Under the pieces are notes generated by a model. That model did no database searches and was not told the origin of the DNA. It was given only the letters and a program-made list of their open reading frames with translations. Shown here in pieces: positions 1 to 64,000 of a DNA stretch of 64,000 nucleotides. The translations under genes and the position numbers were made by a program. Each line of letters opens with the position of its first letter. Within the stretch, counting starts at the first letter, position 1. Source of the DNA: Streptomyces humicola (lineage in GTDB: Bacteria > Actinomycetota > Actinomycetes > Streptomycetales > Streptomycetaceae); contig NZ_JANFNG010000010.1 of NCBI RefSeq assembly GCF_024436035.1, positions 62,001-126,000 of the forward strand. The letters are read 5' to 3'.

Positions 1-117
1 GCGAGCGGCGTATTCGCGCAGCGCTTCGTTGACCGCGTCCTTCTTGGTTCTGTGTCCGGACAGTCTCATGGCCTCGGCGAGTGCCTCGTCGTCGAGGTCG
101 AGGGTCGTTACGCTCAT
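1..117 (-). CDS. VapB-like type II antitoxin (partial, left edge)
   Basis: The 39 visible codons begin MSVTTLDLDDEALAEAMRLS and continue with GHRTKKDAVNEALREYAAR. A short beta-strand start followed by a helix with TKKDAVNEAL is the pattern of ribbon-helix-helix VapB-family antitoxins, which neutralise and autoregulate with a PIN-domain VapC RNase. The ATG is preceded by AAGGGG at good spacing. The C-terminal half and any toxin gene lie outside the window, so the toxin partner is inferred only. Confidence 0.7.
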   Translation of the reverse strand, partial: MSVTTLDLDDEALAEAMRLSGHRTKKDAVNEALREYAAR

Positions 118-160
118 CGTGCGCCCCTTATATAAGCCATTCAAGAGCCATGAATATGGT
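118..160 (-). promoter_or_regulatory. Candidate promoter/operator of the antitoxin gene
   Basis: This AT-rich stretch in an otherwise GC-rich region contains TATA-rich DNA and two direct copies of AGCCAT (135-140 and 146-151), spaced 11 bp start to start, about one helical turn. Antitoxin operators commonly sit in this position. Assignment is inference from position and repeat spacing. Confidence 0.3.
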
Positions 161-200
161 ACATGGGTGATGTCGCGACTGCCACGGCAGTGCGTGGCAG

Positions 201-447
201 GGGATCCGGCTTCGGGTGATGCCGTTCAGCGCGGGCGCACACCGGTCTGGACGGGACGTTCGGTGTCTTCGGCATGCCGGTGACGGGAATGGATGTCGTC
301 ATGATCGACAACATTGCGTCGGTCGCATATTTGGAGCACGATGACGACGTCCAGCGCATGCGGACCGTGTTCGACGTGCTGCGGGCGACCGCGCTGGGAC
401 CAGGCCCGTCGCTTGACCTGATCAAGCAGGCAGCACATCTGCCGTAG
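201..447 (+). pseudogene. XRE-family regulator remnant (DUF5753 C-terminal part)
   Basis: Two overlapping frames together spell the end of a DUF5753 domain, the C-terminal half of many Streptomyces XRE regulators. One frame reads IRLRVMPFSAGAH (ATG of MPF at 219); a second picks up at TGLDGTFGVFGMP and runs through VAYLEHDDDVQRM and FDVLRATALGPGPSLDLI to the stop at 445-447. The frame change falls at about 235-241 (two bases missing or one extra). The N-terminal helix-turn-helix is absent. Its natural DUF397 partner follows directly, so this was probably an XRE-DUF397 pair. Confidence 0.65.
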
Positions 448-463
448 CCGTGGAAGGTACTCC

Positions 464-694
464 GTGTCGGATCTCGTGTGGCGGAAGTCCAGCTTCTCCG
501 GAGGCGGAGGCGGAGGCGACTGTATCGAGGTCACCCGAGGTGACAACGGGATGATCTACCTGCGCGAAAGCGACGAACCCGACGTCGTCGCCGTCACCAC
601 GCCGGCGAAGTGGGACGCGTTCGTCAAGGGAGTCAAGGCGGGCGAATTCGACCACTTCGTCGAAGGTGTTGAGGACGAGAACACGGCGGGCTGA
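464..694 (+). CDS. DUF397 small protein
   Basis: A 76-residue protein starting at GTG. It has the DUF397 signature: VWRKSSFSGG near the N-terminus, a glycine run, then DCIEV, YLRESDEPD, and W-AF-GVKAGEFD toward the end. DUF397 proteins in Streptomyces are usually encoded just after a DUF5753-type XRE regulator and are thought to act with it in development or antibiotic control. Here the partner gene is broken, so the protein may be orphaned. Confidence 0.85.
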   Translation: MSDLVWRKSSFSGGGGGGDCIEVTRGDNGMIYLRESDEPDVVAVTTPAKWDAFVKGVKAGEFDHFVEGVEDENTAG

Positions 695-969
695 CCCCTG
701 TCGGCGACGCGGCTGTTCGACGGGACGGCATTGTGCTTCGCCGGGTGCATCGTTTCGTCTCACGCCTTCGGCGCAAAGATGGCTGGCTACGACGGAAGTT
801 GCGGGGCGGCCGGCGCCGTACGTCGGCGTAGTTGCGCCCCGCCCATCTCGTCACCCGCTGACTATCGCGGCGTGCCACAGGGGCTGTCCACGTAAGTGCC
901 GGCCTACCGGGCACTTCGAGCACCCGTACGTGACCCCGTCGCGAGCCGCCGCGGCGTACCGTCGTCACC
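695..969. other. Intergenic region, no gene seen
   Basis: No convincing coding frame. The only structure is a 7-bp inverted repeat AAGTGCC/GGCACTT (894-900 and 910-916) upstream of the amidase gene; it lacks a T-tract and could be a weak terminator or an operator. Confidence 0.4.
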
Positions 970-2403
970 ATGGCGGAACCGCATGAGTTGACGATGCTGG
1001 AACAGGCGACGGCGGTGCGGCGCGGGGAGTTGTCCCCGGTCGCGCTGGCCGAGCACTATCTGCTGCGCATCGACCGTCTCGATGCCTCCCTCGGCGCGTA
1101 CCTCACCGTCACCGCCGACCGTGCGCTGGATGATGCCCGCCGCGCCGAGCAAGTGCTTGTCCAGGGCGCTCAAGGGGACGCGCTGCCGCCGCTGCTCGGT
1201 GTGCCGGTTCCCGTCAAGGACCTCACGCCCGTGCCCGGTGTGAGGTTCACCTCCGGCTCGGCCGTCTTCGCCGACCGCGTCGCCACCGTGGGGACGCGCG
1301 TCGGTGAACTGCTGCACGAGGCCGGCACCGTGCTGCCCGGCAAGACCAACACCCCCGAATTCGGACTCCCCGCCTACACCGAGAGCCGCGTCGGGCCGCC
1401 CGCCCGCACCCCGTACGACCTCACCCGTGGCGCCGGGGGTTCGAGCGGCGGCGCGGCCGCGGCGGTCGCCGCCGGGCTCGCAGCGGCCGCGCAGGGCAGC
1501 GACGGCGGCGGATCGATCCGGATCCCGGCGAGCTGCTGCGGGATCGTCGGGCTCAAGCCGACCCGGGGACGGGTGAGCCCTGCACCGTTCGGTGACATCA
1601 GCGGTCTCGCCGTCAACGGCCCGCTCGCCCGCACGGTACGCGACGCTGCCGCGCTCCTCGACGTCATGGCCGCGCCCACGCCGGGTGACCCCTTCCCGCT
1701 CCCGGCCACAGACCGCACCTTCCTCGGCTGGTGCGACGCGTACGAGCGCACCCCGCGCCGGCTGCGCATCGCCCGCTGGGCGCAGCCCGACGTGCCGGGC
1801 GTCGCCGTCGATCCCGAGGTGCTCGTCGCCTATGAGAAGACCTCGGTGCTGCTCGCCGAGCTCGGCCATGACGTGGTCGACGCCCCGCAGCCGCTCGCGC
1901 CGGGCGACCGTGATGCCTTCACACCGGTATGGGCTGTTCTGTCTGCCCTCGCCCCCGTCCCCCCGGAGCGTGAAAGCGACCTCATGCCGATGACGCGCTG
2001 GCTGCGTGACCAGGGGCGGGCGGCCGGCGGCCTCGACTATGCGCGGGCACTCGCCGCGATGCAGACCGTGGGCCGGACCTTCACCACCGCCGTCGCCCGG
2101 TACGACGCCGTGCTCACCCCCACCCTCGCCCAACTCCCGCCATCCGTGGGGGCGTTGCGGGACGACGCGGATCCGGCCGCGGACTTTGGGGCACAGATCG
2201 CGTTCACCCCTTTCACCGGCCCGTGGAACATCGCGGGCCTGCCCGCGATCTCGCTGCCCCTGCACTGGTCGGCGGACGGGCTGCCGATCGGCATGATGCT
2301 CGGCGCGCCGCACGGCGCGGAGGGGCCGCTGCTCGCCCTCGCCGCCCAACTGGAGGCGGCGCAGCCGTGGGCCGTACGCGGTGCGCCACCGGGCTTTGAA
2401 TGA
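970..2403 (+). CDS. Amidase (amidase signature family)
   Basis: A 477-residue cytoplasmic hydrolase of the amidase signature family, which cleaves amide bonds with a Ser-cisSer-Lys triad. The visible triad is Lys83 (VPVKDL), Ser159 in GAGGSSGG (155-161) and the nucleophile Ser182 in GGGSIRIPAS. The glycine-rich signature is followed by AAAAVAAGLAAA. Length is normal. It is not linked to gatC or gatB, so it is unlikely to be the tRNA amidotransferase subunit GatA; substrate is unknown. The lysine is followed by DL rather than the common DN, a mild variation. Confidence 0.92.
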   Translation: MAEPHELTMLEQATAVRRGELSPVALAEHYLLRIDRLDASLGAYLTVTADRALDDARRAEQVLVQGAQGDALPPLLGVPVPVKDLTPVPGVRFTSGSAVFADRVATVGTRVGELLHEAGTVLPGKTNTPEFGLPAYTESRVGPPARTPYDLTRGAGGSSGGAAAAVAAGLAAAAQGSDGGGSIRIPASCCGIVGLKPTRGRVSPAPFGDISGLAVNGPLARTVRDAAALLDVMAAPTPGDPFPLPATDRTFLGWCDAYERTPRRLRIARWAQPDVPGVAVDPEVLVAYEKTSVLLAELGHDVVDAPQPLAPGDRDAFTPVWAVLSALAPVPPERESDLMPMTRWLRDQGRAAGGLDYARALAAMQTVGRTFTTAVARYDAVLTPTLAQLPPSVGALRDDADPAADFGAQIAFTPFTGPWNIAGLPAISLPLHWSADGLPIGMMLGAPHGAEGPLLALAAQLEAAQPWAVRGAPPGFE

Positions 2404-2565
2404 CACCAGACGCTTTACTCTGCGTACGGCTCTGGTTACGGTCAACAGGGGGTGGAATCGGTGACGAGTGTGATGTTTGTCAACCGTCCGGTATCCGGAT
2501 GGATGGGCGGACAGGCTCTGGGTAGAGCTGACGTGTCCGACCGTCCAGACCAACGGAGGCACTCC

Positions 2566-2823
2566 GTGGCTGTCCCCACCGACCTACACCCTTTCGACCT
2601 CGACCTGGACCTGTCCAAACCCGGCTCCGACGATGAGTACGGCGAGTACGGCGAATTCGACGGTGACCGCGGATACGCCGAGCAGCCGCTCACGTCGGAG
2701 CCCCCCATGGCCGAGGACGTCCCCCTGACGAGTGAACCGCCGCTCGCCACCGAGCCGGCGCTGATCAGCGAGCCCGCCGCCACCGGCGACGCGGGGGCCG
2801 GTGTGGAGCCGACGGAGTACTGA
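2566..2823 (+). CDS. Small acidic protein upstream of malQ
   Basis: An 85-residue protein of unknown function. The GTG at 2566 was chosen over upstream starts because GGAGG at 2555-2559 sits 6 bp before it. The sequence is strongly acidic and low in complexity, with a DLDLDLSK segment, repeated EYGE, and repeated TSEPP/ATEP/ISEP units; it is likely disordered. Its stop overlaps the malQ start (TGATG), implying translational coupling. No domain recognised. Confidence 0.6.
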   Translation: MAVPTDLHPFDLDLDLSKPGSDDEYGEYGEFDGDRGYAEQPLTSEPPMAEDVPLTSEPPLATEPALISEPAATGDAGAGVEPTEY

Positions 2824-4964
2824 TGGGCAGACCGAACGGGGGAGCCGCCGGAACCAGCGCCCCGGCGGCAGCCGAGCTTGCGCGGCTCGCGCAGCTGCAC
2901 GGCGTCGACACGTCCTACGAGCCCGCGCCGGGCCGGGTCGTCCACGTCCCCGAGGCCACCGTGACAGCGGTGCTCGGCGCGCTCGGCGTCGACGTATCGA
3001 CCCCGCGAGCCGTCCACGACGCCCTCGCCCGCCATGAACAGCGAAGCCGCAGCCGCCTGCTGCCGCAGTGCGTGGTGCTGCGCGCCGGATACGCGCCGCG
3101 GCTCGATGTGCCGGACGGAACCGTGCTCACGGCGGAGTTCGACGACGGGAGCGTGTACGACCTGCCGGCCCCGGCTGGCGGCGAGCCGCTCTCCCTCCCC
3201 TTCGGCCACCACATCCTGCGCGCCGCCGCCCCCGACGGGCGCAGCGCCTGCGCACCCCTGATCGTCGTACCGGAGCGGATCGACGGGCCGCCGCGCCGCA
3301 GTTATGGATTCATGGCACAGCTGTATTCCGTGCTGTCGGCACGCTCGTGGGGGATGGGTGACCTCGCCGACCTCGCGGACCTCGCCGGATGGGCGGGGCG
3401 TGCGCTCGGCGCAGGGTTCCTCACCGTCAACCCGCTGCACTCCGCCGTGCCGGCAGCGCCCGGCGAACCCACCGACCCCTCGCCGTACCGGCCGTCGTCC
3501 CGCCGCTTCCCCGACCCGGTCTACCTGCGGATCGAGGACATCCCCGAGTACGCCTACCTGCCCCCCGAGGACCGAGAACGCGCCTGCGACCTGCTCGTGC
3601 AGGCCACCGCGCTGCGCGACTCCGTCCTCGACAAGGACGCCCTGATCGACCGCGACGCCGTCTGGCGGCTGAAGCGGGCCGCGCTCGAACTGGTACGGAA
3701 GGTGCCGCTGACGCCCGGCAGGCGCGCCGCGTACTGCGACTTCCTCGCCGAGCAGGGGCAGGCGCTCGACGACCACGCGACCTGGTGCGCGCTCGCCGAG
3801 ATCCACGGCCCCGACTGGCATGGCTGGCCGGCGGGGTTGCGCGATCCGCGCTCGGCGCAGACCGCGCGCGCCCGCACGGAGTGTCTCGACGGCGTCGACT
3901 TCCACTGCTGGCTCGCCTGGTTGACGGACACTCAACTGCGTGCCGCGCAGCGCTCGGCGGCCGATGCGGGGATGGCGGTGGGGATCGTGCACGACCTCGC
4001 GGTCGGGGTGCATCCGGCGGGCGCCGATGCGTGGGCGCTGCGCGACGCGCTCGCGCCGGGGATGTCGGTGGGCGCACCGCCCGACGCGTTCAACCCCCAC
4101 GGCCAGGACTGGGGTCTGCCGCCGTGGCGCCCGGACGCGCTCGCCGCGACCGGCTATGCGCCGTGGCGCGAGCTGCTGCGCGGCGTGCTGCGGCACGCGG
4201 GCGGGGTACGGATCGATCACGTCATGGGCTTGTTCCGGCTGTGGTGGGTGCCGAACGGCCGCCCGCCGACCGAGGGTGCCTATGTGCGCTACGACGCCGA
4301 GGCGATGCTCGGCGTGCTCGCCCTCGAGGCCCACCGCGCGGGGGCGCTGGTGATAGGGGAGGACCTGGGCACGGTCGAGCCCGGCGTGCGGGAGGAGCTC
4401 GCGGGGCGCGGGATCCTCGGGACGTCGGTGTTGTGGTTCGAACGGGATCACGAGGGTGACAGGCGGCCGCTGCCGCCCGAGCGGTGGCGGGAGGGGTGTC
4501 TGGCCACCGTGACCACCCACGACCTGCCGACCACCGCGGCACGGCTGACCGGCGAACACGTCCAGCTTCGGCACGGCCTCGGGCTGCTGGGCCGGTCGCT
4601 GTCCGAGGAGCAGACGCAGGACGCGATCGAGGTGGCGGAGTGGCTCGCTCTGCTCGGGCGGCTCGGCCTGCTGCCGGAGGGCCCCAGGGACGAGGAAGGC
4701 GCGATCAAGGCGATGCACCGTTTTCTTCAGCGGACGCCGGCACGGATGATCGGGGTCTGGCTCCCGGACGCTGTCGGCGACCGCCGTCCCCAGAACCTCC
4801 CCGGTACGACGGATGAGTACCCCAACTGGCGGCTTCCGATCGCCGATGCGACGGGACGTCCGCTGACCCTCGAACGACTGGCCGCGTCATCGCGGCTGCA
4901 TGCGCTCGTCGACGAACTGCGGCGCGCCGACCCCGCTCGCGCGGGACGGGCGGTCATTGGCTAG
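2823..4964 (+). CDS. malQ: 4-alpha-glucanotransferase (amylomaltase, GH77)
   Basis: A 713-residue cytoplasmic enzyme that transfers alpha-1,4-glucan segments between maltodextrins in maltose and glycogen metabolism. GH77 catalytic landmarks are present: Asp465 in VRIDHVMGLFRLWW (nucleophile), Glu513 in VIGEDLGTV (acid/base) and Asp567 in TTHDLPTTAARL (transition-state stabiliser). The N-terminal ~150 residues form the extra domain usual in actinobacterial MalQ. Its start overlaps the preceding acidic gene by one base. Confidence 0.96.
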   Translation: MGRPNGGAAGTSAPAAAELARLAQLHGVDTSYEPAPGRVVHVPEATVTAVLGALGVDVSTPRAVHDALARHEQRSRSRLLPQCVVLRAGYAPRLDVPDGTVLTAEFDDGSVYDLPAPAGGEPLSLPFGHHILRAAAPDGRSACAPLIVVPERIDGPPRRSYGFMAQLYSVLSARSWGMGDLADLADLAGWAGRALGAGFLTVNPLHSAVPAAPGEPTDPSPYRPSSRRFPDPVYLRIEDIPEYAYLPPEDRERACDLLVQATALRDSVLDKDALIDRDAVWRLKRAALELVRKVPLTPGRRAAYCDFLAEQGQALDDHATWCALAEIHGPDWHGWPAGLRDPRSAQTARARTECLDGVDFHCWLAWLTDTQLRAAQRSAADAGMAVGIVHDLAVGVHPAGADAWALRDALAPGMSVGAPPDAFNPHGQDWGLPPWRPDALAATGYAPWRELLRGVLRHAGGVRIDHVMGLFRLWWVPNGRPPTEGAYVRYDAEAMLGVLALEAHRAGALVIGEDLGTVEPGVREELAGRGILGTSVLWFERDHEGDRRPLPPERWREGCLATVTTHDLPTTAARLTGEHVQLRHGLGLLGRSLSEEQTQDAIEVAEWLALLGRLGLLPEGPRDEEGAIKAMHRFLQRTPARMIGVWLPDAVGDRRPQNLPGTTDEYPNWRLPIADATGRPLTLERLAASSRLHALVDELRRADPARAGRAVIG

Positions 4965-4973
4965 TTTTGGACC

Positions 4974-5201
4974 GTGGTCAACAAGAACGCTTTGCGCGCC
5001 GGTGCGGTCAGCGCCGGGACGGCGCTGATGATGCTGATGTCCTCGTCCGGTTTCGCCTTCGCGAGCGACGGCGGTTCGGACCCGGGCCCGGGCCTGAGCA
5101 TCGGTGAAACGCTCGGGCTGTACGTCGCGATCCCGCTGGCGCTGTTCGCGATCATCGCGAGTCTGGTGATCGCGACGGACAAGTCCCGCAAGAAGCAGTA
5201 G
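4974..5201 (+). CDS. Small exported/membrane protein
   Basis: A 75-residue protein starting at GTG 9 bp after malQ. Residues 1-31 resemble a signal peptide (KNALRAG, a hydrophobic MMLMSSSGFAFA stretch, then ASDG). A second hydrophobic segment (GLYVAIPLALFAIIASLVIA) is followed by DKSRKKQ, so the mature protein would be a tiny membrane protein with an external N-terminus. Function unknown; probably cotranscribed with malQ. Confidence 0.6.
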   Translation: MVNKNALRAGAVSAGTALMMLMSSSGFAFASDGGSDPGPGLSIGETLGLYVAIPLALFAIIASLVIATDKSRKKQ

Positions 5202-5208
5202 GTCGTTC

Positions 5209-5248
5209 CCCCGCCCGCCCAGCCGATCACGGCTATGGGCGGGCGGGG
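5209..5248. terminator. Strong bidirectional terminator hairpin
   Basis: A 13-bp perfect inverted repeat CCCCGCCCGCCCA/TGGGCGGGCGGGG with a further GCCG-ATCA-CGGC stem inside the loop. It lies between the convergent malQ unit and the first aminopeptidase gene. Confidence 0.85.
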
Positions 5249-5302
5249 AAATCACTTCTTCTCAACCCAGACGTCGGGTCACCGCAAAACGCGGCAAAAC
5301 GC

Positions 5303-7873
5303 TCACGCAGAACGCGCCGCGTCAGCGGCCTGCGCACGCAGCGCCCGCTCGATGCCCGCGCGCGACTCGACGACCAGCCGCCGCAGCGCAGCGCTCGGCT
5401 CCGCGGAGGCGAGCCACGCATCCGTCGCGTCCAGCGTCTCCTGCGAGACCAGCAGCGTCGGGTAGAGCCCGATCGCGATCTGCTGTGCCATCTCGTGGCT
5501 CCTGCTCTCCCATACGCCCTTCACTACTTCGAAGTACTTCGGTGCGTACGGCGCGAGCAGCTCGCGCTGGTCGGTCTGGACGAAGCCGCCGATCACGGCC
5601 TCCTGCATGGCGTTGGGCAGTGCGTCGGACTCGACGACCGAGCGCCACGCCTCGGCCTTCGCCTCCGCGGTCGGACGCGCCGCCCGCGCCGTCGCCGCGT
5701 GCCGCTCACCCGCCGACGTCGCATCCCGCGCCAGCTCCGCGTCGATCGCCTTGTCGTCGGCGCGGCCCGTGGCCGCCAGCCGTTCGAGCAGCGCCCAGCG
5801 CAGCTCGTCGTCGACGACGAGCCCCGGGATCTCCTCGCTGCCGTCGAGCAGACCGGAGAGCAGGTCGAGCTGCTCGTCGGTCCGCGCGGTCGCCATGAAG
5901 GCGCGCGCCCAGGCGAGCTGGTGATCGCTGCCGGCCTCCGCGGCGCGGAGCCGCTCCAGCGTGGCCTCGGTCCAGCGGGCGAGCCCGGTCTGCCGCCATG
6001 CGGGATCGGCGTACAGGTCGAGCGCCAGCTTGACCTGGCGGTGCAGCGACTGGACGACGCCGATGTCGGATTCCTTGCCGATGCCGTGCAGCACCAGGTC
6101 CAGGTAGTCGCGGGTGGCGAGCTCCCCGTCGCGCGTCATGTCCCACGTCGAGGCCCAGCTCAGCGCACGCGGCAGTGAGTCGGTGAAGTCGCCGATGTGC
6201 CGGGTGACGGCGGAGAGCGAGTCCGGGTCGAGGCGCACCTTGGCGTAGGAGAGGTCGTCGTCGTTGAGCAGGATCACCGCGGGGCGCGGGCGCCCGGTCA
6301 GCTGCGGGACCTCGGTGAGCTCGCCGTCGACGTCGAGCTCGATCCGGTCCGTGCGGACCAGGGAGCCGTCCTGGACGTCGTAGGTGCCGATGGCGATCCG
6401 GTGCGGGCGGAGCACCGCCTCACCCTTGGCCCCGGCGGGCAGCGCCGGCGCCTCCTGCCGGACGTGGAGCGAGGCGATCGCGCCACTGCCGTCCAGCTCG
6501 ATCTGCGGGCGCAGCACATTGATGCCCGCGGTCTCCAGCCATGCCGTGGACCAGGCCTTCAGGTCACGGCCCGAGGTCTCCTCCAGCGCGCCGAGCAGGT
6601 CGGTGAGCCGGGTATTGCCCCACCGGTGGCGCTTGAAGTACGTCTGCACACCGCGGAAGAACTCGTCCTCGCCGACATAGGCGACGAGCTGCTTCAGGAC
6701 CGAGGCGCCCTTGGCGTACGTGATGCCGTCGAAGTTGACGAGCACGTCGTCCAGATCGCGGATCTCGGCCATGATCGGGTGGGTCGATGGCAGCTGGTCC
6801 TGCCGGTAGGCCCACGTCTTCATGGAGTTCGCGAACGTCGTCCACGAGTGCGGCCAGCGGCTGCCCGGCGCCGCGGCCTGGCACGCGATGGAGGTGTAGG
6901 TGGCGAACGACTCGTTCAGCCACAGGTCGTTCCACCACTCCATCGTCACCAGGTCGCCGAACCACATGTGGGCCAGCTCGTGCAGGATCGTCTCCGCACG
7001 TGTCTCGTAGGCCGCGTCCGTCACCTTGGAACGGAAGACGTACTGGTCGCGGATGGTCACCGCACCCGCGTTCTCCATCGCTCCGGCATTGAACTCGGGC
7101 ACGAAGAGCTGATCGTACTTCGCGAACGGGTAGGGGAAGTCGAACTTCTCCTGGAACCAGTCGAAGCCCTGGCGGGTGACCTCGAAGATCGCGTCGGCGT
7201 CGAGGTACTCGGCGAGCGACGGGCGGCAGTAGATGCCCAGCGGCACGCTCCGCCCGTCGGCGTCCCACGTGCTGTGCACGCTGTGGTACGGGCCGGCGAT
7301 CAGCGCCGTGATGTAGGAGGAGATGCGCGGTGTCGGCTCGAAGGCCCAGACGCCGTCGACCGGTTCCGGCGCCGGGGAGTTCGAGATCACCGTCCAGCCG
7401 GCGGGGGCCTTCACGGTGAAGCGGAAACTGGCCTTCAGGTCCGGCTGTTCGAAGCTGGCGAAGACCCGGCGGGCGTCCGGCACCTCGAACTGGGTGTAAA
7501 GGTAGGCCTGCTTGTCCACGGGGTCGACGAAGCGGTGCAGCCCCTCGCCGCTGTTGGTGTACGCGCAGGTGGCGACGACCTTGAGCTCGTTGTGGCCGGC
7601 GGCGAGCGACGGCAGCGCGATGCGGCTGTCCTCGAACACCTCCGCCGGATCGAGGGACGTCCCGTTCAGCACCACCTCGTGCACCGTAGGGGCGACCAGG
7701 TCGATGAAGGTCGACGCGCCCTCCTCGGCGCAGTCGAAGCGCACAACCGTGGTCGAGGGGAACGTCCCTCCCTCCTGCGCCCCGCTGAGATCGAGATCGA
7801 TCGCGTAGGAGTCGACTTTGAGCAGGCGAGCCCGCTGCTGCGCCTCTTCGCGGGTGAGGTTCGTGCCCGGCAC
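5303..7873 (-). CDS. pepN: Aminopeptidase N (M1 family), copy 1
   Basis: An 856-residue zinc aminopeptidase removing N-terminal residues from peptides in the cytoplasm. The zinc site is His298-Glu299-x-x-His302 (HELAHMWFGDLV) with Glu321 in LWLNESFA; the substrate-binding GAMENAG motif lies upstream. The C-terminal half has the ERAP1-like helical region typical of actinobacterial PepN. The start GTG at 7873 follows AAGGAG at 5-6 bp. A second, divergent M1 gene lies 1.3 kb upstream on the same strand. Confidence 0.96.
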   Translation of the reverse strand: MPGTNLTREEAQQRARLLKVDSYAIDLDLSGAQEGGTFPSTTVVRFDCAEEGASTFIDLVAPTVHEVVLNGTSLDPAEVFEDSRIALPSLAAGHNELKVVATCAYTNSGEGLHRFVDPVDKQAYLYTQFEVPDARRVFASFEQPDLKASFRFTVKAPAGWTVISNSPAPEPVDGVWAFEPTPRISSYITALIAGPYHSVHSTWDADGRSVPLGIYCRPSLAEYLDADAIFEVTRQGFDWFQEKFDFPYPFAKYDQLFVPEFNAGAMENAGAVTIRDQYVFRSKVTDAAYETRAETILHELAHMWFGDLVTMEWWNDLWLNESFATYTSIACQAAAPGSRWPHSWTTFANSMKTWAYRQDQLPSTHPIMAEIRDLDDVLVNFDGITYAKGASVLKQLVAYVGEDEFFRGVQTYFKRHRWGNTRLTDLLGALEETSGRDLKAWSTAWLETAGINVLRPQIELDGSGAIASLHVRQEAPALPAGAKGEAVLRPHRIAIGTYDVQDGSLVRTDRIELDVDGELTEVPQLTGRPRPAVILLNDDDLSYAKVRLDPDSLSAVTRHIGDFTDSLPRALSWASTWDMTRDGELATRDYLDLVLHGIGKESDIGVVQSLHRQVKLALDLYADPAWRQTGLARWTEATLERLRAAEAGSDHQLAWARAFMATARTDEQLDLLSGLLDGSEEIPGLVVDDELRWALLERLAATGRADDKAIDAELARDATSAGERHAATARAARPTAEAKAEAWRSVVESDALPNAMQEAVIGGFVQTDQRELLAPYAPKYFEVVKGVWESRSHEMAQQIAIGLYPTLLVSQETLDATDAWLASAEPSAALRRLVVESRAGIERALRAQAADAARSA

Positions 7874-8064
7874 GTGAACTCCTTCGTTCGCTTCTCCGCC
7901 TTTGTCAGACCTTCGTCAGACTCTGGCCATCCTGCCACGCACAAGAGTTCTCGGTCGCTTCTCCGGCCCCTCGCAGACTCTGCGGACGGCCCCGTCCCTC
8001 GGCCGCCCTCCCTCTGCTCCGTGGGGCCCCCTTCGCCGGCTCACGTGCGTCGCTCACGTGCAGG

Positions 8065-9078
8065 TCAGCGGGGGAGTACCGCGACGTAGGCGTGGGGGTG
8101 GCTGTTCTCCGCGTCGATCAGCGCCGTCCTGACCACCATGGCCTGTTGTTCGAGCGACCCGCGCAGCTTCTTCGGGGTCACCCTGATCACGATGATCCCC
8201 AGCCGCTCCAGGTGCTCCTGTTTGCGGGCGTACTCCGCCCACAGAACGTCGTCGTCCAGACGCGGAGCGCGCGCGTCGAGCTCCAGCGCGACGGCGTGGT
8301 CCGGCCAGTACGCGTCGACCCCGCCCAGGTATGGCCCGCCGGGCAGCCGCAGGTCCACGTTCCACACCGGGTCGGGCAGTCCGAAACAGCGCACCATCTC
8401 GTACAGCCGGTCCTCCGCGATGGTGCGGCCCTCGGCGAGCAGCGCGTCCACCGCGTCGACGACATGAGGGCGGGAGAGCAGCCGGGCCGCGGTCAACTCC
8501 TTGACGACGGCGGTCGCTTCGCAGTGGCCGGCGCGCACGGATTCGATGAGCACCGCCCGCACCGTCGCCGGGTCGTCCTCCAGATCGGCGACGGCGTCGG
8601 CGATGGCGCGCGGCACCGGGGCGCACGGCAGCCCGCGCACGGTCTCCGGGCGCGGCAGGCTGTGGGAGCGGCGGATCTTCACCTCGCCCGCGTCGCGAAG
8701 CCGCCGCTGGCGCGGCACGAGGACGTCGATGCGGTCCAGGCCGATCAGCGGGGGAACCGCTTCGAAGTTGTGCAGGGCGAGGGCGGCGAGGCCGGTGATC
8801 ATCGCGTCGGAGCGGCAGTGCTGGCCGTGCGGGGGACGGCTTGCGTACAGGACGGCGGCGTGCGCCCGGTCCTCGCCGGTGGCCGGGCCGGAGTGCAGCA
8901 GGACCACCTGCGGGAGGATCTGCTGCCACGGGCCGTCGGGACGGCACCGCTCGGCGAGCACATCGGCCGGAACGCCGTGCGCACGCAACTCGCGCGTGGT
9001 CATGACGCGACGCTGGGTGCGCTCGAGGTGCACGAGGGTGAGGGGGTGGCCGGGGCTGAGGGGCGTGTTGTGGTTCAT
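8065..9078 (-). CDS. DUF559-like PD-(D/E)XK protein with AbiEi-like N-terminus
   Basis: A 337-residue protein. The N-terminal portion (TTRELRAHGVPADVLAERC) looks like the winged-helix start seen in AbiEi-type and related DUF559 proteins. The C-terminal portion (GGVDAYWPDHAVALELDARA, then EYARKQEHLERLGIIVIRVT) matches the Vsr-like nuclease fold of DUF559 proteins, with D and E-x-D in the expected places. Such proteins are common in actinobacteria and mostly uncharacterised; nuclease activity is inferred from fold resemblance. A possible promoter TTGTCG-N18-TTAAGT lies just upstream on this strand. Confidence 0.6.
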   Translation of the reverse strand: MNHNTPLSPGHPLTLVHLERTQRRVMTTRELRAHGVPADVLAERCRPDGPWQQILPQVVLLHSGPATGEDRAHAAVLYASRPPHGQHCRSDAMITGLAALALHNFEAVPPLIGLDRIDVLVPRQRRLRDAGEVKIRRSHSLPRPETVRGLPCAPVPRAIADAVADLEDDPATVRAVLIESVRAGHCEATAVVKELTAARLLSRPHVVDAVDALLAEGRTIAEDRLYEMVRCFGLPDPVWNVDLRLPGGPYLGGVDAYWPDHAVALELDARAPRLDDDVLWAEYARKQEHLERLGIIVIRVTPKKLRGSLEQQAMVVRTALIDAENSHPHAYVAVLPR

Positions 9079-9190
9079 GCTGCCTCAATTCCCGCAGGTT
9101 GAGCGCCACTTAACCGCTGTTACACGGCTGTCGACAAATCAGGACAGTACGGGGCTAAAGTACGCACGTTCGATGGTCGAGAATGGGTGA

Positions 9191-11815
9191 TTACCGCGTT
9201 CGAACATGACGCTGTGCAACCGTGGCGTCACAGGCCTGCGCGCGCAGTGCACGCTCCAGGTCGTCGCGGCCCTCCAGGACGAGGCGGCGCAGGGACGCGG
9301 GCGCGTCCGTGTGCGCCGCCAGCCATGCGTCCGCCGCGTCGATCGTCTCCTGCCGCGCCTGCAGAACGGGGAAGAGGCCGCGGACGATCGCCATGCCGAT
9401 CTCGATCGACCGCTCGGACCACACGCGGGCGATCGCGGAGAAGTACCGGTCCGTGTAGGGGGCGAGCAGCTCGCGCTGGCCGGGCTGGGCGAAGCCGGAG
9501 ATGGTGGCCTCCACCAGAGCGTTGGACAGCTTGGTGGATTCCACGACGTCGGCCCAGGCGGCCGCCTTGACCTCTGCCGAGGGGCGGGCGGCGAGGCAGC
9601 GTACCTGGTGGCGCTTGCCCGAGGCGGTGTCGTCGCGGGCAAGTTCGGCGGCGAGAGCCGACGCGTCGGCGGCGCCGCCCGCCGCGAGCGGTTCGAGGAA
9701 CGTCCAGCGCAGCTCCTGGTCGACGTCGAGGCCGTCGATGCCGGCGGTCCCGTCGAGCAGGTCCTGCAGCAGCTGCAGGTCGGCGTCGGACGCCGCCACG
9801 GAGGCGAAGAAGCGGGCCCACGCGAGCTGATGGCCGCTGCCCGGCCCGGAGCTGCGCAGCTCGCGCAGCGCGCACTCGGCGAGCGCCCGGCCGGCATCCT
9901 CACGGTGCTGCGGCGCCACATAGTGCACCAGCGCCGACTTGGACCAGGTGTGCAGCATCTGCAGCACGCCGATGTCCGTCTCGCGGCCGGCGAAGTCCCG
10001 TACCAGGCGCAGGTAGTCGCGGGCCGGCATCAGGCTGTCGCGGGTCAGGTTCCACACCGCGGACCAGCACAGCGCGCGGGCCATGGGGTCGGTGAGATCG
10101 CCGAGGTGGCCGCGGAGGGTGTCGAGCGATCCCGCGTCGAAGCGGATCTTGCAGTAGGTGAGGTCGTCGTCGTTGACAAGGATCAGATCCGGGCGCTCGG
10201 CACCCGCCAGCTCTCCGACCACCGTACGCGGGCCGCGCACATCGGTCTCGGCGCGCGCGTACCGCTCCAGAGTGCCGCGCGGCGTGCGGCGGTATAGGCC
10301 GACGGCGACCCGGTGCGGGCGCAGCCCGGGGTGGGCGTCGGTGGCCTCCTGGATCACGGAGAGCTCCGTGATCCGCTCCTCGGCATCGGCGCCTCCCCTT
10401 TCATACGTCGCCTGCGGAGTCAGGGAGTTGACGCCGGCAGTCTGCAGCCAGGCGCGGGACCACTCCGTCATGTCGCGGCCCGAGGTCTCCTCCAGCACCG
10501 ACAGCAGATCCTGCAGTGCAGTGTTGCCGTACGCGTGGCGCTTGAAGTAGCGACGCGCACCGTCGAGGAAGGCATCCCGGCCCACGTAGGCGACGAGCTG
10601 CTTGAGGACGGAGGCGCCCTTGGCGTAGGTGATGCCGTCGAAGTTGAGCTTGGCGTCCTGCAGGTCGCGGATGTCGGCGGTGACCGGGTGGGTGGTCGGC
10701 AGCTGGTCGGCGCGATAGGCCCACGCCTTGCGGCGGTTGGCGAAGGTGATCCAGCCGTCGGTGAAGCGGGTGGACTCGACGAGCGAGAGCGCGCCCATGA
10801 AATCGGCGAACGACTCCTTGAGCCACAGGTCGTCCCACCACCCCATGGTGACCAGGTCGCCGAACCACATGTGCGCCATCTCATGGAGGATGACGTTGGC
10901 CCGGCCCTCGTACGCGGCCTGCGTCACCTTGCCGCGGAAGACGAACTCCTCGCGGAACGTCACACAGCCCGGATTCTCCATGGCGCCGATGTTGTACTCG
11001 GGCACGAACGCCTGGTCGTACTTCCCGAACGGATACGGGTAGTCGAAGTGGTCGTGGAAGAAGTCCAGGCCCTGCTTGGTGATGGTGAAGATGTCGTCGG
11101 AGTCGAAGTGCTTGGCAAGCGACCTGCGGCACAGCGCGCCCAGCGGGATCTGCAGAGTGGAGCCGTCGTCGAGCGCGCGGGTGTAATGGTCGTGCGCCAT
11201 GTGGTAAGGGCCGGCGACGACCGCCGTGATGTAGGTGGAGATGGGCCGGGTCGGCAGGAAATCCCAGGTGAGGCCCGGGCCGTCGGCAGGCGGCCGCGGC
11301 TCGCCCGAGCGCGCCCCGTTGCTCAGCACCGTCCAGTGCTCGGGGGCGGTGACGGAGAAGGTGAAGGGCGCCTTGAGGTCGGGCTGTTCGAAGGTGGCGA
11401 AGACGCGGCGCGCGTCGGCCGGTTCGTACTGGGTGTAGAGGTAGACCTCGCCGTCCTCCGGGTCGGTGAAGCGGTGCAGGCCCTCGCCCGTCCTGCTGTA
11501 GGCGCAACGGGCGTCCACCGTCACCTCGTTGTCCGCCGCGAGGGGGCCGAGCGCGATCCGGGTGCCGTCGAAGACCGCGGCCACGTCCAGCTCCTCGCCG
11601 TTGAGCACCACGGACTCGACGGAGGGCGCCAGCAGGTCGAGGAAGGTGGCCGCCCCCGGCTCGGAACACCGGAAGCGGACCGTGGTCACCGAGCGGAAGG
11701 CGGGCTCCTGGTGCCGCACCGCCGAGCGCAGGTCGAGCGCCACCTCGTAGCCGTCCACGGAGATCAGCCGGGCGCGCTCCCTGGCTTCGTCGCGGGTCAG
11801 GTTCTCCCCGGGCAC
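9191..11815 (-). CDS. pepN: Aminopeptidase N (M1 family), copy 2
   Basis: An 874-residue second M1 aminopeptidase. GTG at 11815 is preferred over upstream starts because AAAGGAG precedes it at 5-6 bp and the first residues (PGENLTRDEA) then align with copy 1 (PGTNLTREEA). Zinc ligands are intact: His311-Glu312-x-x-His315 (HEMAHMWFGDLV) and Glu334 in LWLKESFA; GAMENPG is present. The sequence after the zinc motif differs from copy 1 (TMGWWDDLW against TMEWWNDLW) and lengths differ, so this is an old paralogue, not a recent duplication. Separate substrate preference is likely but not shown. Confidence 0.94.
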   Translation of the reverse strand: MPGENLTRDEARERARLISVDGYEVALDLRSAVRHQEPAFRSVTTVRFRCSEPGAATFLDLLAPSVESVVLNGEELDVAAVFDGTRIALGPLAADNEVTVDARCAYSRTGEGLHRFTDPEDGEVYLYTQYEPADARRVFATFEQPDLKAPFTFSVTAPEHWTVLSNGARSGEPRPPADGPGLTWDFLPTRPISTYITAVVAGPYHMAHDHYTRALDDGSTLQIPLGALCRRSLAKHFDSDDIFTITKQGLDFFHDHFDYPYPFGKYDQAFVPEYNIGAMENPGCVTFREEFVFRGKVTQAAYEGRANVILHEMAHMWFGDLVTMGWWDDLWLKESFADFMGALSLVESTRFTDGWITFANRRKAWAYRADQLPTTHPVTADIRDLQDAKLNFDGITYAKGASVLKQLVAYVGRDAFLDGARRYFKRHAYGNTALQDLLSVLEETSGRDMTEWSRAWLQTAGVNSLTPQATYERGGADAEERITELSVIQEATDAHPGLRPHRVAVGLYRRTPRGTLERYARAETDVRGPRTVVGELAGAERPDLILVNDDDLTYCKIRFDAGSLDTLRGHLGDLTDPMARALCWSAVWNLTRDSLMPARDYLRLVRDFAGRETDIGVLQMLHTWSKSALVHYVAPQHREDAGRALAECALRELRSSGPGSGHQLAWARFFASVAASDADLQLLQDLLDGTAGIDGLDVDQELRWTFLEPLAAGGAADASALAAELARDDTASGKRHQVRCLAARPSAEVKAAAWADVVESTKLSNALVEATISGFAQPGQRELLAPYTDRYFSAIARVWSERSIEIGMAIVRGLFPVLQARQETIDAADAWLAAHTDAPASLRRLVLEGRDDLERALRAQACDATVAQRHVRTR

Positions 11816-11900
11816 AGTGACTCCTTTGTCTCGTCCGCACGGCGTCTCCGGTGACGTCGGTCGCATCATCGCATGCGCCACTGACAGGCGGCATGCGCGG

Positions 11901-11926
11901 GGAATTGCGGCCTGACCACGTGTGTT
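11901..11926 (+). promoter_or_regulatory. Sigma-R-type promoter (GGAAT-N18-GTT)
   Basis: GGAAT at 11901-11905 and GTT at 11924-11926 are separated by exactly 18 bp, the consensus of the thiol-oxidative-stress sigma factor SigR of Streptomyces. It lies 37 bp before the GTG start of the DsbA-fold gene, leaving a leader of about 30 nt. A mycothiol-linked oxidoreductase is a fitting SigR target. Assignment is by consensus match only. Confidence 0.65.
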
Positions 11927-11963
11927 TCAAGGAGAATATGCGGATGACCACATGGGAGAGGCC

Positions 11964-12599
11964 GTGACTGATACCGACAAGATCCCCGCCGACTTCTGGT
12001 TCGACCCGCTGTGTCCCTGGGCATGGATGACCTCGCGCTGGATGCTTGAGGTCGAGAAGGTCCGCCCTGTCGAGGTGCGCTGGCATGTGATGAGCCTGGC
12101 CGTGCTGAACGAGCCCAAGCTGGACACCCTCCCCGAGGAGTACCGCGAGAACCTCAAGAACGCCTGGGGCCCGGTACGGGTGTGCATCGCCGCCGAGCAG
12201 AAGTACGGCAATGAGGTGCTCGGCCCGCTGTACACCGCCCTCGGCACCCGCTTCCACAACCAGGAACAGCCCAGGACCCGCGAGACCATCGTGGCCGCGC
12301 TCCAGGAGGCGGGCCTCCCGGCGGAGCTCGCGGACGCCGCCGACACCAAGGACTACGACGCCGAGCTGCGGATCTCCCATCAGGAAGGGATCAGCCTGGT
12401 CGGCGAGGACGTGGGCACGCCCGTCATCGCCGTCCCCGGCGCGCACGGCGACCGCGTAGCCTTCTTCGGCCCGGTCGTCACCCCGGCGCCGAAGGGCGAG
12501 GCCGCGGCGAAGCTGTGGGACGGCACGCTGCTCGTCGCCTCCACGCCCGGCTTCTACGAGATCAAGCGCACCCGGACGGTCGGCCCGATCTTCGACTGA
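11964..12599 (+). CDS. DsbA-fold oxidoreductase, Rv2466c-like (mycothiol-linked)
   Basis: A 211-residue cytoplasmic thioredoxin-superfamily protein of the kind represented by the Mycobacterium mycothiol-dependent reductase Rv2466c. The opening ADFWFDPLCPWAWMTSRW and the cis-Pro region (DVGTPVIAVPG) are typical. The active site is Cys17-Pro-Trp-Ala20, so the second (resolving) cysteine of a CxxC site is absent. GTG at 11964 is chosen because GGGAGAGG lies just upstream; ATG 11952 is possible, and GTG 11922 would overlap the promoter. Function as a mycothiol-dependent reductase is inferred from family. Confidence 0.85.
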   Translation: MTDTDKIPADFWFDPLCPWAWMTSRWMLEVEKVRPVEVRWHVMSLAVLNEPKLDTLPEEYRENLKNAWGPVRVCIAAEQKYGNEVLGPLYTALGTRFHNQEQPRTRETIVAALQEAGLPAELADAADTKDYDAELRISHQEGISLVGEDVGTPVIAVPGAHGDRVAFFGPVVTPAPKGEAAAKLWDGTLLVASTPGFYEIKRTRTVGPIFD

Positions 12600-12629
12600 G
12601 CCGCTGCCGCCGCAGTCGGCGGCACACGG

Positions 12630-12665
12630 GAATGCCCCCGCGCGACACCACGCGCGGGGGCATTC
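12630..12665. terminator. Perfect 15-bp terminator hairpin
   Basis: GAATGCCCCCGCGCG and its exact complement flank a 6-nt loop, 30 bp after the stop of the DsbA-fold gene. Confidence 0.88.
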
Positions 12666-12772
12666 CGCTGTCGGGGCGGTGCTTCCCCGTACGATCTTTG
12701 GGACGAACGGACGGGGGCCGCCTCGAGCGGCTCGCGTCCGCTGGGCGTACTCATCACTGTGAGAGCGGCAGC

Positions 12773-13032
12773 ATGGACGCCAAGACCTATGCGCGTTTGC
12801 GCGCCATCGCCGAAGAGCTGATGTCGCGTCACGACATGTGGGCCGTCGAGGTCGATGAAGCGGGCATCACGATGATGATGCCGCCCGTCAACCGGCACGA
12901 ACTGATCACCAAGCGTCTCCGCCGCCAACTCGAGGCACAGATCGCGCGCGTCACACCTACGCCTTCGGGGACCGGGTGCCCGTCGGGCCATGGAAGATCG
13001 AGACACGGGAGTTCCGGACCTACGCCGGTTGA
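12773..13032 (+). pseudogene. Uma2-family (DUF820) endonuclease, internally deleted
   Basis: The N-terminal frame from ATG 12773 encodes a Uma2-like start (MWAVEVDEAGITMMMPPVNRHE, here given in part, followed by LRRQLEAQIARV). At about 12950 the homology jumps to a different frame reading TYAFGDRVPVGPWKIETREF, which resembles the extreme C-terminus of the same family, ending at TGA 13030-13032. The catalytic middle of the roughly 190-residue protein is missing. Uma2 proteins have a restriction-like nuclease fold and unknown role; this copy is surely inactive. Confidence 0.7.
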
Positions 13033-13060
13033 CGCCGGTCGCGTACGGGAGCCGACAGCG

Positions 13061-13090
13061 GAGGGGCGGACCTCGAAAGGCCCGCCCCTC
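13061..13090. terminator. Terminator hairpin
   Basis: GAGGGGCGG and CCGCCCCTC enclose a smaller CCT-CGAA-AGG stem. It lies between the convergent Uma2 remnant and the permease gene. Confidence 0.7.
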
Positions 13091-13125
13091 CTCCGTACCC
13101 GCGGCTGACGCGCCGCGCGCAGGAG

Positions 13126-14571
13126 TCAGCCGCGCGCCGTGGCGGCCGTCCGTTGCCGGACGAAACCGATCAGTGCCAGCACCACCGCCATGCCGCCGGT
13201 GAAGTACAGCTGGATCCGCGTGTCCGGCTGGCGGGCCATGAGCGCCAGCACGGTGACGATCCCGGCGAGCGCGATCCAGGTCAGCCCGGGGAAGAGCCAC
13301 ATCTTCACCACGAGTTTCTCCGGCGCCTCACGCTCCAGCCTGCGTCGCATCCGCAGCTGCGCGACCGCGATGAACGCCCACACCACCAGCACCGCGGCGC
13401 CGACCATGTTCAGCAGCCAGGTGAAGACGGTCGTCGGCCACCAGTAACTCAGCAGCACCGCGAAGAACCCGAACGCGGACGAGGCCAGCACCGCGACCCG
13501 CGGCACGCTGCCGGTCAGCCGGCCGAGCAGCTTCGGGCCCTGGCCGCGCGCGACCAGCGAGTACGCCATGCGCGACGAGCCGTAGATGTTGGCATTCATC
13601 GCCGAGAGCAGAGCCACCAGCACGACCACGTCCATCAACTGCCCCGCGCCCGGGATCCCGACGCGGTCGAGCACGGCCACGTACGGGCCGTGCTTGACGA
13701 CGGACGCGTCGTTCCACGGGATCAGCGTGACGATCACGGCCATCGAGCCGACGTAGAACAGCGCGATCCGCCACATCGCAGTGCGCACGGCCCGGCCCAC
13801 GCTCTTGACGGGGTTCTCGGACTCGGCCGCCGCGATGGTGACCGTCTCCAGGCCGCCGTAGGCGAAGACGGAGGCGAGCAGGCCGACCACAAGGCCGCCC
13901 GACCCCTTGGGGAAGAAGCCGCCGTCCCCGGTGAGGTTGGCGCTGCCGACCGCGTGCGTGCCCGGCAGCAGACCGAAGATGGCCAGCACACCGAGGACGA
14001 GGAAGAGCGAGATCGCAGCGATCTTCAGGGCAGCGAACCAGAACTCGAACTCACCGAAGTTGCTCACGGCCGCGAGGTTGGTGCCGCAGAACACCGCCAT
14101 GAAGACGGCGACCCACAGCCACGAGGGCGTACCGGGGAACCAGTTGGTCATGATCCCGGCGGCGCCGATCGCCTCGGCCGCCACACCCACGCACAGCAGC
14201 GTCCAGAACATCCAGCCCGCGGTGAACCCGGCCCAGGGGCCGATCGACCGTTCGGCGTGCACGGAGAAGGAGCCGGAGGCCGGGTTGGCGGCGGACATCT
14301 CACCCAGCATGCGCATGATGAGCATCACCAGCAGCCCGGAGAGGGCGTAGGCGATGACGATCGACGGGCCGGCCGCGGCGATGCCCGCCCCCGAGCCGAC
14401 GAAGAGCCCGGCGCCGATCACGCCGCCCAGCGCGATCATCGACAGATGGCGCTGCTTCAGGCCGTGGCTGAGGCGCTGACCAGCGGCCTCGGCGGTTACC
14501 TGGGAGGTGACCTCGGCGGTGACCTGGGGGGCTTGCTGAGCCGCGGTGGCCGGGTCGGGTGTCCGACTCAT
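13126..14571 (-). CDS. Amino acid permease (AAT/GabP type), copy 1
   Basis: A 481-residue inner-membrane transporter of the APC superfamily with about 12 hydrophobic segments. The conserved start of the AAT family is clear: LKQRHLSMIALGGVIGAGLF then SGAGIAAAGPSIVIAYALSG, and GEMSAANPASGSFS. This group includes GABA, proline and aromatic amino acid permeases; GabP-like is the closest in pattern but substrate cannot be read from sequence. Divergent from bioY. Confidence 0.92.
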   Translation of the reverse strand: MSRTPDPATAAQQAPQVTAEVTSQVTAEAAGQRLSHGLKQRHLSMIALGGVIGAGLFVGSGAGIAAAGPSIVIAYALSGLLVMLIMRMLGEMSAANPASGSFSVHAERSIGPWAGFTAGWMFWTLLCVGVAAEAIGAAGIMTNWFPGTPSWLWVAVFMAVFCGTNLAAVSNFGEFEFWFAALKIAAISLFLVLGVLAIFGLLPGTHAVGSANLTGDGGFFPKGSGGLVVGLLASVFAYGGLETVTIAAAESENPVKSVGRAVRTAMWRIALFYVGSMAVIVTLIPWNDASVVKHGPYVAVLDRVGIPGAGQLMDVVVLVALLSAMNANIYGSSRMAYSLVARGQGPKLLGRLTGSVPRVAVLASSAFGFFAVLLSYWWPTTVFTWLLNMVGAAVLVVWAFIAVAQLRMRRRLEREAPEKLVVKMWLFPGLTWIALAGIVTVLALMARQPDTRIQLYFTGGMAVVLALIGFVRQRTAATARG

Positions 14572-14847
14572 GATCGAGACCGTCCAGTGGTTGAAATCGG
14601 CACGGGCCGCCCCAGTCTGAGGGTGAGGCCCGCTGATGCCAACCTGGCGTTCGTATTCCGGACACTTTGCTTACGTTGTGTGACCGCTTTGTCTGTCCGG
14701 TCGGACATATGGCGGGATGTGACAGGTGATTGTCCGGACCGCACCAACCGCGCCGTGACGGCTTTGGCCGGATCGTCGTGTCCGCCTCAAGGACGCTCGG
14801 CTACCGTCGCACTGTCCCTGACCTGCACACTCACCCGCGGAGCCTCG

Positions 14848-15453
14848 ATGAGCACAGCCGCAGCCCCCGCCGCCGCCCGTCCCGGAGAGGTCCTCGCCGA
14901 CCTGCTCCCCGCCTCCACCGCTGCCCGTGCGCGGCTGCGCGACACGGCACTCGTCGTCGGCGGTGCCGCGCTCACCGGGCTGGCCGCTCAACTGGCCGTG
15001 CCCGTGCCCGGCTCGCCCGTGCCCGTCACCGGACAGACGTTCGCGGCGCTGCTCGTCGGGACCGCGCTCGGAGCCCGCCGCGGACTGCTCTCCCTCGGCC
15101 TGTACGCGGTCGCCGGAGTCCTCGGAGTGCCGTGGTTCGCGCAGGGCGCCCACGGCGCGTCCACGCCGAGCTTCGGCTACATCGTCGGCATGATGCTCGC
15201 CGCCGGCGTCGTCGGAGGGCTCGCCCGCCGCGGCGCCGACCGCGGGGTGTGGCGCACCGCCGGGGCGATGCTCGTCGGCGAGGCCGTGATCTACGCGGTC
15301 GGCGTGCCGTACCTGGCGGTGGCCGCGCACCTGTCGCTCGGCGAGGCGGTCTCGCTCGGCCTCGTCCCGTACCTGATGGGCGACGCGCTCAAGGCTGCGC
15401 TCGCGATGGGCGCGCTCCCCGCCGCCTGGAAGCTCGTCGGCCGCCGGGGCTGA
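14848..15453 (+). CDS. bioY: Biotin transporter BioY
   Basis: A 201-residue membrane S-component for biotin. Family features include GQTFAALLVGTALGARRGLLS, then GVLGVPWFAQGAHG and FGYIVGMMLAAG, with six hydrophobic segments and LMGDALKAALA near the end. No bioM/bioN ATPase or transmembrane partner genes are adjacent, so it either works alone or uses shared ECF components. It sits alone between two permeases on the opposite strand. Confidence 0.93.
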   Translation: MSTAAAPAAARPGEVLADLLPASTAARARLRDTALVVGGAALTGLAAQLAVPVPGSPVPVTGQTFAALLVGTALGARRGLLSLGLYAVAGVLGVPWFAQGAHGASTPSFGYIVGMMLAAGVVGGLARRGADRGVWRTAGAMLVGEAVIYAVGVPYLAVAAHLSLGEAVSLGLVPYLMGDALKAALAMGALPAAWKLVGRRG

Positions 15454-15693
15454 CCTTCGCGGCTGCGGCCGCCGCGCCACGGGCCCTGCACGCCTCGAGG
15501 GCGCGCGGGGCCCTGTCGCGTTCCGTCCCGCGGCCGGCCCATCGCCTGGCGATCGAACGCACCGGTGGTGACGTGGCATCGCAGCAGGCCCGAGCGCCCC
15601 CGGCGCGCTCCCGCAGGAGCCGACGCCACCCCGGCCTCGCGGCGGCAGCCGTCGAGGCCATGGCGGCGCGCCCCGGCGCGGGGGCCCGCCCCG
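15454..15693. other. Convergent intergenic region, no gene seen
   Basis: A very GC-rich stretch between the ends of bioY and the second permease with several overlapping imperfect inverted repeats around GGGCCC and GGCGCGCC; probably termination structures. Confidence 0.4.
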
Positions 15694-17175
15694 CTACGCG
15701 GCTGCGCGCCTGCGCCGCAGCCGCTCTCGTACGACGGCGACGCCAAGGACCAGGGCCGCCGCGAGCAGGGAGAGGATCATCTGCTGGCGGCCGCTCGCGT
15801 CGGTGAACATGTAGCCGATCACGAACGCGATCATGGCGATGGTCGCCCACGTCAGATACGGGTACGCCCACATCTTCACGGTGAGCCGCTCCGGCGACTC
15901 GCGCTCGATGATCCTGCGCATGCGCAGCTGCGAGAAGCAGATCACCAGCCAGACGAAGAGCGCCACGGCACCGGAGGAGTTGAGCAGGAACTGGAAGACG
16001 GTCTTCGGGTAGGCGTAGTCGAAGAAGACCGCCAGGAAGCCGAAGACGACGGAGGCGAGGATCGCCGGTGCCGGGACGCCGCGCGCCGTGGTGCGGCGGA
16101 ACGCCTTGGGCGCGTCGCCGCGCTCACCGAGCGAGAACGCCATCCGGGAGGCGGTGTAGAGGCCCGAGTTGAGGCAGGAGAGCACGGCGGTGAGCACGAT
16201 CAGATTCATGAACTGGCCGGCGTGCGGGATCCCGACATGGTCGAGCACCGCCACGTACGGACTCTTGGCGACCTCGGGGGAGTTCCACGGCAGCAGCGAG
16301 ACGACGATCAGGATCGATCCGAGGTAGAAGACCGCGATCCGCCAGATCACGCTGTTGGTGGCCTTGGTGACCGCCTTGCGCGGGTCGGGCGACTCGCCGG
16401 CGGCCAGCGTCACGATCTCGCTGCCCATGAAGGAGAAGACCACCATCAGCACGCCGGTGAGGATCGCGCCAGGTCCCTTGGGCAGGAAACCGCCGTGGCC
16501 GGTGAGGTTCGTCATCCCGACGGCGTGGTCGTGAGTGCCCGGCAGTACGCCGAAGGCCGCCAGACCGCCGAGCACGATGAACGCGGCGATCGCAACGACC
16601 TTGATGCCCGCGAACCAGAACTCGAACTCGCCGTAGGAGGCGACCGAGAACAGGTTGGTGGCGGTGAGCACGACCATGACGATGAGTGCCCATGCCCACT
16701 GCGGGACCGCCGGGATCCACCCGGTGAGGATCCCCGCGCCCGCCGTCGCCTCCACCGCGAGGACGACCACCCAGAAGAACCAGTACAGCCAGCCGATGGT
16801 GAAGCCCGCCCAGCGGCCGAGCGCGCGGTCGGCGTAGGCGGAGAACGACCCGGAGACGGGGTTGGCGGCCGCCATCTCGCCCAGCATCCGCATCACCATG
16901 ACGACGAGGGCGCCGACGAGGGCGTAGGAGAGCAGAATGCCCGGCCCGGCCGCTGCGATGCCTGCACCGGAGCCGACGAAGAGTCCGGCGCCGATGACGC
17001 CGCCGATGGCGATCATCGACAGATGGCGGTTCTTCAGCCCGGCCTGCAGCCCGTGCCCGGTCGCGTGACCGGCGGCGAGGCCGGCGGTGTGGCCGGAACC
17101 GGTGGCGGCGGACAGACCCCGGCCGGGGTCGCCGGCCCTGCTGTCCTCTGTCGTGATCGGCGGTTGTGCGCTCAT
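15694..17175 (-). CDS. Amino acid permease (AAT/GabP type), copy 2
   Basis: A 493-residue paralogue of the permease at 13126-14571. It shares LKNRHLSMIAIGGVIGAGLF and SGAGIAAAGPGILLSYALVG, and GEMAAANPVSGSFS. The N-terminal ~40 residues are a longer, poorly conserved cytoplasmic tail rich in Gly, Ala and His. RBS AAAGGA precedes the ATG. A broad neutral amino acid or GABA substrate is likely but not provable here. Divergent from rpiB. Confidence 0.92.
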   Translation of the reverse strand: MSAQPPITTEDSRAGDPGRGLSAATGSGHTAGLAAGHATGHGLQAGLKNRHLSMIAIGGVIGAGLFVGSGAGIAAAGPGILLSYALVGALVVMVMRMLGEMAAANPVSGSFSAYADRALGRWAGFTIGWLYWFFWVVVLAVEATAGAGILTGWIPAVPQWAWALIVMVVLTATNLFSVASYGEFEFWFAGIKVVAIAAFIVLGGLAAFGVLPGTHDHAVGMTNLTGHGGFLPKGPGAILTGVLMVVFSFMGSEIVTLAAGESPDPRKAVTKATNSVIWRIAVFYLGSILIVVSLLPWNSPEVAKSPYVAVLDHVGIPHAGQFMNLIVLTAVLSCLNSGLYTASRMAFSLGERGDAPKAFRRTTARGVPAPAILASVVFGFLAVFFDYAYPKTVFQFLLNSSGAVALFVWLVICFSQLRMRRIIERESPERLTVKMWAYPYLTWATIAMIAFVIGYMFTDASGRQQMILSLLAAALVLGVAVVRERLRRRRAAA

Positions 17176-17337
17176 GCACGATCCTTTGTTAAGACTGTGA
17201 TCTCGGTTCGCGAGTCACCGCATGCAACCCCACCCACGCGGCTCAGGGGAACAGATGTATCCAAATCGTTGCGAACGGTGTATTGGGCACGCACCCCCGA
17301 TACGCCCTCGGGCGCCTGCCCATGGCAGACTCGCCGC

Positions 17338-17826
17338 ATGCGCGTGTACCTCGGCTCCGACCATGCCGGATACGAACTCAAGAACCACCTCGTCGAGTGG
17401 CTCAAGGCCGCAGGCCACGACCCCGTGGACTGCGGACCGCACATCTACGACGCCGGGGACGACTATCCGCCGTTCTGCCTGCGGGCCGCCGAACGCACCG
17501 CCGCGGACCCCGGCAGCCTCGGCATCGTGATCGGCGGATCGGGCAACGGCGAGGCCATCGCCGCCAACAAGGTCAAGGGCGTGCGTGCCGCGCTGGCCTG
17601 GAGTGAGGAGACCGCCTCGCTCGGCCGCGAGCACAACGACGCCAACGTGATCAGCGTCGGCGCGCGCATGCACACCGCGCAGGAGGCGACCCGGTTCGTC
17701 GAGGTCTTCCTCACCACGCCGTTCTCGCAGGGAGAGCGCCACATCCGCCGCATCGGCATGCTCACCGACTACGAACGGACCGAGAAGCTGCCGGAGATCC
17801 CCGCCCAGCATCCGCAGCAGGACTGA
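17338..17826 (+). CDS. rpiB: Ribose-5-phosphate isomerase B
   Basis: A 162-residue cytosolic enzyme interconverting ribose-5-phosphate and ribulose-5-phosphate in the pentose phosphate pathway. It starts MRVYLGSDHAGYELK and carries GGSGNGEAIAANKVKG, where Glu72 occupies the place of the catalytic Cys of E. coli RpiB, as in the mycobacterial type. The stop overlaps the start of the glycosylase gene (TGATG). Confidence 0.95.
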   Translation: MRVYLGSDHAGYELKNHLVEWLKAAGHDPVDCGPHIYDAGDDYPPFCLRAAERTAADPGSLGIVIGGSGNGEAIAANKVKGVRAALAWSEETASLGREHNDANVISVGARMHTAQEATRFVEVFLTTPFSQGERHIRRIGMLTDYERTEKLPEIPAQHPQQD

Positions 17827-18635
17827 TGCCGGAAGGGCACACCATCCACCGACTGGCCGCCGACCACACGGAGAGGTTCGGCGGCCGGTCTGTGCGCGCC
17901 AGCAGCCCGCAGGGGAAGTTCGCGGACGGGGCCGCGCTGATCGACGGCCAGGTGCTGGAGAGCGCCGAGGCGCACGGCAAGCATCTGTTCTTGGGGTTTG
18001 GAGTGGTCGGCTGGGTCCACGTCCACCTCGGCCTGTTCGGCAAGGTCGCCCTCGGTACGGGCGCGGCACCGCCCGCCACCGATACCGTACGGCTGCGGCT
18101 CATGGTCCCCGACGCCTACGCGGACCTGCGGGGGCCGACCGCCTGCGAGCTGATCGCCGACGAGGAGAAGCAGGCGATACACGGCCGCCTCGGGCCCGAC
18201 CCCCTACGGCAGGGGACGGGTCCCGAGCCGGCGTGGCGGCGGATCTCCCGCAGCCGCACCAGCATCGCCGCGTTGCTGATGGACCAGAAGGTCGTGGCGG
18301 GCGTCGGCAACGTGTACCGCGCCGAGGTGCTCTTCCGGCACGGCATCGAGCCGTACCGGCCGGGCAACCGGCTGACCCGCACCGACTGGGACGCGATCTG
18401 GGCCGACCTGGTCGCACTGATGCGGGACGGTGTGCGCACCAACCGGATCGACACCGTCCGCCCCGAGCACACTCCCGAGGCCATGGGCCGTGCGCCGCGC
18501 GTCGACGACCACGGTGGCGAGGTCTACGTCTACCGGCGCGCCGGCCTGCCGTGCCTGGTCTGCGGGACGGAGGTCCGCACCGCGGAGCTCGCGGGCCGCA
18601 ACCTGTTCTGGTGCCCCGCCTGCCAGCAGGCGTGA
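17826..18635 (+). CDS. nei: Formamidopyrimidine/endonuclease VIII-type DNA glycosylase
   Basis: A 269-residue base-excision repair enzyme of the Fpg/Nei family that removes oxidised bases and nicks the DNA. The N-terminal MPEGHT gives the Pro2 nucleophile and Glu3; PEGHT rather than PELPE points to the Nei subgroup (actinobacterial Nei2-like). The helix-two-turn-helix region contains KVVAGVGNVYRAEVLF, and the C-terminal zinc finger is CLVCG...FWCPACQ. Translationally coupled to rpiB. Confidence 0.93.
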   Translation: MPEGHTIHRLAADHTERFGGRSVRASSPQGKFADGAALIDGQVLESAEAHGKHLFLGFGVVGWVHVHLGLFGKVALGTGAAPPATDTVRLRLMVPDAYADLRGPTACELIADEEKQAIHGRLGPDPLRQGTGPEPAWRRISRSRTSIAALLMDQKVVAGVGNVYRAEVLFRHGIEPYRPGNRLTRTDWDAIWADLVALMRDGVRTNRIDTVRPEHTPEAMGRAPRVDDHGGEVYVYRRAGLPCLVCGTEVRTAELAGRNLFWCPACQQA

Positions 18636-18654
18636 GCGCCGGCAGGGGCGCGGC

Positions 18655-19884
18655 TCAGAAGCCGTGCGGCAGCCACGGTGCGACATCGCTGCGGAACGCC
18701 GTCGACGCCTCCGCCAGCGCGCCCGGGCGCAGCTCCCGCACCCGCCCCGCCCCCGCCATCGCCGACAACGCAAAGCCGCCGAGATACCCCGACCCCAACT
18801 CCCGTGCGGTCAACGCCAGATCCGCGGCGTCCGAGCTCCGCTCGCAGACCGCCCCCTCGGCGTCACCCATCAGCCGCCAACGCCCCGCGTTCCAAGGGCA
18901 GAAGACATCCTCGACCTCGAACACCACGTCCACCGGCGCCGCGTACGTCCGTGCCCGCAACGCGGCCCCCACGTCGACGAGCCGTACGTACATCGCGTCC
19001 TGGACCGTGAGCCGGCACCGTCGTATGTCGGAGACCATGTGCCACAGCGGATCGTCCGGCGGACGACGGTCCACGCTGATCCTCGACGTCAGGTCGATGT
19101 CGAACAGATAGCGCCACAGCGCCCCGTACGTCACCGGATCCAGTGCCTCCAGATCGCGCAGCCGCACCGCCCCGCTGCGCCCCGAGGACTCCACCTCGGG
19201 CCTGACCACATACCGGGCGTATCCGCTCACCTCCCCGTCCGTCTCGGCCAGTACGCACAGCAACTCTCCGGTCGCGCCGGACTCCGAGTGCGGGGCCAGC
19301 AGCGGCAGCCGCTCCCAGCCCGGCTTCCTGGCCGGCGCCCCGGGGCGTCCGGCCACTCGCGCCGCATAGACCTTCTCGCACGCGGCGACCGCGTCCTGCG
19401 GAGCCGCGATCCGCAGCCGCACCGCGTCGGCATCCCGTGGCGCATCGATGTGCACGCGGCTGGTGTCGATCTCGGCGAACACGTTCTCCGTTCCGTTGCC
19501 GAAGCCGAACCGCCCGTAGATCGGCGGCTCCGACGTCTCCAGTACCGCCAGCGGCTCCCCCCTTTCCCGCGCGTCATCCAGCAGCCGCCGCATCATCGCG
19601 GTGAGCAGGCCGCGCCGCCGGTGCGTCGGCTGCACGCTCACCATCGTGATGCCGGCCGCTGGTACAAGGACACCACCGGGCACTGACAACCGGAACGAGA
19701 ACGCCCCCGACGTCCCCACCACCTCGTCGTCGTCCCACACGGCCAACGACCGTTCGACCTCGGTGAGTTCCCGCCAGAGCTGCCGCTCGTCCGCCGGGTC
19801 GGGCACCCCGCCGAAGGCCCGTTCGAGCCTGCCGAACCAGTGGTCCCAGTGCTCCGCGCCGAGCACCCGCAACTGCGTCGTCAT
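18655..19884 (-). CDS. Eis-family GNAT N-acetyltransferase
   Basis: A 409-residue protein with the Eis layout: N-terminal GNAT domain (GITMVSVQPTHRRRGLLTAM is the acetyl-CoA-binding segment, residues about 75-95), a second GNAT-like domain, and a C-terminal sterol-carrier-like domain ending LPHGF. The free C-terminal Phe acts as the base in mycobacterial Eis, and Phe is the last residue here. Eis enzymes acetylate amines, including some aminoglycosides and host peptides; the natural substrate in Streptomyces is unknown. Confidence 0.9.
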   Translation of the reverse strand: MTTQLRVLGAEHWDHWFGRLERAFGGVPDPADERQLWRELTEVERSLAVWDDDEVVGTSGAFSFRLSVPGGVLVPAAGITMVSVQPTHRRRGLLTAMMRRLLDDARERGEPLAVLETSEPPIYGRFGFGNGTENVFAEIDTSRVHIDAPRDADAVRLRIAAPQDAVAACEKVYAARVAGRPGAPARKPGWERLPLLAPHSESGATGELLCVLAETDGEVSGYARYVVRPEVESSGRSGAVRLRDLEALDPVTYGALWRYLFDIDLTSRISVDRRPPDDPLWHMVSDIRRCRLTVQDAMYVRLVDVGAALRARTYAAPVDVVFEVEDVFCPWNAGRWRLMGDAEGAVCERSSDAADLALTARELGSGYLGGFALSAMAGAGRVRELRPGALAEASTAFRSDVAPWLPHGF

Positions 19885-20015
19885 GTCCCCTGCCTACCAG
19901 CGCGGCCGCCGCGTGGCGACCGTATTTCCACCGTCCCGCCCGGCCCGGGATCCGGCCAAGAACCGGCGAGTCGCGAATCGACGCACCGCCGAACGGGTGG
20001 ATAGGGTCACCGCAC

Positions 20016-21161
20016 ATGGCACGCGGTGCGGCTCCAGACGGTCCCGTTGCCCGGTGGCGAAGGTCGCTGCACCGGGCCAGGACACGCCTGCGCAGATCGG
20101 CCGTCGACTACTTCCGCGGCGACGGCGCCGACTGGCTGGCCCTCGCCACGCTGCTGCTCACCGTGCCGCTCCTCGGCTGGGCGACCAGCGTCGCGCCGGC
20201 CTGGTGCCCGCCCACCGCGCTCGTCTTCCCCGTACTCGTCGGCGGCCTGCTGCTGCGCCCGGCCAGCCTCCTGCTGCTGTATGCGGCCGCCGGCACCGCC
20301 CTCGTCTCCGAGAACGCCATTCTCGGTCCGTATCAGGACAATCCGTCCGGAGCGGTCACGCCGGGCACCGTCCTCGTGGTGGGCGCGGTGGGTTTCGCCG
20401 GGCTGCTGATCGCCCAGTTCCGCAGCAGGGTCGGCGTGCCGTGGCGCCGCGGCGGCACCATGCTCTTCGACCTGCGTGAACGCATCCGTGTGCAGAGCCA
20501 GTTGCCGCGGCTGCCGCACGGCTGGCACGCCGAGATGGCGCTGCGTCCGGCGGGCGGGCAGTCGTTCTCCGGTGACTTCGTGGTGGCTACCCGCACCAGC
20601 GGCGGGCGAATCCTCGAAGTGGTGCTGACCGACGTCTCCGGCAAGGGCATGGACGCCGGATCGCGCGCCCTGCTCCTGTCCGGCGCGTTCGGCGGACTGC
20701 TCGGCTCGCTGCCGCCGCACCGATTCCTCACCGCCGCCAACGGCTATCTGCTGCGTCAGAACTGGGACGAAGGTTTCGCGACCTCCGTCCATTTGGTGCT
20801 TGATCTGGAGAGCGGGGATTACGAACTGCTGTCCGCTGGGCATTTGCCTGGTATGCAACTGAGCGCGGGGAGCGGACGGTGGGAGGAGAAGGCGTCGAAC
20901 GGGCTGATGCTCGGCGTGCACGAGGAAGCGGAGTTCCACGGCACCAAGGGCACGTTGCGCTCGGGTGACGTCCTGATGCTCTTCACCGACGGGTTGGTCG
21001 AGGCGTCCGGCCGTGATCTGGCCGAAGGCATCGACCGCTTGATCGGCGAGGCCGACCGGTTTGTCGCGCAAGGATTCCGCGGCGCCGCCTGGCGTTTGAT
21101 CGAGGCGGTGGCCAAGGACGTCAACGACGACCGGGCGTTGCTCATCGTCTGCCGTGACTGA
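20016..21161 (+). CDS. Membrane-anchored PP2C/SpoIIE-type phosphatase
   Basis: A 381-residue protein with an N-terminal membrane region of three to four hydrophobic segments (about residues 38-125) and a cytoplasmic SpoIIE-type serine/threonine phosphatase domain. Motifs visible: SFSGDFV, LTDVSGKGMDAG, LLSAGHLP, LFTDGLVEA and NDDRALLIV, which supply the metal-binding aspartates. Such phosphatases in Streptomyces act on anti-sigma-factor antagonists, but no such partner is adjacent. Divergent from the Eis-type gene. Confidence 0.9.
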   Translation: MARGAAPDGPVARWRRSLHRARTRLRRSAVDYFRGDGADWLALATLLLTVPLLGWATSVAPAWCPPTALVFPVLVGGLLLRPASLLLLYAAAGTALVSENAILGPYQDNPSGAVTPGTVLVVGAVGFAGLLIAQFRSRVGVPWRRGGTMLFDLRERIRVQSQLPRLPHGWHAEMALRPAGGQSFSGDFVVATRTSGGRILEVVLTDVSGKGMDAGSRALLLSGAFGGLLGSLPPHRFLTAANGYLLRQNWDEGFATSVHLVLDLESGDYELLSAGHLPGMQLSAGSGRWEEKASNGLMLGVHEEAEFHGTKGTLRSGDVLMLFTDGLVEASGRDLAEGIDRLIGEADRFVAQGFRGAAWRLIEAVAKDVNDDRALLIVCRD

Positions 21162-21337
21162 AGCTGTGACGGAGGCCGGTAGGTGAGCCACGAGTTGATC
21201 ACACGTCAGGGAGACACGTTGACGGTTGGGTCCACCGGGCGGCGGCTTGGTGGCACGATGGACGGGCGCGGGGGGATCAGGGGTGGCGTGCGTATCCCCC
21301 CGACCGGCGAGGGTTCCGAGCGAGGAAGTGATCGGTA

Positions 21338-21532
21338 GTGGCCATCTCCCTGTCTGTTGTCCTGTTGTTGGCGATTGTGCTGATCGTGATGATGCGGGGC
21401 GGATCCATAAAGGTCGGCCCGGCCATCGTGGCCATGCTGTTCGGCTTCTTCCTCGCGTCGACAGGGATGGCGCCGTCGATCAACCGTTTCCTCACATCGC
21501 TGGCCGACACCATCAACCAGATCAAGCTGTAG
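21338..21532 (+). CDS. Small membrane protein (64 aa)
   Basis: Starts at GTG 21338. Two hydrophobic segments: residues 2-20 (AISLSVVLLLAIVLIVMM) and about 27-44 (GPAIVAMLFGFFLAST), joined by a short RGGSIK loop. No known domain recognised, but codon usage is typical of Streptomyces. A second small membrane gene follows 244 bp later on the same strand. Confidence 0.65.
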   Translation: MAISLSVVLLLAIVLIVMMRGGSIKVGPAIVAMLFGFFLASTGMAPSINRFLTSLADTINQIKL

Positions 21533-21776
21533 GCGCCCGGCACACGCCCGGGCGGCGCACCGCGGCGGTACGCGGCCGGGCCGGTACGCGGCGGGCCGGG
21601 CGTCCCCCGTCCGTGTACCGCCGCCGCGCCGGGCTGCCGTGCCCGGTCGCCGGCCGGGTCCATGAGACTGATCCGGCCGATCCGGTCATAGACGCGCCGA
21701 ACGCCGCGCGCTTCACGGGATCCGCCAGTGACTCCGCGCACCATCGCAAGGAGTGCACTGGAGAGGACTGACCGTC

Positions 21777-22016
21777 ATGACCGTCCACATGCCATTGATC
21801 ATCCTCGTCACCATCATCGCCTGCCTCGGCTACCGCATCTGCCGCCCCCCGTTCTGGCTCGTCGTCATGCTCATGCTCGTCGGCTTCCTCAGCGCACACA
21901 GCTACTTCGCCCCCGCCATCCACTCCGGCACCAAGGCAGGCGTCGAGATCGTCGACAGCACCGCCGGGTGGGGCGACGACCATCAGGCCGGCCCCGACCG
22001 CGAGGACGGGCGGTAG
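21777..22016 (+). CDS. Small membrane protein (79 aa)
   Basis: ATG 21777 is preceded by GAGAGGA. The first ~50 residues form two hydrophobic segments (MPLIILVTIIACLGYRI and FWLVVMLMLVGFLSAHSYF), followed by a hydrophilic tail rich in Asp and Gly. Unknown function; it may pair with the preceding 64-residue membrane protein. Confidence 0.6.
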   Translation: MTVHMPLIILVTIIACLGYRICRPPFWLVVMLMLVGFLSAHSYFAPAIHSGTKAGVEIVDSTAGWGDDHQAGPDREDGR

Positions 22017-22148
22017 CCGTCGTCCCACGCACGGCGTAGTGGCCGAGCGCCTCCCGATCCATGATCGGAGCAGTGGTGACACTCCGTCACAACTCCGGGA
22101 ATCGTCCCTCTCCCTCTTGCCCGGACCCGGGCGAGGAAGTTCACCCAG

Positions 22149-22493
22149 TCACGGCTGCTGGCGGAGCCCGATGATGTTGCCGTCCGCATCCTTCACGGAG
22201 GCGACCAGCAGGCCGCCGCCGACGTCGTGCGGCTCCTCGTGGGACTCGGCGCCGGCGGCGAGGAGGGCCTGGTGCGCGGCGGCGATGTCGGGCACGTCGC
22301 GGAAGCAGACCGGGCCGGTGAGGCCGCGCTCGTGGCCGTCGGGGACGAGGCCGATCTGCTGGCCGTCGAGCTCGAAGCCGACATAGTACGGCGAGTCCGT
22401 CGACGGCTCGACGCCGAGGAACGTGCCGAAGAGCGCCTTGGCCTGGGCCAGGTCCTTGACGTGGTAGATGATCACGGTGATGCCACTGCTCAT
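22149..22493 (-). CDS. VOC-family (glyoxalase-like) protein
   Basis: A 114-residue single-domain VOC protein, with beta-alpha-beta-beta-beta repeats evident in SSGITVIIYHVKDLAQAKALF and VASVKDADGNIIGLRQ. AGGAG precedes the ATG. VOC proteins bind a metal and act as lyases, dioxygenases or drug-binding resistance proteins; nothing here identifies the substrate. Confidence 0.85.
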   Translation of the reverse strand: MSSGITVIIYHVKDLAQAKALFGTFLGVEPSTDSPYYVGFELDGQQIGLVPDGHERGLTGPVCFRDVPDIAAAHQALLAAGAESHEEPHDVGGGLLVASVKDADGNIIGLRQQP

Positions 22494-22603
22494 GGCGTAG
22501 GTACTCCTGCGTTTCGTGGTGGTCCTGCGGCGGCCTGCGGGTTCCGCCGGTGATCCCACGGTAGGCACAGGGTGCGGGCGGCGGCTTCTCCGATACTGAC
22601 CGA

Positions 22604-22747
22604 TCAGCCGGTCCGGGCGGCCGCTTCGCGGTCGTCGTCGCTGAGCACGTCGTCCAGCTCGTCCTCGTCCTCGTCCAGCTCCGGCTCCGGGGCGTTGCGT
22701 GCTCCCCGTGAGCCGATCCAGATGCAGTGAGCGCCCTCGTCGAGACG
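22604..22747 (-). pseudogene. Acidic C-terminal ORF remnant beside tRNA-Gly
   Basis: An open minus-strand frame without a usable start, ending at the TGA complementary to 22604-22606. It reads APEPELDEDEDELDDVLSDD near its end, an acidic tail that looks coding rather than random. Three tandem CAACCGC-like repeats lie just upstream (about 22754-22775). It may be the tail of a gene lost by deletion next to a tRNA. The original product cannot be named. Confidence 0.3.
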
Positions 22748-22819
22748 TCACGCCAACCGCCAACCGCCAACCGTGGCACGTGTGTGGCACGACTGAGCCC
22801 ACGACCCCCTCAATGAGCT

Positions 22820-22858
22820 GGGCCCCAGATCGGCGACCATCTCGCCGACTTGGGGCCC
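22820..22858 (-). terminator. Terminator of tRNA-Gly
   Basis: A 17-bp inverted repeat with two mismatches, starting GGGCCCCA and ending TTGGGGCCC, immediately 3' of the minus-strand tRNA-Gly. Confidence 0.75.
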
Positions 22859-22868
22859 GGCCATGCAG

Positions 22869-22939
22869 AGCGGGCGACGGGAATCGAACCCGCGTAGCCA
22901 GTTTGGAAGACTGGGGCTCTACCATTGAGCTACGCCCGC
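22869..22939 (-). tRNA. tRNA-Gly (anticodon TCC)
   Basis: A 71-nt cloverleaf. The acceptor stem is GCGGGCG/CGCCCGC, the anticodon loop CTTCCAA, and the T-arm GGGTTCGATTCCC. CCA is not encoded. It reads Gly codons GGA/GGG. Confidence 0.97.
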
Positions 22940-23098
22940 AACGGCCAGTCATTCTGGCACACCGCATCGTAGCTGATCGATGCGGCCCGCGTCGCCGCCC
23001 CCCGTTGCCTCCCGCCCACGCAGAGGGCCCGGGCTGGGCGCCCCCGGGGAATTGGCAGCCGGGACGTGCGGAGCCATGTACTCTACGTGTCGCACTTA

Positions 23099-23175
23099 CG
23101 GGGTGTGGCGCAGCTTGGTAGCGCGTCCGCTTTGGGAGCGGAAGGTCGTCGGTTCGAATCCGGCCACCCCGACCA
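23099..23175 (+). tRNA. tRNA-Pro (anticodon TGG)
   Basis: Acceptor stem CGGGGTG/CACCCCG, anticodon loop TTTGGGA, T-arm with GGTTCGAATCC, discriminator A and an encoded CCA end. Confidence 0.97.
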
Positions 23176-23320
23176 TTCGTCCGGCTGCGCCGCGACGGGT
23201 CTCCGCGGTGATCTCCACACCGGGGTCAGGTACGGCGTCCGTACCGGTACTATGCAAGCTGCGCCTGTATACGGGGCGACGTAGGGGCGAGAACCCCGAG
23301 AAGTACGTCTCGTCGGCCAC

Positions 23321-23340
23321 CGGCACCCTCATCGGTGCCG
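23321..23340 (+). promoter_or_regulatory. Hairpin in the tig leader
   Basis: CGGCACC and GGTGCCG form a 7-bp stem about 57 bp before the tig start. No T-tract follows; it could be a weak tRNA-Pro terminator or a leader structure. Confidence 0.35.
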
Positions 23341-23396
23341 CTCAGTAGCGCAGGCCGCTACCCAAGCCCCAGATGTCAGCCCAAGGAGACCCAACC

Positions 23397-24809
23397 GTGA
23401 AGAGCGCCGTGGAGAATCTGAACCCGACCCGGGTTCGACTCACCGTCGAGGTGCCCTTCGAGGAGCTCAAGCCCAGCCTCGACGCGGCGTACAAGAAGAT
23501 CAACCAGCAGGTCACGGTCCCGGGGTTCCGCAAGGGCAAGATCCCCGCGCGCATCATCGACCAGCGGTTCGGCCGGGGCGCGGTACTCGAAGAGGCCATC
23601 AACGACGCACTGCCGAAGTTCTACACGGAGGCGGTCAACTCCGGTGAGCTCGACGTCCTCGGCCAGCCCGAGATCGACATCACCGAGTTCAACGACAACG
23701 AAGAGCTGAAGTTCACCGCCGAGGTGGACGTCCGCCCGGCGCTGGAAATCCCGGACTACTCCGGCATCGAGGTCACCGTCGACGCCATCGAGGTGTCCGA
23801 CGAGGACATCGACAAGTCCATCGAGCAGCTGCGCGACCGCTTCGCCTCGACCACGCCGGTCGAGCGGGCCGCCGCCGACGGCGACGTGGTCGTCGTCGAC
23901 CTGGAGGCCTCCGTCGAGGGCAAGGTCCTGGAGGACGGCGTCGCCAAGGGCATCAGCTACACCATCGGCTCCGGCCAGCTCCTCGACGGCATCGACGAGG
24001 CCGTCATCGGGCTGGAGGCCGGCGGCTCGGCCACCTTCTCCTCCGAGCTCAAGGGCGGCTCGGCGGCCGGCAGGACCGCCGAGGTCAAGGTCGACGTCAC
24101 CGCCGTCCAGGCCCGTGAGCTGCCCGAGCTCGACGACGACTTCGCCCAGCTGGCGAGCGAGTTCGACACCCTCGACGAGCTACGCGCGGACACCGCCAGG
24201 CGCCTGGAGCGGATGAAGAAGTACGACCAGGCCACCCAGGCCCAGGAGAAGGTGCTCGACGCCCTTCTGGAGCTCATCGACGTGCCGATGCCGGAGAAGC
24301 TCCTCAAGGACGAGATCGAGACCCGCAAGCAGAACCTGGAGCAGCACCAGTTCCCCATGATGGGGCTGACCTGGGAAAGCTTCCTGGAGCGCGAGGGCAA
24401 GACCGCCGAGGAGTACGACGCGCAGCTCGAGGAGCAGGCGAAGAAGGGCATCAAGACCCAGTTCGTCCTCGACGAGCTGGTCAAGAAGGAACAGCTCTCC
24501 GTGAGCCAGGAGGAGCTCACCGAGCACCTCATGCGCCGCGCCGCCTCCTCGGGCATGAGCCCCGACCAGTTCGCCCAGGCCGTCGTCGAGAGCGGCCAGG
24601 TGCCGATGCTCGTGGGCGAGGTGGCCCGCGGCAAGGCCCTCGCGGCCGTCGTGGAGGCCGCCAAGGTCGTCGACAGCAACGGTGACACCGTCGACCTGGA
24701 GGATGAGGACGAGGACGGCGAGACCGTAGAGGCCACCTCCGAGGCCGCCGAGGCCGCCGAGGCTCCCGAGCAGTCCGCGGAGGCCGCCGAGGAGACCCCC
24801 GAGGTCTGA
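23397..24809 (+). CDS. tig: Trigger factor
   Basis: A 470-residue ribosome-associated chaperone and peptidyl-prolyl isomerase. The ribosome-binding signature GFRKGKIP is at about residues 43-50 ([19 protein letters not shown]), followed by the FKBP-like domain and the helical chaperone arms. GTG 23397 is preferred because AAGGAG lies 8 bp upstream. The C-terminal ~45 residues are a low-complexity acidic tail of repeated EAAEA. Upstream of clpP1P2-clpX, the usual tig-clp order. Confidence 0.96.
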
Positions 24810-24841
24810 TCCCCGCGCTGCAGCCCGCGCAGATCACCCGA

Positions 24842-24875
24842 ACGGGCCCGGACGCACCCCCGCGTCCGGGCCCGT
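24842..24875 (+). terminator. Terminator after tig
   Basis: A perfect 14-bp inverted repeat starting ACGGGCCCGGACGC with a 6-nt loop. It separates tig from the clpP operon promoter. Confidence 0.9.
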
Positions 24876-24898
24876 CACGTTCGGAGCCGGCGCGCCTG

Positions 24899-24912
24899 CG
24901 CTCACAGCGAAC
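24899..24912. promoter_or_regulatory. ClgR-type operator
   Basis: The site CGC-TCACA-GCGAAC is, on the minus strand, GTTCGC-N5-GCG, the recognition pattern of the Clp regulator ClgR in Streptomyces. It ends 16 bp upstream of a candidate -35. ClgR is known to activate clpP1clpP2 in S. lividans. Confidence 0.7.
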
Positions 24913-24928
24913 AGCTTCGCGTGGGGGA

Positions 24929-24956
24929 TTGCTGGGCCCGACCTGCGCGTTAGGGT
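24929..24956 (+). promoter_or_regulatory. Candidate clpP1P2 promoter
   Basis: TTGCTG (24929-24934) and TAGGGT (24951-24956) are separated by 16 bp, placed just downstream of the ClgR-type site. The match to the vegetative consensus is moderate, consistent with an activated promoter. Confidence 0.45.
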
Positions 24957-25110
24957 CCGTAGTAACGAGGGCAGGGGAGACCCTTGACGGTGCAGACGGT
25001 GCCGGAGCACGAGCGGCGACGCACTCGACGTACGTACTCCGCACCCCCCACGCCCGACGAGAAGATTGCGCAGACGGCGCGTCGCCGTCCGACAACGAGC
25101 AGGTGGATAC

Positions 25111-25749
25111 GTGACGAATCCGCAGATCCAGACGCCGGGACCTCTGATGCCCACCGCCAACGGCCAGCCGGGCGGCCTCGGCCTCGGGGACCAGGTCTAC
25201 AACCGACTGCTCGACGAACGCATCATCTTCCTCGGCCAGGCCGTGGACGATGACATCGCCAACCGGATCTGCGCGCAGATGCTGCTGCTCGCCGCCGATC
25301 CGGCCAAGGACATCTACCTCTACATCAACTCGCCTGGTGGATCGGTCACCGCCGGCTTCGCGATCTACGACACGATGCAGTACATCAAGAACGACATCGT
25401 CACGATCGCGATGGGCCTCGCGGCATCCATGGGCCAGTTCCTGCTGACCGCGGGCACCCCGGGCAAGCGGTTCGCCCTCCCCAACGCCGACATCCTGATG
25501 CACCAGGGCTCCGCCGGCCTCGGCGGCTCGGCCTCCGACATCAAGATCCAGGCCGAGCAGCTGCTGCGCACCAAGAAGCGCATGGAGCAGCTGACCGCCC
25601 TGCACAGCGGCCAGACCGTGGAGACGATCAACCGCGACGCCGACCGCGACCGCTGGTTCACCGCGGAAGAAGCCAAGGAGTACGGACTCATCGACCAGGT
25701 CATGCACACCGCCTCGGACGTACCGGGCGGTGGCGGCACCGGCGCCTGA
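25111..25749 (+). CDS. clpP1: ATP-dependent Clp protease proteolytic subunit 1
   Basis: A 212-residue serine peptidase that forms the ClpP chamber with ClpP2 and degrades proteins unfolded by ClpX or ClpC. Triad: Ser106 (GLAASMGQF), His131 (LMHQGSAGL) and Asp180 (DADRDRW), with the spacing of E. coli ClpP. GTG 25111 is chosen; ATG 25147 is an alternative that would trim 12 residues. First gene of the clpP1P2 operon. Confidence 0.95.
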
Positions 25750-25826
25750 GGGCCCGCCCCAGGGCAGGCATCCCACGCCCCGATACGCTCCCCCTCCCGC
25801 TCACCCTCAGGACGGTGAACTCTCCC

Positions 25827-26498
25827 ATGAACAACCCCACCACGCGCGCTCTCCAGCAGGGCGTGGACGCCAGCGGCTCGCTGGGCGCTGAGTCCCGCTA
25901 CGTCGTTCCGCGCTTCGTGGAGCGCACGTCCCAGGGCGTGCGCGAGTACGACCCGTACGCCAAGCTCTTCGAGGAGCGGGTGATCTTCCTCGGCGTGCAG
26001 ATCGACGACGCCTCCGCCAACGACGTCATGGCGCAGCTGCTGTGCCTGGAGTCGATGGACCCGGACCGTGACATCTCGATCTACATCAACTCGCCCGGCG
26101 GCTCCTTCACCGCGATGACGGCGATCTACGACACGATGCAGTTCGTCAAGCCGGACATCCAGACCGTCTGCCTCGGTCAGGCCGCCTCCGCCGCCGCGGT
26201 GCTGCTCGCCGCCGGTACCCCCGGCAAGCGCATGGCGCTGCCCAACGCCCGGGTGCTCATCCACCAGCCGTACACCGAGACCGGCCGCGCCCAGATCTCC
26301 GACCTGGAGATCCAGGCGAACGAGATCGTCCGGATGCGCCGCCAAATGGAGGAGATGCTCGCCAAGCACTCCAACCGGACGCCCGACCAGATCGCCGCCG
26401 ACGTCGAGCGCGACAAGATCCTCACCGCGGAGGAGTCCTTGTCATACGGCCTGGTCGACCAGATCACGTCGTCGCGCAAGGCATCCGTAGGGGTCTGA
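25827..26498 (+). CDS. clpP2: ATP-dependent Clp protease proteolytic subunit 2
   Basis: A 223-residue partner of ClpP1. Triad residues: Ser121 (GQAASAAAV), His146 (LIHQPYTET) and Asp196 (DVERDK). ATG 25827 is preferred because GGTGA at 25813-25817 is a suitable Shine-Dalgarno; GTG 25815 overlaps that sequence. The longer N-terminal propeptide compared with ClpP1 is typical for actinobacteria. 77 bp after clpP1, so cotranscribed. Confidence 0.95.
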
Positions 26499-26507
26499 GG
26501 CCGCTCA

Positions 26508-26558
26508 CCCCTTGGTCCGGCCGTCCCGCAAGTCGAGGTCACGAGTCGGTCCAAGGGG
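26508..26558 (+). terminator. Long-range inverted repeat between clpP2 and clpX
   Basis: CCCCTTGGTCCG (26508-26519) pairs with CGGTCCAAGGGG (26547-26558), 11 of 12 positions. It may attenuate read-through from clpP2 into clpX. Confidence 0.5.
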
Positions 26559-26649
26559 GGCCCGCACGGGGGGCCCGGCAAGGTACCGTCGGAGATTAGG
26601 CACCAGGTCCCGTCGAACTGACGGGACCCAGGCGAAGGGGAAGCACCTC

Positions 26650-27936
26650 GTGGCACGCATCGGTGACGGCGGCGACCTGCTCAAGTGCTCGTTCTGCGGG
26701 AAGAGCCAGAAGCAGGTGAAGAAGCTCATCGCAGGGCCTGGCGTGTACATCTGCGACGAGTGCATCGACCTTTGCAACGAGATCATCGAGGAGGAGCTGG
26801 CCGAGTCCTCCGAGGTGCGGTGGGAGGACCTGCCGAAGCCGCGCGAGATCTACGAATTCCTCGAGGGGTATGTCGTCGGCCAGGAGCCGGCGAAGAAGGC
26901 CCTCTCCGTCGCCGTCTACAACCACTACAAGCGCGTGCAGGCGGGCGAGAACGGCAGCCGCGGCCACGACGACGGCATCGAGCTCGCCAAGTCCAACATC
27001 CTGCTGCTGGGCCCCACGGGCTCCGGCAAGACGCTTCTGGCGCAGACCCTCGCCCGCATGCTGAACGTCCCCTTCGCCATCGCCGACGCCACCGCGCTCA
27101 CCGAGGCGGGCTACGTGGGCGAGGACGTCGAGAACATCCTGCTCAAGCTGATCCAGGCGGCCGACTACGACGTGAAGAAGGCCGAGACGGGGATCATCTA
27201 CATCGACGAGATCGACAAGGTCGCCCGCAAGAGCGAGAACCCGTCGATCACCCGCGACGTCTCGGGTGAAGGCGTCCAGCAGGCGCTGCTGAAGATCCTG
27301 GAGGGCACCACGGCCTCCGTGCCCCCGCAGGGCGGCCGCAAGCACCCGCACCAGGAGTTCATCCAGATCGACACCACGAATGTGCTGTTCATCGTCGGCG
27401 GGGCCTTCGCGGGTCTGGAGAAGATCATCGAGTCGCGGGCCGGTGCCAAGGGCATCGGCTTCGGCGCGACGATCCGCTCCAAGCGGGACCTGGACTCGGT
27501 CGACCAGTTCGCCGAGATCATGCCGGAGGACCTGGTGAAGTTCGGGATGATCCCGGAGTTCATCGGCCGGCTGCCGGTGATCACCTCCGTCCACAACCTC
27601 GACCGCGAGGCGCTGCTGAAGATCCTCGTGGAGCCGCGCAATGCCCTGGTCAAGCAGTACCAGCGCCTCTTCGAGCTCGACGGTGTCGAGCTCGAATTCG
27701 AGCGGTCGGCGCTCGAAGCCATCGCCGACCAGGCGATCCTGCGCGGCACCGGGGCCCGCGGGCTGCGGGCGATCATGGAAGAGGTGCTGATGTCGGTGAT
27801 GTACGAGGTGCCGTCCCGCAAGGACGTGGCCCGCGTCGTGATCACCGAGGACGTCGTGCACTCCAACGTCAACCCCACGCTGGTCCCGCGCAACCGCGGC
27901 GGCGAGCAGGGCGAGCGCCACGAGAAGAGCGCGTAA
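26650..27936 (+). CDS. clpX: ATP-dependent protease ATP-binding subunit ClpX
   Basis: A 428-residue AAA+ unfoldase feeding ClpP. The N-terminal zinc domain uses Cys13, Cys16, Cys35 and Cys38 (CSFCGK ... CDEC). Walker A is GPTGSGKT at 121-128 (Lys127), and Walker B includes [10 protein letters not shown]. The pore-loop and sensor regions look complete. GTG 26650 follows a GGGGA Shine-Dalgarno. Separated from clpP2 by 151 bp holding an inverted repeat, so it may have its own promoter. Confidence 0.97.
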
Positions 27937-27954
27937 GAAGCACTGGAAGCACGA

Positions 27955-27986
27955 AAGGGGCGCCCGGATCCCTCCGGGCGCCCCTT
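27955..27986. terminator. Perfect bidirectional terminator
   Basis: AAGGGGCGCCCGGA and its exact complement form a 14-bp stem with a 4-nt loop, between convergent clpX and the proline-rich membrane protein gene. Confidence 0.92.
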
Positions 27987-28011
27987 AACGCATCCCTACG
28001 CCGTCACACCG

Positions 28012-28914
28012 TCACTTCTTGACGCGGACCTCGCCGCGCAGCTGCGCCGTGGTCTGCGCCCAGTCGGAGACGGACGGCGGCGTCGGCGTGGACGAAGCAG
28101 CACCCAGGTTGTCGGGGTCGATGTAGGGAGTCCACATCACCAACGCGACGGTACTGCCGTCGCCCCACGCGCAGATCGGTGTGGCGCCGAGCCCCATGTC
28201 CTTCGAACCGCACTTCATCACGCTGCCGTCGAAGCCCGAGGGGTGCTCGTCGGTGGTGGACGACAGGCCGACCGCGGAGAGCAGGGTGGAGACCGCCGTG
28301 CCGGGGTCGGAGACATCGCCGTACGCGCCGGCGAGCACCACCTCGTCCGTGCTGTCCTTCCACGCCTGGCTGACCGAGGTGGCGTTCGATATGCCGCGGT
28401 CGTTGCCCGTCTGTGTCCCGCCCATCTGCGACGAGATCTTCGACGACATCGAGGAGTCCTGGGTGTACTTGCCGCCCAGCACGCTGCTCGGTGTGGAGAG
28501 CTTGTAGGTGCCCTGGTCACTGGAGCTGCCGCCCATGAGGGCGAAGGCGAGGCCGCCGCCCGCGACCACCACGACCGCGGCCGCAATGGCGATGATCTTG
28601 CCCGCGTTGCTCTTCTGGACGGGCGGAGGTGGCGGCACCTGCTGACCGCCCCAGCCGGGCTGCTGACCGTACGGCTGCTGGCCGTAGGGGCTCGGGCCCA
28701 GCGGTGGCTGCGGCGGCTGGCCCTGGGGCGGCTGTGCGTACGGGTTCGCACCCTGCGGTGGCTGCGGCGGCTGGCCCTGCGGCGGCTGTGCGTACGGGTT
28801 CGGCTGCTGAGGGGCACCGCCCTGCGGGTAGCCGTGGCCGTAGCCGGGCTGGGGGCCAGGCTGCGGTGGCTGCTGGCCGCCGTAAGGGCTCGGCGGTGAC
28901 TGGTTGAAGCTCAT
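28012..28914 (-). CDS. Proline-rich membrane-anchored protein
   Basis: A 300-residue protein of unknown function. The ATG at 28914 follows GGAGG. Residues 1-100 are a Pro/Gln/Gly/Tyr-rich cytoplasmic tail with tandem repeats of NPYAQPPQGQPPQPP. One transmembrane helix follows (KIIAIAAAVVVVAGGGLAFAL), then an external domain of about 150 residues with a pair of Cys (KCGSKD, ICAWGD) that could form a disulfide. Convergent with clpX, divergent from valS. Confidence 0.75.
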   Translation of the reverse strand: MSFNQSPPSPYGGQQPPQPGPQPGYGHGYPQGGAPQQPNPYAQPPQGQPPQPPQGANPYAQPPQGQPPQPPLGPSPYGQQPYGQQPGWGGQQVPPPPPVQKSNAGKIIAIAAAVVVVAGGGLAFALMGGSSSDQGTYKLSTPSSVLGGKYTQDSSMSSKISSQMGGTQTGNDRGISNATSVSQAWKDSTDEVVLAGAYGDVSDPGTAVSTLLSAVGLSSTTDEHPSGFDGSVMKCGSKDMGLGATPICAWGDGSTVALVMWTPYIDPDNLGAASSTPTPPSVSDWAQTTAQLRGEVRVKK

Positions 28915-29050
28915 AGGGGTGCGTCCTCCCGTTGTTGGCAATGCGGCGCATATCTTTCCGGATCGCATGCCCACGTCAAACGCCGGGTCCTCACTGTTAC
29001 GAGACCAAAGCGGTTCGAAGACCCGGCCGTGCCGCCTCTAGAATTGCGCC

Positions 29051-31684
<2,634 letters not shown>

Positions 31685-31690
31685 GCACGC

Positions 31691-31734
31691 CACGGCGAAG
31701 GCCCGCGCCTCACCCGCGTCGGGCCTTCGCCGTG
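31691..31734 (+). terminator. Terminator after valS
   Basis: CACGGCGAAGGCCCG and its exact complement form a 15-bp stem with a 14-nt loop, 7 bp after the valS stop; the folC start lies only 32 bp beyond. Confidence 0.85.
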
Positions 31735-31765
31735 GCTGTCAGTGCCGCTCCGTAGACTGGTCACC

Positions 31766-33289
31766 GTGAGCGAGCGCCCCCGAAACGATGAACCCGTCCC
31801 CGACGAGCCCGAGGAGTTCGACGAGATCGTCGCGGCCGAGACCGACCGGGATCCCGATCTCGCGGTGATCGAGGCGGGCAGCCGCACCCTGCGCGCGCAG
31901 GCCGCCCCGGCGCCGGGCGACGAGGAGCCGGCCGGGCCCCGCACGCCCGAGGAGGCCCAGGCGCTGCGGGAGGTCGAGGCGGAGCTCGCGACCCGCTGGC
32001 CGGAGACGAAGCTCGACCCGTCGCTCGACCGCATCCGCGCGCTGATGGACATCCTCGGCGAGCCGCAGCGCTCGTACCCGTCGATCCACATCACCGGGAC
32101 CAACGGCAAGACCAGCACCGCTCGCATGATCGAGACGCTGCTGCGCGCCTTCGAGCTGCGCACCGGCCGCTACACCAGCCCGCACGTCCAGTCCGTCACC
32201 GAGCGGATCAGCCTCGACGGCGCACCCGTCTCCGTCGAGCGGTTCGTGGAGACCTACCGGGACATCAAGCCGTACATCGAGATGGTGGACGGTTCGCAGC
32301 CGCACCGCATGTCGTTCTTCGAAGTGCTCACGGCGATGGCGTTCGGGGCGTTCGCGGACGCGCCGGTCGACGTGGCCGTCGTCGAGGTGGGCATGGGCGG
32401 CGTGTGGGACGCGACGAACGTGGTGGACGGCAGCGTCGCGGTCGTCACCCCGGTAGCGCTCGACCACACCGACCGGCTCGGCACCACCCCCGGTGAGATC
32501 GCGGGCGAGAAGGCCGGGATCATCAAGATGGACGCGACGGCCGTGCTCGCCCAGCAGCCGGTGGACGCGGCCCAGGTGCTGCTCAAGCGCGCCGTCGAGG
32601 TGGACGCGACGGTGGCCCGTGAGGGCATGGAGTTCGGTGTCACCGCCCGCGAGGTCGCGGTGGGCGGGCAGATGCTGACGCTGCGCGGCCTGGGCGGGGA
32701 GTACGAGCAGGTCTTCCTGCCGCTGCACGGCGCGCACCAGGCGCACAACGCGGCGGTGGCGCTCGCAGCCGTCGAGGCGTTCTTCGGTGTGGGCTCCACG
32801 AAGGCGGCGCGCCCGCTCGACATCGACACGGTGCGTGGTGCGTTCGCCTCGGTCACCTCGCCCGGCCGTCTCGAAGTCGTACGCCGCAGTCCCACCGTCG
32901 TCCTGGACGCGGCACACAACCCCGCGGGGGCCCAGGCGGCCGCCGGGGCGGTGCAGGAGGCGTTCGGGTTCACCCATCTGGTGGGTGTGATCGGCCCGAG
33001 CTCGGACAAGGACGTGCGCGGGCTCCTCGAAGCCTTCGAGCCGGTCTTCGCGGAGGTCGTGGTGACGCGGAACTCCAGCCACCGTTCGATGGACGTCGAC
33101 GAGCTGGCGGCGGTCGCCGTCGAGGTCTTCGGTACCGAGCGTGTGCAGGTCGAGCCGCGGCTCGACGACGCGCTGGAGGCTGCGATCACGCTCGCCGAAG
33201 AAGAGGGCGAATACGCGGGCGCGGGCGTGCTGGTGGCCGGTTCCGTGATCACCGTCGGAGAGGCCCGGCTGCTGCTGGGCCGGAAGTGA
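31766..33289 (+). CDS. folC: Bifunctional folylpolyglutamate/dihydrofolate synthase
   Basis: A 507-residue Mur-ligase-type enzyme that adds glutamate to folates. The P-loop ITGTNGKTSTARMIE is at about residues 110-125, and TSPHVQSVTERI and DHTDRLG also fit the family. The first ~90 residues are a variable acidic extension. GTG 31766 (VSERPRNDE) is chosen because it fits the end of the preceding terminator better than the earlier start. Followed by DUF4233, its usual neighbour. Confidence 0.95.
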   Translation: MSERPRNDEPVPDEPEEFDEIVAAETDRDPDLAVIEAGSRTLRAQAAPAPGDEEPAGPRTPEEAQALREVEAELATRWPETKLDPSLDRIRALMDILGEPQRSYPSIHITGTNGKTSTARMIETLLRAFELRTGRYTSPHVQSVTERISLDGAPVSVERFVETYRDIKPYIEMVDGSQPHRMSFFEVLTAMAFGAFADAPVDVAVVEVGMGGVWDATNVVDGSVAVVTPVALDHTDRLGTTPGEIAGEKAGIIKMDATAVLAQQPVDAAQVLLKRAVEVDATVAREGMEFGVTAREVAVGGQMLTLRGLGGEYEQVFLPLHGAHQAHNAAVALAAVEAFFGVGSTKAARPLDIDTVRGAFASVTSPGRLEVVRRSPTVVLDAAHNPAGAQAAAGAVQEAFGFTHLVGVIGPSSDKDVRGLLEAFEPVFAEVVVTRNSSHRSMDVDELAAVAVEVFGTERVQVEPRLDDALEAAITLAEEEGEYAGAGVLVAGSVITVGEARLLLGRK

Positions 33290-33307
33290 CTGGAAGGCGG
33301 ACGAGCG

Positions 33308-33688
33308 ATGCGGACGCTGTGTGCGAGCACGCTGATCGGTGAGGCCTTCGTCATCGGTCTCGCGGGGCTGGTCGCGATGAATCTCTCGGGTTATTCGACG
33401 GCCACCGTTTGGACGGTCAGTGGCGTAGCCATGCTGCTGTGCGTGCTGCTCTGCGCGATGGTCAGCCGCCCGGGCGGGGTCGCGATCGGCTGGGCGCTGC
33501 AGATCGGCCTCGTGGCTTCGGGTTTCGTGGTGTCGACAATGTTCTTCCTGGGCGCGGCCTTCGCCGGGCTGTGGTGGGCCGCGGTGCATTACGGTCGAAA
33601 GATCGACGAAGTGAAAGCCATGCATGCGAAAGCCATGCATCCGGCCGATGCGGATGATGCGGCTGAGGCAGCACAGACGCACCCCTGA
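33308..33688 (+). CDS. DUF4233 membrane protein
   Basis: A 126-residue protein with four hydrophobic segments and a short charged C-terminus (DEVKAMHAKAMHPADADDA). DUF4233 genes sit directly after folC across actinobacteria, which suggests a role linked to folate or the membrane, but none is established. 18 bp after folC. Confidence 0.85.
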   Translation: MRTLCASTLIGEAFVIGLAGLVAMNLSGYSTATVWTVSGVAMLLCVLLCAMVSRPGGVAIGWALQIGLVASGFVVSTMFFLGAAFAGLWWAAVHYGRKIDEVKAMHAKAMHPADADDAAEAAQTHP

Positions 33689-33759
33689 TCACCCGCTCAG
33701 CTGCGCCCGATAGGGTCAGCACACTTCGGAATGCATTTGCACGTGGCAAGGAGCCGCCC

Positions 33760-34173
33760 ATGAGCCAGCGCACCCTCGTCCTTCTCAAGCCGGACGCCGT
33801 CCGGCGTGGCCTGGTCGGTGAAATCCTTGGCCGGATCGAGCGCAAGGCCGGCTGGAGCATCGACGCGCTGGAGCTACGGACGCTCGACCGTGCGACGCTG
33901 GAGCAGCACTACGGGGAGCACGTGGGGAAGCCGTTCTACGAGCCGCTCGTGGAGTTCATGGCGTCGGGCCCGACCGTTGCCCTCGTGGTCACGGGGGAAC
34001 GGGTGATCGAAGGTATGCGGGCACTCGCCGGCCCGACCGACCCGATCGCCGCGGCGCCCGGCAGCATTCGCGGTGATTTCGGGACGATTGTCCGGGAGAA
34101 TCTCATTCATGCCTCGGACTCCGAAGCTTCAGCCGAGCGTGAGATCAAATTGTTCTTCCCCGAGCTCGGTTGA
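33760..34173 (+). CDS. ndk: Nucleoside diphosphate kinase
   Basis: A 137-residue enzyme that balances NTP and dNTP pools through a phospho-histidine, His117 in NLIHASDS. The N-terminal RTLVLLKPDAVRRG is the nucleotide-binding start. AAGGAG precedes the ATG. Usual length. Confidence 0.97.
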   Translation: MSQRTLVLLKPDAVRRGLVGEILGRIERKAGWSIDALELRTLDRATLEQHYGEHVGKPFYEPLVEFMASGPTVALVVTGERVIEGMRALAGPTDPIAAAPGSIRGDFGTIVRENLIHASDSEASAEREIKLFFPELG

Positions 34174-34459
34174 GCCCTGCCCGGCGTTGGGCTGAATGTC
34201 CGTCAGGTTGCGACCCGATGACAGCGGCCCCACGATGGCATATGCCTAGGCAGAATGGGAACCAATCGCTCCGACACGACGTCACCATTACAGGGGACGG
34301 CAGTGCGTTCTGCTGACAATGGCCGAGGCGCCCCGCCCGCGGCCCAGCGGTCGCACCTAAGATGAAAGCCTCGCTACGGACCGCTTATCAGCCGTACATA
34401 TCGCACATCCGTCGTCCCAGTCCCCACCGCTCCAGCTCGGGAAGGCCAGACGTATCCTC

Positions 34460-35491
34460 ATGGCGAACAACATGTCGTTCATCGGCCGTGACATGGCTGT
34501 CGACCTCGGCACCGCCAACACGCTGGTGTACGTCAGGGGTCGCGGGATCGTCCTCAACGAGCCGTCGGTCGTCGCCATCAACACCAACACCGGCGGCATC
34601 CTGGCGGTCGGCGCCGAAGCCAAGAAGATGATCGGCCGCACACCTGGCAACATCGTGGCGGTCCGCCCGCTCAAGGACGGCGTGATCGCCGACTTCGAGA
34701 TCACTGAGCGGATGCTCCGCTATTTCATCCTTAAGATCCATAAGCGGCGCTATTTCGCTCGCCCGCGTGTCGTGGTCTGCGTGCCCTCCGGCATCACCGG
34801 CGTCGAGCGGCGTGCCGTGATCGAGGCGTCCACCCAGGCCGGCGCCCGCCAAGTGCACATCATCGAGGAGCCGATGGCGGCGGCGATCGGCGCAGGGCTT
34901 CCGGTGCACGAGGCCACCGGCAACATGGTGGTCGACATCGGCGGCGGCACCACGGAGGTGGCGGTCATCTCGCTGGGCGGCATCGTCACCGCCCAGTCCA
35001 TCCGGGTGGCCGGCGACGAGCTGGACAACGCGATCATTCAGCACATCAAGAAGGAGTACAGCCTGCTGCTCGGCGAGCGCACCGCCGAACAAATCAAGAT
35101 CACGATCGGCTCGGCGCACGACATGGACGGCGACGAACACACCGAGATCCGCGGCCGGGACCTGGTCAGCGGCCTCCCCAAGACGGTCGTCATCTCCGCC
35201 GCCGAAGTCCGCAAGGCCATCGAGGAGCCGCTCAATGCGATCGTCGACGCCGTCAAGACCACCCTTGACAAGTGCCCGCCCGAGCTGTCCGGCGACATCA
35301 TGGACCGCGGCATCGTCCTGACCGGCGGCGGCGCCCAGCTGCGTGGCCTGGACGAACGGCTGCGCAGGGAGACGGGAATGCCCATCCACATCGCCGAGGA
35401 CCCGCTCGATTCCGTCGCTCTGGGCTCCGGAAAGTGCGTCGAGGAATTCGAGGCGCTCCAGCAGGTGCTGGACGCCCAACCCCGCAGGTGA
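34460..35491 (+). CDS. mreB: Rod-shape determining protein MreB
   Basis: A 343-residue actin-like protein that forms filaments under the membrane. In Streptomyces it works in spore wall assembly rather than vegetative growth. Phosphate-binding motifs: [15 protein letters not shown] and [16 protein letters not shown] 34460 gives five residues before MSFIGRD; ATG 34475 is an alternative. First gene of the mre cluster; the 286 bp upstream hold no other gene. Confidence 0.96.
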
Positions 35492-35499
35492 GCTCCTGG

Positions 35500-35540
35500 G
35501 GTCCGCCGCTCGGGTGACCCGTCACCCCGTGCGGCGGACC
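35500..35540 (+). terminator. Terminator-like hairpin between mreB and mreC
   Basis: GGTCCGCCGC (35500-35509) and GCGGCGGACC (35531-35540) form a 10-bp perfect stem followed by GTTTCCC. It could reduce mreCD transcription relative to mreB. Confidence 0.65.
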
Positions 35541-35622
35541 GTTTCCCATCCGGTTACGAGATCGCTGACCGGCCACGGCCCCGAAGGCGGCCGGTCCGAC
35601 GAGGAAGGCACGGCCGCCGCAC

Positions 35623-36678
35623 GTGAGGGACACAAAGGAGAGCCGGCTGCTCTTGGTCCTGCTGGTCGCCATCGCGTTCGCGCTGATCACCGTGGACATC
35701 CGCGGTGGCGACGAATCTCCCCTACAAGGCGTCCGCACGGCGGCCGCCTCGGTATTCGGACCGGTGGAGAACGGCGTCGCCGACGCCGTCAACCCGGTCG
35801 GCAACGCCATAGCGGCGGTACGGGACTCCGCGTCCCGCCACGACCGCATCGCGGCGCTCGAGCACCAGAACGAACTGCTGAAGCAGCAGCTGGGCAGCAG
35901 CACCGTCACCCGCAACCAGGCGACCGAGGTCGACAACCTGCTGCGGATGGCCGGAGCGGGCCAGTACGGGATCAAGGCTGCCCAGGTCATCGCCATAGGA
36001 GCCGCCCAGGGCTTCTCCTGGACGGTCACCATCGACGCCGGATCCAACGACGGCATCCAGCGCGACATGACGGTGATCGACGGTGACGGTCTCGTGGGCC
36101 GCGTCACCACCGTCGGCCCGTCGAGCTCCACCGTGCTCCTTGCCATCGACCCCCAGTTCACCGTGGGCACCCGTATGGAGAACTCCATGGAGCTGGGCTT
36201 CGGCACCGGCCAGGGCGACCGGCCGATCCGCGTCGAGCTGCTCAACGGCCGCGCCAACGTCCACGACGGCGACCGGCTGGTCACCTTCGGCTCGGTGGCG
36301 GACAAACCGTTCGTGCCGGGCGTGCCCGTCGGAAAGGTCGTCAGCATCGAACACGGTGGCGGCGGCCTGATGAAGACAGTCGAGGTGCAGCCGTTCGTCA
36401 ACTTCACCAGCCTCGACATCGTCGGCGTCGTCGTGGTGCCGCCGCGCACCGATCCGCGCGACACCGTCCTGCCGCCGAAGCCGCGGGTCAAGCCCACGCC
36501 GACGGTGACGGTCACGGTGAACCCGTCCGCGTCCGCGTCGGCGTCGGCGAGCGCGAGCGCAGGCGGCGCCTCGCCCAACGACATCCCCGGCGCGAGCAGC
36601 TCCCCGTCCCCGTCGGAGCCGCCGTCCGCGTCACCGTCACCGTCACCGTCCGACACAAGCAACGGCAACGGAGGCTGA
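35623..36678 (+). CDS. mreC: Rod-shape determining protein MreC
   Basis: A 351-residue bitopic protein. One transmembrane helix near residues 8-25, a coiled coil (RIAALEHQNELLKQQLG), then the two beta-barrel external domain. The C-terminal ~75 residues are a Ser/Pro/Ala-rich tail, longer than in most MreC. It bridges MreB and the wall synthases. Starts at GTG 35623. Confidence 0.94.
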   Translation: MRDTKESRLLLVLLVAIAFALITVDIRGGDESPLQGVRTAAASVFGPVENGVADAVNPVGNAIAAVRDSASRHDRIAALEHQNELLKQQLGSSTVTRNQATEVDNLLRMAGAGQYGIKAAQVIAIGAAQGFSWTVTIDAGSNDGIQRDMTVIDGDGLVGRVTTVGPSSSTVLLAIDPQFTVGTRMENSMELGFGTGQGDRPIRVELLNGRANVHDGDRLVTFGSVADKPFVPGVPVGKVVSIEHGGGGLMKTVEVQPFVNFTSLDIVGVVVVPPRTDPRDTVLPPKPRVKPTPTVTVTVNPSASASASASASAGGASPNDIPGASSSPSPSEPPSASPSPSPSDTSNGNGG

Positions 36679-36681
36679 GCG

Positions 36682-37329
36682 ATGCGCGTCAACCGGATCC
36701 TGCTCTCCGTCGCCCTGGTCGTCGTGGCGCTCGTGCTGCAGGTCAGCGTGCTCGCCCGGCTCCATCTGCCGGGCGCCGTGCCCGACCTGATGCTGCTCGT
36801 CGTCCTCGCCCTCGCCATCACCTACGGCCACGTGGGCGGCGCGCTCGTCGGCTTCGGCGCCGGCCTGCTCGCCGACTTCGCCCCGCCTGCCGACCACGCA
36901 GCCGGGCGCTACGCCCTGGTGCTGTGCATCATCGGCTACGCCGCCGGACTGGCCAAGCCCGACATCGGCCAGGTGCGCTCGGCCTCCATGCCGCTGCTCG
37001 TGGTCGGGGCCGCCGCGATCGGCTCCACGCTGCTCTACGCGGGCGTCGGGGCCCTCGTCGGCGACACCGCGGCCCGCCATGTGGGCCTCGGCGAGCTGCT
37101 GTTCACCGCGGTCGTCTACGACCTGCTGCTGGCGCCGTTCACTGTGCCCTGGATCATGGCGCTCGCCCGGAAGGCGGACAACGATCCGGCGGCCAACGAC
37201 GCCGCCGGCGGCCTCGGTGCAGGCCCGTACCGGTGGATCACCCCCGGCACCTCCCGCACCGGCCGGATCTCCCGCACCCGCGTCGGCAGCCAGCGCGCTG
37301 GCCTACTCAAGGGGGGTAGGAAGCTGTGA
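36682..37329 (+). CDS. mreD: Rod-shape determining protein MreD
   Basis: A 215-residue polytopic membrane protein with five to six hydrophobic segments, and a charged C-terminal cytoplasmic tail of about 45 residues (RTGRISRTRVGSQRAG). Starts 3 bp after mreC. Acts in the elongasome-like spore wall complex. Confidence 0.92.
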   Translation: MRVNRILLSVALVVVALVLQVSVLARLHLPGAVPDLMLLVVLALAITYGHVGGALVGFGAGLLADFAPPADHAAGRYALVLCIIGYAAGLAKPDIGQVRSASMPLLVVGAAAIGSTLLYAGVGALVGDTAARHVGLGELLFTAVVYDLLLAPFTVPWIMALARKADNDPAANDAAGGLGAGPYRWITPGTSRTGRISRTRVGSQRAGLLKGGRKL

Positions 37330-37381
37330 CCAACGCCCACCCGTCGCCCGCCGCCACCCTCAAAGGAGGCGCTGCGCGCCA

Positions 37382-39604
37382 ATGACCAACATTCCTGAGA
37401 CCGGCAGGACCCAGCGGGTCACCATCCGGCTCGTCATCATGCAGGTCATCATCGTCTCGATGCTGCTCACCCTCGGCGGGCGGCTGTGGTACCTGCAGAT
37501 CCGCAACGGTGAGCAGTACACCCAGGAAGCCAACAGCAACAACATCCAGCAGGTCGTCGACCCGGCGGTGCGTGGTTCGATACTGGACGACCACGGCGTG
37601 CCCCTCGCCGACAACCAGACCCGGCTCGTCGTCACCGTCAACCGCACCGCCATGATGGGAATGAAGGACGGCGGCAAGGCCGTGCTCACCCGTCTCGCGG
37701 GCATCCTCGGCATGACGTACCAGGACGTCGCCGACAAGGTGCGGCTGTGCGACGCGCAGACCCCCAAGCCGTGCTGGAACGGCTCGCCCTACCAGCCCAT
37801 CCCGGTGACCACCACGGCCACCACCCAGCAGGCGCTGCAGATCATGGAGCGTCGCGAGGCCTTCCCGGGCATCGTGGCGCAGCCGACCGCGGTGCGCCAC
37901 TACGACGGCCCGGACGGCGTCAACGCGGCCCAGGTGCTCGGCTATCTCTCCCCGGTGACCGACCAGGAGATCACCGCCTCGGAGAAGGACGGCAAACCGA
38001 CGCTGCAGCGCACCGACGAGGTGGGCCGTGCGGGCCTGGAGAACACCTACGACGCCCAGCTGCGCGGCACCGACGGTGTCACCCGCTACCAGGTCGACAA
38101 CCTCGGCCGGGTGATCGGCGACGCGGGCGACACCCCAGCCCAGCCCGGCAGCGACGTGGTCACCAGCATCGACGCCAAGGTGCAGGGCATTGTCGAGCAG
38201 CAGCTGAACCAGGCTATGCAGGACGCCCGCCACACCTGGGACACCATCACCAACCAGTACTACAAGGCCGACTCGGGCGCTGCCGTGGTGATGGACGTCC
38301 ACACCGGCCGGATCATCGCCATGGCGAGCGAGCCCACCTACGACCCGAACGAGTGGGTCGGCGGCATCTCCGCCAAGGACTACGCCCAGCTCACCGGCTC
38401 GAGCTCCGACTATCCGCTGCTCAACCGCGCCATCCAGGGCCAGTGGGCCCCGGGTTCCACCTTCAAGGTGGTCTCCACCTCGGCGGCCGTGCAGGCCGGC
38501 TACGACCCGAAGGCCAACGCCTACCCCTGCACGTCGAGCATGAACATCGGCGGCCAGACCTTCAAGAACTTCGAAGGCGAGAGCGCCGGTGACATCAGCC
38601 TGGGCAAGGCGCTGGAGATCTCCTGCGACACCGTCTTCTACGGCCTCGCATACGACCAGTGGCTCAAGGACGGCGGCCTGCACCCGAAGAACCCGAAGGA
38701 CTGGTTCTACAAGACCGCCCACGAGTTCCACCTCGGCCAGAAGACCGGCGTCGACCTGCCGGGCGAGGTCACCGGTCGGGTCCCGGACCGCCAGTGGAAG
38801 ATCGACTACTACAAGGCGATGAAGAACATCTGGTGCGCGCAGGCCAAGAGCAACAATCAGGACTACGTCACCAAGATCGCCCGCGAGGACTGCACCGACG
38901 GCATGGTGATGCGCGCCGGTGACTCCGTCAACTACGCGATCGGCCAGGGAGACACCCTCGTCACCCCGATACAGGAGGCGATGATCTACTCGGCGCTCGC
39001 CAACGGCGGCACGCTCTACCAGCCGACCATCGGCAAGGCGATCGTCAGCGCCGACGGCAAGAACGTCCAGATGATCCAGCCGAAGCCGACCGGCCGGCTG
39101 CCCGACACCTCGTCGACGATCTCGTACATCGACCAGGCGCTGCAGGGCGTGATCACCGAGGGCACGGCGGCGTGGAAGTTCGGCGGCTGGCCGCAGGACA
39201 AGATCCCGCTCCAAGCCAAGACCGGTACCGCGGAGGTCTACGGCAAGCAGACCACCGGTTGGCTCGCCACCTACTCCAAGGACTACGCGGTCATCATGAC
39301 CATCGCCCAGGCGGGTACCGGTTCCGGTTCCACCGGCCAGGCGGTGCGCAACATCTACTCGGCGCTGTACGGCGTCCAGTCGAACGGCTCGATCGACCCG
39401 AAGAAGGCGATCCTTCCGCACCCGCCGCAGGGCCTGCCGAAGATCGGCCCCGACGGCGTGGTGCAGCAGGCATCCTTCACCCACGCGAGTGACTTCGCCT
39501 ACCCCAGTGACCCGGAGTCCGCCGTCGGCGGCGTCGTCGTCCTGGCCGCGCTGCCCCCGGACCGCAACGAGAAGCTGCTGCTCGGCCGGAGGTACCAGAC
39601 ATGA
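37382..39604 (+). CDS. mrdA: Penicillin-binding protein 2
   Basis: A 740-residue class B transpeptidase that crosslinks peptidoglycan with RodA. One N-terminal transmembrane segment (LVIMQVIIVSMLLTLGG), pedestal domain, then the transpeptidase: Ser359-Thr-Phe-Lys362 (APGSTFKVV), Ser515-Val-Asn (DSVNYAIGQG) and Lys613-Thr-Gly (KTGTAEV). ATG 37382 follows AAAGGAGG, so longer upstream frames are not used. The stop overlaps the rodA start (ATGA). Confidence 0.96.
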   Translation: MTNIPETGRTQRVTIRLVIMQVIIVSMLLTLGGRLWYLQIRNGEQYTQEANSNNIQQVVDPAVRGSILDDHGVPLADNQTRLVVTVNRTAMMGMKDGGKAVLTRLAGILGMTYQDVADKVRLCDAQTPKPCWNGSPYQPIPVTTTATTQQALQIMERREAFPGIVAQPTAVRHYDGPDGVNAAQVLGYLSPVTDQEITASEKDGKPTLQRTDEVGRAGLENTYDAQLRGTDGVTRYQVDNLGRVIGDAGDTPAQPGSDVVTSIDAKVQGIVEQQLNQAMQDARHTWDTITNQYYKADSGAAVVMDVHTGRIIAMASEPTYDPNEWVGGISAKDYAQLTGSSSDYPLLNRAIQGQWAPGSTFKVVSTSAAVQAGYDPKANAYPCTSSMNIGGQTFKNFEGESAGDISLGKALEISCDTVFYGLAYDQWLKDGGLHPKNPKDWFYKTAHEFHLGQKTGVDLPGEVTGRVPDRQWKIDYYKAMKNIWCAQAKSNNQDYVTKIAREDCTDGMVMRAGDSVNYAIGQGDTLVTPIQEAMIYSALANGGTLYQPTIGKAIVSADGKNVQMIQPKPTGRLPDTSSTISYIDQALQGVITEGTAAWKFGGWPQDKIPLQAKTGTAEVYGKQTTGWLATYSKDYAVIMTIAQAGTGSGSTGQAVRNIYSALYGVQSNGSIDPKKAILPHPPQGLPKIGPDGVVQQASFTHASDFAYPSDPESAVGGVVVLAALPPDRNEKLLLGRRYQT

Positions 39605-40815
39605 CCTCGGGCATGACCGGCGTCGGCAGCGGTTACACCGTCCGCCGCTTCACGCCCGAACGCGGCGCCGTGGGCAAGCTGATGGCGCGCGACTCCGTGT
39701 TCCGCCGGCTCGACTGGGTGATGCTGTGGGCCTGCATCGCGCTGACGTTCATCGGCTCGCTGCTGGTGTGGTCCGCGACGATCCACCGCACCCAGATCAA
39801 CCACGGCGATCCGGAGTACTTCCTGATCCGCAATGTGCTCAACGCGGCCATCGGGATAGGGCTCTGCGCCGGGACGATCGTCATCGGCCACCGCAGGGTG
39901 CAGTCGATCGTCCCGATCCTCTACGGCCTGTCCATCGTGCTTCTGCTCGCCGTGCTCTCACCGCTCGGCTCGACGGTCAACGGCGCCCACTCCTGGATCG
40001 TGCTCGGCGGCGGATTCTCCCTGCAGCCATCGGAGTTCGCCAAGATCACCATCGTGCTGGGCATGGCGATGATTCTTTCCGCACGCGTCGACGCGGGCGA
40101 CCGGCTCCACCCCGACCACCGCACCGTCATGCAGGCGCTGGGCATCGCCTTGCTGCCGGTCTGCGTCATCCTGCTCATGCCCGACCTGGGGTCGACGATG
40201 GTCGTGGCCACCACCATGCTCGGTGTGCTGCTGGCCTCGGGCGCGTCCAACCGCTGGGTGGTCGGGCTGATGGCGGCAGGCACGGCGGGCGCGGTGCTGG
40301 TGTGGAAGCTCCACATCCTCAAGCAGTACCAGGTGGACCGCTTCGCGGCCTTCGCCAACCCCGCGCTCGACCCTGCGGGCGTCGGCTACAACACCGCCCA
40401 GGCACGCATCGCCATCGGCTCCGGCGGCCTGCTGGGCAAGGGGCTCTTCCACGGCACGCAGACCACAGGCCAGTTCGTGCCCGAGCAGCAGACCGACTTC
40501 GTCTTCACCGTCGCCGGCGAGGAGCTCGGATTCGTCGGAGCAGCGCTGATCGTGGTGCTCGTCGGCATCGTGCTGTGGCGGGCCTGCCGGATCGCCCGCA
40601 ACGCGTCCGACCTGTACAGCACCATCATCGCCGCCGGGATACTCGCCTGGTTCGCCTTCCAGTCGTTCGAGAACATCGGCATGACCCTGGGCATCATGCC
40701 GGTCGCGGGCATCCCGCTGCCCTTCGTCTCCTACGGCGGCTCATCGATGTTCGCGGTGTGGATCGGCGTCGGGCTACTGCAGTCCATCCGGATACAGCGC
40801 CCCATCTCGGCGTAG
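39601..40815 (+). CDS. rodA: Rod-shape/sporulation SEDS polymerase RodA (Sfr)
   Basis: A 404-residue SEDS glycosyltransferase with about ten transmembrane segments. Signature regions: GSTVNGAHSWIVLGGGFSLQ with QPSEFAK, and IPLPFVSYGGSSM near the end. Polymerises glycan strands with the adjacent PBP2. ATGA overlap with mrdA implies coupled translation. Confidence 0.96.
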   Translation: MTSGMTGVGSGYTVRRFTPERGAVGKLMARDSVFRRLDWVMLWACIALTFIGSLLVWSATIHRTQINHGDPEYFLIRNVLNAAIGIGLCAGTIVIGHRRVQSIVPILYGLSIVLLLAVLSPLGSTVNGAHSWIVLGGGFSLQPSEFAKITIVLGMAMILSARVDAGDRLHPDHRTVMQALGIALLPVCVILLMPDLGSTMVVATTMLGVLLASGASNRWVVGLMAAGTAGAVLVWKLHILKQYQVDRFAAFANPALDPAGVGYNTAQARIAIGSGGLLGKGLFHGTQTTGQFVPEQQTDFVFTVAGEELGFVGAALIVVLVGIVLWRACRIARNASDLYSTIIAAGILAWFAFQSFENIGMTLGIMPVAGIPLPFVSYGGSSMFAVWIGVGLLQSIRIQRPISA

Positions 40816-40883
40816 CGCGTCACCTCGGCCCTTGCGGCTCGCGCCCGTTGCGGCAGGGGAGGCAACACGGTTACGTTCGGCCC

Positions 40884-42422
40884 ATGGGCAAGCGGCTGCG
40901 GGAGACCGAGCGCAAGTACGAGGCCGACGCTCAGGCCGGCGAGCCCGACCTGAACGGCATCGACGGGGTGGCCGCCGTGCGCCCACTGGAACCGGCGGCC
41001 CTCGACGCCGTCTACTTCGACACCGCCGACCTGCGCCTGGCCCGGCACCACATCACGCTGCGCCGGCGAACCGGCGGCGACGACGCCGGATGGCATCTGA
41101 AGCTGCCCGCCGAGGCCGCGGACACCCGCACCGAGGTGCACGCCCCGCTCGGCCGCGCCCCCCGCACCGTGCCCAAGGCGCTCGCCGACGAGGTCGCCGT
41201 CCACGTGCGCGGGCGCCGCCTGGTGCCGGTGTTACGGCTGAAGAACGACCGTGAACGGGTGCACCTGCTCGACAAGACGGGCGGCACCCTCGCCGAGATG
41301 GCCTACGACCACGTCACCGCCGAACTCCTCGAAGGCGCCGACGGCGAGGGCGAGCCCGTGCAGCACTGGACCGAGACCGAAGTCGAACTCGTCGGCGGCG
41401 GGCCTGAGTTGCTCGATGCGATCGAGGAACGCCTCGCCGCCGCCGGACTGCACCGCTCCGCCTCGCCGTCGAAGCTCGCCCGCGCCCTCGGCGACCGTCT
41501 GACGGACACCGCACCGTCACCCGCCCCGCCCCCGCCCGCGCGCCCGGAGACCGCCGGCGACGCCGTCCTCGCCTACCTGCACAAACAGGTACGGGCCATC
41601 ACCGAGCTCGATCCAGCGGTGCGGCGCGACGAGCCCGATTCGGTGCACCGCATGCGCGTCGCCACCCGCAGGCTGCGCAGCGCGCTGCGCACCTACGCCC
41701 GCGAGCTCGACCGGAGCGTCACCGGGCCGGTCGCCGACGAGCTCAAGTGGCTCGCAGGTGTCCTCGGCGCCGAACGCGACCGCGAAGTGCTCGCCGCCCG
41801 CCTCGCCGACCGGGTCGCCGAGCTGGAGGACGGGCTCGCCACCGACGAGGTCACCGGGCGGCTGCGACAGGGTGTGGAGGCGGCCTCCCACTCCCGGGCG
41901 CGGGCCGCACTGCTGAGGGAGCTGCGCGGCGACCGCTACTGCGCGCTCCTCGACAGCCTCGATGCGCTGCTCGCCGACCCCCCGCTGCGCGACCGCGCCA
42001 AACGCCCCGCCGACAAGGCGCTCACCAAGGCCGTACGCCGTGACCACCGGCGGCTCGCCCGCCGGATGGCAGCGGCCATCGCCCAGCCCCCCGGATCCGG
42101 CCGTGATGTGGCGCTCCACGAGGCCCGCAAGGCCGCCAAGCGCGCACGCTACGCCGCCGAATCCGCCCAGCCGGTGCTCGGCCGCCCCGCCGACCGTCAC
42201 CGGGTGCGGATGACCGGCATCCAGCAGCTGCTCGGCGAGCACCAGGACAGCGTGATGTGCCGCGCCGCGCTCGTCCGCATCGCCCGGGAGGCCCACGCGG
42301 CAGGCGAGGACACCTTCGCGTACGGGGCCCTGCACCAGCTGGAGCGTGACCGCGCCGCCGAGGTCGAGGAGACGCTCCCCGCCGCCTGGCGCCGGGCCGA
42401 CCGCGGCAGGCTCGCGGGCTGA
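40884..42422 (+). CDS. CYTH-CHAD domain protein (contains TTA codon)
   Basis: A 512-residue fusion. The CYTH domain begins with the ExExK metal-binding motif (Glu7-Thr-Glu9-Arg-Lys11) and spans to about residue 200; such domains bind triphosphates or polyphosphate. After a Pro-rich linker (APPPPARPE) the helical CHAD domain runs to the end, with HRMRVATRRLRSALR and HEARKAAKRARYA, histidine and arginine motifs that bind polyphosphate. Codon 41232-41234 is TTA, which needs the bldA tRNA. Downstream of the wall cluster but 68 bp away. Confidence 0.92.
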   Translation: MGKRLRETERKYEADAQAGEPDLNGIDGVAAVRPLEPAALDAVYFDTADLRLARHHITLRRRTGGDDAGWHLKLPAEAADTRTEVHAPLGRAPRTVPKALADEVAVHVRGRRLVPVLRLKNDRERVHLLDKTGGTLAEMAYDHVTAELLEGADGEGEPVQHWTETEVELVGGGPELLDAIEERLAAAGLHRSASPSKLARALGDRLTDTAPSPAPPPPARPETAGDAVLAYLHKQVRAITELDPAVRRDEPDSVHRMRVATRRLRSALRTYARELDRSVTGPVADELKWLAGVLGAERDREVLAARLADRVAELEDGLATDEVTGRLRQGVEAASHSRARAALLRELRGDRYCALLDSLDALLADPPLRDRAKRPADKALTKAVRRDHRRLARRMAAAIAQPPGSGRDVALHEARKAAKRARYAAESAQPVLGRPADRHRVRMTGIQQLLGEHQDSVMCRAALVRIAREAHAAGEDTFAYGALHQLERDRAAEVEETLPAAWRRADRGRLAG

Positions 42423-42454
42423 GACGCGGACTGAGACGCGGACTGAGACGCGGG
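42419..42454 (+). repeat. Three 12-bp tandem repeats
   Basis: CTGAGACGCGGA twice and CTGAGACGCGGG once, back to back. The first copy contains the CYTH-CHAD stop codon. Likely slippage product. Confidence 0.8.
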
Positions 42455-42547
42455 CCGAGTTGCGGGCCGGGATCGGAGTGTGGCGAGCGCGTTAAGCTGG
42501 ATGGTCACCCCGTGCCCGCTTGTCCCGCTCGAGAAAGACACTTCCCA

Positions 42548-44496
<1,949 letters not shown>

Positions 44497-44500
<4 letters not shown>

Positions 44501-44682
44501 GCGACGCTGTGAAACAGATCACAGAGGCGGTCGCTGGCTCATCGGAGGCTGAGGCGGCTTCGGTCTTGGCGAACCTGGGGGTTCAGGGCCCCCGGAAGCC
44601 GAAGCGCTCGGCGGCCGCCAGGACCCCGCTCCCGGCTTCTCGGGAGTGCTCCCGCATCCGGAGCCAGATCGAGTGGGTGTAA
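44497..44682 (+). CDS. Small ORF translationally coupled to the radical SAM gene
   Basis: A 61-residue ORF whose ATG overlaps the host gene stop (ATGA). The sequence starts MSDAVKQITEAVAGSSEAEA and is followed by a basic, Ser/Arg-rich half. No domain recognised. It could be a short element gene using host transcription, or the remnant of a longer one. Moderate evidence only. Confidence 0.4.
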
Positions 44683-44779
44683 CCCCGTAGAGGGCGTCTC
44701 AGCCGCGCGTGGCTCCGGCATGGGGGTCGTCCCCGGCCCTCCGCCTGGTGAACGCCAGAGGGCCTGCTGCTGCTCTGGG

Positions 44780-45439
44780 TCAGTGTCCGACGCTCGCCGT
44801 GACTAGCAGCGTGCCAATGTGACCCGCCTCGGGTGCGTCGAGGACGGAGGCGTCAATCTCTGTGAAACCGGCCTTGGCAAGCAGACTTGTCCACTTGCGG
44901 GGCGTGTAACTGTAGCGGTAGGTGAACATCGCCCTCCCGGCGAAACCGCCCTTGTACATGCCCTGCGGCCCGTAGGCGCCGGGGATGGCCGGGGGCTGGG
45001 AGAACGCGAACACTGCGCCGGGGTTCAGTCGCTCGCGGACCAATGGGAAGAGCTTGGCGGGGTCGGTGAACCATGCCGCCCCGAAGATCGAATAGATGGC
45101 GTCGTACGAGTCCGTGCAGCTGCGCAGGTATGCGAGCACTTCGGCGCACTCGAACTGCGCGCCCGTGTCGGCCCACCGCTCGGTGGTCTTCTTCACCATG
45201 ACGGGCGACAGGTCCACGCCGCGCGCTGTGACACCCTGCCCTGCGAGGTAGGCGAGGGCGCGGCCGGTGCCGCAGCCGATCTCCAGCACCGTGCGCGGAT
45301 TGCCGAGGAGTTCGGGGCCGGGGCCGTGGCCTGCGTACTGGGTCCAGTGGAAGACGGGTTCGGCGTCGGGTTTGAAGGCGCTCTCCGCGTAGGTGTCCCA
45401 CAGTTCGGTTTCGGCCTCGATGTCGTGTCGGGCGGGCAT
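44780..45439 (-). CDS. Class I SAM-dependent methyltransferase
   Basis: A 219-residue Rossmann-fold methyltransferase. Motif I is TVLEIGCGTGRALAYLAGQG, followed by GVDLSPVMVKK (acidic residue for SAM ribose) and YDAIYSIFGAAWFTDP. ATG 45439 (MPARHD) is chosen because AGAGGA precedes it; a longer start at 45517 would contain a TTA codon. It follows the Cys/His-rich gene in the same direction, so the two probably form an operon. Substrate unknown; self-modification or cargo chemistry are both possible. Confidence 0.85.
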   Translation of the reverse strand: MPARHDIEAETELWDTYAESAFKPDAEPVFHWTQYAGHGPGPELLGNPRTVLEIGCGTGRALAYLAGQGVTARGVDLSPVMVKKTTERWADTGAQFECAEVLAYLRSCTDSYDAIYSIFGAAWFTDPAKLFPLVRERLNPGAVFAFSQPPAIPGAYGPQGMYKGGFAGRAMFTYRYSYTPRKWTSLLAKAGFTEIDASVLDAPEAGHIGTLLVTASVGH

Positions 45440-45529
45440 CGCATGGTCCTCTAAGTCGGGTGAGCGGAGGGGATACGGGCCTGCCCCCGCCGTTGAGACA
45501 GGGACGGCGGCAGGCACTCTAGCGCTGGA

Positions 45530-46018
45530 TCAGTGGCTGTCGGGCACCTTGTTGTCGCACGGCGAGCACTCGGCGCCGTCTCGTGCCCACAGCTCCTCGT
45601 CCGGCTGGAAGCCGATGGAGCGCAGGAAGTCGGCGGTGCGCAGAACGATGCCGTCACGGCGGCGCTGGATGAATGGAGCGTGATGCTTGTACGCGCCGCC
45701 GTTGTAGAGATCGCAGAACGCGAAGTACACGGGGGTGTCGAGCAAGAGTTGATGCACGCCGATGTCGACGACCTTGCCGACGCCCAGGTGTACCTCGGGG
45801 TGCTCCATGGACGCGATCACGTACATCACGGCGTTGCCCAGGATTCGCTCGGCCAGGTCGCGGACCATGACCTCATCCCGGAGCAGCAGGGCCACTTCGC
45901 GGTCCCAGATCGTCATGCCGCTGTCGAGGACGTTGACGGTGAGGTGCTGGATGTGTGGCTGCACCTCGTTGAGGATGATGTGCGGATCACGCGTCCGCGT
46001 CTGGACGGCTGTGCTCAT
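45530..46018 (-). CDS. Conserved-type Cys/His protein (GRDP-like), element cargo
   Basis: A 162-residue protein starting ATG 46018 after AAGGGG. It resembles, from memory, a family often annotated as glycine-rich-domain-containing protein in Streptomyces: VVDIGVHQLLLDTPVYFAFC followed by a KHHAP segment and an ELWA...CSPC end. Cys102, His112, His113, Cys151 and Cys154 could bind a metal. The function of this family is not known to me. Upstream of the methyltransferase, same strand. Confidence 0.6.
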   Translation of the reverse strand: MSTAVQTRTRDPHIILNEVQPHIQHLTVNVLDSGMTIWDREVALLLRDEVMVRDLAERILGNAVMYVIASMEHPEVHLGVGKVVDIGVHQLLLDTPVYFAFCDLYNGGAYKHHAPFIQRRRDGIVLRTADFLRSIGFQPDEELWARDGAECSPCDNKVPDSH

Positions 46019-46190
46019 CGAACACCCCTTCACTTGTGGTTGGCGTTCAGTGCACTTGCGGGCCCGCTCCGGCCGCACGGATGTCCCGGCGTCGGACGAC
46101 CGGAGTGGGACTGGACCCCGCCTGGTGCTGGGGTCTGCCCACGGGGGGAAGTCGTGGGCAGGAGGAGGTCACCAGCAGCAGGCGGGGGGC

Positions 46191-46301
46191 TCAGGGGTTG
46201 GGGGTGGCGATCACGGATAGACCGATCACCAGACCCGAGGCAAACGCGATGGTGAGCGCGAAGATCGGCCCGGCGTATGCGGCGATCCTGTCCCAGATAT
46301 G
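46191..46301 (-). pseudogene. Small membrane protein, 5'-truncated
   Basis: A minus-strand frame reads HIWDRIAAYAGPIFALTIAF and then ASGLVIGLSVIATPNP-stop: one amphipathic start and a strong transmembrane helix. No ATG, GTG or TTG lies upstream in frame before a stop. The frame meets the truncated regulator head to head at about 46300. Confidence 0.45.
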
Positions 46302-46975
46302 CAGGCAGGCGCGCGGGAGAGCCCAACGACGCCAACAAGCGTCTCGTACAACGCTGGGAGTCCGGGACCATCGCTACACCGCGCCCGGCCTATGCACGCG
46401 CCCTGGAGACCGTTACAGGGCTCCCCATAGAATCGCTCGGCTTCGCGGTGCCCGTTACCGAGGCTCGCGTCTCCGAGGACGGTCACGGTGGTCACGATGT
46501 CGAGCTGTCGCCGTCCGGGATCGGGGCGGCCGGCACTTCGCCGAACGCGCGCCCCTCTCCGCGGGGCAACCTGTCGGGAGTATGGCTCAGCCGATACGAG
46601 TACTTCAGCTCAGGGCGCAGCGACACGTTCATCGGCCTGCACTTCGTCGTAGTCCTCCAACACGGCGACCGGTTGACCATGCGCAGTTTGCCCGGCTCCT
46701 CCGCCTCGCCGTTGACCATGGACCTGACCGTGGACGGCAACGTCATCACGGGCACGTGGGTGGAACAGACGGCAGAGTCCGGTTACTACCGGGGCGCTCG
46801 GTACCACGGTGCGATCCAGATGCTCGTGGAGCCCACTGGGCGGCGCATGGTCGGCAAGTGGGTCGGGTTCGGCAAAGAGATGGACGTCAACACAGGTCCG
46901 TGGGAACTGGTCTTCCAGGACGCGTCGACAATCAAAGCAACCCTGGAGACTTACAACCGGCGCCCCGAGGTGTAA
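46277..46975 (+). CDS. XRE-type regulator, helix-turn-helix truncated, with beta-rich C-terminal domain
   Basis: A 232-residue frame from ATG 46277. From residue 14 it matches the second half of an XRE helix-turn-helix (AGEPNDANKRLVQRWESGTI, then ARALETVTGLPIESLGF); the first ~30 residues of the usual domain are missing and replaced by unrelated sequence antisense to the membrane ORF. The C-terminal ~130 residues (LSGVWLSRYEYFSSGRSDTF to GPWELVFQDAS) look like the lipocalin-like barrel found in such Streptomyces regulators. DNA binding is probably lost. Confidence 0.6.
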   Translation: MRRSCPRYAGRRAGEPNDANKRLVQRWESGTIATPRPAYARALETVTGLPIESLGFAVPVTEARVSEDGHGGHDVELSPSGIGAAGTSPNARPSPRGNLSGVWLSRYEYFSSGRSDTFIGLHFVVVLQHGDRLTMRSLPGSSASPLTMDLTVDGNVITGTWVEQTAESGYYRGARYHGAIQMLVEPTGRRMVGKWVGFGKEMDVNTGPWELVFQDASTIKATLETYNRRPEV

Positions 46976-47000
46976 CCCCCGCTCCCTCACGAGCGGAGCC

Positions 47001-47043
47001 GCCCCCGCTTCTGCGTACCCCCAGCACGCAGGAGCGGGGCTTT
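47001..47043 (+). terminator. Terminator after the regulator
   Basis: CCCCGCTTCTGCGT (47003-47016) pairs with ACGCAGGAGCGGGG (47026-47039) with one mismatch, followed by TTT. Confidence 0.75.
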
Positions 47044-47126
47044 CCGCTGGTCAGCGCGCACTGTGGGCATGCGGCCGGCCGGAGAGAGTTGGGCCGGTGT
47101 CCTGCCCGGTCTGGGGCCGGGTGCGG

Positions 47127-47516
47127 CCAGGGGGCCTTACGCTCGTCAAGCGAATCGGGTGGGGCGGAGCCCTGCCCGGTGAATCCGGACGATTGGCCCC
47201 CTGGTCGTGCCCGACGCGGGTCCCGGATCGGGGAGGTGGCTCAAGTCTCGTAGGCCGTCCGCCCCCGGCCCGTGGGCAACGAGTCCCACCGCGGCGTGCT
47301 GGCCGATGTGGCGTGTGCGGCGGTCTGGCCGGGGCCCGATGCGGTCGGCAGAGCCGATACAGCACACGAGAGTGCCCCTGCTGGTTGCGGCTGGCGCGGT
47401 GCTTTTCGGGTTCAAGGGGTCCGGGCGGTGGGCGCCCTGGCGACCGGCGGGAACGACGCCCACGCCCCACGCCCAGCCGGGGCGCCAGGGGGCGCCCGGC
47501 GCGCCGAAGGCGCGCC
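47127..47516. repeat. Inverted-repeat cluster, candidate origin or transfer site
   Basis: This non-coding GC-rich stretch holds CCAGGGGGCC (47127-47136) and its perfect inverse (47195-47204), a second pair built on GGCGCCCTGG/CCAGGGGGCGCC (about 47430-47495), and a palindrome GGCGCGCC-GAA-GGCGCGCC (47498-47516). It ends exactly where the replication-initiator relic begins. Four copies of the CCAGGG-type box suggest a protein-binding array. Nothing coding is seen in 47044-47516. Confidence 0.45.
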
Positions 47517-47858
47517 CTTGATGAATTCGAGGATCTGAGGCTACGCGCCTGGGCTCACATGCTCGGCTTTCGCGGCCATGTCTTGACAAAATCCCGCGTC
47601 TACTCGACCACGTACGGGGCCCTGCGCGCTGCCCGTGACGAATACCAGCGGGAAACGGCAGGCAGGGAATCTTGCGGCGACGCGGATAGCGAAACCGTCA
47701 CGAAATCGGTGTGGCGGTACGTCGGCAGCGGTCACACCCTCGGCGAAGCATGGTTCGCGCGCGGAATCGCAGAAGAGAGGGCCTTCGCTCGTGAGGCGGC
47801 GCGAGATGACGCAATAGACGGGGGGCGGCGTCATGTCGGCACAAGACAAGCGGCGTGA
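47517..47858 (+). pseudogene. Replication initiator RepSA-type, C-terminal relic
   Basis: The frame reads LRLRAWAHMLGFRGHVLTKS, then RVYSTTYGALRAARDEYQRE and SVWRYVGSGHTLGEAWFARG. This is the characteristic end of the RepSA-like initiators of pSAM2-type actinomycete integrative elements, recalled from the family (HMLGFRGH.LTKSR.YSTTF). The N-terminal ~350 residues are absent. It overlaps the next small gene by 26 bp, the compact arrangement of such elements. Not functional. Confidence 0.7.
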
Positions 47859-48021
47859 CCTTGAGAAGTGGGATGAGTCTGTGCGTCGGCCGGCGGCCAA
47901 GCGTCCGACGAGGAGGACGGCGAAGAGAGCACAACGGCTTGCGTTAATCGAGAGCGAAATCGTGATTGTGGACGACGACGGAACTGAAAAGCCGTTTGAC
48001 CCTTCGTCCTGGTTCGAGTGA
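47833..48021 (+). CDS. Small basic protein with TTA codon, possible directionality factor
   Basis: A 62-residue protein: very basic first half (RRPAAKRPTRRTAKRAQR) and acidic C-terminus (IVIVDDDGTEKPFDPSSWFE). ATG 47833 follows GGGGGCGG. The leucine codon at 47944-47946 is TTA. In pSAM2-type elements this position carries excision or regulatory genes, but no helix-turn-helix is evident. It faces the integrase gene end to end. Role inferred only from position. Confidence 0.5.
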   Translation: MSAQDKRRDLEKWDESVRRPAAKRPTRRTAKRAQRLALIESEIVIVDDDGTEKPFDPSSWFE

Positions 48022-48079
48022 GAGAAGAAGCTGGCGGGTAAGCAGGGAGCAGCTTCACTCGTCGGTCACGCCCTCTGCA

Positions 48080-49699
48080 TCAAAATGCCTCCGCAAAGTC
48101 GTCTTCTTTGAGTATCAGACGGTCTCGTACGTCCTTGGGGATCATCAGCTTCATGTGGATACGGGGGGCACGAACACCCTGCACCTTGCTTCGTTTGATC
48201 TCGCACTTCACGCCGACTCGAAGGAGGTCTGCCGCCATGGCTTCCATGCCTCCCTCCTCCCAGTGCTCACGGAAGGTCTTCCCGTTGTGCACGTTAACCC
48301 ACCGGTCCTGCGTGGTGTCGGGGTCGATGGTCTCAAGCTCGCTGATCAGCTTGTCTAGGGTCTCCTCGGCCTGCTCCCGCGTGAACCGCGTCTTCGTGAA
48401 CCGCCCTCCCGGCTCCAACTCCTTCATGTAGTAGGCGACGGACTCTTCGAGCCTCTTGACCTTCTTACGGGCCTCGGCACCCTGTGCGTATTCCCGGGTC
48501 TGTACGGGTTCGTTCCCCAGAACGGACAACACGTCCGTGACAAGTTGGTTGTAGACATCCTCGGGATTCGGCGCTCCGAGTCCGCCGCTGCGGCACCCGC
48601 TACAGCGCAAGTACCTGTAAGTCCCGACCTTGTTGGTCGTCTTTTGGACGGTCATGTTCGTCTGGCAGTCGGCACAGACTAGGACGCCGAGGAACTTCGT
48701 GGCTCCGCCAGGCTGACGTGTGGGCTGGTCCTTGCTTCGCCTGTGGAGGGCGGCTTGGAGGGTGTTGAACTCGTCTTCGGTGAAGATCGGCTCCGCGACT
48801 TTGATCGGCTTGCCGTCCTTGCCGAGGACGAGCTTGGACCGGCGTTGCCCACCGTTCTTGTCCTCTTCCACTCGGTACCCCATGAGGGCGGGGTTCTTGA
48901 GCCTGCGGAGGAGCGTGCTGGCAGTCAGCCCCGGGCCGCACAGTCCGGCGCGGACGAGCACCTTCACCATCCGCCGGGCTGAGGCGCTCTTCTCCCTCAT
49001 GGCCGCACGTCGGCACCAGTGCAGGGCGCGGTAGGCGTCCTCGTCGATAGAGAGGGCAACCTTCCCGCTCTCGTCCTCCGTGGTGACGTAGCCGTAGGCA
49101 GGCTTGCCGACCAGCCACTCACCTTGTGTCTTCGCGTAGTCCCAGAGGCTCGCCACGCGGGTGCTGGTGTTGGCGGCCTCGATCTCGGCGATGCCGCCAA
49201 CGATCGTGACCATGATCTTCCCGGCCGTGGTGGTCAAGTCGATGCTGTCGTTCTTGGAGACGAGGTTCTTCCCGTACTCAAGGCACCAGTCGATCATGGT
49301 GGACAGGTCCGAGAGACGACGTATGAAGCGATCCAGCTTCCAGAAGAGCAGTACGTCGAATTCCGGGGACCGGTTGTTGAGCCAGTCGCCGAGCTCCTTG
49401 CGCTTCCAGGGTGGAACCCTGGTGGCGCTCACATTGAGGTCGCTGGCGACGCCGACGACCCTGCACCCCATGTCCCTCGCCAGGAGTCGAAGATCAAGTT
49501 CCTGTCGGACTGGGGATGTGGTGTCTTCCGTGAGTACGGACAGCCGGACGGATAGGAGAGCGCGGGGAGCGTCCTGCGGTAGTAAGGCCTCCGCGCTCTT
49601 GAGTTCCTCCAGTAGTGCCAGGTCGGCCTCTGTCCACTCGGTCTCTGCGGAGTAGGCCCTCTGCTCACTTGCGGTGCGCCGCGCTCCTCTTCTCGCCAT
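48080..49699 (-). CDS. Large serine recombinase (integrase), TTA-containing
   Basis: A 539-residue site-specific recombinase. The resolvase-like catalytic domain has Arg52-x-Ser54 (nucleophile) in LLSVRLSVLTED, then SPVRQE, and VLLFWKLDRFIRRL with Asp123/Arg124/Arg127. A recombinase domain follows (GKPAYGYV, NPALMGYRV), then a zinc ribbon CADC...YLRCSGC and a coiled-coil region (RKKVKRLEESVAYYMKELE). All parts look intact. Leu39 is encoded by TTA (49583-49585). It transcribes away from the nearby right junction. Predicted to have inserted the element and, with a directionality factor, to excise it. Confidence 0.93.
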   Translation of the reverse strand: MARRGARRTASEQRAYSAETEWTEADLALLEELKSAEALLPQDAPRALLSVRLSVLTEDTTSPVRQELDLRLLARDMGCRVVGVASDLNVSATRVPPWKRKELGDWLNNRSPEFDVLLFWKLDRFIRRLSDLSTMIDWCLEYGKNLVSKNDSIDLTTTAGKIMVTIVGGIAEIEAANTSTRVASLWDYAKTQGEWLVGKPAYGYVTTEDESGKVALSIDEDAYRALHWCRRAAMREKSASARRMVKVLVRAGLCGPGLTASTLLRRLKNPALMGYRVEEDKNGGQRRSKLVLGKDGKPIKVAEPIFTEDEFNTLQAALHRRSKDQPTRQPGGATKFLGVLVCADCQTNMTVQKTTNKVGTYRYLRCSGCRSGGLGAPNPEDVYNQLVTDVLSVLGNEPVQTREYAQGAEARKKVKRLEESVAYYMKELEPGGRFTKTRFTREQAEETLDKLISELETIDPDTTQDRWVNVHNGKTFREHWEEGGMEAMAADLLRVGVKCEIKRSKVQGVRAPRIHMKLMIPKDVRDRLILKEDDFAEAF

Positions 49700-49741
49700 G
49701 TTGGGATGCTAGCCTGGTTTTGGAGCCGTATCCATGTGACT

Positions 49742-49793
49742 GCAGATGGACACGCACATCCAGCCGGCCCACCGGCAAGAAGCTGCTGCCGCT
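49742..49793 (+). repeat. Right attachment site (attR) with displaced native gene tail
   Basis: Contains GCAGATGGA (49742-49750) and AAGAAGCTGCTGCCGCT (49777-49793). Spacing between these two blocks is 2 bp shorter than at the left end. The sequence reads MDTHIQ in one frame and PTGKKLLPLTVVK-stop (ending at TAG 49808-49810) in another, so the original chromosomal C-terminus is preserved but out of frame. Confidence 0.75.
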
Positions 49794-49893
49794 CACGGTG
49801 GTCAAGTAGTCGAGTACACGGTGGTCGGACAGCCAGGGCCGAGCGGCCGGCGAAGTGGCCGCCGTTTCGGCGCGTAACCTTAAAAGTGAAGAA

Positions 49894-49911
49894 GGGCCCG
49901 TCATCGGGCCC
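49894..49911 (+). terminator. Hairpin upstream of the TIGR03936-type gene
   Basis: GGGCCCG-TCAT-CGGGCCC, a perfect 7-bp stem just after an A-rich stretch. It could be the original short terminator or a leader hairpin between the radical SAM gene and its partner. Confidence 0.5.
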
Positions 49912-49978
49912 ACGAACACACAAGGATTGAACGACACTGGGCAAGCGACAGCCCGAAGGCCCGCCGCCCGCACCCGCG

Positions 49979-50821
49979 GTGCAGCGCATTCGCCTGCGCT
50001 ACACCAAGCGCGGCCGCCTCCGGTTCACCAGCCACCGCGACTTCCAGCGTGCCTTCGAAAGGGCGCTGCGGCGCGCCGAGGTGCCGATGGCCTACTCGGC
50101 GGGCTTCACTCCGCACCCCAAGGTCAGCTACGCGGGCGCCGCACCCACCGGCGTCGCCAGCGAGGCCGAGTATCTGGAGATCGCACTCACCGAGCCGCGC
50201 GACCCGGAACGGCTCCGGACGCTGCTCGACGAGTCGCTGCCGCCCGGCCTCGATGTGGTCGAGGCGGTCGAGGCCCGCACTTCCGGGCTCGCCGACCGGC
50301 TCGAGGCATCGGTGTGGCAGCTGCGGCTCGACGGGGTGGCTCCCGCCGAGGCGGAGCGTGCGGTCGCCGCGTTCCTCGCCGCTGGCACCGTCGAGGTGAA
50401 GCGGACGACGAAGAACGGGCTGCGCGCCTTCGACGCGCGCGGTGCGGTCACGGCGCTGGAGGTTGTGGCAGAGCGCGCGCAGGCGCTGCAGCAGGTCGAC
50501 GGGGGTCCGTCGACGGGCTTGTCGACAGACGTCGAACACAGTGCCGATAGGCCGGGGCGTGCTGGCTGTGCGATACTGCGGCTGGTTGTTCGGCATCTGA
50601 CACCTGCCGTACGACCCGACGACGTCCTGTCCGGCCTCCGTGCGACGGCCGACCTCGCGCCGCCGGTTCCCGCAGAGGTGACCAGGCTGGCGCAGGGGCC
50701 GCTCGACGAGGAGTCCGGCACGGTGACCGATCCGTTGGCGCCAGATCGCGATGCTGCCACGGCCGCCCCACCCACGGCCGCCGGGCTGACCGCCGCGACG
50801 GTGTCGGACGGTTCCGCGTAG
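49979..50821 (+). CDS. TIGR03936-type radical SAM-linked protein (DUF2344)
   Basis: A 280-residue protein starting VQRIRLRYTKRGRLRFTSHR, then FQRAFERALRRAEVPMAYSAGF and HPKVSYAGAAPTG. This family is encoded next to, or fused with, TIGR03960-type radical SAM proteins and presumably acts with them; no reaction is known. GTG 49979 is the conventional start. However, CTG 49937 is in frame, 10 bp after AAGGA, and gives GKRQPEGPPPAPAVQ, the N-terminus I recall from relatives, so a CTG start is plausible. The C-terminal ~60 residues are variable. Confidence 0.85.
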   Translation: MQRIRLRYTKRGRLRFTSHRDFQRAFERALRRAEVPMAYSAGFTPHPKVSYAGAAPTGVASEAEYLEIALTEPRDPERLRTLLDESLPPGLDVVEAVEARTSGLADRLEASVWQLRLDGVAPAEAERAVAAFLAAGTVEVKRTTKNGLRAFDARGAVTALEVVAERAQALQQVDGGPSTGLSTDVEHSADRPGRAGCAILRLVVRHLTPAVRPDDVLSGLRATADLAPPVPAEVTRLAQGPLDEESGTVTDPLAPDRDAATAAPPTAAGLTAATVSDGSA

Positions 50822-51038
50822 GACCGTCGTCGACGCGTCGCCGATGCGCCAGGGAGCCACCCGGGCCCGGTGATGCGCTGACACAGGAGACTTTCGCCGG
50901 TGCCGTCAGAGCGGCGCCGACGAGTGAGACGACAGCTCCCGTGAGGCGCTCGCGCCCCGGGCAGCGGAGCCGTGACAGTGCGGACCGCCGCCGGAACCAA
51001 GGCGCGGCGCCCGGGAGCGTGACGGGAGAAATGCCCGC

Positions 51039-54000
51039 ATGCTCGAGAACCCCGAGCCCGGTAATGAGGCGCCCCAGGCGCCCGATACACAGGAATCCGG
51101 CGTGAGCGCCGGACCAGAGACGCCGCCGGCCGCGCGCCGCCGTCGCCGGGCCGCATCACGCCCGGCAGGCCCGCCGGCTGCGACCGAGGCCACGGCCGAG
51201 GAGCCGGTGGCCGCATCCGCTTCGCCATCCGTGCCTGCCGACGACGCCGTGAGCGCGCCGGAGGCCGAGGAGAAGCCTGCCCGCACCCGGCGCCGCGCGA
51301 CCCGCAAGGCGACCGCCCCTGCGGGCCCGCCCAGGGCGGCGGAGACGACGGAGGAGCCCGCCGCAGCGACGGGCGCCGCGGAGCCGCAGCAGGAGGAGCC
51401 CGCCCGCGCGACGCGCCGGCGCACCCGCAAGACCGCCGAGACGAAGAAAACCGCGGAAGGTGCGGAAACCACAGAGGCTGTGGAGGCCGCTGAGGCCACC
51501 GAGCCGGAGGCGGTCGAGAAGCCTCGCCGCACCCGCAAGCGCGCAGCCGCGACTGCGGAAGCTGCGGAGGACACCCGGCGGCTGAAGCCGGGGGCGCTCG
51601 CCCCCAAGGGCGCGGAAGCGGCGCCCGCATCCGAGCCCGAGGCCGCCCCCGAGACGAAGCCGGCCGGCACCCGCCGCCGTAAGGCCACCGCGCCCGCCGG
51701 CCCGCCGAGCTTTGCTCATGGGCAGGCCGAGGGGGCGCCGGAAGCGGAACCGGAGGAGGCCGCGGGGCTTCCGCGCGCCGTCCGCCCGCCCACCGCCGTC
51801 TTCCAGCCCCCGGTGTTCACTGCTCCGGAGCCCACGCCTGCGGTGCCTGCCGCCGCCCGCGAGGAGGCAGCCGCCGGCGAGGAGGAGGAAGAGGAGACCG
51901 CTTCCCGTCGACGCCGTCGCCGCCGGGGCGGTGCCCTGTCGGAGGCACCTGCCGAGACCGTCGTCACCGAAGAGGAGCCCGCCGAGGAAGCCGAGGCGGA
52001 AGCCGAGGCCGAGGAGGGCCGCGAGGAGGGTGCCGAGGAGCGTCCCTCCGCCCGTCGCCGCCGTCGCGGCGGCCGTCGCCGTCGCCGCGGTGAGGCAGCC
52101 GAGGGCGAGGAGGCCCCCGCCGAGGAGGCCGCCGAGGAAGCTGAGGCGGAAGCCGAGGCCGAGGAGGGCCGCGAGGAAGCCGCTGCCGAGCAGGGCGAGG
52201 GGGCCGCAGGTACCAGCAGCAGCCGTCGCCGTCGCCGCCGTCGTCGTCGCAGCGGCGAGGCCGCCGCGGAGGCCGAGCAGCTCACCGACGAAGAAGGCGT
52301 CCGCACCGTCGTCAAGATCCGCGAGCCGAGGGAGCGGCGCGGCAAGGAGGCCGAGCCGTCCGACGAGGTGCAGTCCATCAAGGGCTCGACCCGTCTGGAG
52401 GCGAAGAAGCAGCGCCGCCGCGAGGGCCGTGAGCAGGGCCGGCGCCGGGTGCCGATCATCACCGAGGCGGAGTTCCTGGCGCGCCGCGAGGCCGTCGAGC
52501 GCGTCATGGTGGTCCGAGAGAACGGGGAGCGCACCCAGATCGGCGTCCTGGAGGACGACGTGCTCGTCGAGCACTTCGTCAACAAGGAACAGGCCACCTC
52601 CTACGTCGGCAATGTCTACCTGGGCAAGGTCCAGAACGTGCTGCCGTCGATGGAGGCCGCGTTCGTCGACATCGGCAAGGGCCGCAACGCGGTGCTGTAC
52701 GCGGGAGAGGTCAACTTCGAGGCGCTGGGTCTCGCCGGTGGTCCGCGCCGCATCGAGACCGCGCTCAAGTCCGGCCAGTCCGTCCTCGTCCAGGTCACCA
52801 AGGACCCGATCGGCCACAAGGGCGCCCGGCTGACCAGCCAGGTCTCCCTGCCCGGCCGCTACCTGGTGTACGTGCCCGAGGGCTCGATGACCGGTATCAG
52901 CCGCAAGCTGCCCGACACCGAGCGGGCCCGGCTGAAGCAGATCCTCAAGAAGATCGTCCCGGAGGACGCGGGCGTGATCGTGCGCACCGCTGCCGAGGGC
53001 GCGAGCGAGGAGGAGCTGCAGCGGGACGTCGCACGGCTGCAGGCGCAGTGGGAGGAGATCCAGAAGAAGGCGAAGAACGGCAACGCGCCGACGCTGCTCT
53101 ACGGTGAGCCGGACATGACCGTCCGGGTCGTCCGCGACATCTTCAACGAGGACTTCTCCAAGGTCATCATCAGCGGTGACAACGCCTGGGAGACCATCCA
53201 CGGATACGTCAGCCATGTCGCGCCCGACCTGGTCGACCGGCTGCAGAAGTGGACCTCTGACGTCGACGTCTTCGCCACCTACCGCATCGACGAGCAGCTG
53301 CTGAAGGCGCTCGACCGGAAGGTGTGGCTGCCCAGCGGCGGTTCGCTGGTGATCGACAAGACCGAAGCGATGGTCGTGATCGATGTCAACACCGGCAAGT
53401 TCACCGGCCAGGGCGGCAACCTGGAGGAGACCGTCACCAGGAACAACCTGGAGGCGGCCGAGGAGATCGTCCGCCAGCTGCGGCTGCGCGACCTCGGCGG
53501 CATCGTCGTCATCGACTTCATCGACATGGTGCTGGAGTCCAACCGCGATCTGGTGATGCGCCGGTTGCTGGAGTGCCTGGGCAGGGACCGCACCAAGCAC
53601 CAGGTTGCCGAGGTGACGTCGCTCGGCCTGGTCCAGATGACCCGCAAGCGGGTCGGGCAGGGGCTGCTCGAGTCCTTCTCCGAGACGTGCGCCCACTGCA
53701 ACGGCCGCGGCGTGATCGTGCACATGGACCAGGCCACGACCAGCGGCGGTGGGGGCGGCAAGCGCAAGCGCAAAGGCCGTGCGGCCGTCGCGCCCGCGCC
53801 CGCTGCCGAGGCCGCCGAGACCGCTGAAGCCGTGGAGGAGCCGCAGGCCGCATCGCCGGACGGTGAAGTCGCCGAACCGCGGCCCGAGCTCGAAGCGGCG
53901 GCCGTCGCCCCGGCGCCGGGTGACGAGGAGGAGTGGTTCGGCAGCGCCGCCGAGGCCGAGGCGGCAGCGGCTTCACGCGGCCGTGGCCGCCGCCGCGGAC

Positions 54001-54623
54001 CGCGCGCCGCCAGCGCACCGGCGGGCCCGCCGAAGTCGGCGGAGGCCCAGGTGGTCGTCGTGGCCGAGCAGCCGGAGCAGCCGGCGGAGGAGCCGGTTGC
54101 CGTGGTTGCCGAGGTGGCCGAGCCCGCGCCGGTGCGTACGCGGCGCCGTGCGACCCGCAAGGCGACGGCCCCCGCCGGCTCGCCGAAGGTCGCGAACGAG
54201 CCGGCCGAGGCCGCGGTCGTGGTCGTGCCGTCGGCGGGCAAGCCCCAGGAGCAGCCGCAGGAGCAGTCGGTGGCCGAGCCGGTCGCGCAGGCCGCGGAGC
54301 CGCTGCCTGCGCGGCGGCGCGCCACCCGCAAGGCGACCGCTCCCGCGGGTCCGCCGCCGACCACCGAGGGCGAGGCCGTCATCGTCGTCCCGGCCGCTTC
54401 CGAGGCGCAGTCCGAGCGCGTCGGCGAGACCGAGGCCCTGCCGAAGAAGCGGGTCCGCAAGTCGGCCGCGAAGAAGACGACGACGGCCAAGAAGGCCGCG
54501 GCGAAGAAGACGACGGCGAAGAAGACGGCCGCGAAGAAGACCACGAAGAAGGCGGCGGCCAAGAAGACGGCCGCGGCGCCTCAGACGCCTCCGGCGTCGG
54601 TCTCCGCCACGGCCGACGAGTAG
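51039..54623 (+). CDS. rne: Ribonuclease E/G with long repetitive arms
   Basis: A 1194-residue endoribonuclease for mRNA and rRNA processing. Residues 1-~480 are disordered, rich in Ala/Glu and Arg (RRRRRGGRRRRRG). The S1 domain and core follow (TSYVGNVYLGKVQNVLPSME). Catalytic Asp782 (VVIDVNTGKF) and Asp826 (VVIDFIDM), and the Zn-link Cys884 and Cys887 (CAHCNGRG) are present. The C-terminal 290 residues repeat the Ala/Arg style and end in a lysine-rich KKTTAKKTAAKK tail. Six copies of an RRRATRKATAPAGPP-like unit occur, three on each side of the core. Confidence 0.95.
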   Translation: MLENPEPGNEAPQAPDTQESGVSAGPETPPAARRRRRAASRPAGPPAATEATAEEPVAASASPSVPADDAVSAPEAEEKPARTRRRATRKATAPAGPPRAAETTEEPAAATGAAEPQQEEPARATRRRTRKTAETKKTAEGAETTEAVEAAEATEPEAVEKPRRTRKRAAATAEAAEDTRRLKPGALAPKGAEAAPASEPEAAPETKPAGTRRRKATAPAGPPSFAHGQAEGAPEAEPEEAAGLPRAVRPPTAVFQPPVFTAPEPTPAVPAAAREEAAAGEEEEEETASRRRRRRRGGALSEAPAETVVTEEEPAEEAEAEAEAEEGREEGAEERPSARRRRRGGRRRRRGEAAEGEEAPAEEAAEEAEAEAEAEEGREEAAAEQGEGAAGTSSSRRRRRRRRRSGEAAAEAEQLTDEEGVRTVVKIREPRERRGKEAEPSDEVQSIKGSTRLEAKKQRRREGREQGRRRVPIITEAEFLARREAVERVMVVRENGERTQIGVLEDDVLVEHFVNKEQATSYVGNVYLGKVQNVLPSMEAAFVDIGKGRNAVLYAGEVNFEALGLAGGPRRIETALKSGQSVLVQVTKDPIGHKGARLTSQVSLPGRYLVYVPEGSMTGISRKLPDTERARLKQILKKIVPEDAGVIVRTAAEGASEEELQRDVARLQAQWEEIQKKAKNGNAPTLLYGEPDMTVRVVRDIFNEDFSKVIISGDNAWETIHGYVSHVAPDLVDRLQKWTSDVDVFATYRIDEQLLKALDRKVWLPSGGSLVIDKTEAMVVIDVNTGKFTGQGGNLEETVTRNNLEAAEEIVRQLRLRDLGGIVVIDFIDMVLESNRDLVMRRLLECLGRDRTKHQVAEVTSLGLVQMTRKRVGQGLLESFSETCAHCNGRGVIVHMDQATTSGGGGGKRKRKGRAAVAPAPAAEAAETAEAVEEPQAASPDGEVAEPRPELEAAAVAPAPGDEEEWFGSAAEAEAAAASRGRGRRRGPRAASAPAGPPKSAEAQVVVVAEQPEQPAEEPVAVVAEVAEPAPVRTRRRATRKATAPAGSPKVANEPAEAAVVVVPSAGKPQEQPQEQSVAEPVAQAAEPLPARRRATRKATAPAGPPPTTEGEAVIVVPAASEAQSERVGETEALPKKRVRKSAAKKTTTAKKAAAKKTTAKKTAAKKTTKKAAAKKTAAAPQTPPASVSATADE

Positions 54624-54634
54624 TCGACCTCCAG

Positions 54635-54668
54635 GGGCCGCTCGTCCCGTCCCCGGGACGGGCGGCCC
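54635..54668 (+). terminator. Terminator after rne
   Basis: A 16-bp inverted repeat with two mismatches (left arm GGGCCGCTCGTCCCGT), 12 bp after the stop. Confidence 0.8.
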
Positions 54669-54671
54669 GGT

Positions 54672-54700
54672 TTGACCGGGGTGAATGCGCCCCGTAACCT
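54672..54700 (+). promoter_or_regulatory. Vegetative promoter of rplU-rpmA
   Basis: TTGACC (54672-54677), a 17-bp spacer and TAACCT (54695-54700): a very good match to the housekeeping sigma factor consensus. The leader to the rplU start would be about 130 nt. Confidence 0.75.
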
Positions 54701-54777
54701 TGTCCTTCGGCGATTCTGCGCCCGCTCCTGAGCACCTTCCTTCCGGTTCGCCGGGAGAGGCCCCTCAACCTTTGGCC

Positions 54778-54811
54778 CATGCCATCCGGGGTGGCTGGCA
54801 TCAGGAGTGCC
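54778..54811 (+). promoter_or_regulatory. Structured rplU leader
   Basis: Two mutually exclusive stems share one arm: ATGCCA/TGGCAT and TGGCA-TCAGGAG-TGCCA. The shared TGGCA lies at about 54796-54800. This is the kind of alternative pairing expected of a ribosomal-protein autoregulatory leader. Inference from pairing only. Confidence 0.4.
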
Positions 54812-54837
54812 ACTTCGAGCGAGAGAGTGAGATCCGC

Positions 54838-55158
54838 GTGTACGCAGTTGTGCGTAGCGGTGGCCGTCAGCACAAGGTTGCGGTCGGCGACATCGTTGAG
54901 GTTGACAAGCTTTCCACCCACAACGTGGGTGACACGGTCGAGCTCTCGACCCTGCTGCTCGTCGATGGCGACTCCGTCACCAGCGACCCGTGGGTCCTGG
55001 CGGGCGTGAAGGTCCAGGCCGAGGTCGTGGACCACCACAAGGGTGCGAAGATCGACATCCTTCGGTACAAGAACAAGACCGGTTACCGTCGGCGCCAGGG
55101 CCACCGCCAGCAGTACACGGCGCTGAAGATCACCGGCATCCCCACGGCTGCGAAGTAA
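54838..55158 (+). CDS. rplU: Ribosomal protein bL21
   Basis: A 106-residue 50S subunit protein that binds 23S r[21 protein letters not shown] is the family start, and [19 protein letters not shown] the conserved basic C-terminal region. GTG start. Followed 14 bp later by rpmA. Confidence 0.98.
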
Positions 55159-55172
55159 GGGACTGAGGAGAG

Positions 55173-55433
55173 ATGGCACACAAGAAGGGCGCATCGTCCA
55201 CCCGGAACGGTCGCGACTCCAACGCCCAGCGGCTCGGCGTCAAGCGCTTCGGCGGCCAGCTGGTCAACGCGGGCGAGATCATCGTCCGTCAGCGCGGCAC
55301 CCACTTCCACCCGGGCCTGAACGTCGGCCGTGGTGGCGACGACACGCTGTTCGCCCTGGCCGAGGGCGCGGTGCAGTTCGGCACCAGCCGTGGCCGCAAG
55401 GTCGTGAGCATCGTCCCGGCTGCCGCTGAGTAA
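55173..55433 (+). CDS. rpmA: Ribosomal protein bL27
   Basis: An 86-residue 50S protein near the peptidyl transferase centre. The start [20 protein letters not shown] is the conserved N-terminal tail that reaches toward the tRNA ends; no cleavable N-terminal extension as in Firmicutes. AGGAGAG precedes the ATG. Confidence 0.98.
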
Positions 55434-55455
55434 GCACCAGCCGTAGACATCCACC

Positions 55456-55508
55456 CGAGGGCGGGCCGCTCTCCTCGTCTCCACGGCGAGGAAGACGGCC
55501 CGCCCTCG
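55456..55508 (+). terminator. Terminator between rpmA and obg
   Basis: CGAGGGCGGGCCG and its exact complement form a 13-bp stem with an inner CCTCG/CGAGG pair. Partial read-through to obg is likely, since the three genes are usually cotranscribed. Confidence 0.8.
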
Positions 55509-55550
55509 GTGCGTCAGCCTGCACATGGGAACCCTCAGGAGGCCCAGATC

Positions 55551-56990
55551 ATGACCACCTTCGTGGACCGCGTCGAGCTGCACGTCGCCGCGGGTAACGG
55601 AGGCCACGGCTGCGCCTCCGTGCACCGGGAGAAGTTCAAGCCGCTCGGCGGCCCCGACGGCGGCAACGGCGGCCGTGGCGGCGACGTCATCCTCGTCGTC
55701 GACACCTCCGTCACCACGCTCATCGACTACCACCACTCGCCGCACCGCAAGGCCACCAACGGCAAGCCGGGCGAGGGCGGAAACCGCTCCGGCGCGGACG
55801 GCCAGGACCTGATCCTGCCCGTCCCCGACGGCACCGTCGTCCTCGACAAGCGCGGCAACGTGCTCGCCGACCTCATCGGCGAGGGCACCTCGTACGTCGC
55901 CGCACAGGGTGGCCGCGGCGGCCTCGGCAACGCGGCGCTCGCCTCGGCCCGCCGCAAGGCACCCGGCTTCGCGCTGCTCGGCGAGCCCGGCCGCAGCGAG
56001 GACATCGTCCTCGAACTGAAGACCGTCGCCGACGTGGCGCTGGTGGGCTATCCGAGCGCCGGCAAGTCCTCGCTGATCTCGGTGCTCTCGGCGGCCAAGC
56101 CGAAGATCGCGGACTATCCCTTCACCACGCTCGTGCCGAACCTCGGCGTGGTCACGGCGGGCGACATCGTCTACACCATCGCCGACGTGCCGGGGCTCAT
56201 CCCCGGTGCGAGCCAGGGCAAGGGCCTGGGCCTGGAGTTCCTGCGGCATGTCGAGCGCTGCTCGGTGCTGGTGCACGTGCTCGACACCGCGGCGCTGGAG
56301 TCCGAGCGCGACCCGGTCACCGACCTCGACGTCATCGAGGCCGAGCTCGCGCAGTACGGGGGTCTCGACGACCGGCCGCGCATCGTCGCCCTCAACAAGG
56401 TCGACGTGCCCGACGGCCAGGATCTCGCCGATCTCATCAGGCCCGACCTGGAGGCCCGCGGCTACCAGGTCTTCGAGGTCTCGGCCGTCGCCCACATGGG
56501 GCTGCGCGAGCTGTCCTTCGCGCTCGCCCGGATCGTCGCCGAGGCGCGGGCGGCCAAGCCGGTGCAGGAAGCGACCCGGATCGTCATCCGGCCCAAGGCC
56601 GTCGACGACGCGGGCTTCACCGTCACCCGTGAGGGCGACATTTACCGCGTGCGCGGTGAGAAGCCCGAACGCTGGGTGCGGCAGACCGACTTCGCCAACG
56701 ACGAGGCCGTCGGCTACCTCGCCGACCGGCTGGACCGCCTCGGTGTCGAGGAGGAGTTGATGAAGCTCGGTGCCCGCGCCGGCGACGAGGTCGTCATCGG
56801 AGACGAGGACGACGCCGTCGTCTTCGACTGGGAGCCGTCCCTGGCCGCGGGCGCCGAGATGCTCGGCCGGCGCGGCGAGGACCACCGCTTCGAGGCGCCC
56901 CGCCCCGCGGCGCAGCGCCGCCGGGAGCGCCAGGCCGCGCGCGACGAGTCCGAGCAGGAGTACGAAGGGTTCCAGCCGTTTGGTGAGTGA
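55551..56990 (+). CDS. obg: GTPase Obg/CgtA
   Basis: A 479-residue GTPase tied to 50S assembly and, in Streptomyces, to the onset of aerial growth. Glycine-rich Obg fold first ([20 protein letters not shown]), G1 [10 protein letters not shown]3 DVPGLI, G4 NKVD. The C-terminal OCT domain and an acidic/basic tail follow. ATG 55551 after CAGGAGG. Confidence 0.97.
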
Positions 56991-57095
56991 CGCACCTGAG
57001 CGAGCGGAGCCCGTCCACGGGCCGATACACGGAGGCAGCGGCCGCTGCAGCTCGCGTAGCATCAGCGCACGGCCGATAGTTGTGGGGTACATGAG

Positions 57096-58259
57096 GTGTC
57101 AGGCGTACAGCAGCGGCAGCACGACGGGACGACGGTCCGGGACGACGTGGCGTCGGCCCGCAGAATCGTCGTCAAGATCGGCTCGTCGTCGCTGACCACC
57201 GCCGTCGGCGGGCTCGACGCCGACCGGGTGGACGCTCTCGTCGACGTGATCGCCAAGGTGCGCGGGGGTCGCGAGAACGCGGCCAAGGAGATCGTGCTGG
57301 TCTCCTCCGGCGCGATCGCCGCCGGCCTCGCCCCGCTCGGCCTCGCCAAACGCCCCCGCGACCTCGCCCGGCAGCAGGCCGCCGCCAGCGTCGGGCAGGG
57401 TCTGCTCGTCGCCCGCTACACCGCCTCCTTCGCCCGCTACGGCGTGCGGGTCGGCCAGGTGCTGCTCACCACCGACGACATCAGCCGCCGCGCGCACTAC
57501 CGCAACGCCTACCGCACGCTGGAGAAGCTACTGGCGATGGGCGCGCTGCCGGTCGTCAACGAGAACGACACCGTCGCCACCGACGAGATCCGCTTCGGCG
57601 ACAACGACCGGCTCGCGGCGCTCGTCGCCCACCTGGTACGGGCCGATCTGCTCGTCCTCCTCTCCGACGTCGACGGGCTCTACGACGGTGACCCGCGCAG
57701 GCCGGGCACCAGCAGGATCGCCGAGGTCACAGGGGAGGCCGACCTCAAAGGGGTCGTGATCGGCAGCGCGGGCAAGGCAGGTGTCGGCACCGGCGGCATG
57801 GTGACCAAGGTCGACGCCGCCCGGATCGCCGCCGAGGCCGGCATCCCGGTCGTCCTCACCTCCGCCGTCCATGCCGCCGACGCGCTTGCCGGCCGTCCCA
57901 CCGGCACCCTCTTCCACCCCACGGGGAAGCGCTCGGCGAACCGGTTGCTCTGGCTCGCCCACGCCTCCGCGCCGCGCGGAGTCCTGCACCTGGACGACGG
58001 CGCCGTCACGGCGGTCGTGGAGCGCCGCACCTCGCTGCTGCCGGCCGGTCTCACCGGGGTGGAGGGCCATTTCGTTGCAGGTGACCCGGTGGACCTGGTG
58101 GACGAGTCGGGGCGCACGGTCGCCCGCGGCCTGGTCAACTTCGACGCCAAGGAACTGCCGCGGCTGCTCGGCCGCTCCACGCATGAACTCGCCGCGGAAC
58201 TGGGCCCGGCGTACGAGCGCGAGGTCGTCCACCGGGACGACCTGGTCGTCCTCGGCTGA
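57096..58259 (+). CDS. proB: Glutamate 5-kinase
   Basis: A 387-residue first enzyme of proline synthesis, phosphorylating glutamate. The kinase domain has RRIVVKIGSSSL, VSSGAIAAGL, VNENDTVATDEIRFGDND and GTGGMVTKVDAA; the C-terminal PUA domain spans about residues 290-375. The GTG at 57096 has a weak Shine-Dalgarno. Confidence 0.96.
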   Translation: MSGVQQRQHDGTTVRDDVASARRIVVKIGSSSLTTAVGGLDADRVDALVDVIAKVRGGRENAAKEIVLVSSGAIAAGLAPLGLAKRPRDLARQQAAASVGQGLLVARYTASFARYGVRVGQVLLTTDDISRRAHYRNAYRTLEKLLAMGALPVVNENDTVATDEIRFGDNDRLAALVAHLVRADLLVLLSDVDGLYDGDPRRPGTSRIAEVTGEADLKGVVIGSAGKAGVGTGGMVTKVDAARIAAEAGIPVVLTSAVHAADALAGRPTGTLFHPTGKRSANRLLWLAHASAPRGVLHLDDGAVTAVVERRTSLLPAGLTGVEGHFVAGDPVDLVDESGRTVARGLVNFDAKELPRLLGRSTHELAAELGPAYEREVVHRDDLVVLG

Positions 58260-58388
58260 GCGCCGGGGTGCCCGCGCCCGCAATCATCCGCGATCCGGTG
58301 TCTTATTGCCGAAAAGCGCCCCGCGACCGTCCGGAGGCTGGTCAACTTTGATGCGGGGGACCGAGGGATACGCACACAGGAGGCCGCC

Positions 58389-58895
58389 GTGAGACGAGCG
58401 CGCCCGGGGGCTGTGCCCCGTGGAACCGGGGGGACCTCCTCAGCCCGCCGGACTGGGGAGGAACGAGCACTGGCCAGCGTCGACGGCATACACGCCGAGA
58501 ACAGCCGGCGGGAGCCGGCGGCCGACGCGGAGCCGCAGGCCCGTGAGCGCAACGCATCGCGGCTGTGGCATGTCACGCTCAGCGTCTCCGGTGCAAAGGC
58601 GCCGGTCACCGAGGTCAGAAGAGCCCTGGAGCAGCTCGCGCACGATCACCCCTTCCTGCTGACCAGCCGCTACGCGGGTGATCACGCGGAGATCCGCTAC
58701 TGGGAGGAGGCTCGCGACCTGCACGACGCGGCCGCGATGGCGCTGCGGCTGTGGGGCGAGCACCGGGCCACGGCCAAGCTCCCGCCATGGGAGATCGTGG
58801 GCCTTGAGGTGATCGACCGCGAGACGTACCACCAGCGCGTCGCGGAGGGCTACGGCCCGCCACCGGCGACATCCGTCGGGGTGCACCCGTACTGA
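58389..58895 (+). CDS. Conserved hypothetical protein between proB and proA
   Basis: Up to 168 residues. The C-terminal ~110 residues (SRLWHVTLSVSGAKAPVTEV, ALEQLAHDHPFLLTSRYAGD, LRLWGEHRATAKLPPWEIVG) look like one compact alpha/beta domain; the first ~55 are low-complexity. GTG 58389 is the conventional start, but CTG 58470 follows GGGGAGGA at ideal distance and would give a 141-residue protein beginning ASVDGIHAENS. Function unknown; its place between proB and proA may be coincidental. Confidence 0.7.
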   Translation: MRRARPGAVPRGTGGTSSARRTGEERALASVDGIHAENSRREPAADAEPQARERNASRLWHVTLSVSGAKAPVTEVRRALEQLAHDHPFLLTSRYAGDHAEIRYWEEARDLHDAAAMALRLWGEHRATAKLPPWEIVGLEVIDRETYHQRVAEGYGPPPATSVGVHPY

Positions 58896-58993
58896 CATCG
58901 GTTCCGTGAGATCTGCGAGGTCCGCGAGAAGCTGCGGGTCCGCCATCTGAAATGGCGGCGCGGTACCGGCCGCGAGCTCAGTACCCTTCCCAC

Positions 58994-60265
58994 ATGACCC
59001 GTAGCGCATCCTCGCCCGTGACCGACACCGCCCGCCGTGCGAAGGCGGCCGCCGCCGTGCTCGCGCCGCAGCCGCGGACGGTACGGGACGGTGCGCTGCT
59101 CGCGATCGCCGACTCCCTCGAAGCGCGTTCCGGCGAGATCGTCGCGGCCAACGCCGACGACATCGCCAAGGCCCGCGCGGCGGGAACCAGCGAAGCGATC
59201 ACCGACCGGCTCACCCTCACCCCGGAGCGCATCGCGGCGATCGCCGCGGACGTGCGGCACGTGGTGGGGCTGCCCGACCCCGTCGGCGAGGTGGTGCGCG
59301 GCTCCACCCTTCCGAACGGCCTGGAGCTGCGGCAGGTCCGGGTCCCGCTCGGGGTGGTCGGGATCATCTACGAGGCCCGGCCCAACGTCACGGTGGACGC
59401 CGCCGCCCTGTGCCTGAAGTCCGGCAACGCGGTGCTGCTGCGCGGCTCCTCCTCCGCGTACGCCTCGAACAGCGCGCTCGTCGCCGTGCTGCGCGACGCC
59501 GTGGAGAGCGCCGGGCTGCCGGCCGACGTCGTCCAGCTGGTGCCGGGGGAGAGCCGGGAGTCGGTACGGGAGCTGATGCGCGCCCGTGGCCTGGTCGACG
59601 TGCTCATTCCGCGCGGCGGTGCCTCGCTGATCAGGACGGTCGTGGAGGAGTCCACGGTGCCCGTCATCGAGACGGGCACGGGGAACTGCCATGTGTACGT
59701 CGACGAGCACGCCGACATCGAGATGGCTGTGAAGATCCTCGTCAACTCCAAGGCGTCCCGGCCGAGCGTGTGCAACGCCGCCGAGACGGTGCTCGTCCAC
59801 GCCGGGATCGCCGACGCCTTCCTGCCGCGCGCGCTGGCCGCGCTCTGCGAGGCCGGCGTGACGGTGCATGGCGACGACGCCTGGCAGCGCGCGGGCAAGG
59901 ACGCCGGGACGCACGTGATCGCGGCCACCGAGGAGGACTGGGCGGCCGAGTACCTCTCGTACGACATCGCGGCGGCCGTCGTGCCCGGCCTCGAGGCCGC
60001 TGTGGAGCACATCAGGCGCTGGAGCTCCGGCCACACCGAGGCGATCGTCACCCGCGACCAGGGCGCGGCCCGGCGCTTCGTGGCGCTGGTCGACTCCACT
60101 GCGGTCATGGTCAACGCCTCGACGCGGTTCACCGACGGCGGTCAGTTCGGCTTCGGCGCCGAGATCGGCATCTCCACGCAGAAGCTGCACGCCCGCGGTC
60201 CTATGGGGCTGCCGGAGCTCACCTCGACGAAGTACGTGGTCACCGGCGAGGGCCACATCCGCTGA
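58994..60265 (+). CDS. proA: Gamma-glutamyl phosphate reductase
   Basis: A 423-residue NADPH-dependent reductase, second step of proline synthesis. Active Cys260 in [34 protein letters not shown] and GRGGASL-like (PRGGASLIR) segments fit the ALDH-fold family. ATG 58994 is chosen from homologue fit. Confidence 0.97.
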
Positions 60266-60366
60266 TCCGCGCCGGCCTCCGGCCGTGGCGCGTCAAATCG
60301 TGCGGTCCGCCGCGGATTTCGCCGGCGCCCTGCCCAAGGCGCCGCCATCGGGCTTACCCTGGTGGG

Positions 60367-60921
60367 GTGTCTGAGGAAGTGGGCGGCACGCCGTTCCCGG
60401 ACGGTGAGGACCACGGCGGCGCGGACGACGAGTTCGCATCCGTGGTCTTCGACGAGGCCTTCATACGCGCTGCCGTGATCCACGAGCCCACCGCGCACGA
60501 GCGCATGCTCGCCGCCGCCCAGGCGCGTGCGGAGGCCGATGCGGCCCGTACCCGTGTCGGCGCGGTCGACGACGAGGGCGTGGACGACGACGGCGGCCCC
60601 TACGACGGCTACCGAGCGGGCCGCCACCACTATCAGGACGACGAGGACGAGGACGACGAGGGCCGCCTCTGGCAGCGCGGCCCGCACCGCCACCGTCGCC
60701 CGTACGGCGGACACAGCCGCTGGCACCGCACCGTGGCCTGGCTGCTCGCTCTGGTCATGGGCATAGGCGTGGTCGCGCTGACCTTCGCCGCCGTCTACCG
60801 CGGGGCGGCAGGCGGCAGCCGCCAGCCCTCCCCGCCGCCCGCGAGCGGACGCGTCGACACCCCGGCCACCCCGACCGCGCACCCGTCGGTCCGCGCCGCC
60901 TCACCCGCGGCCGCCCCCTGA
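60367..60921 (+). CDS. Membrane protein with SVVFDE motif, short paralogue
   Basis: A 184-residue single-pass protein. Cytoplasmic N-terminus with DDEFASVVFDEAFIRAAVIH and AHERM, then an Asp/Glu/His/Arg-rich linker, one transmembrane helix (VAWLLALVMGIGVVALTFAA) and a short Pro/Ser/Ala-rich outer tail. Shares the N-terminal motif with the next gene. GTG 60367 start. Function unknown. Confidence 0.75.
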   Translation: MSEEVGGTPFPDGEDHGGADDEFASVVFDEAFIRAAVIHEPTAHERMLAAAQARAEADAARTRVGAVDDEGVDDDGGPYDGYRAGRHHYQDDEDEDDEGRLWQRGPHRHRRPYGGHSRWHRTVAWLLALVMGIGVVALTFAAVYRGAAGGSRQPSPPPASGRVDTPATPTAHPSVRAASPAAAP

Positions 60922-61050
60922 CCTCCGGTCATACGTTCGACATACTTCTGTCATTCCCCGGCGTGCAGCCATGAGCTGTGCTGACGTGAATTCAGAAGTT
61001 GTCCCGTACCGGGACGTTTACCTGGGCCATGACAGACCTACTCTTGTCGT

Positions 61051-62196
61051 ATGGCCGGGCGTGGAGACCCTCCGGAGGGGACACCGCAGGGCGTCCCGGG
61101 GGGTGGTGACGACGAGTACGGGTCCGTCGTATTCGACGAATCGTTCGTCCGTGCTGCCCGCATACAGGAGTACTCGGCGCGCGAGCGCATGGGCGACGCC
61201 GCACGTGCGGTCCGCACCCGGCACCCATGGTCGCGCGGCGGCGCCCAGCGGCAGGTCTTCGTCCTCCTCCTGCTGATCGTGCTGGCCTTCGGTACCGCCG
61301 TCTACATGGGCGTACGCCACCCGTACCGGCCGCCGCTGCCCCCGCAGGCCCAGCCGCTGAGGATCACCCTGATTCCGCTCGCCCCGCAGGGCCCGGTGCC
61401 CGAGGCCTCGGCCGACCCGCTCTTCACCGCCGACGGAGGCGCCCGCTACCGGGTCGGCGCCGACGGGTACACCCTGCCGCCCGCCCACGCCACCGCGGAC
61501 TTCTCCGAGGGGGAGGTGCTGCAGGCGCTCACCATAGCCAAGGACTACCTCGTCGCCTCGTCCCTCGACCCGGCCGCGCTCACCGGCGGCGATGTGCGCG
61601 GGGTGCGTGAGCTGCTCAATCCCGGCCAGCTCGACCAGTTCGACCGCAGCCTCGCCCGGCCCGCCGACGACGGGCAGTACGCGGCGACCGGCTGGCTCGT
61701 GCGGTTCGACCCCGCCCGTTACGCCCTTGCCGCCCAGCAGGTGCTGGTGCAGGGCACGATGTCGGTGAGCGAGCCGAGCGCCGACGGCATCCTCGTCACC
61801 ACCGACCACACGCTGGTCTACACCGTGCGGTCCGTGGTGGACGGCGCGGTCGCGGGCGCCGCGCTGGGGGCCGACCGGCCCGTGGCGACGCCCGCCTCGC
61901 ACTTCACCGTCAGGCGCCAGCTGCAGCTGTACTTCACCCGCGACGATCTGCAGGGCCACGAGGCCGAGGTCCTGCAGGCCGCAGTCGAGGCCGGTCCGCT
62001 CGCGTGCACCGCCGACTCGGCCGCGTACTTCCGCCCCCTGCTCGCCGGTCAGGCCGCCGGTGCCCAGGCGGCGGGCATCGACCCGTACGACCACGGCAGG
62101 CCCGTCGCCTCCGGCTGCGGTCTGCTCAATCCCGGTCCGGTCCCGTCCCGGACTCCGTCCCCGTCCCCGGCTCGTCCGTCCCGCCCCAGCCGCTGA
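61051..62196 (+). CDS. Membrane protein with SVVFDE motif, long paralogue
   Basis: A 381-residue single-pass protein. The N-terminal DDEYGSVVFDESFVRAARIQ and ARERMGDAARA motif matches the preceding gene; one transmembrane helix (VFVLLLLIVLAFGTAVYMGV) leads to an external domain of about 260 residues and a Ser/Pro/Arg tail. The last 71 bp overlap the convergent peptidase gene. Function unknown to me; conserved in this position in Streptomyces, as I recall. Confidence 0.8.
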   Translation: MAGRGDPPEGTPQGVPGGGDDEYGSVVFDESFVRAARIQEYSARERMGDAARAVRTRHPWSRGGAQRQVFVLLLLIVLAFGTAVYMGVRHPYRPPLPPQAQPLRITLIPLAPQGPVPEASADPLFTADGGARYRVGADGYTLPPAHATADFSEGEVLQALTIAKDYLVASSLDPAALTGGDVRGVRELLNPGQLDQFDRSLARPADDGQYAATGWLVRFDPARYALAAQQVLVQGTMSVSEPSADGILVTTDHTLVYTVRSVVDGAVAGAALGADRPVATPASHFTVRRQLQLYFTRDDLQGHEAEVLQAAVEAGPLACTADSAAYFRPLLAGQAAGAQAAGIDPYDHGRPVASGCGLLNPGPVPSRTPSPSPARPSRPSR

Positions 62197-63214
62197 ACCG
62201 GCCGCGCAGCCTGCCCCCAAGGTCGCCCGCACCTGACGAGAGGTCACGGATCAGCCCCATCAGCGGATCCTTGCTGCTCTTCACCGAGTCGGCGTAGTGG
62301 CCCGCGGACTCCTTGAACGACTCGTACACCGAGGCGTCCTTGTCGTCCTCGCGGCGTGGGTAATGCCCGTCCATGATGCGCTGGTAGTCACGGCTTTCCG
62401 CCCATCTCTTCAGCTCGGCGGCGCGTACCGTGGTAAACGGGTGCGTGCGGGGCAGCATGTTCATCAGCTTCAGCACGGAGTCGCGCAGATCACCGCCCGC
62501 CTCGTACTCCTGCGCCTGTTCGAGGAAGGCGTCGACATTCATCTGGTGCAGATGGTCACCGCCGGCGAGTTTCATCAGGCTGCGCAGCGACGCCTGCAGA
62601 TCCTGGCCGACGAGCAGGCCGGCCCGGTCGCCCGACAGCTCCGACTTGCGGAACCACTCGCGCAGCGCGCTGACCACGGCCGAAACGGCCAGATTGCCCA
62701 GGGGTATCCACGCCACCCGGATCGCCAGGTTGGTGAGGAACAGCAGGATCGTGCGGTACACGGCGTGGCCCGACAGCGCATGGCCCGTCTCATGGCCCAC
62801 CGCGGCCCGCATCTCCTCCTCGTCGAGGAGCTCCATCAGGCCCGTGGTCACCACGATCACCGGCTCGTCGAGCCCGATGCACATCGAGTTGGGCTGCGGG
62901 TCCTGGGTGACGTACAGCGGCGGGACCTTCTCCAGATCCAGGATCGAGCAGGCGTCGCACAGCATGTCGTACAGGTGAGGGAACTGCTGCTCGCTCACCC
63001 GCACCGAGTCCGAGAGGAACAGCAGCCGCAGCGAGCGCTCAGGCAGCAGCCCGCCGACGGCCTTGAGGACCGTCTGGAAACCGCTTACCTTGCGCAGCGC
63101 CACCAAGGCAGAGCGGTCCGCCGGATGTTCGTAGGCGCGCGACGACATGCCCGGGTAACGCGTGCGGGTGCGGGCGGGCACGTGCGGCTGCTCAGGTCCC
63201 TGCGGCTCGGTCAT
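62126..63214 (-). CDS. M48-family metallopeptidase
   Basis: A 362-residue peptidase of the HtpX/Ste24 clan. Zinc motif His141-Glu142-Thr-Gly-His145 (AAVGHETGHALSGH), with the third ligand likely in the SELSGDRAG segment. One or two hydrophobic segments follow the zinc site (ILLFLTNLAIRVAWIPLGNL). The C-terminal Gly/Thr/Glu tail overlaps the neighbour's tail. Start ATG 63214; a longer start at 63244 is possible. May handle membrane protein quality control. Confidence 0.9.
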   Translation of the reverse strand: MTEPQGPEQPHVPARTRTRYPGMSSRAYEHPADRSALVALRKVSGFQTVLKAVGGLLPERSLRLLFLSDSVRVSEQQFPHLYDMLCDACSILDLEKVPPLYVTQDPQPNSMCIGLDEPVIVVTTGLMELLDEEEMRAAVGHETGHALSGHAVYRTILLFLTNLAIRVAWIPLGNLAVSAVVSALREWFRKSELSGDRAGLLVGQDLQASLRSLMKLAGGDHLHQMNVDAFLEQAQEYEAGGDLRDSVLKLMNMLPRTHPFTTVRAAELKRWAESRDYQRIMDGHYPRREDDKDASVYESFKESAGHYADSVKSSKDPLMGLIRDLSSGAGDLGGRLRGRFSGWGGTDEPGTGTESGTGPDRD

Positions 63215-63288
63215 CGGCTCACGCTCCCCTGCGGTCGGTCCCACACCCCACCATAGGCCGGGCCGGCGACAGGGCTACTCTGCTTCTC

Positions 63289-63447
63289 ATGTTCCCGATG
63301 CACCATCTCGCCGCGCTGCTCGCCGACGCCTCCGCCGACTCGCAGCAGGGCCCCGGCACGCTGCTGCGCGTCGTCATCGTCGTCGCGGTCCTGGGCGCGG
63401 CCTTTCTCGCCTGGTTCCTGCTGCGCGGCTACGGCGACAAAGACTGA
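63289..63447 (+). CDS. Tiny membrane protein (52 aa)
   Basis: Frame starting MFPMHHLAALLADASADSQQ, one transmembrane helix (LLRVVIVVAVLGAAFLAWFLL) and a charged RGYGDKD end. Codon bias is typical. Upstream of nadD together with another tiny membrane gene. Confidence 0.65.
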   Translation: MFPMHHLAALLADASADSQQGPGTLLRVVIVVAVLGAAFLAWFLLRGYGDKD

Positions 63448-63529
63448 TCGCCCGACACGGCTACACTCCTGATCGCACAACCGACCGCAACAGAGCACTG
63501 ACAGACGACCGCGAGGGGCACCGCCGATC

Positions 63530-63679
63530 ATGACTGCCGCACGCATCCCCGCCGCCCTGGCCTCGCTCGCCGAGGGCGGGCACCACAACAGCCTCAACCC
63601 CTATCTCACGGGCGGCGGCGCGCTGTTCGCCCTGCTCCTCCTGCTGTGGATCACCACCCGCTTCAACCGGGACCGCTGA
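63530..63679 (+). CDS. Tiny membrane protein (49 aa)
   Basis: [20 protein letters not shown] followed by one hydrophobic segment ([18 protein letters not shown]) and NRDR. Found 64 bp before nadD; the His-rich NPYLTGGGA border is distinctive. Function unknown. Confidence 0.65.
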
Positions 63680-63743
63680 GCCGTCCGCGGCTCTTCGCCC
63701 CTCTCGGCGCCACGCGGGGCCACGCCAAGTAGGGTGTGCTCGC

Positions 63744-64000
63744 ATGGGAGAGCAGGCAGTGCCCGTGCCCCCCTCCGCGAACGCCGACGGAGGGGTCGGG
63801 CCGGCGAGGAAACGACTCGGCGTGATGGGCGGGACATTCGATCCCATCCACCACGGCCACCTGGTCGCGGCCAGCGAGGTGGCGCACCTCTTCCGCCTCG
63901 ACGAGGTGGTCTTCGTCCCGACCGGTCAGCCCTGGCAGAAGGAACACAAGCGGGTGTCCCCGGCGGAGGACCGCTATCTGATGACGGTCATCGCGACCGC
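63744..64000 (+). CDS. nadD: Nicotinate-nucleotide adenylyltransferase (partial, right edge)
   Basis: The first 85 residues of NadD, which adenylates nicotinate mononucleotide in NAD synthesis. The nucleotide-binding motif [18 protein letters not shown] is complete, followed by [14 protein letters not shown] variable ~26-residue N-terminal extension precedes it. Runs off the right edge. Confidence 0.95.

Follow-up and report, generated by a model that had tools for sequence, protein, structure and literature searches.

The window analysed here, a 64,000-nt stretch of a Streptomyces humicola contig, contains an integrated element of 5.3 kb (about 44402–49741), which lies within the 3′ end of a TIGR03960 radical-SAM gene. 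We assigned the following features to the element and its two host genes.

42512..44500, + strand: host gene for a TIGR03960 B12-binding radical-SAM protein (NCBIfam TIGR03960, 708 bits; putative start, as in the ORF list)
44402..44403, + strand: attL, inferred central dinucleotide CC, the first two bases of a Pro codon (alignment to the phiJoe attP and related loci)
44404..44500, + strand: 3′ tail that the element supplies to the radical-SAM ORF (QMDTWVQVGPTGKKLLPLTV...)
44497..44682, + strand: predicted 61-aa RDF (excision factor) of the phiJoe gp52 family (profile–profile comparison)
44780..45517, − strand: SAM-dependent methyltransferase, cargo (Methyltransf_23, 52.8 bits)
45530..46078, − strand: 182-aa protein, cargo (without a match in Pfam or NCBIfam at E 0.1)
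46277..46975, + strand: 232-aa protein, cargo, N-terminus weakly like NsdA-family regulators (NF053720, 22.2 bits)
47036..47525, + strand: conserved non-coding block with a GC hairpin and CTTGA at its end, probable RepSA double-strand origin
47521..47526, no strand: deletion joint, where the block runs into rep coding sequence
47526..47858, + strand: RepSA C-terminal relic (PF20199 and NF041486)
47833..48021, + strand: 62-aa ORF between rep and int, with the motif SEIV(I/V)VDDDGxE(E/K)P(F/Y)DP
48080..49699, − strand: large serine integrase, 539 aa, intact, no internal stop (Pfam)
49740..49741, + strand: attR, inferred central dinucleotide CT, a mismatch to the CC of attL (comparison with related loci)
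49742..49809, + strand: original 3′ end of the host radical-SAM gene, displaced and now out of frame (repeat D2 and relatives)
49979..50821, + strand: host DUF2344/TIGR03936 gene (Pfam/NCBIfam), directly after the radical-SAM gene at the empty site

The insertion site is the known phiJoe/SCO2603 attachment site, near the radical-SAM 3′ end. The attL core was placed against the phiJoe attP (central dinucleotide annotated as GG/CC), and CC is present at attL in all 19 loci that have the radical-SAM gene in view, the window among them. At the empty site of a same-genus genome (G001), 236 nt separate the radical-SAM stop from DUF2344, compared with the 5.3 kb inserted in the window. The radical-SAM codons past about 44402 come from the element. 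Over the 30 nt compared, this 3′ tail differs from the attR remnant at third codon positions only, although the search pattern favoured such differences and the codon-position counts are thus biased. By eye, the displaced 3′ end is 2 bases shorter than in the relatives.

The first-pass annotation had placed the C-terminal end of a RepSA-like initiator at 47517–47858, a claim that a failed profile search would have overturned. The search gave matches to both Pfam PF20199 RepSA (79.2 bits against a cut-off of 34; E 4.5e-22; profile 360–438 of 438) and NCBIfam NF041486 rep_init_RepSA (positions 345–441 of 443; E 3.1e-27), the latter score of 95.6 bits being far under the family's full-length cut-off of 700 bits. 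The rep-derived part starts at about 47526 and encodes only the last quarter of the initiator; the first nine bases, 47517–47525, resemble the end of the upstream non-coding block. Its reading frame is open over about 110 codons, and GC by codon position (0.68/0.58/0.69) gives a weak coding signal. None of the other element ORFs tested matched a Pfam replication family.

The serine integrase noted earlier beside the relic is indeed there, with the refinement that rep on the + strand and int on the − strand are convergent, with the 62-aa ORF between them. Pfam identifies Resolvase (89.9 bits) and Zn_ribbon_recom (33.5 bits) domains in the integrase, and Recombinase at 20.3 bits against a cut-off of 21.1. 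The protein is 68–69% identical to the integrases of phages Maneekul and Joe over 93–99% of the query, and up to 81% identical to those of related loci, and its dN/dS is 0.12–0.15 against five relatives.

We searched for elements having both this integrase and an intact rep, and asked whether they carry TraB-type translocase genes, as the annotation had proposed. A RepSA stretch longer than 300 aa was observed near the same integrase family in 26 of 48 loci (window counted), and an FtsK/TraB-type translocase match in 21 of these 26; GntR matches were present in 19. Pfam confirmed FtsK_SpoIIIE in the three TraB proteins tested, GntR in two and RepSA in one. The gene order of an intact relative is attL, RDF, variable cargo, origin block, gntR (−), small genes, traB, repSA, small ORF, int (−), attR. 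Intact relatives include L049 (Streptomyces sp. NRRL WC-3742) and L050 (Kitasatospora sp. MAA19). The window element lacks gntR, tra and most of rep; four TraB queries gave no tblastn match in it at E 1e-4. In the integrase tree, the window integrase sits in a starred set of 9 rows, 6 of them rep-bearing, inside a set of 12 (9 rep-bearing), some 'rep-less' rows of the tree being cut by contig ends (L074, L076, L080). The nine phage integrases form a separate clade (100/99).

The sampled RepSA tree is divided into a tyrosine-integrase side and a serine-integrase side, the serine-side Reps forming a 100/100 group. There is one exception, L146, with a serine integrase on the tyrosine side, which makes one exchange in the tree, and one row without an integrase type (L137). 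Pfam identified L141 and L146 as serine recombinases, and the neighbour in L137 matches no Pfam family. This pattern suggests that the RepSA elements of Streptomycetaceae belong to two long-separated lineages distinguished by integrase type. The relic itself is up to 62–65% identical to serine-side Reps, against 45–51% to the three full-length Reps resident elsewhere in the host genome. Its scores are mixed: the top matches include both serine-side Reps of other integrase groups (L131, L126) and phiJoe-site Reps, the best tyrosine-side Rep reaches 92 bits compared with 115, and the serine-side L148 and L132 fall under 92 bits. Therefore, the relic alone gives no firm placement.

The non-coding block at 47036–47525 is probably the RepSA double-strand origin, judging from its conservation and the motif at its end. 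It is about 67–72% identical to related elements over parts of 47032–47281 and about 76–87% over parts of 47422–47525. Rolling-circle nicking of the phiX174/pC194 type takes place at CTTG^A; in the window CTTG begins at 47517, with the predicted nick at 47520^47521. Our survey located the hairpin and CTTGA motif in 19 of the 26 rep-bearing loci and in 7 of 15 further AICE loci (actinomycete integrative and conjugative elements), the invariance of CTTG and AGT being by construction as the search pattern contained both. A match in L044 lies inside int and is left out of the 19. The pattern also matched in 2 of 22 rep-less loci, where the sequences are unlike the motif; a 148-kb control gave 1 match, and the rep-bearing loci held 5 further chance-like matches. 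The hairpin occurs as 13 stem types in 27 sequences, and shuffling the upstream stretches yields at least the median stem score in 5.4% of cases. No 8-mer was present in more than 3 copies in any of the 13 non-coding regions searched for clt-like 8-bp repeats, and no transfer locus was identified there.

In the relatives this block normally lies just past the gntR stop (15–71 bp in 11 of 13; 282 and 342 bp in L066 and L078), but here it is found beside the relic, the order at the junction being the hairpin and CTTGATGAA, then rep sequence, with the origin motif cut on its 3′ side. From this displacement we read the junction as a deletion joint, and one deletion can explain the relic. The joint lies 1–5 nt from the predicted nick, and CTTnnnGAA is common to the origin and rep. 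It is possible that RepSA nicking itself caused the deletion, on the strength of this one case, which an ordinary microhomology deletion explains equally well. We considered recurrent Rep-mediated deletion and rejected it, as the partial Reps of L180 and L181 (C-terminus only) and L182 (rep split in two matches), whose C-terminal matches start at profile 343–350, do not have the window's joint.

Very probably, the element arose by deletion from a serine-integrase AICE, since its integrase nests among those of rep-bearing elements. The parts, the site, the nesting, the deletion joint and the core mismatch are all read directly from the DNA. By the components that define an AICE, the integrase and att sites are present, and the replication initiator and FtsK/SpoIIIE (TraB) translocase are absent; with only RepSA profile positions 360–438 remaining, the element is an AICE-derived remnant and not an AICE. 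In the proposed course of events, the integrase would recombine attP with attB in the radical-SAM 3′ end, the replacement tail of attP keeping the host protein whole. In an excised intact relative, RepSA would nick the origin, the circle would replicate by the rolling-circle mode, and double-stranded DNA would pass from mycelium to mycelium by the action of TraB. A deletion would then have fused the origin block to rep, at a codon that aligns with about RepSA profile position 360. Its size, roughly 4.2 kb, is borrowed from the relative L058 in place of an ancestor of the exact element, and could comprise several events. The deletion would have removed gntR, traB and most of rep and left Int and RDF intact. 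Such an element would not be expected to replicate or transfer by itself.

Of the annotation's two readings, the first was a replicating integrative element deprived of Rep and its transfer functions, and the second a hybrid with exchanged integrases. The rep- and tra-bearing relatives, the integrase nesting and the joint all favour the former. In the hybrid reading, a serine-integrase cassette resembling that of a phage would recently have acquired part of a pSAM2-type element with a tyrosine integrase, such as a resident RepSA element. The host genome could have supplied one, as it has three full-length RepSA genes, each with a downstream tyrosine integrase (by tblastn, and by Pfam for one), and the RepSA tree does contain the L146 exchange. 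However, the relic is closer to serine-side than to resident Reps, the order of rep, small ORF and convergent int with an adjoining origin block is that of serine AICEs, and serine-integrase RepSA forms its own well-supported side of the tree, so that a swap finds no support here and we consider it very unlikely.

Two further explanations are less probable still. In one, the truncated Rep remains useful, its C-terminal domain being under selection for, say, a role in interference or superinfection exclusion, with helpers supplying Rep and Tra for mobilisation. The open frame, the kept hairpin, int and RDF, and the three other RepSA elements in the genome are consistent with this. However, just the Rep C-terminus is seen only in L076 among the 47 other loci, where the contig ends, L180–L182 do not share the window's joint, the origin motif is cut and the coding signal is weak, which leaves it a slim chance. 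We consider least probable that a phage-derived minimal element of int and RDF gained the rep fragment by chance. Int and RDF are homologous to those of phiJoe-group phages, and rep-less int+RDF elements are known at this site (Fogg 2017, PMC5311408, in the text available; here L048, L070 and L071), but the window integrase groups with those of rep-bearing elements outside the single phage clade, and the fragment occupies the rep position of intact AICEs, flanked by an AICE origin block.

Under the deletion-derivative reading, the decay may have proceeded by loss of rep and tra through a deletion beside the putative origin, and then by drift of the non-coding attR. As the attR core is CT and the attL core CC, impaired excision is expected, and excision is probably blocked or weakened; a sequencing error in the attR core is conceivable. 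We observed CC at the attR core in 24 of 25 rep-bearing and 6 of 13 rep-less elements at the radical-SAM site (Fisher p 9e-4), an association that counts related elements, ignores phylogeny and includes rows re-scored and dropped by hand. The count left out L079, L080 and L084–L088, which are not at this site, L082, for which the search gave no attR, and L074 and L076, whose contigs stop within the element and which both read CC. Treating L074 and L076 as rep-less changes p to 0.002, as does omitting L081, which aligns poorly.

At the other end of the element, the 61-aa ORF is the predicted gp52-like RDF: the profile–profile probability against the phage gp52 homologues is 98.2%, pairwise BLASTP being weak (E 1.7). 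The start of this ORF and the radical-SAM stop share 4 nt (ATGA). The attP of phiJoe-group phages and radical-SAM-site elements carries about 30 codons and a stop, which replace the tail of the radical-SAM ORF. In the phages, this stop overlaps the RDF start codon by exactly 4 nt in 9 of 9 (ATGA or GTGA), the start so placed being the annotated one in 6 of the 9; in two, the annotated start is 3 or 15 nt further into the gene, and one RDF lacks annotation. Among the 19 loci with the gene in view, the RDF start lies −16 to +24 nt from the radical-SAM stop in 15, and at −3 in the window and four others. The codons past attP (at most 50 bp) evolve as coding in the host frame only, with a phage pN/pS of 0.13 in a comparison located by a position anchor; of the two other frames, one gives 1.41 and one shows no synonymous change. 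A phage-only test of variable sites by codon position (8, 7 and 14) was not significant (p 0.07).

The stop/start overlap and the host-frame coding evolution led us to propose, tentatively and as somewhat less than an even chance, that attP makes RDF the second cistron of the host gene, so that read-through and translational coupling may allow RDF expression chiefly in the integrated state. According to the available text of Fogg 2017 (PMC5311408), which demonstrated insertion at the radical-SAM site and the RDF activity of gp52, in vitro this protein blocks integration strongly and promotes excision weakly. Because of this, the main role of an RDF driven from the host gene may be to protect the occupied site from another integration. 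If the coupling is true, phiJoe-group integration systems rely on a host promoter for excision or site immunity. In SCCmec, a large serine recombinase also inserts at the 3′ end of a gene, rlmH/orfX, whose tail is restored; to our knowledge, no RDF start overlaps the restored gene there, and the recombinase family and biology differ from those of the window element.

Both serine-integrase AICEs and insertions at the radical-SAM site are already known. In pSAM2, the genes for RepSA, Xis and a tyrosine integrase follow one another. The window element shares with it a RepSA-family initiator beside an integration module, and its intact relatives have GntR and TraB-type genes; the element differs in having a convergent serine integrase, the RDF at the far end and a protein-gene target instead of a tRNA gene, and no Xis was found in it. 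The annotation's premise that pSAM2-type elements carry a tyrosine integrase is right for the classical case and not for all, as 19 of 144 AICEs carry serine integrases (Ghinet 2011, PMC3218068, in the text available). The same text places all Streptomycineae RepSA in one subfamily, and the available part describes no serine/tyrosine split. Its Frankia example, Faln2929, has RepSA, an FtsK-type Tra and a serine integrase convergent with tra and rep, and is also inserted in a protein gene, but disrupts a putative endonuclease gene; the window element, unlike such AICEs, is without Tra and most of Rep.

The closest parallel is with the SCO2603-type elements and prophage phiJoe of Fogg 2017 (PMC5311408), which are alike in target gene and position (an SCO2606-like radical-SAM attB), in a homologous integrase (about 69% to Joe), in a gp52-type RDF at the other end and in variable cargo. 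The available text draws no connection to RepSA/TraB AICEs, and the window element differs in its attR core mismatch and in the rep relic and origin block that remain. Our data join the two descriptions, mobile elements at the phiJoe attB on one side and RepSA/TraB AICEs on the other, as accounts of the same thing. In the open literature (without supplements), we found neither the RDF/host-gene overlap nor the presence of RepSA in phiJoe-site elements described, which does not prove that such a description is absent. The element illustrates the decay of self-transferring rolling-circle elements, whose exit switch may be wired to a host gene.

The 62-aa ORF stands in the place of a classical excisionase, a role that we rejected, as it gave no BLASTP alignment to gp52 and a profile probability of 0.4%. 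Similar stretches are present in 26 other loci, and the motif is legible in 21 of 27 ORFs (crude extraction rule, counted by eye). The methyltransferase, 182-aa and 232-aa cargo genes gave no match in the other 47 loci. The NF053720 score of the 232-aa protein is far under the cut-off of 75, and it has no Pfam match. At E 1e-10, 90 of 249 Streptomycetaceae genomes, the host genome included, have a relative of the 182-aa protein, and in all 9 other genomes viewed, the best-scoring ones, the methyltransferase gene adjoins a relative of the 45530 gene.

We observed that the 3′ end of the TIGR03960 radical-SAM gene, which ends at 44500, is repeated at 49768–49800 (85% over 33 nt), directly before the DUF2344 gene. 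In the one genome of the same genus compared (G001), the radical-SAM and DUF2344 genes are 236 nt apart and the interval has no match to the window element. From this repeat and the element-free gap, we concluded that ~44402–49741 is an insertion. Its features are as follows.

44404–44682, attP-borne tail of the radical-SAM gene plus directionality factor (RDF) gene; the stop of the tail overlaps or abuts the RDF start
44497–44682, 61-aa ORF of the RDF within this stretch
47032–47281 and 47422–47525, parts matching a non-coding block of related elements
47517–47858, + strand, C-terminal end of a RepSA rolling-circle initiator
47833–48021, 62-aa ORF between rep and int
48080–49699, − strand, intact serine integrase of 539 aa

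The attP of phage phiJoe (annotated core GG) aligns with the copies at both sides of the element. According to Fogg et al. 2017 (PMC5311408), the attB of this site lies 74 bp away from where the SCO2606-like radical-SAM ORF ends, and the SCO2603-type elements that occupy it range in size from 3.9 kb (S. coelicolor) to as much as 40 kb; the same study demonstrated that gp52 is the RDF. The 61-aa ORF belongs to the gp52 family, with a profile probability of 98.2% (0.4% for a control ORF). The target and the recombination system of the window element are thus already known. In four loci (L054, L055, L063 and L067), attR and DUF2344 are separated by five to eleven kb of additional DNA, which suggests that elements accumulate at this site.

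The first-pass annotation had placed a RepSA-like C-terminal end beside a serine integrase, and the profile searches of the rep fragment bore this out, with matches to PF20199 (79.2 bits, profile positions 360–438 of 438) and NF041486 (positions 345–441 of 443). The result named there as counting against it, a profile search without any RepSA-family match, did not occur. The integrase gene, convergent with the fragment, is under constraint (dN/dS 0.12–0.15 against five relatives). The small ORF between them carries the conserved motif SEIV(I/V)VDDDGxEEP(F/Y)DP and has similar ORFs in related loci. As no match to it was obtained in 12 other RepSA loci (L168–L179), it seems to go with the phiJoe-type integrase group and not with rep.

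The same annotation offered two origins, an element that lost Rep and transfer functions or a hybrid that swapped integrases, and proposed a search for elements having this integrase, an intact rep and a TraB-type gene. Such elements exist. Of 394 Streptomycetaceae genomes searched with the integrase, 56 (own genome counted) have a match with an E value of 1e-30 or lower. Our sample of 48 loci comprised the window, 12 named loci from a scan of GTDB genome contigs and 35 regions of twenty kb (or contig-limited), and spans the 42 highest-scoring integrase places in other genomes, with 470 bits as the lowest score; seven of the named loci (L043–L046, L048–L050) are counted among those 42. A RepSA stretch of >300 aa was found near the integrase in 26 of the 48 loci, 21 of which also had a TraB-type match; among the remaining five, contig ends cut L055 and L072, and no TraB match was obtained in L044, L060 and L079. 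GntR was present in 19 of the 26, leaving out a match in L079 beyond int. Pfam recovered FtsK_SpoIIIE in 3/3 TraB proteins tested, GntR in 2/2 and full RepSA in 1/1. The order radical-SAM gene, RDF, TraB, Rep, Int is visible in L049, L050, L062 and L073.

On the integrase tree (57 rows), the window integrase falls inside a set of 9 rows (6 rep-bearing and 3 not, window included), nested in a set of 12 rows of which 9 are rep-bearing, and the nine phage integrases group apart in a clade of their own (100/99). At least 7 changes of the rep label are required on this tree, though some rep-less rows are contig-cut (L074, L076 and L080). The RepSA tree (58 rows) splits into a serine side of 36 rows (100/100) and another side of 22. 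The former contains 26 rows of the window integrase group, 9 with other serine integrases (typed by Pfam; L143 below cut-off) and L141, which is also serine; the phiJoe-type label needs 5 changes. On the other side, 20 rows have tyrosine-type neighbours, called by Pfam above cut-off in 13, below cut-off in L142 and L147, by the N-terminal domain in L149, and by tblastn alone in L002, L003, L139 and L144. The neighbour of L137 has no Pfam family match, and L146 is the exception, having a serine recombinase (Resolvase, 93.8 bits). Because the tree splits in this way, RepSA and serine integrases are partners of long standing in the sample examined, and the exchanges that occurred mostly involve one serine integrase and another; a recent swap is not needed to explain the window element. 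At the exceptional locus (L146/L168, G053:C103), the tyrosine-side RepSA adjoins a convergent serine integrase, and this is an independent integrase exchange. Three other full-length RepSA genes occur in the own genome (L051–L053; G000:C10, G000:C76 and G000:C28), each with a tyrosine integrase match downstream; they could act as helpers, although they belong to the other RepSA lineage.

The loss itself can be located. In relatives, the non-coding block ends 15–71 bp past the gntR stop in 11 of 13 loci measured (282 and 342 bp in L066 and L078); in the window it continues straight into rep. In the relative L058, the corresponding two points (4518 and 8708) are ~4.2 kb apart. The long RepSA/TraB relatives, the integrase nesting and this joint bear out the loss of Rep and transfer functions, and we concluded that the window element is a deletion derivative of a serine-integrase actinomycete integrative and conjugative element (AICE) at the phiJoe site. 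As remnants go it is of an ordinary kind, with an unusually clear anatomy.

The block terminates in a GC-rich hairpin plus CTTGA. Using a pattern of hairpin, then CTTG(A/G) plus spaced AGT, we found the motif in 19 of 26 rep-bearing loci (leaving out L044, where the match is inside int) and 7 of 15 other AICE loci. The pattern also matched 2 of 22 rep-less loci, one place in a 148 kb control and five further places in rep-bearing loci, L044's among them; judged by eye, the two rep-less and five further matches are unlike the motif. Across 27 sequences, 13 stem types occur, which vary in sequence yet pair; the mean score is 7.7 versus 3.8 for shuffles, 5.4% of which reach the median. Both phiX174 and pC194 are nicked at CTTG^A. 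Together with the relatedness of RepSA-SAM2 to the phiX174 group (Ghinet 2011), this survey points to the block as a putative RepSA origin. A variant, CTTGATCCAGTAxAG, occurs in two tyrosine-side RepSA loci and one serine-side locus (L168, L169 and L174); being on both sides of the RepSA tree, the motif may mark RepSA origins in general. The window keeps the origin consensus through CTTGATGAA, and rep begins at about TTC (47526), which is 1–5 nt beyond the predicted nick (47520^47521). The deletion could have arisen through Rep nicking; the joint also has a CTTnnnGAA microhomology, and as a single case it cannot show nick-driven deletion. The window-type joint is absent from the three other partial Reps examined.

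With Rep and TraB missing, autonomous replication and transfer are not expected. Int and RDF appear intact. All 19 loci with the radical-SAM gene in view have CC as the attL core, which is under constraint because it belongs to a Pro codon in the restored ORF; the core of attR in the window is CT. Among elements at the radical-SAM site, 24/25 rep-bearing versus 6/13 rep-less ones have CC in attR (Fisher p 9e-4 after hand exclusions; p 0.002 under two other row choices; relatedness ignored). Serine integrases require matching central dinucleotides, so that excision of the window element is probably impaired, as judged from its cores. The cargo consists of a methyltransferase, a 182-aa protein and a 232-aa protein of uncertain kind; the first two genes (44780–46078) form a two-gene unit, adjacent in 9/9 other Streptomycetaceae loci inspected (L151–L159).

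The element-side tail of the radical-SAM ORF comes from attP. In all nine phages (L090, L160–L167), 30 codons and a stop follow the attP core in the host frame, with the stop overlapping an RDF start codon by 4 nt. The overlapping start is the annotated one in six; for Lannister and phiScoe15, the annotated RDF starts further in, and the RDF of Kaine is without annotation. Of the 19 loci with the radical-SAM gene in view, 15 have the RDF start at −16 to +24 nt relative to the stop, and no RDF was found near the stop in L075 and L081–L083. For phage codons beyond the at most 50-bp attP, pN/pS was 0.13 in the host frame, 1.41 in one other frame and undefined in the second (zero synonymous changes). 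Between elements, the host frame gave 0.40 and the other two frames 1.93 and 1.72; between phages and elements, the values were 0.51 versus 1.59 and 1.87. L048 was kept in these comparisons despite a length change. Testing the phage variable sites by codon position alone gave no significant result (p 0.07). We found no mention of this arrangement in the passages of PMC5311408 consulted, and 'overlap' occurs 0 times in its main text. The attP-borne tail, the stop/RDF overlap and the host-frame pN/pS suggest that integration both restores the host gene and puts the RDF behind it, a side finding on RDF control that is testable.
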